This document shows, in pieces, positions 1 through 60,875 of a stretch of DNA of 60,875 bases (position 1 is its first letter; the number at the start of each line of letters is the position of its first letter). Made by a program: the position numbers and the translations under genes. Under the pieces are notes generated by a model. It had not been told where the DNA came from and ran no database searches. It was given only the letters and a program-made list of their open reading frames with translations. This stretch comes from Planctomycetota bacterium (GTDB lineage Bacteria > Planctomycetota > Phycisphaerae > Sedimentisphaerales > Anaerobacaceae), in contig JACNGQ010000372.1 of the NCBI GenBank assembly GCA_014384025.1, positions 1 to 60,875 of the forward strand, given 5' to 3'.

Positions 1-2
1 CC

Positions 3-554
3 AACTTCCTTATCATTGACGATATGGAAAGCTACAATGACCTTGATGAAGGTGACCCCGGAAGCAACAGGATATATCTTGCATGGATTGATGGATTCGA
101 TAATCCGGCCACAAACGGCTCTATCGTCGGTTACGCCAATGCTCCATTTGCCGAACAGACTACTGTTCACAGCGGTAATCAGTCGATGCCCCTCGAATAC
201 AATAACGCAGTTGGCAAATCTGAGGCGACTTTGACATTGACTTCCAACCGAAACTGGACAGTGAATGGTGTCAACACATTGACAATCTGGTATAGAGGTG
301 GTTCTTCTAATGCCGCCGAAACAATGTATGTTGTTCTAAACGGCAGCGCTGGTGTCGATAATGATAATCCTGATGCAGCGCAGAAAGGTTCCTGGACTCA
401 ATGGAATATCGACCTGACGCGATTTGCAGACCAGGGCGTGAACCTTGCCAATGTCAATTCGATTACACTTGGCCTTGGCAACAGGGCCAATCCGGTTGCA
501 GGCGGCTCGGGTATGATGTTCTTTGACGATATTCGTCTATATCCTCTACCATAA
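3..554 (+). CDS. C-terminal part of a secreted LamG/FnIII-type surface protein (5' truncated)
   Basis: The frame is open from the first bases of the window to a TAA at 552-554, giving 183 residues, so the gene starts upstream. The visible part is one domain that begins at a DDMESYND motif and ends in FFDDIRLYPLP. It matches the last ~175 residues of the complete protein at 1051-3756 almost position for position, including shared stretches such as LTRFADQGVNL and LGLGN. That domain looks like a carbohydrate-binding-type beta-sandwich common at the C-terminus of Phycisphaerae LamG proteins; I do not know its ligand. An internal ATG at 24 is not a credible start because it lies inside the conserved domain. 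A terminator follows at 632-668. Export is inferred from the paralogue. Confidence 0.8.
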   Translation, partial: NFLIIDDMESYNDLDEGDPGSNRIYLAWIDGFDNPATNGSIVGYANAPFAEQTTVHSGNQSMPLEYNNAVGKSEATLTLTSNRNWTVNGVNTLTIWYRGGSSNAAETMYVVLNGSAGVDNDNPDAAQKGSWTQWNIDLTRFADQGVNLANVNSITLGLGNRANPVAGGSGMMFFDDIRLYPLP

Positions 555-631
555 GAACCGGCACTAATAAGCCGTGTGGCTTGACCCACAATTAAAATTG
601 TGAGTATGATATTGAAGATATGTATTAAATC

Positions 632-668
632 GGGGCCTATGCCAGTTAGGTATAGGCTCCGTTTTTTT
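632..668 (+). terminator. Rho-independent terminator
   Basis: GGGGCCTATGCC pairs with GGTATAGGCTCC around a short loop (a few mismatches or G-T pairs), followed by seven T residues. It lies ~80 bases after the stop of the truncated surface protein. It is nearly the same hairpin as the one at 3814-3847. Confidence 0.85.
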
Positions 669-1050
669 ATTCGCATTAAGAACAATAATTTATTGCACTA
701 TAGATTATAAACCCACAAAAGCGGACAAAGCCTGTCGGAGGTGGCATAAAGATATTTCTCATAAACGAGAACGCGAATATCTCCAAAAAACCTAATTTTG
801 CCTTGACGAGAAGATAGTGAATATGATATATTTAGTATAAATAGAAATGATAGAATACAGATTTCGGTTTCTCATTGAACTGCTTTAAGGAAGGAGGTAG
901 TGACAAGCCGTAAGAATTATCCCGGGCAGATATGTTTAGCATGTGCCTAAATTATTATCGGTCGTTTTATTTAAAAGTTTTTTATTGATAACATCAGATG
1001 TTTTGGCGTGTGATCAAAGCACAAATCCCTATTAACTTTGAAGGAGTAGT
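669..1050 (+). promoter_or_regulatory. Promoter and long 5' leader of the LamG gene
   Basis: A sigma70-type promoter candidate is TTGACG at 803-808 and TATATT at 827-832, with an 18-bp spacer. Transcription from it would give a leader of about 210 nt. A hairpin-forming stretch at 751-782 (GATATT with AATATC, inner TCTC with GAGA) lies upstream of the promoter. The gene's ribosome-binding site is AAGGAG at 1041-1046. I could not match the leader to a known riboswitch. Confidence 0.45.
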
Positions 1051-3756
1051 ATGATGTGTAAGAAATTGTTTTTTTTGGTCTCTGTTGTATTGGTATTGAG
1101 TCTGGTCAGTTCAAATGCAGTCTTCGGCTCAATCGTGATAGAACGCACGGTTGTTGGAAGCAATAATGATGGTGAAGCCTTAGTCGATGGCGGTGCGGAT
1201 AGTCGGGGCAGCAGCGACCTTGAGATGCCGTATGAAGGTGATGGCGCAACGGGCAACAAACAAATAATAGGTTTGCGTTTCCTTGATATCCCCTTCGAAA
1301 AAGGTGAACAGATTTCGAGTGCCTATGTCCAGTTCACGGCTGACAGCGAAAAACTTTCCGGAGAGACAGTGAATCTTATCATTAACGGCCTGCTGCAACT
1401 CAATCCAGTTGAATTTGGAAGTGGCGAACAATTCTACGAAGATAGGGATCCCAAAACAACTGCGGAGGTCAAGTGGTCTAATATACCGGACTGGAGCGCC
1501 AGCCAGGCGACAGAGGCATCGAGAACACCGAATATCGCCTCGGTTATCAGCGAAATACTTAATCAGGACGGCTGGACCAAGGGCGATGCCTTGATTATAT
1601 ATATCAGGGACGATGAAACCAATCCATCCACCGATATTCGAAGTGCTTTGGCTAACGGTTATGCACGGCTGATTTTCGAAACTTCCGTTTCATATGCTTC
1701 GGAACCGGACCCGGCTGATGGTGCCATAATTGATGACATCTGGGTTACCCTTATGTGGGACCCGGGAAAATCCGCAGTCTCTCACGATGTGTATTTGGGC
1801 GATAATTTAGGAGATGTGGAGGCCGGTGCGGAGAGCACATTCCTTGGCAACCAGGCCTCGGCAATGGTAATTGCCGGTTTTCCCGGTATGCCTTATCCGG
1901 AAGGCCTTGTTTCCGGAGAGACATATTACTGGCGGATTGATGAGGTTGAGGCCGATGGTACTAAGATCGCAGGCGATGTCTGGAGCTTTATGGTTCCCTC
2001 CAAAAAGGCTTACCTTCCCATCCCTGCTAATCGTGGTAAATATGTTGATCCGGATGTGCAGCTTCGCTGGACAGTTGGCTTCGGTTCGAAATTACACACT
2101 GTTTATTTCGGTGATAATTTCGACGACGTGGACAACGCCACCGGTGGTCTTCCACAGGCTGCTGCAACCTATACCCCCGGCACACTCGAAATGGACAAAA
2201 TATATTACTGGCGGGTAGATGAGTTCGATGCAATCAATACATACAAAGGTGATGTCTGGAGTTTCAGCACCTTACCGATTATCTCCATTACCGATCCGAA
2301 CCTTATCGGCTACTGGAAGTTTGACGAAGCCAGTGGAGATATAGCCCTTGATTTTTCCGGTTACGGTAATGACGGCGAGCTTGGCGGTACCCCAGTGCGA
2401 GTTGAAGGGATTTTAGGCGGTGCGCTGGATCTTACCGGTGATGATTATGTCGTTATTGACGGCGTCGTCGATGACATAACAAAGAAAAATATTACACTTA
2501 GTGCGTGGATCCGAACCAGGCAGGCTGGAGAGGGTAATGTGATTGCATCTAATACTGGCAGCAGTCACGTTCTCCAGTTTGGCATCGACAATGGAAATAT
2601 TTGGGTGGATGATGGTCCAGGTAATGACTTTCCCCCTGCGGTCAATGACGACCAATGGCATATGATAACGCTCGTGCTGAAAGGATCAAAAATAAGTGTA
2701 TATACCGATGGAGTACAGGTAGGCTCGGTTACAACCTCAATCGATATCACCTCAGAAACACGATGGTCAATAGGCCAGGAATGGGACTCTGCACCGAGCG
2801 ACTTTTATATCGGCATGGTGGACGAAGTTCGCTTCTACAATTCGGCTCTGACGGCAGATCAGGTTCAGGAGCTTATGAGAGGTGATCCATTAGCAGCCTG
2901 GAATCCGAAGCCGAAAAATAAATCGACAGTGGATATCAAAGAGGCGAGTAAACCCATTAGCTGGTCTGCCGGAGATGAGGCTGCTGAGCATGATGTTTAC
3001 TTAGGCACTGATAAAAACGTCGTAAGTAACGCCGATGCATCGGACACGACCGGCATATACCTGGGCAGACAAGGCGGTACGAGCCTTACACTGCCTGCAG
3101 GCAGTGTTGAATGGGGCGGCGGACCGTACTACTGGCGAGTTGATGAGAACAATAACGACGGCTCTATCACTACAGGTGCGACCTGGAATTTTTCAGTAGC
3201 TGATTATCTTATTGTGGATGACTTTGAGAGCTACAATGACCTTAATACCGACGACCCGGAGAGCAACAGGATATTTTACACGTGGTTGGACGGATACGAC
3301 AACCCGGCATCAAACGGTTCTACCGTTGGTCATTTAAGTCCTCCTTTTGCCGAGCAAAGTATCGTTCACAGCGGCATGCAGGCTATGCCGTTATTCTATG
3401 ATAACGGCGTGGGGCTCTCTGAAGCAACCTTGACATTGACCAGCCAGAAAAACTGGACAGAGGAAAGTGTCGGAGCACTGACGATTTGGTTCAGAGGTGA
3501 AGCGGCTAATGCCGCTGTGCCTTTGTATGTTGCACTCAACGGCAATGCGGTAGTAACTCATAGTAATCTTACAGCAACACAGATAGACACCTGGACGGAA
3601 TGGACTATCGACCTGACACGCTTTGCAGACCAGGGAGTGAATCTTTCCAATGTCAATACTATTAGTCTTGGTCTTGGCAACAAGAGCAATCCGCTGGCCG
3701 GCGGTACAGGTACGATGTATTTCGATGATATCAGATTGTATCGGCCTGCACCTTAA
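1051..3756 (+). CDS. Secreted LamG/FnIII-repeat surface protein
   Basis: 901 residues. A signal peptide (KK, hydrophobic core, cut near FGS at ~27) sends it out of the cytoplasm. In order: a DNRLRE/CBM96-like beta-sandwich (~28-210), two FnIII-like modules with the DVYLGD and YYWRVDE signatures typical of Phycisphaerae (~215-415), and a LamG/concanavalin-like domain (~420-610) starting at LIGYWKFDEASGD. A third FnIII-like module (~620-715) and a C-terminal beta-sandwich (~720-900) follow, the latter shared with the upstream gene. No catalytic signature is visible, so a carbohydrate-binding or adhesive role is likely but inferred. Start chosen at the first ATG of ATGATG, 4 bases after AAGGAG. 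It is flanked by its own promoter and terminator and so is probably monocistronic. Confidence 0.85.
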   Translation: MMCKKLFFLVSVVLVLSLVSSNAVFGSIVIERTVVGSNNDGEALVDGGADSRGSSDLEMPYEGDGATGNKQIIGLRFLDIPFEKGEQISSAYVQFTADSEKLSGETVNLIINGLLQLNPVEFGSGEQFYEDRDPKTTAEVKWSNIPDWSASQATEASRTPNIASVISEILNQDGWTKGDALIIYIRDDETNPSTDIRSALANGYARLIFETSVSYASEPDPADGAIIDDIWVTLMWDPGKSAVSHDVYLGDNLGDVEAGAESTFLGNQASAMVIAGFPGMPYPEGLVSGETYYWRIDEVEADGTKIAGDVWSFMVPSKKAYLPIPANRGKYVDPDVQLRWTVGFGSKLHTVYFGDNFDDVDNATGGLPQAAATYTPGTLEMDKIYYWRVDEFDAINTYKGDVWSFSTLPIISITDPNLIGYWKFDEASGDIALDFSGYGNDGELGGTPVRVEGILGGALDLTGDDYVVIDGVVDDITKKNITLSAWIRTRQAGEGNVIASNTGSSHVLQFGIDNGNIWVDDGPGNDFPPAVNDDQWHMITLVLKGSKISVYTDGVQVGSVTTSIDITSETRWSIGQEWDSAPSDFYIGMVDEVRFYNSALTADQVQELMRGDPLAAWNPKPKNKSTVDIKEASKPISWSAGDEAAEHDVYLGTDKNVVSNADASDTTGIYLGRQGGTSLTLPAGSVEWGGGPYYWRVDENNNDGSITTGATWNFSVADYLIVDDFESYNDLNTDDPESNRIFYTWLDGYDNPASNGSTVGHLSPPFAEQSIVHSGMQAMPLFYDNGVGLSEATLTLTSQKNWTEESVGALTIWFRGEAANAAVPLYVALNGNAVVTHSNLTATQIDTWTEWTIDLTRFADQGVNLSNVNTISLGLGNKSNPLAGGTGTMYFDDIRLYRPAP

Positions 3757-3813
3757 ACCGGGATTCAGCGTGAAATAGATCGTGTGATTGATTTCACAGA
3801 TTCACGTCAATTC

Positions 3814-3847
3814 GGGGCCTATACCTACTCGGTATAGGCCCCTTTTT
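3814..3847 (+). terminator. Rho-independent terminator, perfect 12-bp stem
   Basis: GGGGCCTATACC, loop TACTC, GGTATAGGCCCC, then five T residues. It ends the LamG gene. The sequence is nearly that of the 632-668 terminator, so the terminator seems to have been copied along with the gene. Confidence 0.92.
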
Positions 3848-3875
3848 CATTTATTAAATAGGCAACGGTTTTGTA

Positions 3876-3903
3876 TTGACATCGAGAAAGAATATTGTAG
3901 AAT
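3876..3903 (+). promoter_or_regulatory. Sigma70-type promoter for typA
   Basis: TTGACA at 3876-3881 and TAGAAT at 3898-3903 are separated by 16 bp. They sit ~80 bp upstream of the typA start and just after the LamG terminator, so typA starts a new transcription unit. Confidence 0.65.
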
Positions 3904-3981
3904 AGCTTTTTTTGGCAGCAATGATTAAACCAAGTACTGGATAGTTCAGTAATCCCTACTATTCCCTTTTGAGAGTTTTTT

Positions 3982-5838
3982 ATGTATTCAGACTATATTC
4001 GTAATGTGGCTATAATCGCCCATGTTGACCATGGCAAGACGACGCTTGTTGATCAGCTTCTGTACCAGTCGGGTATGTTTCGGCAGGAGGACCTTGATAA
4101 ACTGGCCGGCGGCGAGCATGGATTGATTATGGACTCGAACCCGCTGGAGAAGGAGCGTGGCATAACAATTTTAAGCAAAAACTGCTCGATTAATTATACG
4201 GACTGTGAAGATACCGAATATAAAATTAATATAATCGATACACCGGGACATGCTGATTTCGGCGGAGAGGTTGAACGTGTTTTGAAAATGGCAGACGGCG
4301 TGCTGCTTCTGGTTGACGCCTTCGAAGGGCCGATGCCCCAGACAAGATTTGTGCTGAGCAAGGCGCTTGAGCATAAGCTTCGGCCCATAATTGTTATCAA
4401 CAAGGTTGACCGGGCAAACAGCAGGCCTGATGATGTTGTGAATGAAGTATTCGATTTGCTTGTTCAGCTTGGTGCCAATGATAAAGCTCTTGATTTCCCA
4501 TTGATATATGCATCGGCAAGAGACGGGTGGGCGACGACGGACATTGATAAGAAAACCGACAATTTGCAGGTGATATTCGACACCATAATAAATAATGTTC
4601 CCCCGCCGGAGATTATCCATGACGCTCCTCTGCAAATACTGGTGACCAATCAGGAATATTCGGATTATGTCGGACGTATAGCAATAGGCAGGATTTTTGC
4701 AGGCCAGCTAAGTGAAGGCCAGAAAGTTACTGTCATCGACTCAGAAGGTCTGCATACGCAGCAAAAAGTCATGCAGATTCATCAGTTTCACGGGCTTGGC
4801 CGAAAGCAGGTTTCACAAGTTCAGGCCGGTGATATATGTGCGATATCAGGACTTAATCCTGTTGAAATTGGTGACACGATTGCCTGTGCGGATAAACCTT
4901 CGAGGCTTGCGGTTATCCCTGTTGATGAGCCGACAATGTCAATGACATTCAGGGTTAACGACGGGCCATTTGCGGGCAGAGACGGCAAGTATGTAACGAG
5001 CAGGCAGATTGGTGAAAGACTTGAAAAGGAGCTTCAGCAGAACGTCGCATTAAGGGTGGAAGCCGGGCAGAGTCCGGAAGAATTCAATGTTTCGGGCAGA
5101 GGGCTGATGCATCTTGGGATTTTGCTGGAAAATATGCGGCGTGAAGGGTATGAGGTTTGTGTGGGTAAGCCGAATGTAATTCTGAGAATAATCGATAATA
5201 AGCGTCATGAGCCGATAGAATTACTTGCTGTGGACTGCCCATTGGATTGCCAGAATTCCGTGATGAGCCTTCTGGGCGACAGACGAAGTGAAATAATTAA
5301 AATAGATCCCAAAAGCGGCGCAGGCGATTTTATTCACATGGAATTTTTGATACCATCGCGAGGACTATTCGGTCTTAACGCCAGGATGATGAATGCGACA
5401 CAGGGCAGAGCGGTTATGCATCATACGTTTGAAAGATACGAGCTGATGAGGGGAGCAATACCTCAGCGAAAGGCCGGTGTTATGATTGCAACCACAGCAG
5501 GACAAGTTACTGCTTATGCGCTTGACGCCTTATACGACCGAGGAATATTTTTTGTCGAACCCGGAGAAAAAGTATATGAAGGGCAGGTAGTCGGGGAACA
5601 CTGCAAGGAAAAAGACATACCCGTTAACGTCGTAAAAAGCAAGCAGCTTACCAACGTTCGGGCATCGGGTAAAGACGATGCCGCCAGGGTAAGACCGGCA
5701 AGAAAGATGAGTCTTGAGGCATCGATGGAGTATCTTCAGGAAGATGAGCTTGTCGAGATTTGTCCTAATTCAATTCGAATCCGCAAAAGGCTGTTAAAAG
5801 AAGCAGACAGGCGGCGGCAAGGGCGTGCAATCTCTTAA
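3982..5838 (+). CDS. typA: Ribosome-associated translational GTPase TypA/BipA
   Basis: 618 residues, the normal family length. G1 is AHVDHGKTT (13-21), followed by the switch region around EKERGITI, G3 DTPGHADFGGEVERV and G4 NKVDR. The EF-G-like domains II, III and V and the BipA-specific C-terminal domain follow. BipA is a cytoplasmic GTPase that binds 70S ribosomes and is needed for large-subunit assembly and growth under cold or stress in other bacteria. The start matches family alignments. It lies 71 bp upstream of lepA on the same strand and probably shares transcripts with it. Confidence 0.97.
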   Translation: MYSDYIRNVAIIAHVDHGKTTLVDQLLYQSGMFRQEDLDKLAGGEHGLIMDSNPLEKERGITILSKNCSINYTDCEDTEYKINIIDTPGHADFGGEVERVLKMADGVLLLVDAFEGPMPQTRFVLSKALEHKLRPIIVINKVDRANSRPDDVVNEVFDLLVQLGANDKALDFPLIYASARDGWATTDIDKKTDNLQVIFDTIINNVPPPEIIHDAPLQILVTNQEYSDYVGRIAIGRIFAGQLSEGQKVTVIDSEGLHTQQKVMQIHQFHGLGRKQVSQVQAGDICAISGLNPVEIGDTIACADKPSRLAVIPVDEPTMSMTFRVNDGPFAGRDGKYVTSRQIGERLEKELQQNVALRVEAGQSPEEFNVSGRGLMHLGILLENMRREGYEVCVGKPNVILRIIDNKRHEPIELLAVDCPLDCQNSVMSLLGDRRSEIIKIDPKSGAGDFIHMEFLIPSRGLFGLNARMMNATQGRAVMHHTFERYELMRGAIPQRKAGVMIATTAGQVTAYALDALYDRGIFFVEPGEKVYEGQVVGEHCKEKDIPVNVVKSKQLTNVRASGKDDAARVRPARKMSLEASMEYLQEDELVEICPNSIRIRKRLLKEADRRRQGRAIS

Positions 5839-5909
5839 TATTATATCAGCCAGGGCAAGGTATTGTTTTATATAAATTCAGGTCCCGATAACATTTGAAG
5901 ACATACGAA

Positions 5910-7706
5910 ATGAGTACGGAACATATACGAAATTTTTCGATTATAGCGCATATTGATCACGGCAAGAGCACTCTGGCTGATCGTATGCTTGAGCTGACCG
6001 GCACCATTAACGAACGTCAAAAGCTCGATCAGCTTCTTGACAATATGGATCTCGAGCGCGAACGGGGAATAACCATCAAGGCCTCGGCGGTAACGATGAA
6101 TTACCGACATCAGGGCAAAACATATATGCTGAACCTGATCGACACCCCGGGTCATGTTGATTTTCATTATGAGGTTTCACGGGCCCTGGCCGCTTGCGAG
6201 GGCGCTTTACTCGTAGTCGATGCCAGCCAGGGCGTTGAGGCACAAACCGTGGCTAACGCTTATCTGGCGGTTGAAAGCAATGTTGAACTTTTAAGCGTAA
6301 TCAACAAGATTGACTTACCCGCAGCAGACCCCGACCGTGTTGCCGAAGAGATCGAACATGTTTTCGGCATCAGTGCCAATGAGTGTTTTAAAATTAGCGC
6401 AAAGAGCGGACTGGGAGTTGAGGAACTTCTCGAAGCTATTGTGACATTTCTTCCTGCGCCGGAGGACAAAAGCGATAAGCCGACCGCGGCATTAATCTTT
6501 GACAGCCACTGTGACCAGTACAGGGGCGTGATATGTTATGTCAGAGTTTTCGCCGGCTGCCTGAATATAAAGCAAAAGGTCAGCTTTATGCGCAGCGACA
6601 GAATTTATACTATTACCGAGCTGGGCAAATTCAAACCTGAGATGATTGCGGTTGGCAGACTCGGCACAGGAGAGGTCGGTTATCTTATCGCAAATATTCG
6701 CGAGCTGGCTGATGTGACAATAGGAGACACAATTACAGATTATAACGAACCGGCATCAAAACCTTTACCCGGTTATATAGCGCCGATGCAGATGGTATTT
6801 TCAGATTTTTATCCGGGTAATAATACGGATTATTCAAGGCTGAGGGACGCTTTTGGCAAGCTTACTCTTAATGACGCCAGCTTCTCATTCAGCCCGCAGA
6901 ATTCACCAGCACTTGGCTTTGGTTTCCGGTGCGGTTTCCTTGGCCTGCTGCATATGGAGATTGTACAGGAACGGCTGGAACGTGAGAATGATATAGAGGT
7001 TATTCAGACCGCTCCGACGGTCAGTTACGAGATACTGACAAAGGACGATGTCGTTAAGAGGATAGAATCGCCCGGTCAACTGCCTGATCCGAGTCATATC
7101 GAAGAGCTTCGCGAACCTTTTGTCCGCCTTGAGATTATTACCGCGACGGATACAATCGGGGCGATTATGAAACTTGCGGAGTCGAGGCGGTGCAAGCTCT
7201 TAAAGACAGATTATCTGAGTACGACCAGGGTCATGCTTGAGTATAAAGCTCCTCTTGCCGAAATCGTATATGATTTTTATGATCTCCTCAAAGGTATCAG
7301 CCGAGGCTATGCAACGATGGATTACGAGTTTACAGGTTTCCAGACCAGTGACCTCGTTAAGATTGATATTCTTGTAAACAAGGTTGCAGTAGATGCCCTG
7401 AGTTTGATTGTCCATCGCAGTAAAGCAGAGGCCCGCGGCCGAAAGCTGATAATAAAGCTGCGAAGAGCTATACCCCGGCATCAGTTTGAAATACCTTTGC
7501 AGGTTGCTATCGGCGGCAAAATCATCGCAAGAGAAACCATCAAAGGCTTTCGCAAAGATGTTACTCAAAAGTTGTACGGCGGTGATGTAACGCGTAAGAT
7601 GAAGCTGCTTAAAAAACAAAAAGAAGGAAAAAGGAGGATGAAAAGCGTTGGTAACGTCCAGATACCGCAGGAAGCGTTTATGACAATCCTCGATACCAGC
7701 GAATAG
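5910..7706 (+). CDS. lepA: Elongation factor 4, back-translocating GTPase LepA
   Basis: 598 residues from the ATG at 5910, which matches the usual LepA length. A TTG 15 bases further upstream (5895) would add five residues with no family support. G1 AHIDHGKST is at 13-21, with G3 DTPGHVDFHYEV and G4 NKIDLP. The C-terminal LepA-specific domain ends with basic stretches (KKQKEGKRRMK) and a PQEAF motif characteristic of the family. It acts on the ribosome in the cytoplasm, affecting initiation and stalled complexes. The gene ends in TAG, which shows that TAG is a true stop in this genome. The ribosome-binding site is weak. Confidence 0.97.
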   Translation: MSTEHIRNFSIIAHIDHGKSTLADRMLELTGTINERQKLDQLLDNMDLERERGITIKASAVTMNYRHQGKTYMLNLIDTPGHVDFHYEVSRALAACEGALLVVDASQGVEAQTVANAYLAVESNVELLSVINKIDLPAADPDRVAEEIEHVFGISANECFKISAKSGLGVEELLEAIVTFLPAPEDKSDKPTAALIFDSHCDQYRGVICYVRVFAGCLNIKQKVSFMRSDRIYTITELGKFKPEMIAVGRLGTGEVGYLIANIRELADVTIGDTITDYNEPASKPLPGYIAPMQMVFSDFYPGNNTDYSRLRDAFGKLTLNDASFSFSPQNSPALGFGFRCGFLGLLHMEIVQERLERENDIEVIQTAPTVSYEILTKDDVVKRIESPGQLPDPSHIEELREPFVRLEIITATDTIGAIMKLAESRRCKLLKTDYLSTTRVMLEYKAPLAEIVYDFYDLLKGISRGYATMDYEFTGFQTSDLVKIDILVNKVAVDALSLIVHRSKAEARGRKLIIKLRRAIPRHQFEIPLQVAIGGKIIARETIKGFRKDVTQKLYGGDVTRKMKLLKKQKEGKRRMKSVGNVQIPQEAFMTILDTSE

Positions 7707-7934
7707 CATACGCCTTCGACGAAGTACCAAAAACCTGATTAATCATTCCAAAAATATCCAGTATCAAAGGTCCCACCTTTTCGTCCTGACGTTCCTGATA
7801 ACGCAAAGCTTAATAAAACCTATTAGATTAAGTTAAATTGTTGCTTAGTAAAAGAAATTGCGTTATTTTATGCCACAGGCGGGTGAATTCGTGAGCCGTA
7901 TTTCGAACGAAACAGAAACAACAAAAGAGGTTTA

Positions 7935-9317
7935 ATGGAAGATGAACAAAAACAATTAGTGCATCAAATCGAGCCTTTTCTCGAATCCGAAGACAAATCG
8001 GCGCTGAGGGAACTGCTCAGCAAGCAGAGAAACAGCGACATAGCAGAAGTCGTGGAACTTGTGGATAACGAGCAAAGACGTACCATCTTCGATGCTATGG
8101 ACAAACCGACTTCGGCGGAGGTTCTGGAAAAAGTTGATGAGGCGACCAGATACGAGCTTTTCGAGCTGCTCAAAAAGGAGGAACTGAAAAGTATTGTCAG
8201 TGAACTTGATCCTGACGATGCGGCGGACATTCTTTCGGAACTTCCCGAAGAAGAAAGGGCTGCACTGCTCGAAAGCATACCTCCTGCGGAATCGGCCGAA
8301 ATTAAAGAGCTGATGAGCTACTCGGAGGATTCGGCAGGTGGGATTATGGACACAGCCGTCATAAGTGTATCTGAGGATGCAACAGTCGCTGAGGCCGTCA
8401 ATAAGATTCGTTCTGCGGAGATTGATGAAAATTTCTTTTCCGTATATGTTGTGGATAAGAATGGCAGATTTGTAGGTGACGTTCGGCTGAGATTTCTGCT
8501 GACACGCTCGGAAGGGACAAGGATAGGTGATTTAGTTGATCCTGATACGATTTACGTTACCGTCGATATGGACCAGGAAGAAGTTCGGAATATATTCAGC
8601 AAGAATGATTTGATTGCAGCGCCAGTCCTGGAAAACGATAATAAGTTAGTCGGACGAATCACCGCCGACCGTATCATCGAGGTTGCGGAGGAAGAGGCTG
8701 CAGAGGACTTGTACACAATGGCAGGTACGGACGCGGATGAGCTGGATACGGCGTCGGTTGTTAACGCAGCCAGGATTCGGATGACGTGGCTTTTACCTTG
8801 TTTAATCGGCACGGGAGTAACAGCTCTTGTCCTGATGTTTTTCTACAATAAATTTGGGGAAGGTTCTTCTATTGTTTATACTGCGGCGATCTTATTTGTT
8901 CCGATGATTGCAGCTATTAGCGGTAATGCTGGCCTGCAAACCTCAGCGATTGTAGTTTCGGGACTGGCAACCGGCCACCTTGCGGCATTGAGCTTGAGAC
9001 AAGTATTCGCACGTGAAGTTCGCATCGCTGTTCTTGTGGCTTTGAGCTGTGGAATTATAGGGGGTGTTGCATGCGCAATCCTGCTTAACCTGAAAGATCT
9101 GGAAAGTACAATAAAATCTGTACGGCTTGTGTTTGCGTTCGGGACAGCTATGTTCTCGGCAATAATGGTAGCGACAACGCTTGGTTTGTTTCTGCCGTTT
9201 TTATTCCGTCGAATCCATATAGACCCGGCTATAAGCTCCGGGCCATTAGTTACAACCGCAAACGATTCGATAAGTGTAGCAATCTACATGACTTTGACAC
9301 TGCTGTTGGCAACGTGA
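7935..9317 (+). CDS. mgtE: Magnesium transporter MgtE
   Basis: 460 residues, standard length. The N-terminal superhelical MgtE_N domain (~20-135) carries the LDPDDAADILSELPEEER repeats. A CBS pair (~140-262) begins at the SAGGIMDT motif. The membrane domain (~280-460) has about five helices and ends in the conserved TTANDSISVAIY stretch, whose Asp lines the ion pore in characterised MgtE. It is a Mg2+-gated Mg2+ channel of the inner membrane, and the cytosolic domains close it at high Mg2+. The ribosome-binding site AGAGG is 4-5 bases from the ATG. It is separated from lepA by 228 bp with no clear terminator. Confidence 0.96.
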   Translation: MEDEQKQLVHQIEPFLESEDKSALRELLSKQRNSDIAEVVELVDNEQRRTIFDAMDKPTSAEVLEKVDEATRYELFELLKKEELKSIVSELDPDDAADILSELPEEERAALLESIPPAESAEIKELMSYSEDSAGGIMDTAVISVSEDATVAEAVNKIRSAEIDENFFSVYVVDKNGRFVGDVRLRFLLTRSEGTRIGDLVDPDTIYVTVDMDQEEVRNIFSKNDLIAAPVLENDNKLVGRITADRIIEVAEEEAAEDLYTMAGTDADELDTASVVNAARIRMTWLLPCLIGTGVTALVLMFFYNKFGEGSSIVYTAAILFVPMIAAISGNAGLQTSAIVVSGLATGHLAALSLRQVFAREVRIAVLVALSCGIIGGVACAILLNLKDLESTIKSVRLVFAFGTAMFSAIMVATTLGLFLPFLFRRIHIDPAISSGPLVTTANDSISVAIYMTLTLLLAT

Positions 9318-9387
9318 GTACAGCGGGCGCGTTGTTACTATAGGCCCTGTTTGTTTCAAGACGAGTTTCTGACTTTACTCCAAGCTG

Positions 9388-9843
9388 TTATCTGCGTGTT
9401 CGCCGGGTAATTACCCTTCTGCCAGAGCCTCTTTTGTTGGGAATTTCCCTAATTGCCAAGTGCGATACCGGTTTTTTTGGGGGAGCAGCCATTTTTGGCA
9501 CCTTCTGTCCTAACATCTGCAGCGCATTTCTGCATATTCCCCTAATAGCGTTATCGCGATGTTTGAGGCCCTGTTCCAAAACCTCCAGAGCCATTTTTTT
9601 CATTCTGCCCCGCATTTTTCGAAGACCATAAGCAGAAGCGTTTTTCGATGGTACAGGACAATCCCCAAACAAGACAGCTTTTAAGATGTCTAATCCATCC
9701 TCCTGCATCCAGGACAATTTATAAGCGGCCCTCCGTCTGTTCGAGGCGTCGGAAGAGTACAACTGCTCCCGAAGCTTTCTGAGGAGTTTTATCGATGCTT
9801 CATCCTTTTCCCGGCCTGAAAGTTCTTTGTTCTCCACTTCCAT
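9388..9843 (-). CDS. Small HEAT-repeat-like protein
   Basis: 151 residues, with no signal peptide or membrane segment. Residues ~15-115 form alpha-helical pairs resembling HEAT/PBS repeats (SNRRRAAYKLSWM, ALEVLEQGLKHRDNAIRG). The last ~30 residues are very basic (RGSGRRVITRRTRR), so nucleic-acid or ribosome contact is possible but not shown. Start chosen at the ATG ending at 9843, preceded by GGGGTGG at good spacing. It is transcribed opposite to its neighbours on both sides. No specific function can be assigned. Confidence 0.65.
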   Translation of the reverse strand: MEVENKELSGREKDEASIKLLRKLREQLYSSDASNRRRAAYKLSWMQEDGLDILKAVLFGDCPVPSKNASAYGLRKMRGRMKKMALEVLEQGLKHRDNAIRGICRNALQMLGQKVPKMAAPPKKPVSHLAIREIPNKRGSGRRVITRRTRR

Positions 9844-10222
9844 AAATCCACCCCTGTATTTAGATTACTTCCTTGTAATGTCCCCAATTCTCTAACACGA
9901 TATAACCGGCTTGTCAAATATTTATTTGAAAAGAATTTCAGTTTTTCTCCGGTACGCCATTGGCCGATTGAGGCTGGAAAAGCCCGTAAAGCAGGCATTT
10001 ACCAGGAGAGGGTCAACCCGGCCTGTGATTTACAATGAAAATCAATATTGTTCAGGCATCAAGCTTGACAAAGAGCTTAAAATTTTATAATATAGTCGTA
10101 TAAAGGTTTGTCTTTACAAATCTTATGGTAAGAGGTTTTCTGTCAGACTTATGCCGTCAATTGAGTCGGTAGTGGCAGTAACAATTAATTGATAAGCTTT
10201 GGAGTTAAGGGTAATTATACCC
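9844..10222 (+). promoter_or_regulatory. Intergenic region with promoter for the pilT-like operon
   Basis: TTGACA at 10065-10070 and TATAAT at 10086-10091 form a promoter candidate with a short 15-bp spacer. A leader of ~125 nt would follow. The region also serves the divergent HEAT-repeat gene. Nothing else recognisable was seen, and it does not match a c-di-GMP riboswitch. Confidence 0.5.
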
Positions 10223-11350
10223 ATGAAACTACCTATTGAAAGCCAAATAAGTTCTGAGCATGGGCCAGAATTGAACAAGTTTTTCAGGGCCGCCATCAAA
10301 ACAAGGGCGAGTGATCTGCACCTTAAGGCGGGGCAGCCGCCGAAATTACGCCTTTTCGGAGAGTTGAAAAAGACTACCGGCGAAGTAATGACGGCACAAA
10401 GGATTGAGGAATTAGTTTACGGGATACTAAGCCCTGTCCAGAAAGAGTCTTTTCTTGAGCATGGAACACTGGACTTTGCTCATGAAATCGATGGTGAACA
10501 TCGTTTCCGGACAAATATATTTCGTCAGCGAGGAATGATCAGCCTTGCCGCCCGACGGGTCAACACCGTTATCCCGCCATTTGAAGAACTGCACTTGCCG
10601 AAGGCACTTGAACAGATATGTGAGACCAGGCAGGGGCTGGTTCTCGTAGTAGGCACAACGGGCTGTGGCAAAACCACAACCATCGCATCGATGATAGACC
10701 ACATAAATCATACCCGCTTATGTCATATAATTACAATCGAAGATCCTATCGAGTATCTGTTTAAGGACGACAAAGCAATAGTCTCACAAAGGGAAATCGG
10801 GCTTGACGTTAAAAACTTTGAAGAGGCCTTGACATACCTGATGCGTCAGGATCCCGATGTGGTTTTCATCGGAGAGATGCGGGACGCTAAAACCGTAAGC
10901 GCAGGGATGAGAGCAGTGGAAACGGGCCATCTTGTTTTTGGAACAATGCATTCAGCGAATGCTGCCCAGTGTGTTCACCGTCTCCTGGACCTGTTTCCAC
11001 AAGACGAACGAAACCTTGTAAGACAGACCTTAAGTATCGCAATTAAAGCAGTCGTCAGTCAGGTTTTGGTGCCATGCCTGAAAGAAGGGGTTGACAGGAT
11101 GCCTGCACTTGAGATTCTAATTGCAAACGCGTCGGTTAGAAAACTGATTTCCGAAGGCCGTGAAGGCGATTTGCCCAGTGTTATACGAAGCTCTACAGAA
11201 GAAGGCATGCAGGACCTGACATATAATCTTTGCGAGCTGGTAAAAGAAGGTTATGTTGACCCGAAGGACGCATATAAACACGCACCAAATATAGAAGAAC
11301 TAAAAATGGCACTAAAAGGTATCAAGACCACAGCCAGTGGCATTTTGTAA
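10223..11350 (+). CDS. pilT: PilT-type hexameric ATPase
   Basis: 375 residues from the ATG at 10223. A TTG at 10199 would add eight residues without support. After the PAS-like N-domain with the ASDLHLKAGQPP motif (29-40), the RecA-like core has Walker A GTTGCGKTT (144-152). An Asp box (TIEDPIEY), Walker B DVVFIGEMRD (212-221) and His box GTMHSANAAQ follow. All catalytic residues are present. PilT enzymes hydrolyse ATP at the cytoplasmic base of type IV pili to retract the pilus. The next gene (18 bp away) is a degenerate homologue, and no pilin or PilC gene is in view. The role could therefore be pilus retraction or a related secretion machine. Confidence 0.88.
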   Translation: MKLPIESQISSEHGPELNKFFRAAIKTRASDLHLKAGQPPKLRLFGELKKTTGEVMTAQRIEELVYGILSPVQKESFLEHGTLDFAHEIDGEHRFRTNIFRQRGMISLAARRVNTVIPPFEELHLPKALEQICETRQGLVLVVGTTGCGKTTTIASMIDHINHTRLCHIITIEDPIEYLFKDDKAIVSQREIGLDVKNFEEALTYLMRQDPDVVFIGEMRDAKTVSAGMRAVETGHLVFGTMHSANAAQCVHRLLDLFPQDERNLVRQTLSIAIKAVVSQVLVPCLKEGVDRMPALEILIANASVRKLISEGREGDLPSVIRSSTEEGMQDLTYNLCELVKEGYVDPKDAYKHAPNIEELKMALKGIKTTASGIL

Positions 11351-11368
11351 GATTTAACGGAGCATCTT

Positions 11369-13015
11369 ATGCCGGATTTATTATTAGCAGCTATCGGATA
11401 CAGTGGCTATATTTCAATATTCAAGTTTGTCATTTTCCTGATTATGTTTTTTGCATGGATACCGCTGCTGACCTGGGTTTTCCATGACGCCAAAGCAATC
11501 GAGACAAAAGAGGTTTTCTGGGCAGCTACTATTCTGGGCGCCGGAGCTGTTGGGGTAATAATCTGGCTTCTTACTCCTGTGTTTATCATCGGGATGCTGC
11601 TCTATTTGATAGCTGTCGGCGGGTCATCTCTGGCTTATGTTAAGCACCGAAATTCTTTGGCATTGGATTTCGACAAAGTGCTTACTGTTGACCACCTCAA
11701 AAACCTGCTCGAAAGCAAAGAAAAGAAAATTGCAAAACTAAAGACTTATACCTTTATAACAGCGAACAAAAATGAAATTCCAATTCCTGAACCTCGAACA
11801 CCGGACTTTTTCGGATTTAAAACAGCTTATGAAATTCTGAGCGATGCCCTTTGGCGAAGGGCGAGCAGTATAGCGTTTTCCCCGACACCTCAAGACTATA
11901 ACATAGCATATTATGTTGACGGCTCGGTACTTCAACAGCCAAGTATGGGCAAAGAGCAAATGAAGTATTTCATTAGCTTCGTCAAAAACCTTGCAGACCT
12001 GGACACTAAAGAAAAGCGAAAACCTCAAAAAGGTGCATTTAAGATCGCTAAGGGTGAAACTTATACCGAGTGGGAAGTGACCACGGCCGGCTCAACCGCA
12101 GGGGAACAGGTCAGACTCAAAGAAATATCACATGAAGAATTACCAAGATTAAACGAAATCGGCTTAATGCCCGAGCAGTACGAACAGTTAGCCAGATTCA
12201 ACAAGATTAAGCAGGGTGTATATATAATAAGCGGCCCGGCAAGAAGCGGCATAACAACGACACTTTATGCATTTCTGCGGAATCATGACGCATTCATCAA
12301 CCATATAAGCACTCTTGAAAGACAGGCATCCCATCATCTTCCGAATCTATCTCAAAACACTTTCAGTCTCAGTGACACAGGCACAACAACATTCGCCAAG
12401 AAGCTGCAAACGGTAATACGAACGGGGCCGGATGTTATTGGTATTGGCGAATGCGAGGATGCCGAGACTGCTCAGGTTGCCTGTACCGCCGCGGCTGACG
12501 GAAAACTTGTTTATGTTACCATCAAAGCTGACAGTGTGATCCAGGGATACGCCAAATGGATGAAATTCGTCGGCGACAGGAATCTGGCTGCGGGAACTCT
12601 TCTCGGCATAAGTAATCAAAGGTTGGTTAGAATACTTTGCAGTGAATGTAAGCAGGCATATACACCGGACAAGGAACTTTTGAAAAAGTTTAATATCAGC
12701 GCAGAAAAAACAAAAGTTCTTTACCGGACAGGCAAGGTCTTGTACGACAAACGGGGTAAAGCTACCACATGTGGAAAATGTCAGGGAACCGGTCATTTCG
12801 GCAGAATTGGCATTTTCGAAATGATCACACTGAACAACGAATTAAGAAAGGCTCTGATACAGACGAGGTCATTGCCGGAAATCGGCACTCAATTCAGACG
12901 TGCCAAAATGCTCTATTTGCAGGAACAGGCACTAAGAAGAGTTATCAGTGGAACCGTAGCAATAAATGAAATGATCCGAGTACTTTCGACAGGCAAGGCA
13001 AAAAAAACAAAATAA
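11369..13015 (+). CDS. Membrane-anchored GspE/PilB-family protein with degenerate ATPase site
   Basis: 548 residues. Two or three N-terminal membrane segments (~15-37 and ~52-90) are followed by a GspE/PilB-like core (~130-548). The Walker A position reads GPARSGITTT (289-298), with Ile295 where the family has the ATP-binding Lys. The Walker B region is PDVIGIGECED (354-364) instead of GE-(I/M)-RD, and the usual STLHTN His box reads VTIKADS. The zinc-binding cysteine pairs (C424/C427, C468/C471) and the GRIGIFEM motif after them are intact. Membrane anchoring plus loss of catalytic residues point to a scaffold or regulator. It is probably a partner of the intact PilT-like ATPase encoded 18 bp upstream (inference). 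Confidence 0.85.
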   Translation: MPDLLLAAIGYSGYISIFKFVIFLIMFFAWIPLLTWVFHDAKAIETKEVFWAATILGAGAVGVIIWLLTPVFIIGMLLYLIAVGGSSLAYVKHRNSLALDFDKVLTVDHLKNLLESKEKKIAKLKTYTFITANKNEIPIPEPRTPDFFGFKTAYEILSDALWRRASSIAFSPTPQDYNIAYYVDGSVLQQPSMGKEQMKYFISFVKNLADLDTKEKRKPQKGAFKIAKGETYTEWEVTTAGSTAGEQVRLKEISHEELPRLNEIGLMPEQYEQLARFNKIKQGVYIISGPARSGITTTLYAFLRNHDAFINHISTLERQASHHLPNLSQNTFSLSDTGTTTFAKKLQTVIRTGPDVIGIGECEDAETAQVACTAAADGKLVYVTIKADSVIQGYAKWMKFVGDRNLAAGTLLGISNQRLVRILCSECKQAYTPDKELLKKFNISAEKTKVLYRTGKVLYDKRGKATTCGKCQGTGHFGRIGIFEMITLNNELRKALIQTRSLPEIGTQFRRAKMLYLQEQALRRVISGTVAINEMIRVLSTGKAKKTK

Positions 13016-13076
13016 TTGTTAGTAGATCGTGAATTATAGTCAAATAACGGATCGCTAAAAAAAAGGAGATATTTTA

Positions 13077-14252
13077 ATGGCCAGCTTAGCAGTGGTGATA
13101 ATAATATTGGGATGTGCGGCTTACCAGTATTTCAAAGGCACATTTACCAGGGCATTTGCAACGATAATAATCGCTATTTGCGCAGGCATAGCTGCGTTTG
13201 GCTTCTTCGAGGTTCTGGCAAACGTCTTCATCAGCCGGGGTGACGCCGGTAACTTCCTATCTATTGTGCCATGGGCGCAACCGCTCTGTTTTGCTTTGCT
13301 CTTTATTATAGTCTTCGGAGCTTTGCAAACAGGTCTGATATTTCTTACGCAATATCAACCAGTTGATTTAGGATTTCTACCTGAGCGAATCGGGCGTGTT
13401 GTCTGCGGAATTCTCTTAGGCCTTTTGTTGTCGGGCTTTTTGTTTACGACACTTGGGATGGCGCCATTACCAAACAAGTACCCTTATCAGCGTTTTGACG
13501 GGAAACGTAAAAAGGTTCTACTAAATGCAGATGGCTTTGCGGCGGGCCTGTTCGGCATCATAAGTAAAGGAAGCATGAGCGGCGAAAGAAGTTTCGCCAA
13601 TATCCATCCGGACTTCCTCGACCAGGTTCATCTGAACAGGCAGATTTCAGGCACCCCAGTTGCCACCAGTAAAACTCCGGCGATAAGCCTGCCAAAACCG
13701 ACTGAGCCGGCTGTCTGGCCGGCCCCCGAAAGCCTGAATGAACAGATAAGCAAACTTGTTTCAGAGCTGAACCGTCAAAGTAAACTTAAGGACGACTCAA
13801 CCGGCAAGTCAATATCTATGCCCGGGCCTGTCAGCAACGATTATCAACCTACAATAGTTCGAGTAGGAATAAATAGAATCGCACTAAGTTCCAAACCAAA
13901 GATAAACGGCGGCTCATTTCTGCTTTCTCAATTAAGGCTCATCTGTAAACGGCAAGGATACGGCGATGAGCCATTAACCGGACCGGGAATAAACATTTAC
14001 CCCATCGGACATTTGAAGGCGGCAGACCAGATACAGGTAAGCACTGAGATAAACATAGACAGCAAAGACTACTTCAAAGGGGACGCCAAGGAACAATGGA
14101 TTGACTTTGTTTTTTGCATCCCAAGGGATTATGTGCCGATGCTGCTCGAGTTTAAGCAAAACAGTATTGTCGAGATACCGTCGAAAGCTATCGTTAAAGC
14201 AGACAAGGCACCGCCACCAGTGCTTTTTACCTATACATCCAAAAGTAAATAA
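13077..14252 (+). CDS. CvpA-like polytopic membrane protein with soluble C-domain
   Basis: 391 residues. The first ~140 carry about four hydrophobic helices, with spacing and small-residue pattern resembling CvpA/colicin-V-production proteins. The remaining ~250 are hydrophilic: a proline- and serine-rich linker (~180-250), then a folded-looking domain with no match that I recognise. The ribosome-binding site AAAGGAG is followed by ATG, 61 bp after the GspE-like gene, so it is probably the third gene of that operon. A role in the same envelope machine is inferred from position only. The CvpA assignment is tentative. Confidence 0.6.
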   Translation: MASLAVVIIILGCAAYQYFKGTFTRAFATIIIAICAGIAAFGFFEVLANVFISRGDAGNFLSIVPWAQPLCFALLFIIVFGALQTGLIFLTQYQPVDLGFLPERIGRVVCGILLGLLLSGFLFTTLGMAPLPNKYPYQRFDGKRKKVLLNADGFAAGLFGIISKGSMSGERSFANIHPDFLDQVHLNRQISGTPVATSKTPAISLPKPTEPAVWPAPESLNEQISKLVSELNRQSKLKDDSTGKSISMPGPVSNDYQPTIVRVGINRIALSSKPKINGGSFLLSQLRLICKRQGYGDEPLTGPGINIYPIGHLKAADQIQVSTEINIDSKDYFKGDAKEQWIDFVFCIPRDYVPMLLEFKQNSIVEIPSKAIVKADKAPPPVLFTYTSKSK

Positions 14253-14537
14253 GAACAGAAGGAAATCCAGCCCCCTGGCACAGTCGGGCACAGATTCGGG
14301 TTTCTGATAAAGATGATCCCGGCACGTCCACTACCGCTTTGCAACCCAGCGAAAAGTAATAGTTCAATCGGCTCATCTAAAATGCGCCGGGGATATGAAT
14401 TGTAGGGGCATAGGGCAAATTACGCCTTCTTGCGACCAAACCCGCTTTGTGGACAATGCGTATAGGGTGAGGCTGAAAAAATTGAATTTGTATAAGCGAG
14501 GGTATTTCAACTTTAGTGCCATCCGGCACTACCACCC
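14253..14537. other. Intergenic stretch with a hairpin
   Basis: No convincing gene is present. The inverted repeat AGTGCC-ATCC-GGCACT at 14515-14530 lies just downstream of the 49-residue gene. It could act as its terminator, although no T tract follows on the minus strand. Confidence 0.35.
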
Positions 14538-14687
14538 TTAGCTGCAAACAACCAATTCTTCCAAATCCAGCTCCATCAGATGCTCAAGATAAGCGTTGAG
14601 ATCCTCCTCTGAAAAATTGGCGAGAAATTCCGGCTTGGCACTTCTGTTGATTTCACAAATGTAATCTATCAACTCCCTTTTACTCAT
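14538..14687 (-). CDS. 49-residue conserved-type small protein
   Basis: The reading frame runs from ATG (14687) to TAA (14538) on the minus strand. It begins MSKRELIDYICEINR, then has KPEFLANFSEEDLNAYLEHL and ends in VVCS. AAGGA lies about 9 bases before the ATG, which is good Shine-Dalgarno spacing. The pattern is a short acidic helical protein: an RELIDYI opening, a PEFL turn, then an EEDL-AYLEHLM helix. It resembles small uncharacterised proteins I recall from several phyla, whose function is unknown. It stands alone between the pil-like operon and the sigma gene. Confidence 0.6.
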   Translation of the reverse strand: MSKRELIDYICEINRSAKPEFLANFSEEDLNAYLEHLMELDLEELVVCS

Positions 14688-15150
14688 AAGCACTGTTCCT
14701 TCAAAAGTGGTAAAAAAGTATTATCAATCTACGCAATATCGACAGCAAACATAATTTTTCTTTAGCCAACGATACAAGCGCCGGAGTAACGACCCATAAC
14801 GTAAACCACCATATAGCCGAACCGCATTTACTTCGACTACCATATATAGTCTAAGTGGCCAACCTATGTTGAGCACGTATTTCACTGTCCAATAAAATCG
14901 CTTTAGGAGTTTACAAATCAAGACAAAATAAATTTGCTAAATTTTTATTTTTCTGATTTCCCACCACGATCCGTATTTCACGGGGACTGAGAAGGGTCAC
15001 GTATGAATGGTGTATGAGAAGTTATGTAAAAAATATTATCGGCATAAGGTTTTTTTGTAAACGAAATTTCGTTTCGGGCCTCTATAATTACAGATATGCG
15101 ACAAGTCGTATCTTTAAGCTGTGCATAGTCCAATATTTCGAAAGTAAAAC
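14688..15150. promoter_or_regulatory. Regulatory region of the sigma gene with palindrome over the promoter
   Basis: AAACGAAATTTCGTTT at 15059-15074 is a perfect 16-bp palindrome. TATAAT at 15083-15088 follows, so the palindrome covers the expected -35 region. A second, smaller palindrome (CGACAAGTCG) lies at 15099-15108, near the expected transcription start. This looks like an operator over a promoter for the ECF sigma gene. The rest of the stretch (14690-15050) shows no gene; a 65-codon minus-strand frame there lacks a ribosome-binding site. Confidence 0.5.
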
Positions 15151-15648
15151 GTGTTGAAACAGGATTTCAGGGCACTGATTAACGACTACAGCGCACAGGT
15201 GCTGAACACTGCGGTGCGGATTCTGGGCGATACCCATAAAGCCCAGGACGTACATCAGGAAGTATTTCTTGGAATATGGCGACGATGGGATAAGTATGAT
15301 GGCCAGACAAACTGGAAGGCATATCTTTATCGGGCCACGGTGAGAAAGGCAATACATCTTGCCAAAAAGTCAAGGGCTGAACGGCTTTTCGAGGAACAGC
15401 CGGAATATACCAGTCAGGAACGGCCGGATGGTTCTTTGCGGGCCGCCGAGTTACAGCAGAAGCTAACCGGGTGCCTTGCAAGATTGCCAAAACGTCAGGC
15501 CGAAGTATTTGTCTTATCGAGAATGGAAGGATTGAAGGCGGAACAAATCGCTGAGCTTTTAGGTTGTTCACAGGAAACTGTAAGAGTTCATCTTCATCGG
15601 GCAATGAAGCAGCTGGCCCGGGAGCTTGGCGACTACCTGATGAAATAA
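15151..15648 (+). CDS. ECF-type RNA polymerase sigma factor
   Basis: 165 residues. Region 2 (~8-75) contains the helical stretch around ILGDTHKAQDVHQEVFLGIW. Region 4 (~108-160) contains LPKRQAEVFVLSRMEGL and the helix-turn-helix around IAELLGCSQETVRVHLHRAM. It directs RNA polymerase to a regulon, usually including its own promoter. The start is GTG at 15151 (or TTG three bases on); neither has a strong Shine-Dalgarno. The anti-sigma gene starts 13 bases after its stop, so the two are surely co-transcribed. The palindrome at 15059-15074 is a candidate control site. Confidence 0.93.
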   Translation: MLKQDFRALINDYSAQVLNTAVRILGDTHKAQDVHQEVFLGIWRRWDKYDGQTNWKAYLYRATVRKAIHLAKKSRAERLFEEQPEYTSQERPDGSLRAAELQQKLTGCLARLPKRQAEVFVLSRMEGLKAEQIAELLGCSQETVRVHLHRAMKQLARELGDYLMK

Positions 15649-15661
15649 AAAAAGGTGAATT

Positions 15662-17455
15662 ATGGGTAAGCACGAAAATATCAATGAATTGTTAGTGGAT
15701 TTTGCTCTCGGAGAGTTATCACAACAACAAGTATCTGAGGTAAAAACACACCTAATCGAGTGCCCCCAGTGCAGCAATGAACTGAAGCGGCTTGAAGCAT
15801 TACTTAAATGCACCGGAAGTATAAGGGAATTGTCAACTGATGCGCAGACTTGTGATTCGGCCAAACAGGCAATTTTCGCAGCAGTGGAAAATGAAAAAAC
15901 CAAACACACCTCCGGGCCAAACATCAGCCCGGCATCTATATGGAGAAAAATAATGAAAAGTCCAATTACAAAATTAGCCGCTGCGGCGATGATAATCATA
16001 GCAGCTTTTATCGTTACAAATCAATTCGGCGTTCAAATTGATGTTACAAACGTTGCCTGGGCGGATGTACAGAAAGCATTCCTTGCACAGTCCTGGGTAC
16101 ACCTGAAGTATGACAATGATACTGAATCATGGTACAACTTGAAAACCGGAGACCACTGCCACAAACAAATATACTTTTGGGGAGACAGCTTTGTCTATAT
16201 CAACCGGACAGATAATCTACGCCAGCGATATGCTCCGGGACATGGTAAACATATTACAGAAAATAGACCGACAATCTATAAAGACAACATTATCCCTGCA
16301 TACGAGCCCAAAACAGCGTGGGATGCTATTGTTGGACACTTGGGAATAATTTCTGAAAATGTGAAAGTGCATGATTGGGAATTTGAAAGGAATATCGAAC
16401 AAGTTGATGGTAAACAGCTTGTCCGGTTTGACCGCTATTACAACGACGCGGCAGGAAGACGATTATTAATTAAACAGATTTGGGCTGATCCCCAGACGCG
16501 ATTGCCGGTCAAGGTTTGGGAACGTTTATCATTGGCGCAACGAGAAACGCAAAATCGAGAATATATCACAGGCGTCTTCTCCTTCCCTGAAATGGGTCCT
16601 CTTTCTATTTACGATTTAGGCGTGCCGAAGGATTTACCTGTCGTCCGAAACTATGACAAAATCGCAAGTCCTTCTGTTGAACAAGCGTTTAAGGCAGCTA
16701 AGGCGGTTGTTGACAGATTCCCCATTCGCTACCGTGTAATCGTCTGGCAAAATAAGGGCAGCCATGAGATAGATATCATCTGGCGCAATGGTGATAAAAT
16801 TCGGCAGTCTCGATACTTTAGTCTTATTAAAGAGCCCTATCATCTTGACGTTCCGTGTACCGCGAAAGAAGTACTACAATGGACGCAAACGCAAGTACCT
16901 ATTGGTGTGACGATGGTAGATGGCGATAATAGATACCGCAGAAGTAACTCTCATCCGTCACCGTCTTTTAAAGAACATCGCAAACCAGAAGTGCGAGTCG
17001 CTAGGGAAAATTCTCTGATGTTGAGCAGTTGGCCGCATGATAAACAGTGGCCGTACGTAAAGCAGGCGGCGGCGCAGTTCGAGATCATACAAGATTTGTC
17101 GCAAGAGTTAAGCGGATGTATTGGGTTGCGGAGCGATTCCGGTGACATTCGGAGGGAGATGTACATCGACCCGGCCCACGACTATATCTGCGTCAAATGG
17201 ATATGGTGGAAATTGCACTCGGGTAACTGGGAGAAGGAAAGGCAGTACGAACTTTCCGGTTTCACCCGTCTGCCTGAAGGTCATTGGTATGCGAGCAGTT
17301 GTCTTCTGACTACCTATGCTGATCCGGAAAGAGGTACAGGCCAAGGTGGAGCCAACTGGTCCATTAACATTGAGGTCCTTGATGAGGGCGATTATCCTCC
17401 CGATGTGTTCAACGGGGAAAAGCTGTTGGAAGGAGCTAAGATAGAAACCTATTAG
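15662..17455 (+). CDS. Zinc-finger anti-sigma factor with large extracytoplasmic domain
   Basis: 597 residues. The N-terminal zf-HC2-like anti-sigma domain has the zinc signature H30-x3-C34-x2-C37 (HLIECPQC). One membrane helix at ~102-119 (KLAAAAMIIIAAFIVT) follows. About 475 residues then lie outside, beginning with a VAWADVQKAF motif seen after the membrane helix in many planctomycete anti-sigma proteins. The outer part may sense or bind ligand; residues ~360-590 have no match that I recognise. It should hold the sigma factor encoded just upstream at the membrane until a signal arrives. That model comes from the family and has not been shown here. Confidence 0.88.
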   Translation: MGKHENINELLVDFALGELSQQQVSEVKTHLIECPQCSNELKRLEALLKCTGSIRELSTDAQTCDSAKQAIFAAVENEKTKHTSGPNISPASIWRKIMKSPITKLAAAAMIIIAAFIVTNQFGVQIDVTNVAWADVQKAFLAQSWVHLKYDNDTESWYNLKTGDHCHKQIYFWGDSFVYINRTDNLRQRYAPGHGKHITENRPTIYKDNIIPAYEPKTAWDAIVGHLGIISENVKVHDWEFERNIEQVDGKQLVRFDRYYNDAAGRRLLIKQIWADPQTRLPVKVWERLSLAQRETQNREYITGVFSFPEMGPLSIYDLGVPKDLPVVRNYDKIASPSVEQAFKAAKAVVDRFPIRYRVIVWQNKGSHEIDIIWRNGDKIRQSRYFSLIKEPYHLDVPCTAKEVLQWTQTQVPIGVTMVDGDNRYRRSNSHPSPSFKEHRKPEVRVARENSLMLSSWPHDKQWPYVKQAAAQFEIIQDLSQELSGCIGLRSDSGDIRREMYIDPAHDYICVKWIWWKLHSGNWEKERQYELSGFTRLPEGHWYASSCLLTTYADPERGTGQGGANWSINIEVLDEGDYPPDVFNGEKLLEGAKIETY

Positions 17456-17568
17456 AATCGTTGCACTTATAAAAAAGGAAACATATATCCAATTGATTTG
17501 GCGTTTATCTACTACCTCGTTACTTTGAATTGAATATTGTCCGTTGTTTGAGAACTCTTCCGGTTGCC

Positions 17569-18987
17569 CTAAAGAGCGGGGTCGTTTTGTGAGAGCATCC
17601 ATTTATTTAACCGGTCTCGCATTTCCCTTAAGACAGGCCTGTTCTCAGGTCTATCGGCAATATTGTTAAGTTCGTAAGGGTCCGTTTGCAAATCATATAA
17701 TTCTTCGGCCGGGTGATGCTCAATAACATCGAGCAGTTTGGCAACTTTGGTATCGAATTTTGCCTTCTCGACCCAGGTGTCCCAGACCTGTTTGTGGCTT
17801 TCCGGGATGCCGGGGACTTTTGTAAAATGCGTGGTCCATTTGTTTTCCGGGCGAAGGTTCAGAATATATTTATACCGGGAATCACGAACACCTCGCTGAG
17901 GAAAGACATTCATATTACCGTCACGTGTATGGCTGGCATAGATATACTTGCGGAAGGTTTTGGCTTTGCCAGGCAACACATCCAAAAAACTTTTTCCATC
18001 CAAACTTTCCGGCTGCTGTCCGCCCGCGATATCGATAAAGGTTGGTGTAATATCGACAAAGGAAATCATCGCATCACAGACCGAATGAGTCTTTATTTTT
18101 CCGGGCCAGACAGCAATGAAGGGAACATGAATACCGGTATCATATACGGTCCATTTCGAATGCGGCCATTCAGAACCCTGGTCTGTAGTGTAAATGAAGA
18201 GGGTATTATCATCAAAACCATACTTTTTCAACATGGCTCTTGTCTGTCCAACCCGCTTGTCCATCGTCGTAATGTCCTGGTAGTAATTGGCCATGGCTTT
18301 CCGGGTTAGCTCAGTATCAACAATAAACGGAGGTAATTGCAATTTTGCCGGGTCATAAGTTTTGTTCGGCTCCCAGGTGACATGCGGGCTGCTGTCACCA
18401 AGAATCAGGCACAAAGGCGTTTCTGGCCGGCTTTTGGCATGATCTGAAAGAAACTCGTCAATAGCCCCGATATTTAAGCCTTCTCTGCGATATATTCTGG
18501 GATTAGCAGGATTACGAGGTAAACCGGCATCAATATATTCGAAGCAGAAGACTTCTTGTGGCTTGGCATGACGTTTGTTTGCCAGTACTACCCGGTAGCC
18601 CAAACGGCCCAGATAGGCCGGCAGTGAGGTGACATCATCCCGGCAGACTGTGTGATTTCCCATACATCCATTACGGGCAGGATAAAGTCCCGTCCATAAT
18701 ACCGAGCGGGAAGGCGCACATGTAGGCGAAGCAGCAAACATGCCGGAGAACAGCATTCCCTCTTTCGCAAGGGCATCAATATTAGGAGTCTTGATATCTT
18801 TGTTCCCGTAACAGCCCAGAAAATCCACCCCATGATCGTCAGATATATACATAACAATATTGGGGCGCTTGCCGGGATCGCCGGATACAGCACACGATGA
18901 AGTCATTGACACAGGAACACACGCAGCACCGAGCATTCCAATCGCTGAACGTCTTAGGAACTTCCTGCGTGTTATTTTTTGGCTCAT
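17569..18987 (-). CDS. Tat-exported sulfatase
   Basis: 472 residues. A twin-arginine signal (ITRRKFLRRS) leads into a sulfatase fold: the Asp pair of the metal site (SDDHG, ~49-53) and the formylglycine motif CAPSR at 90-94. Further on come the conserved TTDQGSEWPHSKW region and a C-terminal DLQTDPYELNNIA signature. It removes sulfate esters, most likely from polysaccharide, after Cys90 has been converted to formylglycine by an FGE or anSME enzyme not seen here. AAAGGAG lies ~8 bases before the ATG. It is downstream of two propeller genes on the same strand and may be the last gene of that unit. Confidence 0.95.
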   Translation of the reverse strand: MSQKITRRKFLRRSAIGMLGAACVPVSMTSSCAVSGDPGKRPNIVMYISDDHGVDFLGCYGNKDIKTPNIDALAKEGMLFSGMFAASPTCAPSRSVLWTGLYPARNGCMGNHTVCRDDVTSLPAYLGRLGYRVVLANKRHAKPQEVFCFEYIDAGLPRNPANPRIYRREGLNIGAIDEFLSDHAKSRPETPLCLILGDSSPHVTWEPNKTYDPAKLQLPPFIVDTELTRKAMANYYQDITTMDKRVGQTRAMLKKYGFDDNTLFIYTTDQGSEWPHSKWTVYDTGIHVPFIAVWPGKIKTHSVCDAMISFVDITPTFIDIAGGQQPESLDGKSFLDVLPGKAKTFRKYIYASHTRDGNMNVFPQRGVRDSRYKYILNLRPENKWTTHFTKVPGIPESHKQVWDTWVEKAKFDTKVAKLLDVIEHHPAEELYDLQTDPYELNNIADRPENRPVLREMRDRLNKWMLSQNDPAL

Positions 18988-19295
18988 GCTTCACACTCCT
19001 TTATATATATACTCGCAGCACTTATCTTAACCGTTAATAATTATACTTTCGAGTCATACCTTGAGCAATAATTCGCTGATACAAATTAATCGATATATAA
19101 GATATGAATTAAGCTGAGAAGAAATACATAATCTGAGATCAGGCATATATCATTGCAAAGAGAGGTCTTTATCCACGCTTACATACACGCACACCCCAAG
19201 ACTGGTCAAATGAATTCGCCTAAGTCCGCTAATCAAAACCGGCAAGCCCTGCATACCCCCGTGTCTCACAACGTCATTGCTCTTTTGACTGATGC
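18988..19295. other. Intergenic stretch, no feature seen
   Basis: 308 bp between the sulfatase start and the end of the disrupted propeller gene. I see the sulfatase ribosome-binding site at the left edge and nothing else convincing. Confidence 0.4.
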
Positions 19296-20687
19296 CTATC
19301 GGACGACTACGCATTTCACCTGCATCTGGTCTCTTATCAGCAGCTTACCATCGGAAAGTGCCATCGGTCCCCAGTTTTGGGTTGCACCTCCAACTCTTAA
19401 AGCTATACCTTCACTGTTTGTTCCTGCTTCTCCAAGTAACTCTGCTGATGCAAGTTGCTTAAATCCAGATGGATCAGGCTCTATAAGATACAAAGCCTTC
19501 CTACCGTCGGTAGCCAGAATCAGGCCATCGGCCAGAATCATGCTGCCTTTATTAAAATCAGGTGAACGTCTTGTTGTCCACATGATCTGACCATCCATGC
19601 TCATACACACCAGGCCGTCACGCCGATTATTGGTTCCGTACTGAGCATAGAAATATCCGTTATGTAATATCGGCGGTTTTGTTTGATCGCCAAATTCTTC
19701 GGTTGTAAAAAGTTCTGTTGTGCCGTAGCTGCCATCTGCCTTTTTTTCGACCTTTATCATAGTTGCGCCGAGTTCGTATCCACCAACAACAAGCACTTTG
19801 TTGTCACCGGCATCAACAGCACTCGGTACCGAAATGTGACAATTCCACTTATCATATTCCCAAAGGATTTTTCCCGTAAGGGGTTCTATTCCAACAACAT
19901 TACCCAGAGTTTGAGGCAATTCTCGATTTCCAATAGGATTAGTAGATGAAATAACCATTACAACATGGTCTTTTCCGTCTATTTTCACAACTGAAGGACT
20001 GGCATATGATTCATTGCCAAGATTGGGCGTTTTCCAAACAATATCGCCTGTGAGTTTACCATAAGCAACCACACCCGCCTAAGGCGCCTGCGATGCCAGA
20101 ATAAGCAAATCGCCGTAAATCAAAGGGCACTGAGTAATGGCCCATATCGGAAATCCACCGGGTCCACGTCCAAATCCCCTCGATGAGCTGCTTGCGGGTT
20201 TTCCGCCAAAATCCGTCCAAACATTCTTATTCCAGACGGGCTTGTGTGTGTTTATGTCTATGCAATAAACATCGCCGTTATGACCGCATGAATAAACTTT
20301 ATTACCTTCCACAATCGGTACACTTCGCGAGCCGGGAAACATAGCAGATCCGGGAGCATCATAGGCAAAATTCCAGAGTTCTTTACCATTGGAAAGGTCA
20401 AAACACCGAAGATTATCACCTACCTTATCATCCCTGTCGAGCAAATATACCTTACCGTCTTTGATTACGGGTCCGCCAAATCCTCTTCCAACAGAAATAT
20501 TCCATAGAACTTCCGGCCCATTCTCAGGCCAGGTGCGCAGAAGCCCTTTTTCCGGCGAGATTGCGTTTCTATCAGGCCCGAGATACTGTGGCCAATCCGC
20601 GGCCAGCGCGGCACAAGTCAGTGCTAACGTGATGATGATCGTCCGGCATTTCAGTGAGATTCCATACTTCTCTTCGTTCCAATACAT
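19296..20687 (-). pseudogene. PQQ-type beta-propeller interrupted by an in-frame TAG
   Basis: The minus-strand frame from ATG (20687) runs 202 codons to a TAG at 20081-20079. It continues in the same frame for 260 more codons to a natural end, KCVVVR. The intact relative at 51977-53290 aligns through the break: ILASQTDRAGIVAY there, ILASQAP-stop-AGVVAY here. One base change has therefore stopped an otherwise whole 463-codon gene. Its start has a signal peptide ending ALAADWPQY and a GGAGG ribosome-binding site. Propeller strand motifs (GELW, GKILWEYD, YLIEPD) are well kept on both sides. It may be a recent pseudogene, a sequence error or a readthrough site. lepA ends in TAG, so recoding of TAG genome-wide is not supported. 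Confidence 0.8.
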
Positions 20688-20792
20688 GATTTCTACCTCC
20701 TTATCCGGGATTTACCATTTTACTCAGTAATCCGTATAATGCCGAGTTCCGTTGTAATTGTCACCTATCCACGAACATTTACACGGGTTTCG

Positions 20793-22250
20793 TTACTTTG
20801 CTTTGACGTCGTAGCAGAGCAGTACATCCTGATCACGGATGTATAATTTACCGTTGGCAATGACCGGGTGCGGCCAGGCCGGCGCCCTGCTACGGTCCGG
20901 CTGCTCAAAGCGACCATGTTCGATGTATTGCTTCGGATCCGGTTCAATCAGGACTACAGTACCGTCTTCCATACGATAGTAGAGTCGGCCATCCGCCAGT
21001 GCCACCGAGCCCTTCGCCCGACGACCTGCGCTCTCACGCTGGTCCCACATGATCTTGCCCGTCTTGAAGTCCAGACAGACGAGGGCGCCACCCTCATTGC
21101 CGCCAGTGGCGCCATACAGGTAGCCACCCAAAAGGATCATGCCTCCGTGGTGGTTTTGCATCTCGCTGGTGGAATAGACTTCCTCGGCCTTGACACCACC
21201 GTTGGCATCTTTGCTAAGCTTCACCAAACCAGCACCCGCACCATAGGCCGAGGAGGCGAACACATGGCCGTCGTGGTAGATCGGCGTGGAACAGATAATC
21301 CCCATGCGGTTGGCGGGCTTGTCATACTTCCAGAGGAACTTACCGTCAGACGCTGCAATCCCTGTAAGCGTTTTGCCGGTGAGCTGCACGTACTGGCGCT
21401 GCCCTTGGAAGTCGACCGCGATAGCCGAGGAATAGGCCGCTCCAGATCCGCCAAAACCACCGAAACCACCTGGACCACCGCGGGGACGGCCTCGACCACG
21501 GTCGGCACCGCTGGGAGCACCACCGAAACCACCCGGACCAGCGCCGGGACGACCTCGATCACGGTCGGCATTGCCGGGAGCGCCATCGAAACCACCCGGA
21601 CCACCACCGGGACCAGCAGACCCGCCGTCGGAACTGCTGGGCACCTGGGCCTTCCAGATCGTCTTGCCGGTCAGCTTGTCGAGGGCTACCAGGGTCGCGT
21701 CTACGCTGCCTGGGGTGCAGATGACCTTATCACCATCAACGAGTGGCGATTCGCGGTAGCTCCACATGGGTGTGCGCCCGCCAAAATCATCTGTCATACT
21801 GATTTGCCACACGATCTTGCCGTCTTTGACCTGCAGGCAAGCCACATTACCGCCCAGGCCCTCGACATAGAGCCGTTCGCCATCGACTGTCGGCGTGCAT
21901 GCGGGCCCCTCTTTTCCCTGCGACGGTCGCTGCGCGAAAGCCGGGCCAAGGCGGGTCACCCAAAGCTCCTTGCCGTCGGTCTCGGACAGGGCCCAAACGA
22001 CTTCGTCCTCACCCCGGTTGCTCATGCCGAAGATCCGTCCGGCGGCAACGGACGGAGCGCTATAGCCGCCGCCGAGTTTGTCGATTTTCCAGGCGAGCGG
22101 GGGGCTATCGTTCGGCCATTCCTTGAGCAGGCCTGTGTCCACGGACTTGCCGTCACGGTTTTGCCCGCGCCATTGCGGCCAATCCGCAGCCAAAGTGCTG
22201 CCGCTCGTTATCGTTATAATTGCTGCTATCAGCATTACTTTAGTCTTCAT
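20793..22250 (-). CDS. Secreted PQQ-type beta-propeller protein with glycine-rich insert
   Basis: 485 residues from the ATG at 22250, which has AGGAG 8 bases upstream. An earlier in-frame start would add 31 residues without a signal sequence. The signal peptide ends TLAADWPQWRG. Strand repeats such as GKTIWKAQVPS, GKFLWKYD and GKIMWDQRE give a BamB/quinoprotein-like propeller. Between two blades lies a Gly/Pro/Arg-rich insert of ~65 residues built from 21-residue repeats (DNA repeats at 21484-21609). It is probably periplasmic. Whether it binds a quinone cofactor cannot be told; family members of this kind are often only binding proteins. It precedes the disrupted paralogue by 105 bp. Confidence 0.85.
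   Translation of the reverse strand: MKTKVMLIAAIITITSGSTLAADWPQWRGQNRDGKSVDTGLLKEWPNDSPPLAWKIDKLGGGYSAPSVAAGRIFGMSNRGEDEVVWALSETDGKELWVTRLGPAFAQRPSQGKEGPACTPTVDGERLYVEGLGGNVACLQVKDGKIVWQISMTDDFGGRTPMWSYRESPLVDGDKVICTPGSVDATLVALDKLTGKTIWKAQVPSSSDGGSAGPGGGPGGFDGAPGNADRDRGRPGAGPGGFGGAPSGADRGRGRPRGGPGGFGGFGGSGAAYSSAIAVDFQGQRQYVQLTGKTLTGIAASDGKFLWKYDKPANRMGIICSTPIYHDGHVFASSAYGAGAGLVKLSKDANGGVKAEEVYSTSEMQNHHGGMILLGGYLYGATGGNEGGALVCLDFKTGKIMWDQRESAGRRAKGSVALADGRLYYRMEDGTVVLIEPDPKQYIEHGRFEQPDRSRAPAWPHPVIANGKLYIRDQDVLLCYDVKAK
21484..21609. repeat. Two direct 63-bp repeats inside a propeller gene
   Basis: Two adjacent units of 63 bp (21484-21546 and 21547-21609) differ at a handful of positions. They encode 21-residue Gly/Pro/Arg-rich units ending GPGGFG. 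A partial third unit flanks them. The insert adds flexible length in a propeller loop. The high GC of this stretch also creates a long false reading frame on the other strand. Confidence 0.75.
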
Positions 22251-22740
22251 TTTCTTCACTCCTAATAAATTATTATCTGGAAATATCCCCTTTGAACGCT
22301 TAAAAACGCAATTTTCTATGTACGACGTCAATAATCTCACCAAAATCTATCGAATTATTAATTTTTGCACAAATCTACTTGATAAATCCGGGGTAATATC
22401 ATTTTTTAGAGTATTCTAAAAAATTCGTAACTTCTTTCAAAACAAGCATTCTCCATGTGTATGGACATACTCTGCCCCCTACTCTATTTAACATTCCGCA
22501 TGTAAAGACGTTTGGAGAATCCGTTTTATTTCAGAGTTAAATCAAATTTCTACCATTTTATTTGAGGAGTACAACTCATTTTTCATGCACTACGTGGGAG
22601 ATCCGGGATAATACAATTAAGAAGATTTGATTTCTCAGTAAAATCTGCTACTGTATTGAAACAGGAGCCTAAGCATATTTTATGTTAATGTCACATGGGA
22701 TATGCAAGTTATCAAATCTTATTTCGAAAGGAGCCGGATT
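22251..22740. promoter_or_regulatory. Divergent promoter region with perfect 10-bp inverted repeat
   Basis: 490 bp between two divergent genes. Arms ATTTTTTAGA (22401-22410) and TCTAAAAAAT (22415-22424) are perfect complements around GTAT. No T-tract arrangement points to one direction, so an operator is as likely as a terminator. AAGGAG before 22741 is the ribosome-binding site of the plus-strand gene. The rest is AT-rich without further recognisable sites. Confidence 0.45.
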
Positions 22741-24951
22741 ATGCGTAAGCTGATTTTAATCTGTCTATTGATATTATTGACATCAACAATCAGCCCGGCA
22801 GATATTGTAACATTAGAAAGCCGCTGGTTGAAGGCCGAGATAAATGATGTTACGGGGCGATGGAGCTTGTTAGATAAACGTTCAGGAACAAGATGGCCTT
22901 CGGATGGGACGGCTGGGCCCGGAAGCGCAGAGTGGCTTGAGGGTGATTTTGAGAGGACTGACATCACAAGCAAGAATACCGTACATCTGCACAACAGGAA
23001 GAATGGTACGGCTGTTGTCTTTGCCCTTGTTGATGAAGGAAAAACATTAGACCTTAATTACGAGGAAAAGGCAAGCAGAAGTATCCGTGTACTTGAGGAA
23101 GCTCTGGTTATTACGGATGTTGAAGACGGCTATGTTATCGTACCATGCCGGGAGGGATTACTGATTTCGGCCAACAGCGGAAAAACATTTAAACGAGTAT
23201 TTGGCACATCCGATTATGAAGGCTGCCATATGAATATGCTCGGTTTTATAAAGAGCGGTTCGGCGCTGATTGCAACATGGGACGATGCTTACGTTTTTCC
23301 GGAACTTCATAGTACAAAACCCACAGATAAACCATACAACCAAAGATTAACAGCAACGTTCGAGTTACGACGCAGCGCAAAGTCGGTACGTCTTACGCCG
23401 TTAGGTAAAGGCAACTGGAATACGATAGCTGCCGGCTACAGGCGTTATGCCGAAAAGCAGGGTTTGGCGATAACACTTAGAGAAAAGATTCGCCGCGACA
23501 AGCACGTAGAACTGATGATCGGAGCATCGAATGCCAAATTGTGGACCTGTCTTGCGCGGCGTATGAATGAGGAAAGCACTAAGGAAGAATCGGTCAAAGT
23601 TCGCTGGGCTTTCGATGAGGCCGCAAAAATCGCTGAGCATCTTCGTAACGACCTTGACATCGAGCGCTGCCTGTTTATGGTTGGCGGCTGGACAGAAGGC
23701 GGCTATGACTGCCGGCATCCCGATAACCTGCCGGCTAATCCTGAGTGCGGCGGTAATGAAGCACTGTCGGACGCAATCAAGCGAATCCAGGCATTGGGCT
23801 ATGTCGGATGCTTACACGATAATGTGCAGGATATGTATCGGGACGCGAAGAGCTGGGACCCGGCATTCATTGAAAAACATCGAGACGGTTCGCTTATAAC
23901 CGGCGGCAGGTGGTTAGGCGGACGAGCATACATGGTCTGCGCGCCGAAGCAATTGGAACTTGCCAAACGGCCGCAGAATCTACCTGCTATCCATAAGCTA
24001 TTCTCACCATGGAGCTACTTTATCGATACGACCTACGCGGTTGGGCCCCGTGAATGCTTTGATCCCAATCATCCTGTTGAGAGAAACAGCGACATCGCCT
24101 GGAAGATTCGCCTGAGCGATTATGGGCGGGAAGTATTTGGAATTTTCGGCAGTGAGTGCGGTCGCGAGTGGGCACTGCCACACAGTGATTTCTTCGAGGG
24201 ACTCGTGGGTGTAAGTGGAAAGTACTACCATAACCTTAAACCAGAGGAAATCGGGGCTACGGTTATTCCATTCTTCGAGATGGTCTATCATGACTGCCAG
24301 ATATGCTATGGCAAGTACGGCTACCAGGCCCAAAAGGCTGCTGAATATGTCGCGCATCATGTTTTATGCGCCCGCCCGCTGCATTATCACTCTTTTAGCG
24401 ACCACCTTTACTGGCAATCTGACCAGAGCAAAACAAATGAAAACAGTAAGTCGGATATCTCCTGTTATACCCGCAGTGATAACGGCTGGGCTGAAAATAT
24501 GCATCCCATGGATGTATTTCTGAAAAATACTCATGAAGTGTTGGGACCCCTGCACAGTGTTACAGCCCACGATGTCCTGAAACAATTGGAATTTCTCAGC
24601 AAAGACCAAACACTCCGGCAGGCGACATACGGACAAGGGAAAAATGCGACAAGAATCATCGTGAATTTCTCAGCAGCAGAAGCCCGGGTTACATCGGAAC
24701 TGGGAGCAGATGTAGTCCTGCCGCGTTGGGGATTTGTAATAGAAGGGCCGCGTTTTGCAGCTTTTTATGCGCTTCGCTGGAATAAAGAAGAGTACGGTAA
24801 TGGTGCTTTGTTTACACTTCAGGCAAAGGACGATAAAGATTTGAAAAATTCTCGTAGCATACGCGTTTTTCATGCCTTTGGGCCGGAAAACCTTCGATGG
24901 AAGGATAACATCTACAAAATAAAACGCGAGCAGGTGATACAACCTCAATAG
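22741..24951 (+). CDS. Secreted DUF5696-like putative glycoside hydrolase
   Basis: 736 residues from the ATG at 22741, preceded by AAAGGAG; the earlier in-frame TTG/ATG region lacks a signal peptide. The signal peptide is MRKLILICLLILLTS, cut near SPA. An N-terminal beta-rich domain (~25-250) precedes a TIM-barrel-like region (~255-560). Its motifs GGWTEGGYDCRHPDN, LGYVGCLHDN and DTTYAVGPRECFDPNH resemble DUF5696 and, distantly, GH101/GH129 barrels, where acidic residues in such loops are catalytic. A beta-sandwich (~600-736) closes the protein. Sugar hydrolysis outside the cytoplasm is likely; the substrate is unknown. A strong terminator lies downstream at 25103-25149. Confidence 0.65.
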   Translation: MRKLILICLLILLTSTISPADIVTLESRWLKAEINDVTGRWSLLDKRSGTRWPSDGTAGPGSAEWLEGDFERTDITSKNTVHLHNRKNGTAVVFALVDEGKTLDLNYEEKASRSIRVLEEALVITDVEDGYVIVPCREGLLISANSGKTFKRVFGTSDYEGCHMNMLGFIKSGSALIATWDDAYVFPELHSTKPTDKPYNQRLTATFELRRSAKSVRLTPLGKGNWNTIAAGYRRYAEKQGLAITLREKIRRDKHVELMIGASNAKLWTCLARRMNEESTKEESVKVRWAFDEAAKIAEHLRNDLDIERCLFMVGGWTEGGYDCRHPDNLPANPECGGNEALSDAIKRIQALGYVGCLHDNVQDMYRDAKSWDPAFIEKHRDGSLITGGRWLGGRAYMVCAPKQLELAKRPQNLPAIHKLFSPWSYFIDTTYAVGPRECFDPNHPVERNSDIAWKIRLSDYGREVFGIFGSECGREWALPHSDFFEGLVGVSGKYYHNLKPEEIGATVIPFFEMVYHDCQICYGKYGYQAQKAAEYVAHHVLCARPLHYHSFSDHLYWQSDQSKTNENSKSDISCYTRSDNGWAENMHPMDVFLKNTHEVLGPLHSVTAHDVLKQLEFLSKDQTLRQATYGQGKNATRIIVNFSAAEARVTSELGADVVLPRWGFVIEGPRFAAFYALRWNKEEYGNGALFTLQAKDDKDLKNSRSIRVFHAFGPENLRWKDNIYKIKREQVIQPQ

Positions 24952-25370
24952 CTACAGAAAGTTAGGTGAATCTATAGAAAAATTTCAGAAATAATCGTTA
25001 CATTTAGTATCAATGCAGGCACATAATTATAAAATCTTTACTAAATTTATATTCCATGGAGGGAAGTTGATAATGTAGTGTATCGAATATACACTATCGC
25101 CTAAGCTCCTGCTTTTACATTCTCCTCCAAAAAGCAGGGGCTTTTTTTCTAAATCCGCTTTTTTTGTGGATTTCCGCAGTTGAAGCTCATTGTGCTGAAT
25201 CACAACATAACCTTTTTACGATATTTTTTCCACTTTTTTAAATTTTTCATGAGTCATTTCTGGTGTGAATTTCGCATTATAATATGATAGAATTTATATG
25301 AGAGGCGATATTACAGCTTTATTGATATTGATTATGAATAAATTCTGTTAATTTCATTTGGAGGTCGAAA
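24952..25370 (+). promoter_or_regulatory. Structured intergenic region upstream of the MBL-fold gene
   Basis: 419 bp. An inverted repeat with 8-bp arms, TAGTGTAT and ATACACTA around CGAAT, sits at 25076-25096 and is followed within 10 bases by a terminator hairpin. A GGAGGG at 25058-25063 could pair with CTCCTCC inside the terminator loop. The two hairpins together could be a small RNA or an attenuator. Between 25150 and 25360 I see only AT-rich sequence; GGAGG just before 25371 is the next ribosome-binding site. Confidence 0.4.
25103..25149 (+). terminator. Rho-independent terminator
   Basis: An AGCTCCTGCTTTT arm pairs with AAAAGCAGGGGCT (one mismatch) around a pyrimidine-rich loop, and a run of seven to eight T follows. 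It ends the DUF5696-like gene or a short RNA made from 25050 onward. Confidence 0.85.
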
Positions 25371-26459
25371 ATGATTAAGTCAATTCTCGGGGGCGTAGTT
25401 CTTTGCCTGCTCATATCCGGTATCGGAAACGGTTCGGCGAAGTTTGTCAGGATCGAAAGGCTCTCTGACCGTGTGGTCATTGGCTATTGGCTTGGAACCG
25501 GCAGGACGAATTTCGTGGCGATAAAATCACAGAAGGGCCTGGTAATCATCGATACCGAGATGTCGCCGCGTATCATGGCGCCAATTAAAGAGCGGCTTGA
25601 AAAGGCATTTGGGCGTAATGACTGGGCTTATGTCATCAATACACATGCCCACATCCATCATGCAGGCGGAAACAGTCTGTTCAAAGGCGCGGTGGTAATC
25701 GGCCACGACAATTTACCCGCTGATATGCAGTGGCTCATCGATAAGCAGGTAGATCAAACATGGAAACGCAAGAACCTTGATAATAACGCCATGACGATTC
25801 GCAACCTGCAGGCTTTACTGCCGCGGGTCGCCGGAAATCGATTACAGACCAGGAGGATACAAGGTGAAATCAAGTTCTTCGAACTAAACACGCAGGACAT
25901 AAAGGAAGGTTTCGAAATTGTAAAACCGACTATAACGTTTTCCGATAAATACACTCTTGACCTTGGAGACCTTCGGCTTGAACTTGTTTTTTTCGGCAAA
26001 GGGCACAGTCTGTCCGACACACTGGTTTACGTTCCGCAGGAGCGACTGCTGGTTACGGGCGCGATTGTGTATCAGCGCCGTCACCTGCCCGAGATTGGCG
26101 AAGAGTCGAAACTCCAGGACGTATATCGCTTCCTGGCAGTGCTGGACGAGTTTCTCGCCGAAGGGGTGAAGATCGATCATGTGATCACTTCACACAGCCC
26201 ACCGCTGCGGCAGAACGATCTCCGGCCCGTGCGGGACTATTACCAGAGGATGCTCACGGAGGTGCACGCGGCCCAGCAGGAGGGCCTGACCCTGGAGCAA
26301 GCCACGAAGCGACTCGCCGTGCGGACGAAGTTCCCCGCCTTCCGTGAGCCACCACCCGGCGATTGGGCCTACGGCATGCACGAGCGCAACATGAGGAATC
26401 TGTGGCGCATTCTGCAAGAAGAAGAACAGCAGCCGAAAACACAGCACGCCGGAAATTAG
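25371..26459 (+). CDS. Secreted metallo-beta-lactamase-fold protein with altered metal site
   Basis: 362 residues. A signal peptide (~1-23) precedes an MBL fold. The first metal motif is HAHIHH (92-97), where the usual HxHxDH has Asp at position five. The later GHSLSDTLVY supplies His212, but the bridging Asp of a typical TGD is Ala231 (LLVTGAIVY). A last His lies in TSHSPP. One metal may still bind, but the normal two-metal hydrolase site is changed, so activity is uncertain. The C-terminal ~60 residues are helical. The last ~300 bases are richer in GC than the first part. The ribosome-binding site is GGAGG. Confidence 0.85.
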   Translation: MIKSILGGVVLCLLISGIGNGSAKFVRIERLSDRVVIGYWLGTGRTNFVAIKSQKGLVIIDTEMSPRIMAPIKERLEKAFGRNDWAYVINTHAHIHHAGGNSLFKGAVVIGHDNLPADMQWLIDKQVDQTWKRKNLDNNAMTIRNLQALLPRVAGNRLQTRRIQGEIKFFELNTQDIKEGFEIVKPTITFSDKYTLDLGDLRLELVFFGKGHSLSDTLVYVPQERLLVTGAIVYQRRHLPEIGEESKLQDVYRFLAVLDEFLAEGVKIDHVITSHSPPLRQNDLRPVRDYYQRMLTEVHAAQQEGLTLEQATKRLAVRTKFPAFREPPPGDWAYGMHERNMRNLWRILQEEEQQPKTQHAGN

Positions 26460-26791
26460 ACATATCGACATACACTTCTAATTTACACTTTTCGCCATTG
26501 TGTTTACGGGTATTTATCAGGTTCTATTGAGTTTGGAGTCTCCAGGAGTCTCATGAACCCTGTTGAAACACGATGTTACTTGTGAAGCACACCAAAATTC
26601 AATTGTTATTCGTCTTATATGGACATTAAAATAAATTGTGTTATGGTGCGTTAATCAAAAAAAGTATAATTATATTGCTCGTATTTCTTACTGGCAGAAT
26701 TGATATACTTAATAATAAAGGTATAAGCTTGCTGTATAATCTAAGAACAATGTCATTTGGAAGATTAAAGTCTGTTATAGGAGATTTATCT
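26460..26791. other. AT-rich intergenic stretch, upstream region of the heparinase-like gene
   Basis: 332 bp. TAGGAG at 26778-26783 is the ribosome-binding site that decides the GTG start at 26792. The frame is open further upstream from a TTG at 26636, but that part is AT-rich and does not encode a plausible signal peptide. No promoter stood out. Confidence 0.4.
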
Positions 26792-28846
26792 GTGAGGAGG
26801 TCGGCAATACCATTAACCTTATCCATCGGAATATGGACAGGAACAATCTTTCCCTGCCTGTTTTTTTCAATTTCATCTGCATCCGGCCAGACCATAAGAC
26901 ACGCCGTCCCGGACGAACATCCCCGGCTTTTGGGCTCTCTTGAGCGTTTGCAGGGATTGGCCACCGAACGCCCCGAAGCTTATCAGCGAGTTGTGCAGGT
27001 GGCACGCCAGGCAAATGCAGACGATCATGCGAAAATGATATCGATGGCTATTGTCTGTGCGATAGAATCTGATGAGCAGCTTGGCAGACTCGCGGTACAG
27101 AAGGCAATGACGTACATAAATAGTCCCATACGAAGCGGGCATGTCACCTTTGGTCACGACCTGGCCCGCTGTGCAATAGTTTACGATTTGTGTTATGAAT
27201 ACTGGAGCAAGGACCAACGTGCAGGATTCCACGAATACATGAACAGAACAGTTGATGCGAATGTACGCTCGGAAACCCACGTATTCCACAACGGCTGGTA
27301 CGGATACAAGCACTGGGGAATCGGACTGGCCTGCTACGCAACATATTATGAAAACGAAAGAGCCCAAGCAATCCTTCGGGCCCTTGAACAAGATTGGCTT
27401 ACCCGTGCAGCACCGGCCCTCGAACTGGCCGGTGATGGAGGCGGATGGGCTGAGGGATATTATATACACTACTGGTTGTATGAATGGCTGTTCTTCTGTG
27501 AGGCTGCCCGCTATTGTGAAGGAGTGGACTATTACGCGGCCGCACCGAAGTTTTTCAATAACCGGGCAATTGCAGGCATGTTTGAAACTTACCCCGGGAT
27601 CAAGACATACAATTCCCGCCGGTCGGTCCCAATGGGTGATGGGGGCGGCCGTACCTTCGGAGGAGACCGAGACAAGACACTATCGGCAAGATGTATCCTG
27701 GTAAATTATTTTTACGACGACCCGAACCATCAGGCTGTGCACACTTTCAATGAGACTACACCAAGGTCCAGTGTGGGTGTATATGCGTATAAGGATTTTC
27801 TCTGGCGGGACACTTCCATCGAGAAAGGCGATATCAATGCTTTCAAGCTCTCGCATATAAGTCCCGGGCCCGGCTATGTCTATGCCCGCAGCTCGTGGGA
27901 TGAAGATGCTACTTATTTCTTCTTTAAGTGCGGAGACCGCTTCACCGCTCATCAGCATCTGGATGTGGGACATTTTCTTATTTACAAGTATGAGGAGCTT
28001 GCAGGCGACGGCGGCCATTATGACTCTTTCGGTTCAAGTCATGATGTCAACTATCACCTGAGGAGCATTGCTCATAACACGATACTTGTCCATGACCCAT
28101 CGGAGACCTGGCCGAATATTCGCGCCGGCACCGTTACCGGTAACGACGGAGGGCAATCGCATTCCTGGCCTCACCATAACGGAGCGGTTACGGACCCGCA
28201 GCAATGGCTAAAAGAACACACGCTGTATGATATTGCAGATATTCTGGCTTTCGAAGACCGGGGAGAATACCTGTATGTGGCCGGTGATTGCACACGAGCC
28301 TATTCACTGGATAAGCTTGAGTATTTCACACGCCAGATTGTGTTTCTCAGGCCCGGTATTTTTGTCATCTTCGATCGTGTATGTTCCACGAATCCGCAAT
28401 TTCAAAAGACCTGGCTGCTTCAGGCAATGAAGGAACCCGCTGATACCGGTCAGAACATGGTAGTTACTAACGGTGAAGGACGATTGTTTATCCAGACTCT
28501 ACTGCCTGAGAATCCGCAGATTAAGCTGGTAAAGGAATCAAAACTGTACAGTTATGACGGCAATAAATATCTTCCCGGCCGGGATACGGGACCTGCGCCT
28601 CAATGCCGCATCGAAATATCACCTCCCGAACCAGCCAAAGTTGATTATTTCCTACATGTGTTGACAGCGACAGATGCCGCGACCACATCAGTAGAAAAGG
28701 CCGCTTTTAATATTGACAACCAGACTGTAACAGTGGTTGTAGGCCCTGCAGAAATCACATTCACGACAAATGAAGTAGGAGGCAATATCAACATGTCCGG
28801 GCGCACGAGTATATTTGCAGACAGAATTATAGCCGAACATAAGTAG
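26792..28846 (+). CDS. Secreted heparinase II/III-like polysaccharide lyase
   Basis: 684 residues from a GTG preceded by TAGGAG at 8-base spacing. The signal peptide (RRSAIPLT, then a hydrophobic core) cuts near SASGQ. An alpha/alpha-toroid (~50-370) has the HNGWYGYKHWGIGLACY and GWAEGYYIHYWLYEW segments typical of alginate-lyase/heparinase toroids. A beta-sandwich of the heparinase II/III type (~375-680) has the conserved AHQHLDVGHF motif and the later RSIAHNTILV stretch. Such enzymes cut uronic-acid-containing chains by beta-elimination. Substrate not assignable; the nearby sulfatase hints at a sulfated uronan. Confidence 0.88.
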   Translation: MRRSAIPLTLSIGIWTGTIFPCLFFSISSASGQTIRHAVPDEHPRLLGSLERLQGLATERPEAYQRVVQVARQANADDHAKMISMAIVCAIESDEQLGRLAVQKAMTYINSPIRSGHVTFGHDLARCAIVYDLCYEYWSKDQRAGFHEYMNRTVDANVRSETHVFHNGWYGYKHWGIGLACYATYYENERAQAILRALEQDWLTRAAPALELAGDGGGWAEGYYIHYWLYEWLFFCEAARYCEGVDYYAAAPKFFNNRAIAGMFETYPGIKTYNSRRSVPMGDGGGRTFGGDRDKTLSARCILVNYFYDDPNHQAVHTFNETTPRSSVGVYAYKDFLWRDTSIEKGDINAFKLSHISPGPGYVYARSSWDEDATYFFFKCGDRFTAHQHLDVGHFLIYKYEELAGDGGHYDSFGSSHDVNYHLRSIAHNTILVHDPSETWPNIRAGTVTGNDGGQSHSWPHHNGAVTDPQQWLKEHTLYDIADILAFEDRGEYLYVAGDCTRAYSLDKLEYFTRQIVFLRPGIFVIFDRVCSTNPQFQKTWLLQAMKEPADTGQNMVVTNGEGRLFIQTLLPENPQIKLVKESKLYSYDGNKYLPGRDTGPAPQCRIEISPPEPAKVDYFLHVLTATDAATTSVEKAAFNIDNQTVTVVVGPAEITFTTNEVGGNINMSGRTSIFADRIIAEHK

Positions 28847-28894
28847 AAGCATTTGCAAAGTTGCTTCTAACTATATCTGGTAGTATTCACTATT

Positions 28895-30370
28895 CTATTG
28901 AGCCGTAAAACGGTCCTCATTAAGAATATCACCATCAACACTGTAATGTCGAAATGTCACTGTGGGCTCGCCTTGCGAACGGTCAACGACGACCTCAAGG
29001 AATCCCCCAATCACACTTAAGTACTGATGCTCGGGATATCTCATGTCATCACTCCAGCCTCCGGCATGTTTATCGCTGGCCGGCCCGCACGAGTATTCCC
29101 GCACACCTGTCTTGGCATCCACAGATACATATTGCCAGTGACGATCTCCACAAACGATGTACATGTTCTTTTGCTTCGAAATAAATTCCCTTAGCTCATC
29201 GCCTTCGTGTGTAAAATCTACATTCGAATGGTTGTCATGCTTGTTGGTTCGATCGGGCCCAACGATGGGTGTCGGGCTGCACAAAATACGAAATGTCGCA
29301 TCCGACTCTTGAACAGTCCGCTTAAACCATTCTTTTTGCTCTTTGCCCCAGACGGTTTTATCCGGGCCGTCAGGCATTGTATTGGGACTGCGAAAGTCGC
29401 GCCCTTCGACCAGCCATATCTGGAGGTCCCTGCCCCATCGAAATGTTCGATAAGTTCTCTCGCCCATCGGTACCTGCTCCAGGAATATCGCCTGGCCCTG
29501 CTCGAAAGTTAAGTCTCCCATGAATTTGGTTTTTTTCCCGGGCCAACAATCATCCATCCATGTGTCGTGGTCGTCCTTGATGAAATAGCTGGTAACCTGA
29601 CGATGAAATTCGACATTAGTCGGGAGACTGTACATACGGGACCAATGCCAGCGTGCCAGAGATAAAGTCTTGGCCAGCTTGTCATAATAAACGATATCGC
29701 CAGTATGGACAAAGAAGCTGGGATCAAGCTTCAACATAGCAGGATAAATTTTATACCCGCCACCATCAGCATCCTGATCCGGATAAGCCTGGCCCGTTGA
29801 AACAGTAAAGACAATTCGTTCAGATTTATCGGCACGAGGCGCCGTTTTAAAGCTGCCATTTATAAGCTGTCCTTTTGTTCCTCCCCCTGCCGTCGCCTCC
29901 ACACGTACCTGATATCTGGCATTCGGTTTGAGGTTAGCCAATTTGAACTGATGAGTGTAATCACGTTTAGGATCTACGTTATTCCAATTAGTGATGTTCC
30001 AATTGGAAGCACTCTCCATCTTATACAGAAGCCTGACTTTTCCGGGTGCACCGGGCACGGCCCCTTCAATTGTCTGGATTGTTGAATTCTCAGGGAACTT
30101 AACGACCGGAGTCGAATCCGGCCTTCCCTTGGGCTTCTTAACCAGCTCGCCGGTGTCGGAATCACTATAAAGAACCTCTGGCATAGCTCCCAATCCCACC
30201 CGTTCCGGATGGCGAGTAAGACGCGTCCAAACTATAGCTTCCTTGTCAGTAACTTCCCCGATTTTAATTCCTGTGGCTTGATAAGGCCCTCCCGAGGAAA
30301 CATCACCACAACCATACGCAGCCAAAATAAGAACTATAAATATTAATTTCATAATAGATTTCAAAATCAT
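28895..30370 (-). CDS. PhoD-like metallophosphoesterase lipoprotein
   Basis: 491 residues. The N-terminus has a lipobox (LILAAYGC), so it is probably lipid-anchored after export. A FnIII-like N-domain (~30-180, GEVTDKEAIVWTRL) is followed by a PhoD-type phosphatase core with FVHTGDIVYY, IKDDHDTWMDD and VCGDRHWQY. These give the Asp, Asp-Asp-His and His metal ligands of the family. It is likely a periplasmic or outer-surface phosphodiesterase or phosphomonoesterase. AAGGA lies ~8 bases before the ATG. It may be the third gene of a minus-strand unit with the propeller and nitrilase genes. It converges with the heparinase-like gene 48 bp away. Confidence 0.88.
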   Translation of the reverse strand: MILKSIMKLIFIVLILAAYGCGDVSSGGPYQATGIKIGEVTDKEAIVWTRLTRHPERVGLGAMPEVLYSDSDTGELVKKPKGRPDSTPVVKFPENSTIQTIEGAVPGAPGKVRLLYKMESASNWNITNWNNVDPKRDYTHQFKLANLKPNARYQVRVEATAGGGTKGQLINGSFKTAPRADKSERIVFTVSTGQAYPDQDADGGGYKIYPAMLKLDPSFFVHTGDIVYYDKLAKTLSLARWHWSRMYSLPTNVEFHRQVTSYFIKDDHDTWMDDCWPGKKTKFMGDLTFEQGQAIFLEQVPMGERTYRTFRWGRDLQIWLVEGRDFRSPNTMPDGPDKTVWGKEQKEWFKRTVQESDATFRILCSPTPIVGPDRTNKHDNHSNVDFTHEGDELREFISKQKNMYIVCGDRHWQYVSVDAKTGVREYSCGPASDKHAGGWSDDMRYPEHQYLSVIGGFLEVVVDRSQGEPTVTFRHYSVDGDILNEDRFTAQ

Positions 30371-30620
30371 TCAAATATCCTTTCTCATCAAAAAACCTGA
30401 ATGTTATTACCTTCTATTCACAACAAATATTACCGGCAGCCGAGTACGTCAATCTTATTCTAAGAGCAATCTGAGGGCTCATACAGACTAAGCGGTTATG
30501 ACCTTTGGAGCAAGGGTATACTGCGCCCCGCTCCACTGTCACGAGAGAAAGTGGAAAAGTTCGTTAAATCACGGAAAAACCTATAATCCATAAAGAACGA
30601 TATCAGCGAAACTGTTTACT

Positions 30621-33600
30621 TTACCAATTGCCGCTGGCAACCTTCTGTTGAATCTGCTCATGGCCGATACAAAGCACCCGGCCATCGATCAGACTCAAAA
30701 TTACCCTGCCATTGCGATCAACAGCCATACCCCATGGCACTGGAGCAGATGGAAGCGTTTGACTCCAGAGCGGCTCGCCGTTACGAAGATTGATCGCAGT
30801 AACTTTCGATTTATCAGCTACCACAACGGCGTTCGTTGTCAGGGCAACAGCAATGCTCTCAGCGCAGATATACTGCCATAGAGGTTTCTCAGAAACTTTG
30901 AATTCTCCCCATGCCTGTGTTATATGCCTCGGGATTTTTTCGTCCGTAACACACCGGCTCAATACGCCCTTGTCCAGCGGCTCGTAACAAAGCAGCCTGC
31001 TGTTGTCTATCCAGACTACGTCACGCCGACCGGTTGAAGCATGCAGCAGCTTTTTCGTCACCGTGTGGTCATACACCGGGATTTCAGGACGCGTGTAGAG
31101 CGGGCTCCCGCAGGCAATAACTCTATCGCCTACAAGGAAAAGCTCCCAGCCGCGTGGAGTGGTTGACTCTGTATTGGCCAGAGGGGCGGCATCATTAAGG
31201 CACCGTCCGTCATCGATATCATAGACCGCAGGTGAAACGGCATTCCCCCCGGCAAGATAGAGCTTATTCTCGTGGAGCAGCAGATGCCCTTGAACGCTAA
31301 CCCCTGTGTTAGCTTTAGCGTCCAAATGTCCGGATGTATCGTTGCACCATCGAACACTTCCGGTAGCCGGATCGAGAGCATATACATAGGTCCCATCGTA
31401 GTTCACCAGACCGGCAGCGACATAAGCTGTCCCATCTTCCACAAGAACACCGCTCGCCGCCGGCCAGGTCGAGAGGATTTTGCCGTAAACAGGGATATTG
31501 CGTTCGGCTGGTGCGGCCCGAAAACGCCAAAGCAGCCGGCCAGTGGCCGCCTCAAAGGAGTACACCCAGCCGTCACCCGAACCTACCAGCACACGATCAT
31601 TCCATATGGTCGGGGCAATGCGAATCTCTCCACCGGTGAAGACCTTCCATTGCTCACGTCCTGTGTCACTGTCCAGGGCACGGACAATTCCGTCCGAACC
31701 GGCCAGCAGGACAAGACCACCGGCCGTCACAGGAGCTGTAAGACTAACACTACTCAGAGCAGACGACTTTGTCAGCCAAAGTTGGCCGCTGGTTTCAGGA
31801 ACGACCGCCCTGCTCGTCGCGGTTCGCTGGTTGTTTGCCCTGAATGTGGGCCAGTCGGCATCAGATACACTCAGGCTCTGAACCGGTTTGATTTTGCCGG
31901 CTCCCTTTTCGAATCGAGTCGACCAGGAGCTTTTTGGAGTGAAATCGAAGTCACCCGCCGAGCCAAGGCAGGTAAAACCATTCAGAGTAAGCTGGCAGTC
32001 ACAGGCAAAAGGCCACCAGTAAAGAAGACCATTAGCTACCGTCACCCCATCGTGACAGGGAGGACGCATTGGTGACAGCCATCGTGGACGAGCACTGGCC
32101 AGATCGAAACGAACCGTTCCTCCCATAGCCCGGAATAAGAGACTGTCTGAAGTAGCTGTTGGGCGGGTACACGCCCGCCGACCCGTAGGAAGCTCCGCAA
32201 GAACCTCTCCTGTCAGTGGGTCAAACTTTTTGCTGAAGTTGTTACCCCACGGACCACTAATTGCATACAAGGCCTCGGGATAAATGACCAGTTGAAAGTT
32301 GTCATATGGGTGCTGCCATAGTATCCGGCCGTCTTCGGTGGAAACGGCCAGCAGTTTTCCCAACTGCGGCCCGGCAAAATACAGAACGCTGTCACTACAT
32401 TTCAAATAAACAGTTGTCCGCCAGTTCGTTTGCCAGCTCTGACGGGGAAGGTACTCACCGAGCGTCTCGAACAACTCAGGCGCGTTGTCCTTTGTCTTGC
32501 GCCATAGAACTCGTCCCGTTCGTGAATCGAGGCAGGTCAAATAGGTCCCAAACTGAAAGGCAAAAATCCGCCCGTTCTTCATGCAGACGGCACGGCCATC
32601 CATTGGCTCATTTTCGCGGTAGTGCCATAAAACTTTCTTTGTCTCAGGATCGATGGCTAAGAGGTTACGACCAAATCCCCAGGGCTGTTCGGACTGGTTA
32701 TAGCCCTTTGATATACCTTCCCAGGGCCAGCCGTGGGCCTGACGTTTCCACCGCATCGTTTCGTCCTTCTGTTCGGCTTCTCCGATCAGAGCGTAGAGGA
32801 CACCATCTTCCAGCGCCATCCACTTCCAGAACGTGCCTCCCGCCATGCTCACCGGTGGAATGATCTCGCCTTTTGTCTCACCCGAGACGGCATCGATAAG
32901 TTTGCAGGACTTGTCGTCACCTAAGAAGAGCGTTTCCGGCGTGGCGATCATCGTATTTCGGTGAACCATCAGGCCTTCAGGCAAGGGTCTTTTCCAGAGT
33001 ATCGTACCGTTGAATGCGTTGAACGCAGCCAGCGTATTCAGAAAAGCTTCCTCACGCTCGTGCCAGGCAACATGACCGAAGGCTTTGAACAGGCGGCCGC
33101 CGGCAGTGACTGCCAATTGCGGCGCAGGGCCATAACGAGGGTCAGCGAGAAACTGTGTCATATATGGCGCACGAATAAGGCTGTCCTGCGAAAGCGGATT
33201 GTTGTCCGGGCCATGATAAGGATGGCTCCAGTCGTCCAGCCCTTCCGGAAAAGGTTTGCTTAAAACTTCCCGTCCTATTAATGCTTTTCCTTCCGGTCGA
33301 AGTACCCGCAATACCTCGGCCTGTGGAACACGCCTTGCCCCGCCCACTGCAACTACGGCATCGGCAATATTGTCGGCCAGATGTAATTTCTTCAGCGCCC
33401 CCTTACCCACAAAGATGCGTGTACCATAGAAACCCGCATCATCGGCTATCTTGCGTGCCTTTTCCACACCTTCTGCTTGTGGTAACTGCATATATATCAG
33501 AAGCTCGCTTTCACGCACGAGTTTCAGCGCAAGCTCACAGGATGAATCACCAAGCAACACACAGATTCCGCGATCAGCTCCGATGCGCTTGAGAATCGGA

Positions 33601-33677
33601 TTTTGCTGATTGGCCGCAAAGGTCAGGGAATTAATGACCAGCAGGCTGATAATTGCTGTCAAGAGGCATCGCTTCAT
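30621..33677 (-). CDS. Secreted fusion: degenerate methyltransferase fold plus two PQQ-type propellers
   Basis: 1018 residues, signal peptide cut near TFAAN. Residues ~25-130 form a Rossmann methyltransferase-like domain whose SAM motif is worn down: LDLGCGDG of the relative at 54723 is VLLGDSSC here. The companion stretch AGFYGTRIFVGKG still aligns with the relative. Propeller B (~145-590) begins DDWSHPYHGPDN and propeller A (~605-1018) begins DADWPTFRANNQRT. The protein at 54723-57887 has the same three modules in the order A, methyltransferase, B. The ribosome-binding site AGGAGG is strong. It sits between nitrilase and phosphatase genes on the same strand. The role is unknown; cofactor or polymer binding outside the cytoplasm is possible. 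Confidence 0.85.
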   Translation of the reverse strand: MKRCLLTAIISLLVINSLTFAANQQNPILKRIGADRGICVLLGDSSCELALKLVRESELLIYMQLPQAEGVEKARKIADDAGFYGTRIFVGKGALKKLHLADNIADAVVAVGGARRVPQAEVLRVLRPEGKALIGREVLSKPFPEGLDDWSHPYHGPDNNPLSQDSLIRAPYMTQFLADPRYGPAPQLAVTAGGRLFKAFGHVAWHEREEAFLNTLAAFNAFNGTILWKRPLPEGLMVHRNTMIATPETLFLGDDKSCKLIDAVSGETKGEIIPPVSMAGGTFWKWMALEDGVLYALIGEAEQKDETMRWKRQAHGWPWEGISKGYNQSEQPWGFGRNLLAIDPETKKVLWHYRENEPMDGRAVCMKNGRIFAFQFGTYLTCLDSRTGRVLWRKTKDNAPELFETLGEYLPRQSWQTNWRTTVYLKCSDSVLYFAGPQLGKLLAVSTEDGRILWQHPYDNFQLVIYPEALYAISGPWGNNFSKKFDPLTGEVLAELPTGRRACTRPTATSDSLLFRAMGGTVRFDLASARPRWLSPMRPPCHDGVTVANGLLYWWPFACDCQLTLNGFTCLGSAGDFDFTPKSSWSTRFEKGAGKIKPVQSLSVSDADWPTFRANNQRTATSRAVVPETSGQLWLTKSSALSSVSLTAPVTAGGLVLLAGSDGIVRALDSDTGREQWKVFTGGEIRIAPTIWNDRVLVGSGDGWVYSFEAATGRLLWRFRAAPAERNIPVYGKILSTWPAASGVLVEDGTAYVAAGLVNYDGTYVYALDPATGSVRWCNDTSGHLDAKANTGVSVQGHLLLHENKLYLAGGNAVSPAVYDIDDGRCLNDAAPLANTESTTPRGWELFLVGDRVIACGSPLYTRPEIPVYDHTVTKKLLHASTGRRDVVWIDNSRLLCYEPLDKGVLSRCVTDEKIPRHITQAWGEFKVSEKPLWQYICAESIAVALTTNAVVVADKSKVTAINLRNGEPLWSQTLPSAPVPWGMAVDRNGRVILSLIDGRVLCIGHEQIQQKVASGNW

Positions 33678-33799
33678 TTCTTTTCCTCCTAAAAAAGATA
33701 TTAGCCGGAATTTCCTTCAAAGCATAGATTCGAGACAACCACGAACCTTCCAGAACACCAAATTACCAAATTCTTTTCAAAACTACAAACGTTTTTGGT

Positions 33800-34690
33800 T
33801 TATAACCTGTAAACATCCGTTCGGCGGTCAACAATATGCCCGCTCTTGTCCGCCAGCGCTTCGGAAAGGTCGATTTCAGTAACGGTATATGTTTGAGTTT
33901 TGTCTTTATTATTGCATACAACAGCTCCATTCGGGCCGGTAATAAGCGATTGTTCAGGATGAGTAAATACTATAAAAATCCCGTTCTCATAGGCTCTTGT
34001 TCTCATCATACAGAGATTCAAATCCCCATGCATTCCATATGTCGGATTGAAAATTACCCTTGCTCCCTTAAGAGTAAGAGTCCGTGTTGTTTCAGGCCAG
34101 CGACGATCCGCACAGATCATGACACCGAACAGCCCGAAATCCGACTCATATACATTAAGGTGTTTTCCGGGCATATACTTGTAATCATGTGTCTGGATAT
34201 GAAGCTTATCATACATTCCCACCAGCCCGCCAGTGCGATTGTATATCAAAGCGGTATTATATACTCCATCAGCAACCTTACGCGTACAACCATAAAAAAA
34301 CCAGGCCTTGTTTCGTTTGGCCCAGTCCGAGACTACCTGTGCGTACCTTGAAGTTATAGGATTAATTGCATACTTAATCATATCATCTTTTGTTACAGAT
34401 TTTTCTGTCGATACATATCCATCCAGAAAACCCTCCGGGGTGATTACAACATCCACTTTGTGATTACTTTCGATTTCCTTAAGTATTTTCATCAGGCTCG
34501 TATGGTTCGCTTTCATATTTCCTTTTTCCGGATAAACCTTTACCTGTGCTACGCGGATTTTTGACGTCAGTTTCTTTTTGGAGGGCTCGGCATCCGGATT
34601 TTCTTTGTTAGTCTCAGCAAATACCTTTGAGACGCCGATGCCGGCAACACCAGCGGCCATTAGAAACTCTCTTCTGGTTTGTCTTAACAT
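33800..34690 (-). CDS. Tat-exported carbon-nitrogen hydrolase (nitrilase superfamily)
   Basis: 296 residues. A twin-arginine signal (RQTRREFLMAAG) precedes a nitrilase fold with the full catalytic triad: Glu86 (TPEGF), Lys162 (YDKLH) and Cys193 (MICADRRWPE). These enzymes hydrolyse amides or nitriles. Export of a family that usually works in the cytosol suggests an extracellular amide, for example in amino-sugar or peptide breakdown, but that is inference. GAGGAAGG lies before the ATG. It is first in a minus-strand run (122 bp to the propeller fusion), opposite the divergent six-hairpin hydrolase gene. Confidence 0.9.
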   Translation of the reverse strand: MLRQTRREFLMAAGVAGIGVSKVFAETNKENPDAEPSKKKLTSKIRVAQVKVYPEKGNMKANHTSLMKILKEIESNHKVDVVITPEGFLDGYVSTEKSVTKDDMIKYAINPITSRYAQVVSDWAKRNKAWFFYGCTRKVADGVYNTALIYNRTGGLVGMYDKLHIQTHDYKYMPGKHLNVYESDFGLFGVMICADRRWPETTRTLTLKGARVIFNPTYGMHGDLNLCMMRTRAYENGIFIVFTHPEQSLITGPNGAVVCNNKDKTQTYTVTEIDLSEALADKSGHIVDRRTDVYRL

Positions 34691-34885
34691 GACTGTTCGC
34701 CTTCCTCTTAATCTATACTAACAATTTGGACATGTTTATCCTCAATGCTATTCACTTTTAGCCTATGATATCGTAATCCGCCGCTCAATCCAAAATTATT
34801 TTGAGGCTCTTTTATGCATTACGAGACTGGGCCTTATAGAATTCATCATAGTTATTTTGCTGTTTGCAGCAACAAGTAATTTCAG

Positions 34886-34897
34886 GTACTATAGTAC
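34886..34897. promoter_or_regulatory. 12-bp palindrome in divergent intergenic region
   Basis: GTACTATAGTAC is a perfect palindrome lying inside a wider repeat of CAAGTA and TACTTG (34873-34900). It sits in the 277-bp gap between divergent nitrilase and six-hairpin hydrolase genes and is a candidate operator for one or both. Confidence 0.35.
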
Positions 34898-34967
34898 TTG
34901 CTTAGCCCGGGAAGATTGTTAAGGGCGGCAGATATCTGATAAGTATTACCGGTAAGAGGGACAACTC

Positions 34968-37676
34968 ATGAAACATCACACTAAATCGACAAGTTTAACC
35001 ACCACATTACTAATCTGCTCTGCGCTGGCTCTGACCTGCCCGCTCCGAGCTGATGAATCCTTCGATTACTTTGACAACTCATGGACAGTCATAGGGCTTA
35101 AAGATTATGCACATGGGACACGCATTACTCCTGACAATCAGCTCGTGGTTCATGACAGCAACAAAAAACCTTCGAGAGTTTTAATCCGGTTCGGGCAGCA
35201 ACTGACTCCACTAAACCGCCAACATACAAAGAAGCTAACGAACGGATGGCTGCCGGTTGTTTTAATCACTGCCGAAGATGGCCGGGTAATATACGAGTTC
35301 ACTCTTTGGGCAACACCATTACCCTCGGTAAAAAACTGGAAAAAGGCATTCGACTGGCCTATTGAAGGTGAGAATTATCTGAACTGGATATTAGTAAAGG
35401 TCACCAATACAGGGCCAAAAATTGCCGAGGCAAAGCTAAAAGTCGAACCAAATGAACCTTCCGGCTCAGGAGGAAATACTTTCGCCTGGTCATTGGCCCC
35501 CGGCGAAATTGCCGAAACAGTGATATCGATACCATTTTCTCCACTAAAAGAAAAATCAGATTTTACCAAAAAAGATGCCGGGCTTTGGCTGGGCCGGACT
35601 GTTCAGTACTGGCAAAACATCATGGCAAAAGCCGCACAAATCAGGGTTCCCTGCGAGAAAGCAACACAGGCTCTTCTGGCTTCACATATGTATCAATTCA
35701 TCTCAAATGACCATGGTGAAGTACATCCGGGGGAAGGATTTTATGATGAATTCTACATCCGTGATGGTGCGTACCAGATAATGGAATTTGAAGAAGCCGG
35801 CCTGAAAGATGCCGCACAAAAAGCAATGGAAAGCTTCCTGACTCATCAAAGACCCGATGGACGCTTTGAGTCACAGAAAAACCAGTTCGACGCTAACGGC
35901 CAGGCATGTTGGGCACTTTGGCAGTTCTATAAAATCACCGGCGACCAACAATGGCTAAAAAAAGTATATCCTCAAATGCGGCAAGCAGTGGACTGGACTT
36001 TGAAGGCCAAACGTCAGGTACCTGCTGATTCGCCTTTTTTCGGAGTGCTACCGAACGCCCCTGCTGACGGCGAGTATTTATGGGATGGAAAACATCATAT
36101 TGTTGGCTACGATTTTTGGAACCTGCGGGCTTTATTATGTACTGCCGATGCAGCACGGATATTGGGCAGAACAGATGAGGCAAAGGACTTGCTGCAGGAA
36201 GCCGAGTTATATCGCAATGCCATCGATAACGCCTGGAAACAAACCGGGCTCGATTATTTCCCGCCCAGTTGGGAAAAAGTAGGCACCCACTGGAGTAATA
36301 CTGAAACACTATGGCCCACGGAGATTTTCGCCTCCCACGACCCGCGAGTCACCGCATTAATCAGGCAAGTACGGCAAAACCACGGTGGGGGCTTCATCGA
36401 AGGTACTATTCAGTGGCTTGGTCATCCGGATGCCATACATCCCTATATGTCTTCTTATACCACTATGGCATCCCTCATAAGAGGAGAACACGAGCAGGTT
36501 GTCGAAGACTTCTATTGGTATCTTCTGCACTCTACCGCAGCACATGCCTTCCCGGAAGGTATTTATTACAAACAGCGCATCGCGTGGAACGATACCATCC
36601 CACACACTCTGGGAGCTTCCAATTATGCAATTATGCTCCGGCACATGCTCATACACGAAGAAGGCGATGAGCTGCATCTGCTAAAAGCCATACCCGACTG
36701 GTGGCTGGCCGAAGGTAAAGAAATTCGGATCAAGCGGGCACCAACTCACTTTGGACCGATGAACCTAATAGTGACCGGCACAAAGAAAGGTGTACAGGTG
36801 AAATTTGACCCGCCCCGACGACAGCCGCCAAAGCATATTTTTCTTCATCTGCCGGAGTCGCGCAGACTGATTAAACCGCTAAAAGGTGTTGAAGTTGTCC
36901 AAAGACCGGACCAGAAGACACACTGGGACTTCCAAAAGGTTGTAAAGCTGTATTCGCAACAGAGAGAAGATGCAAACACCCAATTAACTGACCGACAGGC
37001 TCTTTTTTTAGCCGGACTGCCGCTGCAACAGGATTTGAAAGTCGCCGACAAAGAAGCAATTAATAGCTCCGAACAGGTAATATTAAGATTCGTTCTGAAG
37101 ATGAATCCCGATATATATATAAAATCAAATTATAAAAAACCTCCTCAGTTTGCCCTCTGGCTGGAAGATGAAACTGAAGGAACAATAAGCACAATCTGGG
37201 TGACATCCAAAACAGGCACAGGAAGCTGGGGAAGCGATGTTGTTCGCACTGTATCTCTGCCGTATTGGGTAAGCCGGTGGAATATTGAAGCACAGAGCCG
37301 GAGTTATCCAACTCTGGAAAATCCCGTAATAGATGCAGTAACCGGGGCAACTCCAAAAGTAGAACTTACCGCCGAAACCATAGTTCCTGCTAAAAGCACG
37401 TTGAACTACTTCATCGAAGTTAATGTCTCTGGTGACTATAACGATGCTTTTCCTGTTAAACGCCAGGATGGAAAACAAGACCGGCAGGGAAACGGACAGC
37501 CTTCCATTATTTACAGAGGAACAATAACCTCATCCCCAGGCCAGCGAAGCAACCCTCAATTAATAGGCAGGACCGAGCAATTTCAAAATGTTAAACATAT
37601 CATTACAGACCTAAAAGGAATTACCACCGCTAAAGATTTATTTTCCACAATCGAAGTATCCTGTGAATTGCCATAA
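34968..37676 (+). CDS. Secreted six-hairpin (alpha/alpha-toroid) glycosidase-like protein
   Basis: 902 residues, signal peptide cut near LRADES. A beta-sandwich (~35-215) precedes an (alpha/alpha)6 toroid (~225-620) with acidic loop motifs FYDEFYIRDGAYQ, DGRFESQ, GFIEGTIQW and AFPEGIYYKQRIAWNDT. These are the kind of Asp/Glu-bearing loops that form the active site of inverting hydrolases of this fold. A short beta domain follows (~625-670). The last ~215 residues resemble a DUF2271-like domain (FALWLEDE, WVTSKTG, DAVTGATPK). That fusion is unusual to my knowledge. The substrate is not recognisable. GAGGG lies upstream of the ATG. Confidence 0.72.
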   Translation: MKHHTKSTSLTTTLLICSALALTCPLRADESFDYFDNSWTVIGLKDYAHGTRITPDNQLVVHDSNKKPSRVLIRFGQQLTPLNRQHTKKLTNGWLPVVLITAEDGRVIYEFTLWATPLPSVKNWKKAFDWPIEGENYLNWILVKVTNTGPKIAEAKLKVEPNEPSGSGGNTFAWSLAPGEIAETVISIPFSPLKEKSDFTKKDAGLWLGRTVQYWQNIMAKAAQIRVPCEKATQALLASHMYQFISNDHGEVHPGEGFYDEFYIRDGAYQIMEFEEAGLKDAAQKAMESFLTHQRPDGRFESQKNQFDANGQACWALWQFYKITGDQQWLKKVYPQMRQAVDWTLKAKRQVPADSPFFGVLPNAPADGEYLWDGKHHIVGYDFWNLRALLCTADAARILGRTDEAKDLLQEAELYRNAIDNAWKQTGLDYFPPSWEKVGTHWSNTETLWPTEIFASHDPRVTALIRQVRQNHGGGFIEGTIQWLGHPDAIHPYMSSYTTMASLIRGEHEQVVEDFYWYLLHSTAAHAFPEGIYYKQRIAWNDTIPHTLGASNYAIMLRHMLIHEEGDELHLLKAIPDWWLAEGKEIRIKRAPTHFGPMNLIVTGTKKGVQVKFDPPRRQPPKHIFLHLPESRRLIKPLKGVEVVQRPDQKTHWDFQKVVKLYSQQREDANTQLTDRQALFLAGLPLQQDLKVADKEAINSSEQVILRFVLKMNPDIYIKSNYKKPPQFALWLEDETEGTISTIWVTSKTGTGSWGSDVVRTVSLPYWVSRWNIEAQSRSYPTLENPVIDAVTGATPKVELTAETIVPAKSTLNYFIEVNVSGDYNDAFPVKRQDGKQDRQGNGQPSIIYRGTITSSPGQRSNPQLIGRTEQFQNVKHIITDLKGITTAKDLFSTIEVSCELP

Positions 37677-37705
37677 TAAAAATTGCAAAGGTAGCATGTA
37701 AGCTT

Positions 37706-39067
37706 TTATTGCGTGTTTTTTCGGCTGCTGAAGAAGCTGCTGTATCCCCCTATTTCCGCATCTTTGCCGGTATCATCAGCCAGAAGTGCTTTATAATTTT
37801 TTATGACTTTCTTATAGGCGTTGGCGTGTTCTTCAATTATTTCAGGAAGATAACGCTTAAACCACGGGACTTCGAAGACATGGAGGTTAATACTTTCCGA
37901 CACCGGCAGTTTTTCAATATATTTGTCAATGTTGGCAGATTCATCAAGGCCGGCAATCCGCGTCGGCCTGCCGTGTCCGTAAACATCCATTGTCGTAAAA
38001 AGCGGATGTATGTGCAGAGGCTTATTACAGCCGGGATTGCAGATAGCTCCTTCGGCACGCACAGCTTCGCTGAACCTCGACAATGAAAGTCCTTCAAACT
38101 CCTCAGCAACATATCTGAAATGCGGATAGTACCAGCCGCCCTTGGTGGTGTTGCTGCCCTTTTCCGGTCGGATTGGCTTGATGCCGTCACTATCATCGAG
38201 AAGGTCACAAAAGTAGTTCATCGCCCTGTCGATTTCCGCCATCTGCTTCGGATACAGTTCCAGTTGCACAAGTCCGAAAGCAGAGCTTAACTGGTGCATG
38301 CGATGCTTATACCCGCCGCTGGGCAATCCGGCAAAAGGTTTAAGCTCTTTCAGTGTAATCTCATTATGTCGTATATAATGGCCAAACAAAATGGCGCGCT
38401 CATAGACTTTCCGGTCATCAGTAAATAAAATACCCCCCTCACCGATGGCTAAAGATTTGCCGGTCATCAGGGAAAAAGCTGAAGCGTCACCAAAGGTACC
38501 AACTTCTTTGCCCTTATATAAAGCACCGTGTGCATGTGAGCAGTCTTCGAGAATTTTGATGTCGTGTTTTTCAGCAATCTTAATAATGGCATCCATATCA
38601 GCCGGCATGCCTGCATAATGCACAACTATAATGGCTCTCGTTCGCGGTGTGATTCGGTGTTCGATATCTTTGGGATCGATGCAGATGGTATCAGGATCAA
38701 CATCTGCAAACACAGGCGTAGTGCCGAGATTATAAGCCGGGGTGACAGTGGCCCAATAAGTAAGACTCGGCACGATGACCTCGTCACCAACGCCGATACC
38801 CATGCCATACAAGGCTCCGAGGATCGCAGCCGTTCCATTATGATACGCCAGGCCGTACTCTCGACCAAGCAACTGGGCATATTTTTTCTCAAATTCCTTC
38901 GTTATATCAAAGCCGGACATCCCACCGGCCCGCAATACTTTTAACACTGCCTGCTCATGCCGCTCGGTAACAACAGGCCATTTGAACATGTCCTGCTGCT
39001 CCGATTTCACCGCCCTTTCACCACCAAACAGTGCCAATTCGTTTTTTTTTTGTTCCTCTTGGGTCAT
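37706..39067 (-). CDS. DegT/DnrJ/EryC1/StrS-family PLP aminotransferase
   Basis: 453 residues from the ATG at 39067; an upstream TTG at 39103 overlaps the preceding gene and was not chosen. There is no signal peptide, so it is probably cytosolic. The PLP fold shows the cofactor Asp in EDCSHAHGA and the Schiff-base Lys in LMTGKSLAIGEGG, both present. Family members transfer an amino group to a keto-sugar nucleotide. In Phycisphaerae many sit next to Gfo/Idh/MocA genes, as here, and may act in sugar oxidation/amination outside nucleotide-sugar synthesis. It is the last gene of the symporter-oxidoreductase-DegT unit and starts 16 bp after the oxidoreductase stop. Confidence 0.92.
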   Translation of the reverse strand: MTQEEQKKNELALFGGERAVKSEQQDMFKWPVVTERHEQAVLKVLRAGGMSGFDITKEFEKKYAQLLGREYGLAYHNGTAAILGALYGMGIGVGDEVIVPSLTYWATVTPAYNLGTTPVFADVDPDTICIDPKDIEHRITPRTRAIIVVHYAGMPADMDAIIKIAEKHDIKILEDCSHAHGALYKGKEVGTFGDASAFSLMTGKSLAIGEGGILFTDDRKVYERAILFGHYIRHNEITLKELKPFAGLPSGGYKHRMHQLSSAFGLVQLELYPKQMAEIDRAMNYFCDLLDDSDGIKPIRPEKGSNTTKGGWYYPHFRYVAEEFEGLSLSRFSEAVRAEGAICNPGCNKPLHIHPLFTTMDVYGHGRPTRIAGLDESANIDKYIEKLPVSESINLHVFEVPWFKRYLPEIIEEHANAYKKVIKNYKALLADDTGKDAEIGGYSSFFSSRKNTQ

Positions 39068-39083
39068 ATCAGCCTGCTCTCCT

Positions 39084-40481
39084 TTATTGACTTGCCAGCT
39101 CAAGCGCTCTGGTCGTAATATAGTACTTCGCTATCATATTGGAGACTTCCCAGTCCGGCAGCTTCCCCTGCGACAGGTATTGAAGAAACTTTTCTGTGAC
39201 GATTCTAAAGTGTGCTTCGTGCCCGTCTCGATGCTCATCAGCTACTATCACCTGCCAGGAGTTGGTCAGTCGTTTCAATGCCAAACCCGGGTATTTACTT
39301 TGCAGCCCGGCGACAGCCCTTTTTAGAGAAGCGGCCAATAGCACGCCGCTTGTCCCTGGAGCAGGTTCCACGTAAAGCTCCGGCCGATAATTCTCTTCTT
39401 TACCCTGCCGGATGATGACGTTGGCTTTGCTGCCCCTGAACAACGAATGATGGGTGTCCCCTCCACCTTGCGGGGCCTGGAAATTCCAGCTAACCGCCAG
39501 CTTCATATATATGTCTTTCATTTCAAAGACCATTTCTCCGTTTGAATAATATGGCAAAGCACCTTCGTTATTTAATTTGCCTTTGAGATATTCCGGGAAA
39601 TCGGTCGCTCTTGTCACCTTTTCGTATTGCTCTCGTGTGAGCATTGTCGGCCAGCGCCGAGCTTGTAAAACTGATATGTCTTTTCGGTAATCGATCGGCT
39701 CTTCGGAAAAACACGTCCACATCATCAGGTCTATCAGGTGCGTCGTGACATCCACCAGCCCTTCACCCTGCTGGGTGCTGTCAAAGTACCACCTCGGCCG
39801 TTTGATAGGTGTGCCGGAGACATACTTGAAAAAATGGTGGACGCTTTCCTTAACGACAGCCGGTTCATCAACTGAGCCTTTCTTCAGTTCACCGAATACG
39901 CTTTTATTAAGCACAAGCATCTTCTGCAAAATGCAAAGTACGTTAAAACGCTCGGTCATAATATCATACAGCAGCACACCCCTTTGCTCTGCCGTATCAA
40001 AGGCCTGCTCCAGAAGCCTGAAACCGGCCGCATCGATGCACATCGGCTTGTCTGAAAATACATTCAAACCGGCATCGACAGCCGACTTGATATACATTGT
40101 TTTTTTCTGATTGTTGCCGGACATTACAACGACATTACCGGGCTTCTCAGTGAGCATCTTTTCGAGGTAATCGTCTCCGGTATAAACTTTTTCCTGCCAG
40201 CTTGTGGGCTCTTCCGAACGGTCGTTAAAACTCTCAATGCGTTTTAGATATTCCTGCACCTCGGCACCGGCCGGAGCATACACATAAACCGCGGGAGCAA
40301 CCTGGTCGTACATACTTTTTTGCACAAGGGACGCATGATAATGGCCGGGATTGAGAACCATCAGCTTAACTTTGCCGCCGGCAGCAGTATCTTCCATTTT
40401 TCCCTCTTGCTGCACGGCACAGGACAAAAACGTTGTCAACAAACAAATAGATATTACAGATAAAACGATATTTCTTACCAT
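39084..40481 (-). CDS. Gfo/Idh/MocA-family oxidoreductase with lipoprotein signal
   Basis: 465 residues. The N-terminus has a lipoprotein signal with a cysteine in LLTTFLSC, so it is exported and lipid-anchored unless the signal is not used. An NAD(P)-binding Rossmann-like domain (~35-160) includes the SDKPM motif (EKP in most relatives). The catalytic-type domain (~170-465) includes GEGLVDVTTHLIDLMMW. Family members oxidise or reduce sugar hydroxyls; those with a tightly held NAD can act outside the cytoplasm (as glucose-fructose oxidoreductase does). Second gene of the unit, 34 bp after the symporter. AAGGAG precedes the ATG. Confidence 0.88.
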   Translation of the reverse strand: MVRNIVLSVISICLLTTFLSCAVQQEGKMEDTAAGGKVKLMVLNPGHYHASLVQKSMYDQVAPAVYVYAPAGAEVQEYLKRIESFNDRSEEPTSWQEKVYTGDDYLEKMLTEKPGNVVVMSGNNQKKTMYIKSAVDAGLNVFSDKPMCIDAAGFRLLEQAFDTAEQRGVLLYDIMTERFNVLCILQKMLVLNKSVFGELKKGSVDEPAVVKESVHHFFKYVSGTPIKRPRWYFDSTQQGEGLVDVTTHLIDLMMWTCFSEEPIDYRKDISVLQARRWPTMLTREQYEKVTRATDFPEYLKGKLNNEGALPYYSNGEMVFEMKDIYMKLAVSWNFQAPQGGGDTHHSLFRGSKANVIIRQGKEENYRPELYVEPAPGTSGVLLAASLKRAVAGLQSKYPGLALKRLTNSWQVIVADEHRDGHEAHFRIVTEKFLQYLSQGKLPDWEVSNMIAKYYITTRALELASQ

Positions 40482-40515
40482 AACCGAACTCCTTTTATTT
40501 TGGGCAGCGAAAAAT

Positions 40516-42216
40516 CTAACCGATTATCCAGTACACAGCGCCAATCAATAAAGCCACACCAGCCCAGGCGGCAAGGAATCCTAAAATACCAATCATAGTG
40601 GGTTTGGGTATTTCAAAGTCAGGGTGGTCAATAAGAGTATTTCGCTCAGCCGGTTCCACACCCGCCGGCAGCGTAAACGGCGTTGTCTCCGGCTCATCAG
40701 GACCGATAGGTGTCCGTAAACAAGCATAAAATCGGTCCAGGTTTTCCGTCGGAACCCTCTTTGTAAACAAGCTGACTATAATCATAACAATAAAACCTGC
40801 ACTTAAATAAATAATCATCTGCCAGGGAAGAGAGAGCTTGCCATCCCATATCATAAAGGCCGGCAGCTTATCGGCAAAATGCGTATTGAAATCCCATGGG
40901 ATTCCAAGGGGTTGTGTACTGGTGAAAATAAATGCACCCAAACTGGTCAGTGTCGCGGCCCAGGTGCCGGCTGCAGTTGCCCGGCGCCAGTAAAGCCCGA
41001 CCCAAAAGGCAATTCCCATAAGAGCTGATACCATCCAGTAAAATTCCAGGCCCTTTACGACGCTTTCCAGGTTGAAGGCAACAAAGATACCCATTATCAC
41101 AACCAGCGCCGATGCGATACGGCCGACAAGGGTGTAGTGTTTATCCGCTTTACCTACAACAAAGAATTTTTTGTAGATGTTTTCCGTAAACAACGCCGAA
41201 GCAACCACCATCAGAGAATCACAGGTACTCATAATAGAAGCCAGCATTCCCGCAATGAATAATCCAATCAGTCCGGGGGCAATATCCGGCAGCAGGTCAC
41301 GCGCCATAGTACCATAAGCAAGATCAGGATCTGAAAGCTTATCATATATGACCACCGCACACAAACCCGTCAGCATCCAGGCAATGGTACATATACGCTT
41401 GCCGAATATCCCGACAGTAACGCCCATTCTCCCCTCCATCTCCGTTTTGCCTGCCGCACAGTTTGCCATAGTCTCAGGCATTGTCACCCAGCCGACAAGG
41501 GCGTTAAAAGCTATGATGATAATATAAAATAGGGTAATCTCGCCCGGAGAAACAAGGGAAAGCATACCCGGGTCGGAAATTGACTCCCGCAGACCACTCA
41601 TACCCCCGACTTTGACCAATGCGAACGGCAGTATTATAAAAGACAGAACAACAGTTAAAAGTCCCTGGACAAGGTTCGTTGCTATAGCTGCGCTGAGTCC
41701 GCCGGCAACACCGTAGATGACAAACATAATCGTCATCGCTATAATAGCAAGCTTCGAGCTTATCGCACCCCCTGAAACGGCCTCTACCATCGCCCCGGAA
41801 CCTTTTAACATTACTCCAATAGCAACCAGAAGCGGCAATATCCCCATCACGGCATAGAGACCGCTAACGCTGCGTCCGTAACGGACCTCGAAATAATCTC
41901 CTGTTGTCAGCGCCCGCATTCTCCGGAAAAATGGGGCAATCAGCCAGAAAAACGGCGTCACAAAAAGCCAGAGCCACTGGTACCAGATACCGGAGACGCC
42001 CGAACTATAGGTCTTGGAAGCAACGCTGACCGCCTGGTCGGAATGGGTCCCGGAGCCGAACATAAAGAAGGCCATCATTATTTTTCCGAACTTTCGGTCA
42101 CCCATGAAAAAGCTGGCGGTACTGCGGACCTTTTTTACCGCCCAGAGACCGATGAAAGTGATACCTACCAGGTAAGCAATAATAACCAACCAGTCAAAAG
42201 CTTCAATTCCTAACAT
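40516..42216 (-). CDS. Sodium:solute symporter (SSS family)
   Basis: 566 residues from the ATG at 42216, with GAGG five bases before it; a GTG two codons upstream is possible. About 13-14 membrane helices. Early segments include FFMGDRKFGKIMMAFFMFGSG, and mid-protein segments such as AGMLASIMSTCDSLMVVAS carry the SSS signature and the small-residue Na+ site helix. A hydrophilic loop of ~65 residues lies before the last helix. It imports a sugar, uronate or sialate-like solute with Na+. First gene of the unit with the oxidoreductase and DegT genes, so the transported solute is likely their substrate (inference). Confidence 0.94.
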   Translation of the reverse strand: MLGIEAFDWLVIIAYLVGITFIGLWAVKKVRSTASFFMGDRKFGKIMMAFFMFGSGTHSDQAVSVASKTYSSGVSGIWYQWLWLFVTPFFWLIAPFFRRMRALTTGDYFEVRYGRSVSGLYAVMGILPLLVAIGVMLKGSGAMVEAVSGGAISSKLAIIAMTIMFVIYGVAGGLSAAIATNLVQGLLTVVLSFIILPFALVKVGGMSGLRESISDPGMLSLVSPGEITLFYIIIIAFNALVGWVTMPETMANCAAGKTEMEGRMGVTVGIFGKRICTIAWMLTGLCAVVIYDKLSDPDLAYGTMARDLLPDIAPGLIGLFIAGMLASIMSTCDSLMVVASALFTENIYKKFFVVGKADKHYTLVGRIASALVVIMGIFVAFNLESVVKGLEFYWMVSALMGIAFWVGLYWRRATAAGTWAATLTSLGAFIFTSTQPLGIPWDFNTHFADKLPAFMIWDGKLSLPWQMIIYLSAGFIVMIIVSLFTKRVPTENLDRFYACLRTPIGPDEPETTPFTLPAGVEPAERNTLIDHPDFEIPKPTMIGILGFLAAWAGVALLIGAVYWIIG

Positions 42217-42514
42217 ATACACCTCATGTTCTTTGCTTTATCAGCTTCTGTTCAGCCAATAACAATTTTCATGTGTCTATATCATTATAGAAAAGCCAAC
42301 AAGGTTTCCGGCATAAGGATGACAAAGATGCTTGACCCTGTGGGACATCATTTTACGATGAACATTATAATGTTAGTCTGGAGTTGCGGTAGTGAAAAAA
42401 CGATAAAAAAGAATCCCTGATTCCTATACAGGCCTTCAAAGTTTGCCCACTCACCGATAATATGATATAATATCGACAATAGTTTACTTAACTTCATCAG
42501 AAAGGAGCAGCCAA

Positions 42515-43927
42515 ATGGTGATGACAAAAAAACGTCGTTTCTTTTGCTTATCGATATGTTTGTATGCCCTAACGGTTTTTGTTGATGGTTTTACAGCCTC
42601 TTCATACGCACAGGAAAACTTTCGAGCGGGAGTTGCCTCAACCGTTATCACACCCGATAAGCCGATGTGGATGTCCGGGTACGCAGCGAGAACGAAACCT
42701 TCAGAGGGAAAAGTCCATGACCTGCGTGCCAAGGCCCTGGCCATGGAAGACAGCCAGGGCACACGTTTTGTAATTGTCACTGTCGATTTGCTGGGTATTC
42801 CCCGCCCCTCACGCGACTGGCTTGAAAAGCGAGCCAACCAACGCTACAATCTCCCCCCAGAGTCACTGCTGCTTAACGCCTCACATACTCATTGCGGCCC
42901 GGTTCTGGAAGAAGCGAAGGATTCTATCTATGGAAATACCTTTTACGGCCTGTCACCAGAGCAGCTTCAAGAAAATCGCCAGTATGTGAAAGATTTGCAG
43001 CGAAAATTACTGCGATTAATCGGTCAGGCGATTGAGAATCTCGCCCCGGCACGTCTGTCATACACCCACGCACGCGCCGGTTTTGCCATGAACAGGCGAT
43101 TACCAACTAAACAAGGTTATCAAAACCATCCATATCCTGATGGCCCGGTTGACCACGATGTCCCCGTTCTCCGCGTTGATAGTCCGGATGGCAAATTACA
43201 AGCTATAGTGTTCGGATACGCCTGCCATAACACTACGCTTAGCTTCACTCAATTCTGTGGTGACTACGCCGGCTTCGCTCAATTATATCTGGAAGAGGCG
43301 CACCCTGAAGTAACTGCAATGTTCATCGCTGGATGCGGCGCCGACCAAAATCCATACCCTCGTCGCACTCTGGACTTGGCGCAGCAGCATGGCCGTGCCT
43401 TGGCCAACGGCGTCGAAACAGCATTGCTCTCGCAAGCCTCACCTGTCCGCGGGCCGATTCAGTCAGCACTGGAAACCGTTACTCTCGATTTTGCCCAGCC
43501 GCCCAGCCGTGCACAACTTGCCCAGCAGGCAAAGTCCACTAACAAGTATGAACGCTGGCATGCAGAAGTATTGTTAAAGGAGCTGGAACAAAACGGCGAG
43601 ATTCGCGCAACATATCCGTATCTGGTGCAGGTTGTTCAATTCGGCGGCGATTTGACAATGATAGCGCTCGCCGGCGAAGTGGTGGTTGACTATTCGCTCC
43701 GTTTCAAAGCGGAATTGCCCGGCTCGAATGTTTGGGTGGCCGGCTACTCGAACGATGTTTTCGGTTACCTGCCTTCGCTGCGTGTTTTGAATGAGGGTGG
43801 CTATGAAGGCGGCGGCGCAATGCTCTACACAGACCTCCCCGGGCCTTTCACGCCATCGGTCGAGAAACTTGTCGTAGATAAGGTACACAGCTTAGTGGAA
43901 AAAGTGCGAACGCAGAAGAGCAATTGA
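42515..43927 (+). CDS. Secreted neutral/alkaline ceramidase-like hydrolase (paralogue 1)
   Basis: 470 residues, signal peptide cut near YAQEN. The N-terminal domain of the neutral-ceramidase superfamily opens with RAGVASTVITPDKPMWMSGY. The zinc-ligand stretch is NASHTHCGP (His124, His126), and a later GYACHNTTL supplies another His. In ceramidases these residues bind the Zn that activates water for amide cleavage. The C-terminal beta domain of true ceramidases is missing, as in many planctomycete members whose substrate is unknown. AAAGGAG precedes the ATG. It converges on the minus-strand pair at 43979-46673, which holds its paralogue. Confidence 0.88.
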   Translation: MVMTKKRRFFCLSICLYALTVFVDGFTASSYAQENFRAGVASTVITPDKPMWMSGYAARTKPSEGKVHDLRAKALAMEDSQGTRFVIVTVDLLGIPRPSRDWLEKRANQRYNLPPESLLLNASHTHCGPVLEEAKDSIYGNTFYGLSPEQLQENRQYVKDLQRKLLRLIGQAIENLAPARLSYTHARAGFAMNRRLPTKQGYQNHPYPDGPVDHDVPVLRVDSPDGKLQAIVFGYACHNTTLSFTQFCGDYAGFAQLYLEEAHPEVTAMFIAGCGADQNPYPRRTLDLAQQHGRALANGVETALLSQASPVRGPIQSALETVTLDFAQPPSRAQLAQQAKSTNKYERWHAEVLLKELEQNGEIRATYPYLVQVVQFGGDLTMIALAGEVVVDYSLRFKAELPGSNVWVAGYSNDVFGYLPSLRVLNEGGYEGGGAMLYTDLPGPFTPSVEKLVVDKVHSLVEKVRTQKSN

Positions 43928-43978
43928 GACTTGGAAATTCAATTTGTAAGCCGCCGGTTATAAGCTATTCAGCTTGTA

Positions 43979-45259
43979 TTAAGCTTTTGATATCTCTTCG
44001 ATCATCCCATCCGGAACGCTTGCCGCATGGACATGTGGAAACCCGCTTTGATCCGAATTAAATATCACCCATTTCAGGTCCGGTGTAAGATAAGCGTGAG
44101 GATGCGTATTCTGTGCGCCGCTTCTCGATGCTTTCGATTCACATACCACGGCTGTCCTGCCGCTGCTGATTGAACCGATTACCAATTTAGCTGTTCCCTG
44201 CCAGTCATCGCAGCAGAAGAACCGCCCGCAGCGAGAAACGCCGACATGGTTAAATTTATATCCTTTGGCCGCCACCCTTGCAGGCTCTCCCGCTCGGACA
44301 GCCAAAAGGTTGCCCTTATCCGGCTCGTAATCATCCTCGGCCATAACCGAAAGCAGTATCTCTCCTGTACTACCGACCCACGCTTCATGACCGGTGGCCG
44401 CCGTAGTATAAGGCTTTCCCACCTGCAGCTCGGTCCGCTTGCCGTCAGGCACCGAGAGCAAATATAGCGTGGCCCCTTCCGGGCCAACTAATTGAATGCG
44501 CTTGCCTTCAGACGTATATTTGCCGCCGCGGTTGTGCTGAATCATTAATTCCCTACCCCCGCCAAGCTCGAACTGAGGATGAGGATTAAGAATAAACGGA
44601 TCCCGGTCAATAATCCTCATTTTGCCTTCTTTAAGATCAATCAGCAGGATGCCGAACATCTGGTAGTCGCTGCTTAATCTTTTACCGCAGGCATAGTAAC
44701 GTCCATCAGCCGAGACGGTACCAAAGCTGATAATGTCTCTTTCGCCATCTATTTGATAAATTTTCTCCCGCATTCCATTCGACAGGTTCGCCCGCATCAG
44801 GTCCAGCTTCCCGCCTTCGGTCTGTTTGAGATAGTAAAATAAGCCATCATTTGTAATCGCAGTGCCAACCATTCCAATGGTGACATCCAGCCGGTATTGT
44901 TTCCACGTCCCCGTCTCCACTACCATCAGTTCGATTTTATTCCTGCCCGAAAGCTTTGGATTGCGTCTTTCATAAACGAAGAACCGGCCATCACCGCTGC
45001 AGTATGGAATCTCACAGTAGATGTTCGATTGCCCGAATTCCTTCGTTGTAACCTGCCATATCTCGGACCCCGTTGACTGTTGCCCTAAGCAGATAGCGCC
45101 ATGAACCGAAACCCGTCTGGAAGAATTCGAAGCAGGCTCCTCTTGTCCGAATGCACAAACAGTCGAACCTGAAATATTAGCAGCAGCCACCCCACAGACC
45201 GCCTGACCGCTACGTCTCAAAAAATCACGGCGGGAAATCTTCTTTCTTTTGCCAAGCAT
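43979..45259 (-). CDS. Tat-exported oligogalacturonate-lyase-like beta-propeller
   Basis: 426 residues. A twin-arginine signal (ISRRDFLRRSG) precedes a seven-bladed propeller of the TolB/PL22 type. Blade motifs are spread through the sequence (CSGDGRFFVYE, VSADGRYYACG, SRCGRFFCCDD). The C-terminal HPHAYLTPDLKWVIFNSDQSG matches the conserved end of oligogalacturonate lyases, whose His residues bind the metal. It would cleave short uronate oligomers outside the cytoplasm; the exact sugar is not clear. It starts 13 bp after the ceramidase-like gene on the same strand, so the two are co-transcribed. The ribosome-binding site is weak. Confidence 0.82.
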   Translation of the reverse strand: MLGKRKKISRRDFLRRSGQAVCGVAAANISGSTVCAFGQEEPASNSSRRVSVHGAICLGQQSTGSEIWQVTTKEFGQSNIYCEIPYCSGDGRFFVYERRNPKLSGRNKIELMVVETGTWKQYRLDVTIGMVGTAITNDGLFYYLKQTEGGKLDLMRANLSNGMREKIYQIDGERDIISFGTVSADGRYYACGKRLSSDYQMFGILLIDLKEGKMRIIDRDPFILNPHPQFELGGGRELMIQHNRGGKYTSEGKRIQLVGPEGATLYLLSVPDGKRTELQVGKPYTTAATGHEAWVGSTGEILLSVMAEDDYEPDKGNLLAVRAGEPARVAAKGYKFNHVGVSRCGRFFCCDDWQGTAKLVIGSISSGRTAVVCESKASRSGAQNTHPHAYLTPDLKWVIFNSDQSGFPHVHAASVPDGMIEEISKA

Positions 45260-45272
45260 ACAAATACCCGTT

Positions 45273-46673
45273 TTATCTTATACCGTTAATAAGGTTCAGG
45301 GCTTCACTTACCATAATCTCGCCGGCCCCTTTTGCCAGTCTGGTCGCGGAAGTCGGCTCATACCCCCCTTCCTCATAGGCCCGCTTATGGCACACATAAC
45401 CGATTGAGTCATTACAAATCGAGATAACAAAAAGCTTTTCCACGCCCGCCCTTCTTTTAATCTCCATCCCTACCTCCACCAGCACTTCTCCCGGCAGCCC
45501 CAGAATATAAATGTCACCAAGCCTCAAAACCTGAATCTCTGTAAGAATATAGTCTTTTGTCGTATCAGCATCTTCAGCCTTCTCCGGCGAAGAAGTTTTC
45601 TTCGTGGGAAATCTGACATCCTTCTTCAGCGCCTTCAAAGTGACATCACCGCTGGTACTAACAAACTGTAGCTTTCGCAGCGCTTCACCGCCGATGGCTT
45701 TTCCTATTTGCTTTCGGGCTTCTACTCCTCTTTGAATAGGAACTACATTCCCCGCCAATCCAAGAGCATAAAGACATACCCCCCCTTCGGCCTCTTCGAC
45801 GACCTTCGTTGTATATGCCGGATAATCAGCCGAAATAGCAGTACTCAAATGCGGATATATAGAAACGGGATGACAGCCGAAATTCACAAGCGATGCAACA
45901 ATCCCCCCTTCCAGATCTTCGACTCTGAGCACAGAAACATCCGGATCAACAGGACCAAATTCCAGCTCCTTATCAGGCATGGTGAATGTCACTTTTACAT
46001 TGCCTTCACCATCTGTCACTATCTTCTTAGTCGCCGTAACTTCCACCGGAAGTGTATATGCCATTTCCACCGAACCATCCGGCTTTTTCGGCCTTCGATT
46101 GAAAATTATTTCAGGCAGGTCGCCTTTCGCCGCACCTATCTTTACATCCTGCATGTTGTTATAAGCAATAGATACCGAACCTGCGATTTTTCGTATCAGC
46201 GACCCCAGATAGAACTGGTCGATATCGTCAACGTTAGTCTGTTTTTCAGGTAAAAGTTTTGATCTTCTAAAAACTTCAGGCCCCGAATGAGTGTGAGTCG
46301 CGCAAACAAGAATATTCTGAGCGGGAATACCGATTTTTTCCGTAATAATCTCTCGTACCGGCTGAGTAATATCTTCCAAAGGCGAGTACAACAAGTCCAG
46401 CGATACGATTGCCAAAGTAGTGCTCCCGTCACTAAGAACCAAAGCTTTGGCATAAAGATCATCGAGGATACTATCACTCGGTTTACCATAAGAGCCGATA
46501 AGCGTAATCCCCAAAGGAGGAGTAATATTCACCTTTGCTGAACCGGCTCTAAGCCCCCCCGCCGTTTCACCCGGCAAAACCGAAGCAACCTCTCCGGCCA
46601 AACAAAAGATAGGCATGGACAACAATACAACGCAAACTAACAATATATACTTTGCTGTAATATTCTTTCTCAT
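45273..46673 (-). CDS. Secreted neutral/alkaline ceramidase-like hydrolase (paralogue 2)
   Basis: 466 residues from the ATG at 46673, with GAGGAG nine bases upstream; a TTG three codons earlier is less likely. Signal peptide cut near CLAGEV. Same fold as 42515-43927: RAGSAKVNITPPLGITLIGSY opening, CATHTHSGPE zinc motif and NFGCHPVS later, and a C-terminal SNDSIGYVCHKRAYEEGGYE-type stretch typical of the family. The extra ~60 residues between the halves are charged (KKTSSPEKAEDADTTKD). First gene of a two-gene unit with the OGL-like propeller. Confidence 0.88.
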   Translation of the reverse strand: MRKNITAKYILLVCVVLLSMPIFCLAGEVASVLPGETAGGLRAGSAKVNITPPLGITLIGSYGKPSDSILDDLYAKALVLSDGSTTLAIVSLDLLYSPLEDITQPVREIITEKIGIPAQNILVCATHTHSGPEVFRRSKLLPEKQTNVDDIDQFYLGSLIRKIAGSVSIAYNNMQDVKIGAAKGDLPEIIFNRRPKKPDGSVEMAYTLPVEVTATKKIVTDGEGNVKVTFTMPDKELEFGPVDPDVSVLRVEDLEGGIVASLVNFGCHPVSIYPHLSTAISADYPAYTTKVVEEAEGGVCLYALGLAGNVVPIQRGVEARKQIGKAIGGEALRKLQFVSTSGDVTLKALKKDVRFPTKKTSSPEKAEDADTTKDYILTEIQVLRLGDIYILGLPGEVLVEVGMEIKRRAGVEKLFVISICNDSIGYVCHKRAYEEGGYEPTSATRLAKGAGEIMVSEALNLINGIR

Positions 46674-47003
46674 TGTTATCAACTCCTCGTATAACGACTA
46701 CCTGTCATTCCCGCGAAAGCGGGAATCCAGATTCTTGCCTGTAGGCCCCTGCTCCACGCTTCTACGTACACAAGTTGGCACTACCTAATTACATTAAGCT
46801 TATTTTATACATTCTAACAAAAATCACCTCTGGATACCACTCCAATCACCCGTTCGCAATTTTGTACAATAGGGATTTGCACAAGAATTAAAAATGTATC
46901 AGATCAATTCTTTTAAAAAAGTTTGATTTTTTTGGCTTGTTGTGCGTATTATTTACTGAAAGCGAAAAACTTTAAATGTTGGTCGATTTATAAAGGCTCG
47001 ATT
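46674..47003. other. Divergent intergenic region with a REP-like hairpin
   Basis: ATTCCCGC (46707-46714), a GAAA tetraloop and GCGGGAAT (46719-46726) form a perfect 8-bp stem. The TCATTCCCGCGAAAGCGGGA context is a dispersed repeat known from many bacterial genomes. The rest of the stretch is AT-rich. AAAGG at 46993-46997 serves the gene at 47004. Confidence 0.6.
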
Positions 47004-48657
47004 ATGTTAAATCCAAAAAGCCACAGAAGTGCTGTCATAGCAACCATAATATTATTAGCTGCCGGTAGCGCGCGGTCGTCAGAGAATGACCCGAACCAGA
47101 GTGCAATCACGATGGAATTCGTTCGGATTCCTGCCGGCAGCTTTTATATAAAACCTGCCCACCAGGTTCAATTCATTAAACCGTTCTATATGGGTAAGTA
47201 CGAAGTAACACAGGCCCAGTGGAAAACAGTGATGGGAACAACAGTAAATCAGCAACATAAAAAGGCAAATTCTTTCTGGCACCTGAAAGGAGTCGGCCCT
47301 AACCATCCGATTTATTACGTCTCATGGGAAGAAGCGGCCGAATTCTGCAAAAGACTCGGCACCAATTTTCGTTTACCGGATGAGTCTGAGAGGAAATACG
47401 CCTGCCTGGCCGGTTCGAAAACTCGTTTATATTACGGTGATGATCCCAATTACTCACAATTTGATTCATACGCATGGTACTACGACAACAGCAAAGGTTC
47501 AACACATCCGGTAGGCCAAAAGAAACCGAACGAATGGGGTCTCTATGACATGTATGGTAATGTCTCGGAATGGTGCTCAGATGAATTTGTTTTTGGTAGT
47601 GACGTGGTCCATATACGTCGCGGAAGTAATTGGTTCCAAAAATCAACGGAAAGATCGTTTCAACTCATCAAATTCGAAGGCGGTCGTTCTGATTTAACCG
47701 GATTTCGAGTTGTATTTACTGGTAATCTCGATAACGGTAAAAAAGTCATGGAAATCGCCCTCCCAAAAGGGACTGCCGATCCCAACTTTCATCAAGAGTC
47801 GAAGTCCAAAATCAAACATCCTGCCCGCATGGCCCTTACAGGTATAATAAGGGATGATGCAGGTACACCGATTGATGGAGTCAATATACGAACAATACCG
47901 GGCTGGGAATGGTTTTTTCGAAAGTATCCCGAAGGCAGATTCGAAGTACTCCTAATCACTAAAAGCTCAAAAGCAAGCAGAACTAAATATCACATTTTGG
48001 CTCGACACCCGCAGCGGAATCTCGTCGCTTTTATGGAATTTAATGAAGATGTAAATAACCTCGACATCAGGCTCGAACAAGGCGCGATTCTCGCCGGCAA
48101 AGTTGTGGATCCCCACGATAAAGGAATTCAAAATGCACAAATTCATATGCTATTGCAGGCCTTCGATTGGAGCGAACCCCTTTCGCCCGTCATCATGGAA
48201 CCCAACATGGAAGGTAAATTCGAAATCAAGGCCTTGCCTCTGGGACATAAATATAGTGTGATTGCCAGAGCAACGGGATACCGCAGAAAAAAAATTCGAA
48301 TTTCAGACTAAGAAAACACCAAGTAATCGAATAGAAAAAGGCCATATAATCCTGGACAGGGGACAGTTCTCGGTCTCAGGTGTGGTTGTTGACAAAAAAG
48401 GTAAACCAGTAGCTAATGCCGTGGTCTACTGTTCAGGCGAAAACCAGCTTGGTATTGGTTCCCGAACTGACACAAAGGGAAAGTTTACTGTTTATGGAAT
48501 CTTCGAAGGCCCGGTTGTAATCAACGCTCATATTCGGGGAGATGATCCAATGGAGGGATGGAACGGTCAAAAACACTCCAGGGCTGGAGCAACCAATGTC
48601 AAGGTCGTCCTGAAATACAAATATTCACATCGCAGACCAAAGCTAAGCCTGCCATGA
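47004..48657 (+). pseudogene. SUMF1-like plus carboxypeptidase-regulatory-domain protein, frameshifted in an A8 run
   Basis: The frame from the ATG at 47004 runs to 48311. A second frame, +1 relative to it, continues the same domain to 48657. The switch falls in eight A residues at 48287-48294: dropping one A gives GYRRKKFEFQTKKTP, which joins the frames smoothly. Signal peptide ~1-25; then an SUMF1/FGE-like fold (~30-235, SWEEAAEFCKRLG, GLYDMYGNVSEWCSDE, RRGSNWF) without the Cys pair of true FGE. Three CarboxypepD_reg-like beta-sandwiches follow (~265, ~360 and ~460 onward), the last being GVVVDKKGKPVANAVVYC. Slippage at A8 could still yield full-length protein; a sequencing error is also possible. 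Probably secreted or surface binding. Confidence 0.75.
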
Positions 48658-48845
48658 GTGGAGCCGAAGGGTTAGCGAAGTGGATAGCAATTCTCAAGCA
48701 CCAAGTATCCTGCATCCAAAATTAACCATTCCCCACGAGCGCTAGATGTCATTGACAGGTAGTGAGATTGTGATTATCCAAAATCCAGCATTAAGCACTG
48801 AAAAATCAATCAACTTGTGCCTATGCAGAGGTGTATCTGCGGGTG

Positions 48846-49021
48846 TTTTCGGTCAAAAACGCTCACAGTCAAAAACAAAAATAAAATATTTCCAAAATTT
48901 TTATCTCCTTATCCTGCATCGAGTTACAAGAATCCAGTATCGAAAATCGAGACTTTTTTCGACTCAAATCTGCACACTCGTCTAATTATAGAGGGAGTGT
49001 TTTTCTGCCCTCATTTAAGGA
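48846..49021 (+). repeat. Left copy of a ~170-bp dispersed repeat
   Basis: It aligns over its whole length, at roughly 80% identity by eye, with the reverse complement of 53409-53580. Shared blocks include CATCGAGTTACAAGAATCCA, TCAAAAACGCTCAC, CTAATTATAGAGGGA and CCCTCAT. It does not code. Confidence 0.85.
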
Positions 49022-49189
49022 GTTTTGAATTTGATTCATTAGGATTTTGAGCTTGTTTAGGATTTAGATATTAGGATTTAGAATTTATGGGCATCATGAG
49101 CATAGAGAACCCAACTTTAGCTCACTTTAGGCACTTTAGTCACTTTAGGCACTCTTCCAATTATAACATATTTCCAAATACACTAATTA

Positions 49190-49480
49190 TGCAAAACAAA
49201 GCCAATTTTGGAAATGCTAAAATGAACATAACCTTAGACATGACAATGAATTACAAGCTTTTTATCCCGTTGGAGGGCCAAAAAAACAAAGCCAATTCAA
49301 ACCCAATTAAGCCAATTTCAAAGCCAATTAAAGCCAATTCAAAGCCAAAACAAACCCAATTCAAACCCAATTTGTCGCGACGTAACCCCGAGCAAAGCCG
49401 GATCAAACACCCCCAAATAGCTAAAAAGAAGAATTTCTTGCCCATCGCGCTTTTTCCGCTAACATCAAGCACCGCGCGAT
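49190..49480 (+). repeat. Low-complexity element with AAxCCAATT tracts
   Basis: Irregular repeats of CAAAGCCAATT and CAAACCCAATT give, if translated, an Asn/Lys/Pro-rich peptide with an MQNKANF start and a TQFKPNLSRR end. I recall near-identical peptides predicted many times in planctomycete assemblies, so it is probably a multicopy element rather than a gene (recall, not checked). Confidence 0.6.
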
Positions 49481-49544
49481 ATTATAATAGAGGTTTCAGC
49501 CAAATATCATGTTCCCAGAGAACACCAATTGAAAGGAGTTGGAA

Positions 49545-50900
49545 ATGAATAAGAACGACTTAACAAGACGACAATTCATAGCCGCAGCCTCAGCAGGCTC
49601 ACTCGCCGCCGTAACATCAGGAACCATTCCGGCCTATGCAAACTTAACCGGAAAAGCGAGTAAACTCGCAATCCTCGGCGGCAATCCCGTTAGAAAAAAC
49701 AAGTCGTGGCCCGACTGGCCATATTGGGACAAGAAGGTCGAAGATTCTGTTGTAAAAACTACAAAAAGCAGAATATGGTGCAGAATACAGTCCAAAACCG
49801 GTACTGTCCCAACTCTCGAAAAGAAATTTGCCCAATTGATAGGAGCGAAATTCTGCGTGGCCACCGGCTCCGGCACACAGGCCCTGCACACTTGCGTCGA
49901 AGCCCTCGGAATCGGCCCTGGAGATGAGGTCATCACCTCTCCCTATACAGACCCGGGAACTATAGCTTCCATTTTATCTGCAAGAGCACTGCCCGTTCTG
50001 GCTGATTTGGACACTGAATCTTATCAGCTCGATCCCGATGACGTTGAAAGAAAGATTACCGAAAACACCAGGGCGATTATGCCCGTTCACATGATGGGCC
50101 AGCCCTGTGATATGGGCAGAATTATGCAGATTGCCAAAAAGCACAATTTAAAAGTGATTGAAGATGCCGCACAGGCTCATCTGGCCGAGTACAAGGGGAA
50201 GAAATTAGGCACTATCGGCGACCTCGGTTGTTTCAGCTTCCAGTCGAGCAAGACAATTGCCTGCGGAGAAGGCGGCGCAATCACGGGTAACGATGAAGAG
50301 CTGATGGACAAATGCTATACCGTCCACAACCACGGCACATCGCGCCGGGGACTCACCGAAGTGGCCGGCCCGAAATACCGGATGAATGAATTCGAGGCCG
50401 CCGTGCTGCTCGGCCAGTGGGATGGCATCGAGGAACGATTCGAACGCCGCAATGAAAACGCCGCCCATTTGACATACAGACTAAAAGATGTTCCCGGCAT
50501 AGTTCCGCAAAAATTATACGAAGGAACCGCCAGCGGCTCTTTTTATCTCTATGCAATGACATATCGAAAAGAACACTTTAACAATGCCGACCGCAGCAAG
50601 TTTCTAAAGGCCGTTGCCGCAGAAGGTGTCAGTCTCAGCCCATATATAGCGAAGGGATTACATAGGGAGCCGTGGATAGAGAATATATTGAAAACAAAGG
50701 TTTATAAGAAGATGTATTCTGCAAAGAGGCTGCGGCAATACCGCGACCAGATTGATTGTCCTAACTGTGATAAGGTTTGTCGGGAGATGGTCATGATTTG
50801 GGCTTCAGGTCCCTTGCTCGGGAGCAGAAGTGATATGGACGATATTGCTGACGCTATAGAAAAAGTCTATGAGAACAGAGATAAACTTAATTCGATATAA
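49545..50900 (+). CDS. DegT/DnrJ/EryC1/StrS-family PLP protein with Tat signal
   Basis: 451 residues from the ATG at 49545, with AAAGGAG at good spacing; a TTG two codons upstream is less likely. The N-terminus is a twin-arginine signal (LTRRQFIAAASAGSL, cut near AYANL). The full PLP fold follows: ATGSGTQALH, cofactor Asp in EDAAQAHLAEYKG and Schiff-base Lys in SSKTIACGEGG. Tat exports folded, cofactor-loaded proteins, so the enzyme may work outside the cytoplasm, which is unusual for this sugar aminotransferase family. It is related to the signal-less copy at 37706-39067. A GH20-like gene starts 12 bp after its stop; amino-sugar chemistry is a fair guess. Confidence 0.92.
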   Translation: MNKNDLTRRQFIAAASAGSLAAVTSGTIPAYANLTGKASKLAILGGNPVRKNKSWPDWPYWDKKVEDSVVKTTKSRIWCRIQSKTGTVPTLEKKFAQLIGAKFCVATGSGTQALHTCVEALGIGPGDEVITSPYTDPGTIASILSARALPVLADLDTESYQLDPDDVERKITENTRAIMPVHMMGQPCDMGRIMQIAKKHNLKVIEDAAQAHLAEYKGKKLGTIGDLGCFSFQSSKTIACGEGGAITGNDEELMDKCYTVHNHGTSRRGLTEVAGPKYRMNEFEAAVLLGQWDGIEERFERRNENAAHLTYRLKDVPGIVPQKLYEGTASGSFYLYAMTYRKEHFNNADRSKFLKAVAAEGVSLSPYIAKGLHREPWIENILKTKVYKKMYSAKRLRQYRDQIDCPNCDKVCREMVMIWASGPLLGSRSDMDDIADAIEKVYENRDKLNSI

Positions 50901-50912
50901 CAGGAAGATATT

Positions 50913-51941
50913 ATGAAAATCAAATGTGTTTTTCTAATTGTTTGTCTTTTATCGACGGCCTGCCTGGCTAAAGAAAAGTTAGCAATTTCCGCACAAGGTA
51001 TCGAGCCGTGGCGAGGTGTCCATCTTGGTATAGGTAACAAAAAAGCTGTTGAACAGTTGACTTCTGTCGTCCCGAGGTTGGCCGGGCTCGGCGTTAATGT
51101 GATAGTGGGTGAGATTAATTATGGATATCAATATAAATCGCACCCGGAGCTTGCAAGAGACGACGCAAACAGCGCGATGCAGATAAAGAACCTGCTCGCC
51201 GCCTGCCGCAGACACCGAGTCAGATTGATTCCGCAATTTCAATGTCTGGGTCACCAGTCGTGGTCGAAGAACACGGCGCCGCTGCTTATAAATTATCCCC
51301 AGTTTGATGAGACGCCGGGCAAGTATCCGGACAATGAAGGCATTTACTGCAGAAGCTGGTGTCCACTACATCCGGAAGTTAACAAGATTATATTTGCGCT
51401 TATGGACGAGCTGATAGAAGTCTTCGAGGCGGACGCTTTGCACGTTGGCCTGGATGAGGTATTTCTTATAGGGGAAGATGCCTGCACAAGATGTAAGGGT
51501 AAGGACAAGGCTATACTTTTGGCCAAAGCAATTAACGATTACTACAAACACATTGCAGGCAAACACAAAATCGAAATGCTGATGTGGGGCGACAGATTGA
51601 TCGACGCGAAAAAAATCAGCTATGGCAAGTGGGAAGCCAGTGACAACAATACGGCTAAAGCTGTCGATCTGATTAGCAAAAATATAATAATCTGTGACTG
51701 GCATTACGAGCTGCGAAAAGAATATGAATCAGTACCAATGTTTATTGAGAAAGGTTTTCACGTCTGGCCGGCAAGCTGGAAGAAAATCGACGCCGTCATG
51801 GCCTTTGTGGATTATTCCAAGAGACACGGCAACGCTCGTATGTTAGGGCATCTAAATACGACCTGGGGTGCGGTCAAAATAAATGAACTGCCTACTTTCA
51901 AGCCGCTGAGGTACGCGGTAGATAGTTTTAGCGGCAAATAA
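50913..51941 (+). CDS. Secreted GH20-like (beta-hexosaminidase-type) TIM-barrel protein
   Basis: 342 residues, signal peptide cut near CLAKE. TIM-barrel strands include GVNVIVGEINYGY and HRVRLIPQFQCLGHQSW, then the GH20-type motif HVGLDEVF (~175-182), whose Asp-Glu pair is catalytic in true hexosaminidases. WGDRLIDAKK and ICDWHYE lie on later strands. The GH20 N-domain is absent, so it is a catalytic-domain-only protein. It probably removes terminal N-acetylhexosamine or a related sugar. Co-transcribed with the Tat-DegT gene (12-bp gap). Cys residues in EDACTRCKGKD might bind metal. It ends 35 bp from the convergent propeller gene. Confidence 0.8.
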   Translation: MKIKCVFLIVCLLSTACLAKEKLAISAQGIEPWRGVHLGIGNKKAVEQLTSVVPRLAGLGVNVIVGEINYGYQYKSHPELARDDANSAMQIKNLLAACRRHRVRLIPQFQCLGHQSWSKNTAPLLINYPQFDETPGKYPDNEGIYCRSWCPLHPEVNKIIFALMDELIEVFEADALHVGLDEVFLIGEDACTRCKGKDKAILLAKAINDYYKHIAGKHKIEMLMWGDRLIDAKKISYGKWEASDNNTAKAVDLISKNIIICDWHYELRKEYESVPMFIEKGFHVWPASWKKIDAVMAFVDYSKRHGNARMLGHLNTTWGAVKINELPTFKPLRYAVDSFSGK

Positions 51942-51976
51942 TGACAAATTCTGAAAGAGCCGAGCCAATCGAGCGA

Positions 51977-53290
51977 CTATCGGACAGCAACACACTTCAT
52001 CTGCTCCTGGTCCCGGATGAGCAGTTTGCCGTCGGACAGTGCAAGCGGCCCCCAGCATTCTCTTGTATCGAGCAGGTCCACACTTGCCAGCTTCTTGAAG
52101 CCCTGGGAATTCGGCTCAATCAAATAAAGGATGCCATCTACGCCATCAACGCTCAGGATAAGGTCGTCAACAAGAATGAAGCCGCCCTTATCGAAGACAG
52201 GTGCACGTCCGGTCTTCCATTTAAGCTTTCCGTCAATACTCATACATGACATACCATCATTGCGCGTATTAGTCGTGCAATGGCCATAAAAGTGTCCCTT
52301 ATAGATTACAGGAGGATGGACATGACTGCCGAAGTCCTGAGTGGTATAGAGTTCATCAACTACGTATCTGCTATCGTCTTTTTTGACCTTGATCATTGCC
52401 GAGCCGGCCATATAGCCGCCGCTAATGAAAAGACGCCCATCGCCGACAGCGGTAACGTTAGTAATTGGAATGCGACACTGCCAGCCCTTATATGTCCAGA
52501 GAGTCCCGCCGTCTTCAATGCTCATTCCGAGGATCACACCGTCAACGCCATCATCGGTTTCACCTTCCCAGCCACCGGCCGGTGCTGAACGGCCACCACG
52601 TTCTCTCCGGTCTGTAGCTCTTATCATCACAATCTGGTCCTGACCATCGATGTTCACAACTACAGGTGTAACGTAACTTACCAGGCCCGGCAGAGCCTCG
52701 GATACCCACCTGATACGGCCGTTGGTTTTGTCGTAAGCTACGATGCCTGCCCGGTCAGTTTGGGAAGCAAGTATCAGTAGATCCTTGTAGATAAGCGGAT
52801 TCTGGCAGATACCCCATCCCGGAACTGTACGGCCCCCGAAGTCTTTCCAAACATTTTTATTCCAGACGGGCTTACGGGTGCGTCCGTCGAAACAATAGAC
52901 GTCTCCGAAGCTGCCGCAGGTGTATATGTAGTTGCCATCAATAGCCGGTGTCGAGCGTGAGCCCTGATGGCTGAGCCGACCCTTGGCATCGTAAGCAAAC
53001 GACCAAAGTTCTTTTCCGCTATTTAAATCGATGCATCGGAACAAATCCTGCTTTCCGTAGATGCGGTCGAGAAGATAGACCTTGCCTTCACTGACAGCCG
53101 CCCCGCCGTAACCGGGTCCCAGGTCCAATATCCAGAGAACCTTCGGCCCATCAGACGGCCATAACCGCAATAGGCCCTTCTCGTCAGAGGTGGCGTTTTT
53201 ATTCGGGCCAAGGTACTGAAGCCAATCGGCATTGACGATGGAAACTCCCAGTATTGTTATCAGCATAATTAAAAAAGGATACCTTTTCAT
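51977..53290 (-). CDS. Secreted PQQ-type beta-propeller protein
   Basis: 437 residues from the ATG at 53290, with AGGAG upstream; an earlier start at 53335 adds 15 residues with no signal. Signal peptide ends NADWLQYLG. Propeller blade motifs (GKELWSFAYDA, GRIRWVSE, GTLWTYKGW, GKLKWKTGR) are spaced along the whole length. It is the intact paralogue of the disrupted gene at 19296-20687 and shares DEKGLLRLWP- and KLLIRDQ-type ends with it. Expected in the periplasm; the ligand is unknown. It lies between the inverted repeat copies, facing the GH20-like gene. Confidence 0.87.
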   Translation of the reverse strand: MKRYPFLIMLITILGVSIVNADWLQYLGPNKNATSDEKGLLRLWPSDGPKVLWILDLGPGYGGAAVSEGKVYLLDRIYGKQDLFRCIDLNSGKELWSFAYDAKGRLSHQGSRSTPAIDGNYIYTCGSFGDVYCFDGRTRKPVWNKNVWKDFGGRTVPGWGICQNPLIYKDLLILASQTDRAGIVAYDKTNGRIRWVSEALPGLVSYVTPVVVNIDGQDQIVMIRATDRRERGGRSAPAGGWEGETDDGVDGVILGMSIEDGGTLWTYKGWQCRIPITNVTAVGDGRLFISGGYMAGSAMIKVKKDDSRYVVDELYTTQDFGSHVHPPVIYKGHFYGHCTTNTRNDGMSCMSIDGKLKWKTGRAPVFDKGGFILVDDLILSVDGVDGILYLIEPNSQGFKKLASVDLLDTRECWGPLALSDGKLLIRDQEQMKCVAVR

Positions 53291-53408
53291 ACTCTTTTCT
53301 CCTAATATTTCAAAAGTTTGCTGTCTATAGTCCAATTATGATATAAAAAACCGTGTTAAATTGCAACTGCCATAAACACATTATTTAAGACATTCGGCAT
53401 CAGACATC

Positions 53409-53580
53409 TCCTATGAGGGGAAAAAGTCGTCCCTCTATAATTAGAGCAATGTGCACTTTTGAACCGAAAAAAGTCACGAATTTCGATGCTGGATTCTTGT
53501 AACTCGATGTGGGAAAAGGAGATAAAAAATTATGAAGATTTATATTTTTGTTTTTAAGAGTGAGCGTTTTTGAACGAAAA
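53409..53580 (-). repeat. Right copy of the ~170-bp dispersed repeat, inverted
   Basis: Its reverse complement aligns with 48846-49021 from TTTTCG at one end to CCCTCAT at the other. With the left copy it brackets 4.4 kb holding the Tat-DegT, GH20-like and propeller genes. Confidence 0.85.
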
Positions 53581-53598
53581 TTATTCGAATTTTCGTTC
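53572..53598. repeat. 11-bp-arm inverted repeat
   Basis: GAACGAAAATT, loop ATTCG, AATTTTCGTTC. It overlaps the outer end of the right ~170-bp repeat copy. The left copy lacks it, so it may belong to neighbouring sequence. Confidence 0.7.
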
Positions 53599-53861
53599 GT
53601 ATTTAGTATCTCGTGAAGAGTATCTCGTATAAAGTCAAAATGTAAATAGCAAAATTACAAATCAAAATTCAAAAAGCAACTGTACGACGCAAGAATGTGG
53701 TTGATTTTGTTGATTTTTGATGAATTGGATTGGTTTTTAGTGTTTTTTGTCGAAAATTGGGCGATTTTGGTGAGAATTCAATGAAATTCTGTCATTCGGA
53801 CACGAGCAAATCTTAATGGAGTAATCTGGCATCGATTGTAAATCCGGATTATAATTGTGTA

Positions 53862-54152
53862 ATGCCAAGGAAAAAGACTTATTACATCTATATCATGACG
53901 AACCAATCACGTAATTTTTACATTGGCGTAACTAATAATATACGAAGAAGAGTTAATGAACATAAAGTCGGACCTACAGAAGGATTCACGAAACGTTATA
54001 ACCTTAAAAAGCATATTTATGTAGAGACCTTCAGCGATGTTGATTCTGCGATAGCACGAGAAAAGCAGATGAAAAACCGGACACGAAAAAAGAAGATTAT
54101 TTTAATTAACAAGGAAAACCCTGATTGGCATGATCTTAGTGACGGATTGTAA
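53862..54152 (+). CDS. GIY-YIG nuclease-domain protein
   Basis: 96 residues, the usual size of stand-alone GIY-YIG (YhbQ/UPF0213-like) proteins. YYIYIMTNQSRNFYIGVTNN gives the variant YIY...YIG signature; Arg residues (NNIRRRVNEHK) and the Glu of AIAREKQMKN match the catalytic-domain pattern. A single-strand-break or repair nuclease role is typical of the family; the actual role is unknown. The -10-like TATAAT is 7 bases before the ATG, so the mRNA may be leaderless. It sits among dispersed repeats. REP-like hairpins follow directly after it. Confidence 0.88.
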   Translation: MPRKKTYYIYIMTNQSRNFYIGVTNNIRRRVNEHKVGPTEGFTKRYNLKKHIYVETFSDVDSAIAREKQMKNRTRKKKIILINKENPDWHDLSDGL

Positions 54153-54722
54153 GGTTTAGTATATACGTAGGCCAGACCCCTCGACTGCGCTCGGGGTGAC
54201 AAAGAATGAAGATTGCCGCCCCCGACAGAAAGTCAAGTTAGCTCACATCGAGGGTAAACTCAACGGCCTCCTCGCAATGACAACTGTTTTAAACAGAATC
54301 ATTCCTAATGTCAGGTTAAACAGCTACTTATTCTGCTATACATGCTTTGGGCTATCTGCCCTGCACAAGTTAAATTTTCAAATTGTCGCAAATGGGAGCT
54401 ACAATCTTAGCAAATAATCTTACAACTATTGTTACAGCTGTTGTACATAGTCATCCGCCCCTCAACATTCTTGGCCGTTCTTTTTTTGCATCAGATTCTC
54501 GTTTTTTATGGAATCACTATTACCACTTCAGGAAAATCAGAAGTTGTTTACGAGTTGTCATACATAAGCGTCTGTTTCGAGCTTCATAAAGATTCATGAC
54601 AGAGAAGCTTAGCTCACAATCCCTAAGCTTGAGCTGTGTTATTCTTGACTTCTCAGAAGATCAGATTTAAAATAAACACTTTGGGGAAAAGATTTTGCTT
54701 TGGACAAGTACGAAAGACTAAT
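54153..54722. other. Intergenic region with REP-like hairpins
   Basis: GACCCCTCGACTGCGCTCGG and what follows at 54175-54200 forms a CCCC(T)CGA/(C)TCGGGG hairpin, a dispersed repeat common in bacterial genomes. CGGCCTCCTCGCAATGACA at 54264-54282 is another common repeat sequence. A small palindrome, CTGTTTTAAACAG, lies at 54284-54296. From 54300 to 54722 I see no gene or clear promoter. Confidence 0.5.
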
Positions 54723-57700
54723 ATGAACAGAACAATTTTTATAGCGATCGTTTGGCTGCTACTTGTTGTCGATGTACAGGCTTCTGACTGGCCAACGTAT
54801 CGAGCAGATTCCGCACGAAGCAGTTACACGTCAGAACAACTGCCCAAAGGGCTTATGCTGTGGTGGAGCTACCAATCGCCGCACGCGCCGACACCTGCAT
54901 GGCCGACACGCAATCGCCAGCAGTTCGATCGTGCCTATCAGCCGGTGATTGCCGGCGGTGTGCTCTATTATGGCAGTTCGGCCGATTGCAAGGTGTACGC
55001 TTTGGACGCAGTCACGGGCAAGACACGTTGGACATTCTTCACCGATAGCCCGGTGCGTTTCGCACCGGTTGTTTGGCAAGATCGTCTATTCGTGGCAAGC
55101 GACGACGGCCACCTGTACTGCCTTGTCGCAACAGACGGTCAGCTTCATTGGAAGTTGCGCGGTGGGCCGAAAATCGACATGCTCTTGGGTAACGACCGGA
55201 TGATTTCACGCTGGCCAGCGCGTGGGGGGCCGGTAGTAGTCGACAACATACTCTACTTCGGTGCCGGCATTTGGCCGACCGAGGGGATTTTCATCTACGC
55301 GATCGACCCGGCCAGCGGCAAGGTGCTCTGGTGCAACGACTCGTCGGGAGGGATCGAGATGGATCAACCTCATCCGACCGCCCGGGCCAAAAGCGGCATC
55401 GCCGCCCAGGGATATCTGGCCGCGTGTGGCAACTCACTGTTTATTCCAACCGGTCGAGCTGTGCCAGCAGTATTCGATCGAACCGACGGCAAGCTTAACT
55501 ATTTCCGTCTCCAGCAAAACCAATATGTTGGGGGTTCGGATGTGGTGGCTGTTGATGATCATTTCTTCAATGGTGGTGAGATATTCGTCGCAAGTAACGG
55601 TGTTAGACAGGACCACATCGGCGTTCAGATCGCCATGCATCCTGATTTTGTTATTTCATCGAGAGAGAATAAAATCATCGCCTTCGACCGACGAAAGCTG
55701 CTGGTTGACAAAGAGGTAACCGACCGCAAGGGTAATAAGCAGATCGTCAAAGCTCTTGCCCCATCGGTGTGGAGCATTGATCTTCCACCTGGCGCCTTGG
55801 CGCCGCCGGCCACTCACAAGGGAGCCAAACCACCTAGGGGCGACCTTATGGGGGGAACGGCCTGGAGCCGCCCGCTTTTATTTGACGCGTCAAGTGCAAT
55901 GATCGTAGCTGGTGACAATGTCATTTCCGCCGGGGAGAGCAAGGTATTGCTTCTTGACATCCGCTCGCGCGAAGTGGTGTGGGATGCCGAGGTGGACGGA
56001 ACTGTCTACGGTTTGGCAGTGGCTGACGGCCGGCTTTATGTGAGTACGAATCTGGGGATGATCTATTGCTTTGGAGGCGGGGCTGGGAGTCCAGGAGTCC
56101 GGGAAGCCAAAAGTACGAAGCCGCCAACGGTTGAGAATCCGGTTTACGTAACAGCGGTCGAAGAGATTATTCAACGAACCGGTGTCACCGAAGGATACTG
56201 CCTTGATCTGGGCTGCGGAGATGGCCTATTAGCGCTCGAATTGGCCCGTCGTACGAAGCTTCAAATCTATTGTGTTGAGAAGGACCCGGCCAAGGTCCAA
56301 GCCGCCAGGCAGTTGTTCGACTCGGCAGCACTCTATGGCGTGCGAGTGACAGTCCATCAGGCCGATCCAACTAAGGTTCCATATCCGAATTACTTCGCCG
56401 ACTTGGTCGTGTCAGGCCGGTCGGTCACTGAAGGGCCAAGAGTAGTTTCCACCGAAGAAGTGCAGCGTATGCAGTGCCCATCTGGCGGAATTGCATGCTT
56501 TGGCTGCCCGGGTTCCATGCAGCAATTTACTCGCCCTCCAATGGATGGTGTCGGAAATTGGACACATCAGAACACCGACGCCGCTAACACGCTCTGCTCC
56601 AATGATACTTTGGTTCATGGCCCACTGAAGATGCTCTGGTTCCGCGACACTGATTTTGTAATGCCCAACCGCCATAATCGCGGGCCGGCACCGCTTGTTG
56701 ACAAGGGACGTATGTTTGTCGAGGGCCTAAACGCACTTCGGGCAACGAATATCTACAATGGACGAACGCTGTGGGAGTTACCGCTCGAAGGTATCCTCTT
56801 GCCGTATCACAGGGGTGAATCCAGCATAGGGGTTGCCTGGACCGGTAGTAACTTCTGCATAGGCGACAATCGAGTCTATGTGCACTCCAGAGACAAATGT
56901 CTCTGTCTCGACGTGAAGACCGGGCGGAAAACTGCCGAACTGAAGCCACCTCCACTCCCCAACGGAAAGCCAGGAAAGTGGGGATATATCGCCTGTAAGG
57001 AAGGGACGCTGTTCGGCACGTTAGTTAATGAGAAATACATAGTCAAGGGGTGGGCTTCCAAGTGGGATACCAGCGATCAGTTCACCGAGTCAGAGCTGTT
57101 TTTCGCGATGGAAGCCCGAACAGGGAAACTCAAGTGGACTTTTGAGCCGGAACATTCCATTCGCCACAATACCATTGCAATCGGCGGGGGATGCGTGTAT
57201 CTAATCGACCGGCCGCATGCGCCGGCAGATGAGTCGTTCGATACAGCCGGAGGTAAGAATGAAGCAAAACGGCAAGCTGCTGCGAGCGGAGAAAGCGAAG
57301 AAGAGGAATACCTCCGATTAAGAGAACACCCTACCGGCCGTTTACTTGCTTTAGACTTGGAAACCGGCGAGGTCTTGTGGAATAACAGCGATGACATATT
57401 CGGAACGATGTTGGCTTTCAGCACAAAGCACAACGTGCTACTGATGAGCTACCAGCCTGTCCATCAAGCATCACGGCTATCCGAGAGGGGTGATCGAATG
57501 GCTGGCATACGTTCGAGCGATGGGACACGATTGTGGGATGTCAGGGCCGAGTATGAATCCCGGCCAATCCTTAACGACCGGACCATCTATGCCCAACCCG
57601 GAGCGTGGGACCTATTGAGCGGTGAAAAATTGCCATTTACCTTTACAAGATCATACGGTTGTGGCATCCCGGTCGGCTCGAATAGGATGTTGGTGTTCCG

Positions 57701-57887
57701 TTCCGCCACGCTTGGCTATTTTGATTTAACTGGGACCTACCGCACAGAAAACTACGGCGGCATCCGACCGGGCTGCTGGATCAACACCATTCCGGCCGGG
57801 GGGCTGATATTGATGGCCGACGCCGCCAGTTGGTGCACCTGCAGCTATCTGAACCAGGCGACGTGCGCATTGCAGCCGGTCGAATGA
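54723..57887 (+). CDS. Secreted fusion: PQQ-type propeller, SAM methyltransferase domain, second propeller
   Basis: 1054 residues from the ATG at 54723; the frame is open 29 codons further up without a signal sequence. Signal peptide ends VQASDW. Propeller A (~20-455) opens SDWPTYRADSARSS. A class I methyltransferase domain (~470-590) with motif I LDLGCGDG (~495), an acidic CVEKDP after beta-2 and VRVTVHQADPTKVPYP looks SAM-competent. Propeller B (~600-1054) opens GNWTHQNTDAANT. The protein at 30621-33677 has the same modules in the order methyltransferase, B, A. The signal peptide puts a SAM-type domain outside the cytoplasm, where SAM is not expected, so a non-SAM ligand is possible. First gene of a three-gene unit. 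Confidence 0.88.
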   Translation: MNRTIFIAIVWLLLVVDVQASDWPTYRADSARSSYTSEQLPKGLMLWWSYQSPHAPTPAWPTRNRQQFDRAYQPVIAGGVLYYGSSADCKVYALDAVTGKTRWTFFTDSPVRFAPVVWQDRLFVASDDGHLYCLVATDGQLHWKLRGGPKIDMLLGNDRMISRWPARGGPVVVDNILYFGAGIWPTEGIFIYAIDPASGKVLWCNDSSGGIEMDQPHPTARAKSGIAAQGYLAACGNSLFIPTGRAVPAVFDRTDGKLNYFRLQQNQYVGGSDVVAVDDHFFNGGEIFVASNGVRQDHIGVQIAMHPDFVISSRENKIIAFDRRKLLVDKEVTDRKGNKQIVKALAPSVWSIDLPPGALAPPATHKGAKPPRGDLMGGTAWSRPLLFDASSAMIVAGDNVISAGESKVLLLDIRSREVVWDAEVDGTVYGLAVADGRLYVSTNLGMIYCFGGGAGSPGVREAKSTKPPTVENPVYVTAVEEIIQRTGVTEGYCLDLGCGDGLLALELARRTKLQIYCVEKDPAKVQAARQLFDSAALYGVRVTVHQADPTKVPYPNYFADLVVSGRSVTEGPRVVSTEEVQRMQCPSGGIACFGCPGSMQQFTRPPMDGVGNWTHQNTDAANTLCSNDTLVHGPLKMLWFRDTDFVMPNRHNRGPAPLVDKGRMFVEGLNALRATNIYNGRTLWELPLEGILLPYHRGESSIGVAWTGSNFCIGDNRVYVHSRDKCLCLDVKTGRKTAELKPPPLPNGKPGKWGYIACKEGTLFGTLVNEKYIVKGWASKWDTSDQFTESELFFAMEARTGKLKWTFEPEHSIRHNTIAIGGGCVYLIDRPHAPADESFDTAGGKNEAKRQAAASGESEEEEYLRLREHPTGRLLALDLETGEVLWNNSDDIFGTMLAFSTKHNVLLMSYQPVHQASRLSERGDRMAGIRSSDGTRLWDVRAEYESRPILNDRTIYAQPGAWDLLSGEKLPFTFTRSYGCGIPVGSNRMLVFRSATLGYFDLTGTYRTENYGGIRPGCWINTIPAGGLILMADAASWCTCSYLNQATCALQPVE

Positions 57888-57923
57888 AGGCTTGATTGGG
57901 ATTCCAAATTTAAGGACATCATC

Positions 57924-59510
57924 ATGTATCGAGAAGTGAATCAACGCAAGTTCTCAAAAGCAACGTTGGCAAGGCTGGGTTCCGTTATGCTTCTGTTGGT
58001 TTTCGCAGCACCCCATTTCACGGCAATCGCCGAGGAGGTGACGTATTCCAAACTGTGGGGACGCAACGGCGAACTCTGGTCGCCGACCAGCCGTCTGCCC
58101 GATTTTTCCTATGCCGGTTATAGCCGGGGTGAACACCCCCTGCGGGAGCTCAAAGCCGATGTTAGTGTTAAACAATTTGGTGCCATTGGCGATGGTGAAA
58201 CGGACGATACACATGCCTTCAAGAAAGCCATTGAACAATCACCGGGCAAGACGATCTTCGTTCCGGCCGGCCGGTATCGCATCACCGATTTTCTCTACAT
58301 CCGCCATAATGGCACGTCCCTGCTCGGCGAAAGCCCTGTGAGATCCATTCTGTTCTTTCCAACGCCTCTGCACACGATCAAGCCTAACATGGGAGCCACA
58401 ACCTCCGGCCAGCCCACTTCCAATTACTCGTGGTCCGGCGGATTCGTCTTCGTTACGGGCTCATCATCGCAGGATGTGTTGGCCGAAGTGACCTCTCAGA
58501 CCAAGCGAGGGCAGCGGTCGCTGTCCATCTCAAAGCCCGAGGCATTCACAGTTGGGCAAGACGTGCGATTGAGCTTGCGGGATACCGAGCGGCAGAGTCT
58601 GGCGAAGTATCTCTACGCCGACGATCCGGGTCCGATCACAAACCTCAAGTCGCGTGCCCAGGTATCTTTCCTGTGTCGTATAACTAAAATAGATACGGCA
58701 GGCAAGCAAATAGAATTCGATCGCCCCCTGCGGTCGGACGTTCGGCTGGAGTGGAGACCTCGTTTGTATGATGCATCCTGCAGCGTCGAGGACGTCGGTA
58801 TCCAAAACCTCTGCTTCGAGTTCCCGGTGACACCGTACAAAGGGCACTTTACGGAACTCGGTTACAACGCCATTGCGATGCGCAGCGTTAGGAACTGCTG
58901 GGTCCGGAACATCAGGATTCACAACGCCGACAGCGGTATGTTTATCTCGGGCAACAACATTACCCTTCGCGAGATATCACTGACATCCGAGCGCCCCAGG
59001 GAACGGCAGCGCAAAGCGACGGGTCATCACGGCATCACAATCGGAGGCCAGGACAACCTGCTGGACAACTTTCAATTCGAAACCCGCTTCATGCACGATA
59101 TTACCGTCACCAGCGGATCGGCGGGCAACGTCGCTGCTTCCGGCCGCGGTGTGGACATCTGCTTCGACCATCACTGCTATGCTCCTCACGCAAACCTTTT
59201 CACCGATATCGACCTCGGCGAAGGCTCACGAATGTTCCAATCAGGCGGCGGTGCAGCGCTCGGTCGCCATTCAGCCAGTTGGGAAACGTTCTGGTGCATT
59301 CGGGCCCAGCACGCCCAGAAATGGCCCGACGGATGGGGGCCGGATCTGATGAATTTTATTGCCGTTCAGCCCGGACAAGAGTCCGTCACCGATACCGACG
59401 GACGGTGGTTTGAGGCCATTGAACCGGCGCGTTTGCACCCGCGCAATCTCTATGAATCCCAGATTCGGCGCCGCCTCCAGAGTAGAGTTTTCTCTCAACG
59501 AAATCATTAA
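57924..59510 (+). CDS. Secreted pectate-lyase-like right-handed beta-helix protein
   Basis: 528 residues, signal peptide (~1-37) cut near AIAEE. The Pectate_lyase_3-type N-terminus has VKQFGAIGDGETDDTHAFKKA (~85-105) and VPAGRYRI. Repeating beta-helix coils follow through ~440 (VEDVGIQNLCF, VRNIRIHNADSGMFIS, LLDNFQFETRF). Such folds serve as polysaccharide lyases, GH28-type hydrolases or epimerases; I see no clear family-specific catalytic set. AAGGA precedes the ATG, 36 bp after the propeller-methyltransferase stop; the next gene follows 20 bp later. Higher in GC than the left half of the window. Confidence 0.85.
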   Translation: MYREVNQRKFSKATLARLGSVMLLLVFAAPHFTAIAEEVTYSKLWGRNGELWSPTSRLPDFSYAGYSRGEHPLRELKADVSVKQFGAIGDGETDDTHAFKKAIEQSPGKTIFVPAGRYRITDFLYIRHNGTSLLGESPVRSILFFPTPLHTIKPNMGATTSGQPTSNYSWSGGFVFVTGSSSQDVLAEVTSQTKRGQRSLSISKPEAFTVGQDVRLSLRDTERQSLAKYLYADDPGPITNLKSRAQVSFLCRITKIDTAGKQIEFDRPLRSDVRLEWRPRLYDASCSVEDVGIQNLCFEFPVTPYKGHFTELGYNAIAMRSVRNCWVRNIRIHNADSGMFISGNNITLREISLTSERPRERQRKATGHHGITIGGQDNLLDNFQFETRFMHDITVTSGSAGNVAASGRGVDICFDHHCYAPHANLFTDIDLGEGSRMFQSGGGAALGRHSASWETFWCIRAQHAQKWPDGWGPDLMNFIAVQPGQESVTDTDGRWFEAIEPARLHPRNLYESQIRRRLQSRVFSQRNH

Positions 59511-59530
59511 AACAGAAAGGAACCTGAATT

Positions 59531-60875
59531 ATGCGTGGAATTATAGTCCTGCCTCTTGCAGTACTCATGTCTTCTGTGCTGCTGGCTTCGACATCCCCGC
59601 GAGCCTCGGCGGTGCCGCTGACATCCATCCGCCTTGCGCCGAAGCCCATTGACCACACTACGGATCGCCGCGTGCGACGTCAGCCCACTGTGCCATCTAC
59701 CTATAAGGAAATGCCATTCGTTGAAGCAGCAGCCGAGCCCGAGTTGACATCCGTGGAGAAGCAGCGCGGGTACTTGTTGTTCCATCGTCTTATCACCGAG
59801 CCAGTGTATCCGAATTCCAAGCCTCTTGCCCATGAGCGTCTGGAACAGCTTGTTGCTTTCGCCACACCCGGAGAGTTCGAGCCGCTGACGTTCAGCATCT
59901 ATCCCGTCAGAAAACTGCAGAACCTCAAGGTGCGTTGCTCGTCGTTGACATGCGACGCCGGCGAGATTCCTGTCGCCGAAATCACCGTTCGCTTAGTCAC
60001 CTATTGGAATGTCGGATATCCGCGCTATACCTCTCGGTCAACATACCGGCGTACGCCCGAACTCTTGGAGCATGTCAGCGTTCACTCGTCTCCGCCGGGC
60101 GAGTGCCAGCGCTATTGGATCCAAGTTCATGTACCCAGCGACGCGAAACCGGGTTTATACAAAGCAAGCGTATCCGTATGGGACGATGGCTTCGAAAAGT
60201 CAATTCAGATCCCCGTACTATTGCGAGTCCTGGCATTCAAGCTTCACAAGGATCCCGCAAAGCACTACTCGGCCTATTACTATGTGCGGAACCGAACTCA
60301 GTACGCGGACAAACCCGAATCGTTCGTTCGGAAAGCAGCCGCCAACGAATACCGGGCGATGGTCGCGTATGGTTTGGATATGACACCGACCCTGTATCTT
60401 GGTTGCGCTGACGGTCAGACGATCTATCTCCCTTACCCTGACGAACTCAACCAGATGCTAAAGGCAGGTTTGACCGGACCGGTCCCAGTCACGGCCGGCA
60501 ACGTCATCTCAAGTTTCTACCGCGACACAACTCCTGGCGGAGAGCGGGGCTCGCATTGGAACATCAGCAAGCTGCCGCCACCGGAATTCTACGAGAGGAT
60601 CACAGCAGCGTTCAAGGCTTTCGAGATCGAACGCAAGGCGAAAGGATGGCCTGAATTCATTTGCTGTCCCATCGACGAGGTAGCCGCAGCGCGTAAGGAG
60701 TTCGGTGCAAAGGTTTACGCCGCGGTGAAAGCGGCCGGGATTCGTACGTACGCGACGAAAGACCCCACAGGCGCCGATGCCGCCCCGTATCGGCCCTACA
60801 TCGATATCTGGTGTTCACAACCGTATTCGATTCCCTATGAGAAGATCATTGGTCAAGACCGATACGAGTACTGGT
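59531..60875 (+). CDS. GH123/DUF4091-like protein, 3' truncated by the window end
   Basis: The frame is open from the ATG at 59531 to the last base (448 codons, no stop), so the gene continues past the window. Signal peptide MRGIIVLPLAVLMSSVLLA, cut near ASA. A beta-sandwich domain (~60-230) ends in PGLYKASVSVWDDG and IQIPVLLRVLAFKL. This is the typical lead-in of GH123/DUF4091 proteins before a TIM barrel, whose first part (KHYSAYYYVRN onward) is visible. ICCPIDEV has an acidic pair in the region where the family has its catalytic residues. GAAAGGAACC precedes the ATG. It is co-transcribed with the beta-helix gene 20 bp upstream. Confidence 0.78.
   Translation, partial: MRGIIVLPLAVLMSSVLLASTSPRASAVPLTSIRLAPKPIDHTTDRRVRRQPTVPSTYKEMPFVEAAAEPELTSVEKQRGYLLFHRLITEPVYPNSKPLAHERLEQLVAFATPGEFEPLTFSIYPVRKLQNLKVRCSSLTCDAGEIPVAEITVRLVTYWNVGYPRYTSRSTYRRTPELLEHVSVHSSPPGECQRYWIQVHVPSDAKPGLYKASVSVWDDGFEKSIQIPVLLRVLAFKLHKDPAKHYSAYYYVRNRTQYADKPESFVRKAAANEYRAMVAYGLDMTPTLYLGCADGQTIYLPYPDELNQMLKAGLTGPVPVTAGNVISSFYRDTTPGGERGSHWNISKLPPPEFYERITAAFKAFEIERKAKGWPEFICCPIDEVAAARKEFGAKVYAAVKAAGIRTYATKDPTGADAAPYRPYIDIWCSQPYSIPYEKIIGQDRYEYW

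Follow-up and report, generated by a model that had tools for sequence, protein, structure and literature searches.

The window analysed here, a stretch of 60,875 nucleotides of planctomycete DNA, encodes two putatively exported proteins that, judged from their sequences, are built of the same three modules, each homologous to its counterpart and not interchangeable with the others, in rotated order. Two propellers (A and B) and a methyltransferase-like domain (M) are arranged as A-M-B in one protein and as M-B-A in the other. Instead of the rare and odd pair described in the initial annotation, they represent two phylum-wide subfamilies, parted by a single ancient change of order, of a large and apparently undescribed family of exported planctomycete proteins. 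A and the unit of M and B (MB) are probably obligate partners of an exported complex, which can be joined in either order, and the order most likely changed via fission into two exported genes followed by fusion in the other order. The modules themselves are known folds. Neither their combined architecture nor its two orders nor the split genes were found described in the open-access literature searched, and in this respect they are new, in line with the earlier proposal of an undescribed architecture. Both open reading frames are present where they had been annotated and have the lengths reported; the A-M-B frame extends upstream without a stop as far as a GTG at 54636. The features are as follows.

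54723-57887, plus strand: A-M-B protein, 1054 amino acids, ATG start, stop codon included in the coordinates
54723-54782, plus strand: signal-peptide-like N-terminus of A-M-B (MNRTIFIAIVWLLLVVDVQA), judged from the sequence, a model helix at residues 2-19, and the family-wide occurrence of this trait
54783-56102, plus strand: propeller A of A-M-B, residues 21-460, PQQ_2/BamB-like repeats
56130-56534, plus strand: M domain of A-M-B, residues 470-604, truncated class I methyltransferase-like, DLGCGDG retained
56535-57884, plus strand: propeller B of A-M-B, residues 605-1054
57660-57842, plus strand: cysteine quartet of B in A-M-B (C980, C1018, C1038, C1040)
57924-59510, plus strand: next gene after A-M-B (gap of 37 bp), encoding a pectate-lyase-like beta-helix protein that weakly matches the hyaluronate lyase family BT_3328
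30621-33677, minus strand: M-B-A protein, 1018 amino acids, stop codon included in the coordinates
33615-33677, minus strand: signal-peptide-like N-terminus of M-B-A (MKRCLLTAIISLLVINSLTFA), judged from the sequence
33249-33614, minus strand: M domain of M-B-A, residues 22-143, degenerate SAM motif VLLGDSSCEL, placed by alignment
31902-33248, minus strand: propeller B of M-B-A, residues 144-592
31995-32171, minus strand: cysteine quartet of B in M-B-A (C503, C541, C559, C561)
30648-31859, minus strand: propeller A of M-B-A, residues 607-1010

The rotated order proved to be real, and the modules are homologous one to one. In BLASTP comparisons, residues 16-455 of A-M-B align with residues 602-1005 of M-B-A (A-A block; 28% identity, E 2e-43), and residues 482-1048 align with residues 28-570 (MB-MB block; 25% identity, E 3e-27). 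Each of these alignments is colinear, and thus the breakpoints fall at the module boundaries. Compared module by module, the counterparts scored 157 bits (A1-A2), 54.7 bits (M1-M2), and 59.7 bits (B1-B2). The best cross match between modules (A1-B2) reached 32.0 bits and was about level with shuffled A1 sequences (n=100; maximum 31.2 bits), which dispels the concern that A and B might be interchangeable copies. The likeness of WCNDSSG and WCNDTSG in A is also genuine. The MRWKRQ/SKWDT region of B aligns less well than most of the module and with gaps. The AlphaFold2 model of A-M-B (pLDDT 69, pTM 0.66) predicts a propeller at residues ~22-462, an alpha/beta domain at ~470-604, and a second propeller at ~605-1054. 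The model of M-B-A is poor (pLDDT 58) and of no use for superposition; the order alpha/beta, beta-rich, beta-rich is discernible in this prediction, and a double propeller is only hinted at in its Foldseek list. Pfam detects PQQ_2 repeats in both proteins and a methyltransferase domain in A-M-B only.

The family is sizeable. Counting only loci with detectable A and M, 23 planctomycete genomes or records yielded 145 non-redundant fusions, 69 of them A-M-B and 76 M-B-A; no third order occurs among them, and none contains two A or two M modules. Eight fusions of each order are found in the genome from which the window derives, which has about twenty family members in all. Of 293 planctomycete genomes sampled, 46 encode an A domain with an E value of 1e-70 or below. 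At this threshold, the best six A-type domains per genome were found exclusively in fusion-length frames, beside MB neighbours, or in frames cut by contig ends, and plasmid records yielded nothing beyond generic propeller matches to A. A scan of genome contigs with weak patterns returned four loci, all from Planctomycetota. Orthologues of both window proteins, at up to 85% and 92% identity, were identified in further genomes, and most multi-copy genomes, including the single-contig genomes G036 and G052, hold both orders together. A hydrophobic N-terminal export stretch is present in 65 of 69 A-M-B and 72 of 73 M-B-A members and directly precedes the first module, be this A or M. Copy numbers can be high, with one 5.3 Mb genome (G007) giving over 20 A-type matches. 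In this genome (L148, L151) and in G029 (L064, L072), two to four M-B-A genes stand in tandem, and both orders lie side by side at L024:112-7800, where a frameshifted M-B-A gene just precedes an A-M-B gene on the same strand. A short subclass of 950-990 amino acids (L029, L127, L128, L129, L134) has a reduced A and a B of which the end alone is recognisable, and it is still ordered A-M-B.

Phylogenies of the two units are consistent with one change of order. The order changes once in the M-B tree (104 units; branch support 100) and once in the separately built A tree (99 units; branch support 99). Within each order the two trees are closely correlated (r 0.89 and 0.93; at most 0.22 and 0.16 in permutations), which indicates that the A and MB partners travelled together. 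Taken with the single change, this means that both orders were passed on unchanged and duplicated repeatedly. Set against outgroups taken from the same genome, the family forms one clade for B (support 99) and for A (80-100) against free propellers, and its M domains form one clade against other methyltransferases (96). A survey of planctomycete genomes for module pairs had been suggested as a way to learn which order is older. The trees disagree on this point: M-B-A is paraphyletic in the A outgroup trees, A-M-B is paraphyletic in one M tree, and AU tests reject neither root arrangement (p-AU 0.26 and 0.48).

The rotation had initially been taken as a sign of a closed assembly of A and B with M between them. 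However, M without B behind it was never met in intact members of normal length. Since M and B are never separated, only two movable units exist, A and MB, whose two possible orders are automatically rotations of each other; nothing further about a ring can thus be read from the rotation. A true ring would be required for the remaining rotation, B-A-M, which does not occur among the 145 members. The linker between A and M usually comprises 19-34 residues but is extended to 78-359 residues in 18 of 70 A-M-B members, and at L056 and L063 it contains a LamG domain (elsewhere LamG precedes A, in L051 and L076, or lies inside A, in L035). At eight loci, moreover, A and MB are encoded by two adjacent genes on the same strand, with A first at L055, L214, L215, L216, and L219 and MB first at L124, L217, and L221; L215 and L217 are from single-contig genomes. 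In nearly all of these cases both subunits have putative signal peptides, judged from their N-termini. Split genes in either order and linkers that hold LamG make a closed ring unnecessary, and the closed three-module ring was rejected. The linker from B to A is 21-45 amino acids long in 76 of 77 M-B-A members, a steady length that would also fit some structural constraint.

In the mechanism proposed here, the partner units would be A and MB, the latter consisting of a truncated M always directly before a B with a four-cysteine motif. They would work together either in one chain (A-MB or MB-A) or as products of two neighbouring genes, with order and covalent linkage being free, and A would presumably bind MB. 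The two subfamilies would have diverged by the single ancient change of order and then multiplied side by side in Planctomycetota. Fission and fusion, rather than tandem duplication, are likely to have made the switch. The known split loci all fall on the A-M-B side of the tree, and thus none is a direct intermediate between A-M-B and M-B-A. Two of them with MB first (L124 and L217) join the fused, A-first L056 (A-LamG-M-B) with support 99 in both trees; gene order and linkage therefore changed again in that clade.

A variant of this explanation that differs in history only starts from an ancestral operon of two genes that fused twice independently, giving one order each time, so that the fused states were never one chain before. 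It is possible, although we consider it somewhat doubtful. Split operons in both orders would agree with it, as would AU tests that reject neither placement of the deep root (p-AU 0.26 and 0.48) and the M-B tree. In this tree the split loci share one clade (99) with two fused A-M-B proteins, and the A-M-B side begins with three branches in unsupported order, of which this clade is one. In the A tree, however, the split genes are nested within A-M-B (19-row clade, 98), and the splits found thus look derived. A true circular permutation by tandem duplication appears unlikely. Here a head-to-tail doubling of A-M-B would have been pared down to M-B-A, or M-B-A to A-M-B in the same way, with A, M, and B forming one closed assembly. 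The two orders are strict rotations separated by one switch, and paralogues do occur in tandem (four M-B-A genes at L148, two at L064, and M-B-A by A-M-B at L024), but no intermediate with duplicated modules was found in 145 members, which makes this route less likely than fission and fusion. The absence of B-A-M, the capacity of the A-M linker to house LamG, and the split genes in both orders, for which a closed chain is needless, also argue against it.

Propeller B carries four cysteines (C, RxxC, CxC) whose conservation is 96-100% across 104 aligned members from both subfamilies. The strict pattern is matched by 61 of 70 A-M-B and 68 of 77 M-B-A proteins of the full set and by none of the free propellers fetched from the same genome. 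That the quartet and M form a novel cofactor or metal site, and that the family would represent an undescribed class of exported enzymes acting on polysaccharides with substrate-specialised paralogues, seems improbable.

The M domain aligns with class I SAM-dependent methyltransferases (3DLC, Methyltransf_25/11) and resembles them in sequence and in the predicted fold of beta strands 1-5. It differs in that its secondary structure, in a predicted model based on a shallow alignment, ends after beta 5 without beta 6-7, with B starting at once, and in being exported, always joined to propeller B, and mostly degenerate in the SAM loop. In A-M-B of the window, M exceeds the curated Pfam cut-off for Methyltransf_25 (40.8 bits, cut-off 27) and retains an intact DLGCGDG. 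In M-B-A, GDSSC is found in its place, no methyltransferase family was detected by Pfam at E 0.01, and the domain is tied to M of A-M-B by direct comparison alone (the 54.7 bits given above). Across the family, a simple pattern search found a GxGxG-like SAM loop in 42 of 147 members (21 of 70 A-M-B and 21 of 77 M-B-A). From its sequence and predicted fold, M thus has the appearance of a methyltransferase core that is truncated and mostly non-catalytic, and it most likely is a retired core that caps propeller B or docks to it; the methyltransferase fold would here be deprived of its enzyme role. It is very unlikely that M is an active exported methyltransferase whose substrate is presented by the propellers. 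The intact motif and the Pfam score of A-M-B would suit such a function, as would an exported lipoprotein-type methyltransferase with a canonical motif that adjoins an M-B-A gene in the same genome (L032:8885-9625). However, the motif is confined to the minority of members mentioned, the predicted M stops short of beta 6-7, and the family proteins are exported. We know of no source of S-adenosylmethionine outside the cytoplasm, and this was counted against an active M. The gene at L032:8885-9625, which sits 60 bp behind the M-B-A gene, and L172:1255-2037 encode class I methyltransferases that start with a signal of lipoprotein type and have the canonical GSGPG motif and the full C-terminal half; an exported methyltransferase is odd per se. 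Finally, chance similarity or misassembly can be dismissed: PQQ propellers are repetitive and readily cross-match and the window is from a draft genome, but the modules match one to one (E 2e-43 and 3e-27), both proteins have orthologues elsewhere (up to 85% and 92% identity), and both orders occur in the single-contig genomes G036 and G052.

Gene neighbourhoods, whose comparison had been suggested at the outset, revealed no fixed partner, only small and varied neighbour clusters. The nitrilase gene beside M-B-A of the window recurs in its closest orthologue (L106) and is the only recurring neighbour, and the pectate-lyase-like gene beside A-M-B is absent next to the A-M-B orthologues compared. 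Sulfatases account for 4 of 123 neighbours, about twice a background of ~1.6% (86 matches in a 6.7 Mb genome, gene number estimated from its size). With clusters this varied and a sulfatase excess this unconvincing, reading a function off the neighbours was rejected. The family could, tentatively, bind or handle extracellular glycans. This role is suggested by the export signals, by accessory LamG, malectin, CBM9, and PKD domains in the family, and by the glycan-degrading surroundings in the window (sulfatase, heparinase-like, GH20, rhamnosidase-like, and lyase-like genes). Free propeller genes are also encountered in the vicinity of fusions. In G029, a gene for a single PQQ_2 propeller lies directly upstream of a fusion on the same strand in two cases, one per order (L163:4060-5337 and L066:7381-8703). 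In the window, a PQQ_2 propeller gene on the minus strand (19296-20687; start DWPQYLGPDRNAIS) is split into two open reading frames by an in-frame TAG at ~20079-20081, which may reflect a pseudogene, a sequencing error, or readthrough.

Among known proteins, the closest counterparts of the propellers are the eight-bladed PQQ-repeat propellers BamB and YxaL, which share fold and repeat with A and the type of repeat with B. A is an eight-bladed propeller of this BamB/YxaL type, its AlphaFold2 model matching the solved structures of YxaL (VIA Z 32.1) and BamB (Z ~29). The VIA list is taken up by matches to propeller A and is uninformative on M. Unlike BamB, A is always paired with MB, the window proteins score 59.3 and 83.9 bits against a cut-off of 285.2 for TIGR03300 (assembly_YfgL), and no BAM context was seen around the family genes. 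PQQ-dependent alcohol dehydrogenases and the 'acido-empty-quinoprotein' TIGR04528 have PQQ repeat propellers and export in common with the family. The window proteins differ from them by two propellers plus an alpha/beta domain and by scores of about one eighth of the curated cut-offs or less (48.5 and 60.4 bits for the PQQ-dependent dehydrogenase family TIGR03075, cut-off 480). The closest parallel in the arrangement of units is found in the nicotinamide nucleotide transhydrogenases, a textbook case of permutation by fission and fusion (PMC3320104). Although these proteins are unrelated to the A/MB family, they too have units that occur either on individual subunits or joined in one chain, with the order permuted. 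In contrast to the transhydrogenases, the A/MB family has both orders as paralogues in one genome, and its split genes occur in both gene orders. One family thus exhibits all states predicted by the fission-fusion model, fused in either order and split in both gene orders, and the two fused orders coexist as many paralogues in the same cells. This makes the family a clean natural case of reshuffled protein parts and provides a natural series for testing whether domain order affects function.
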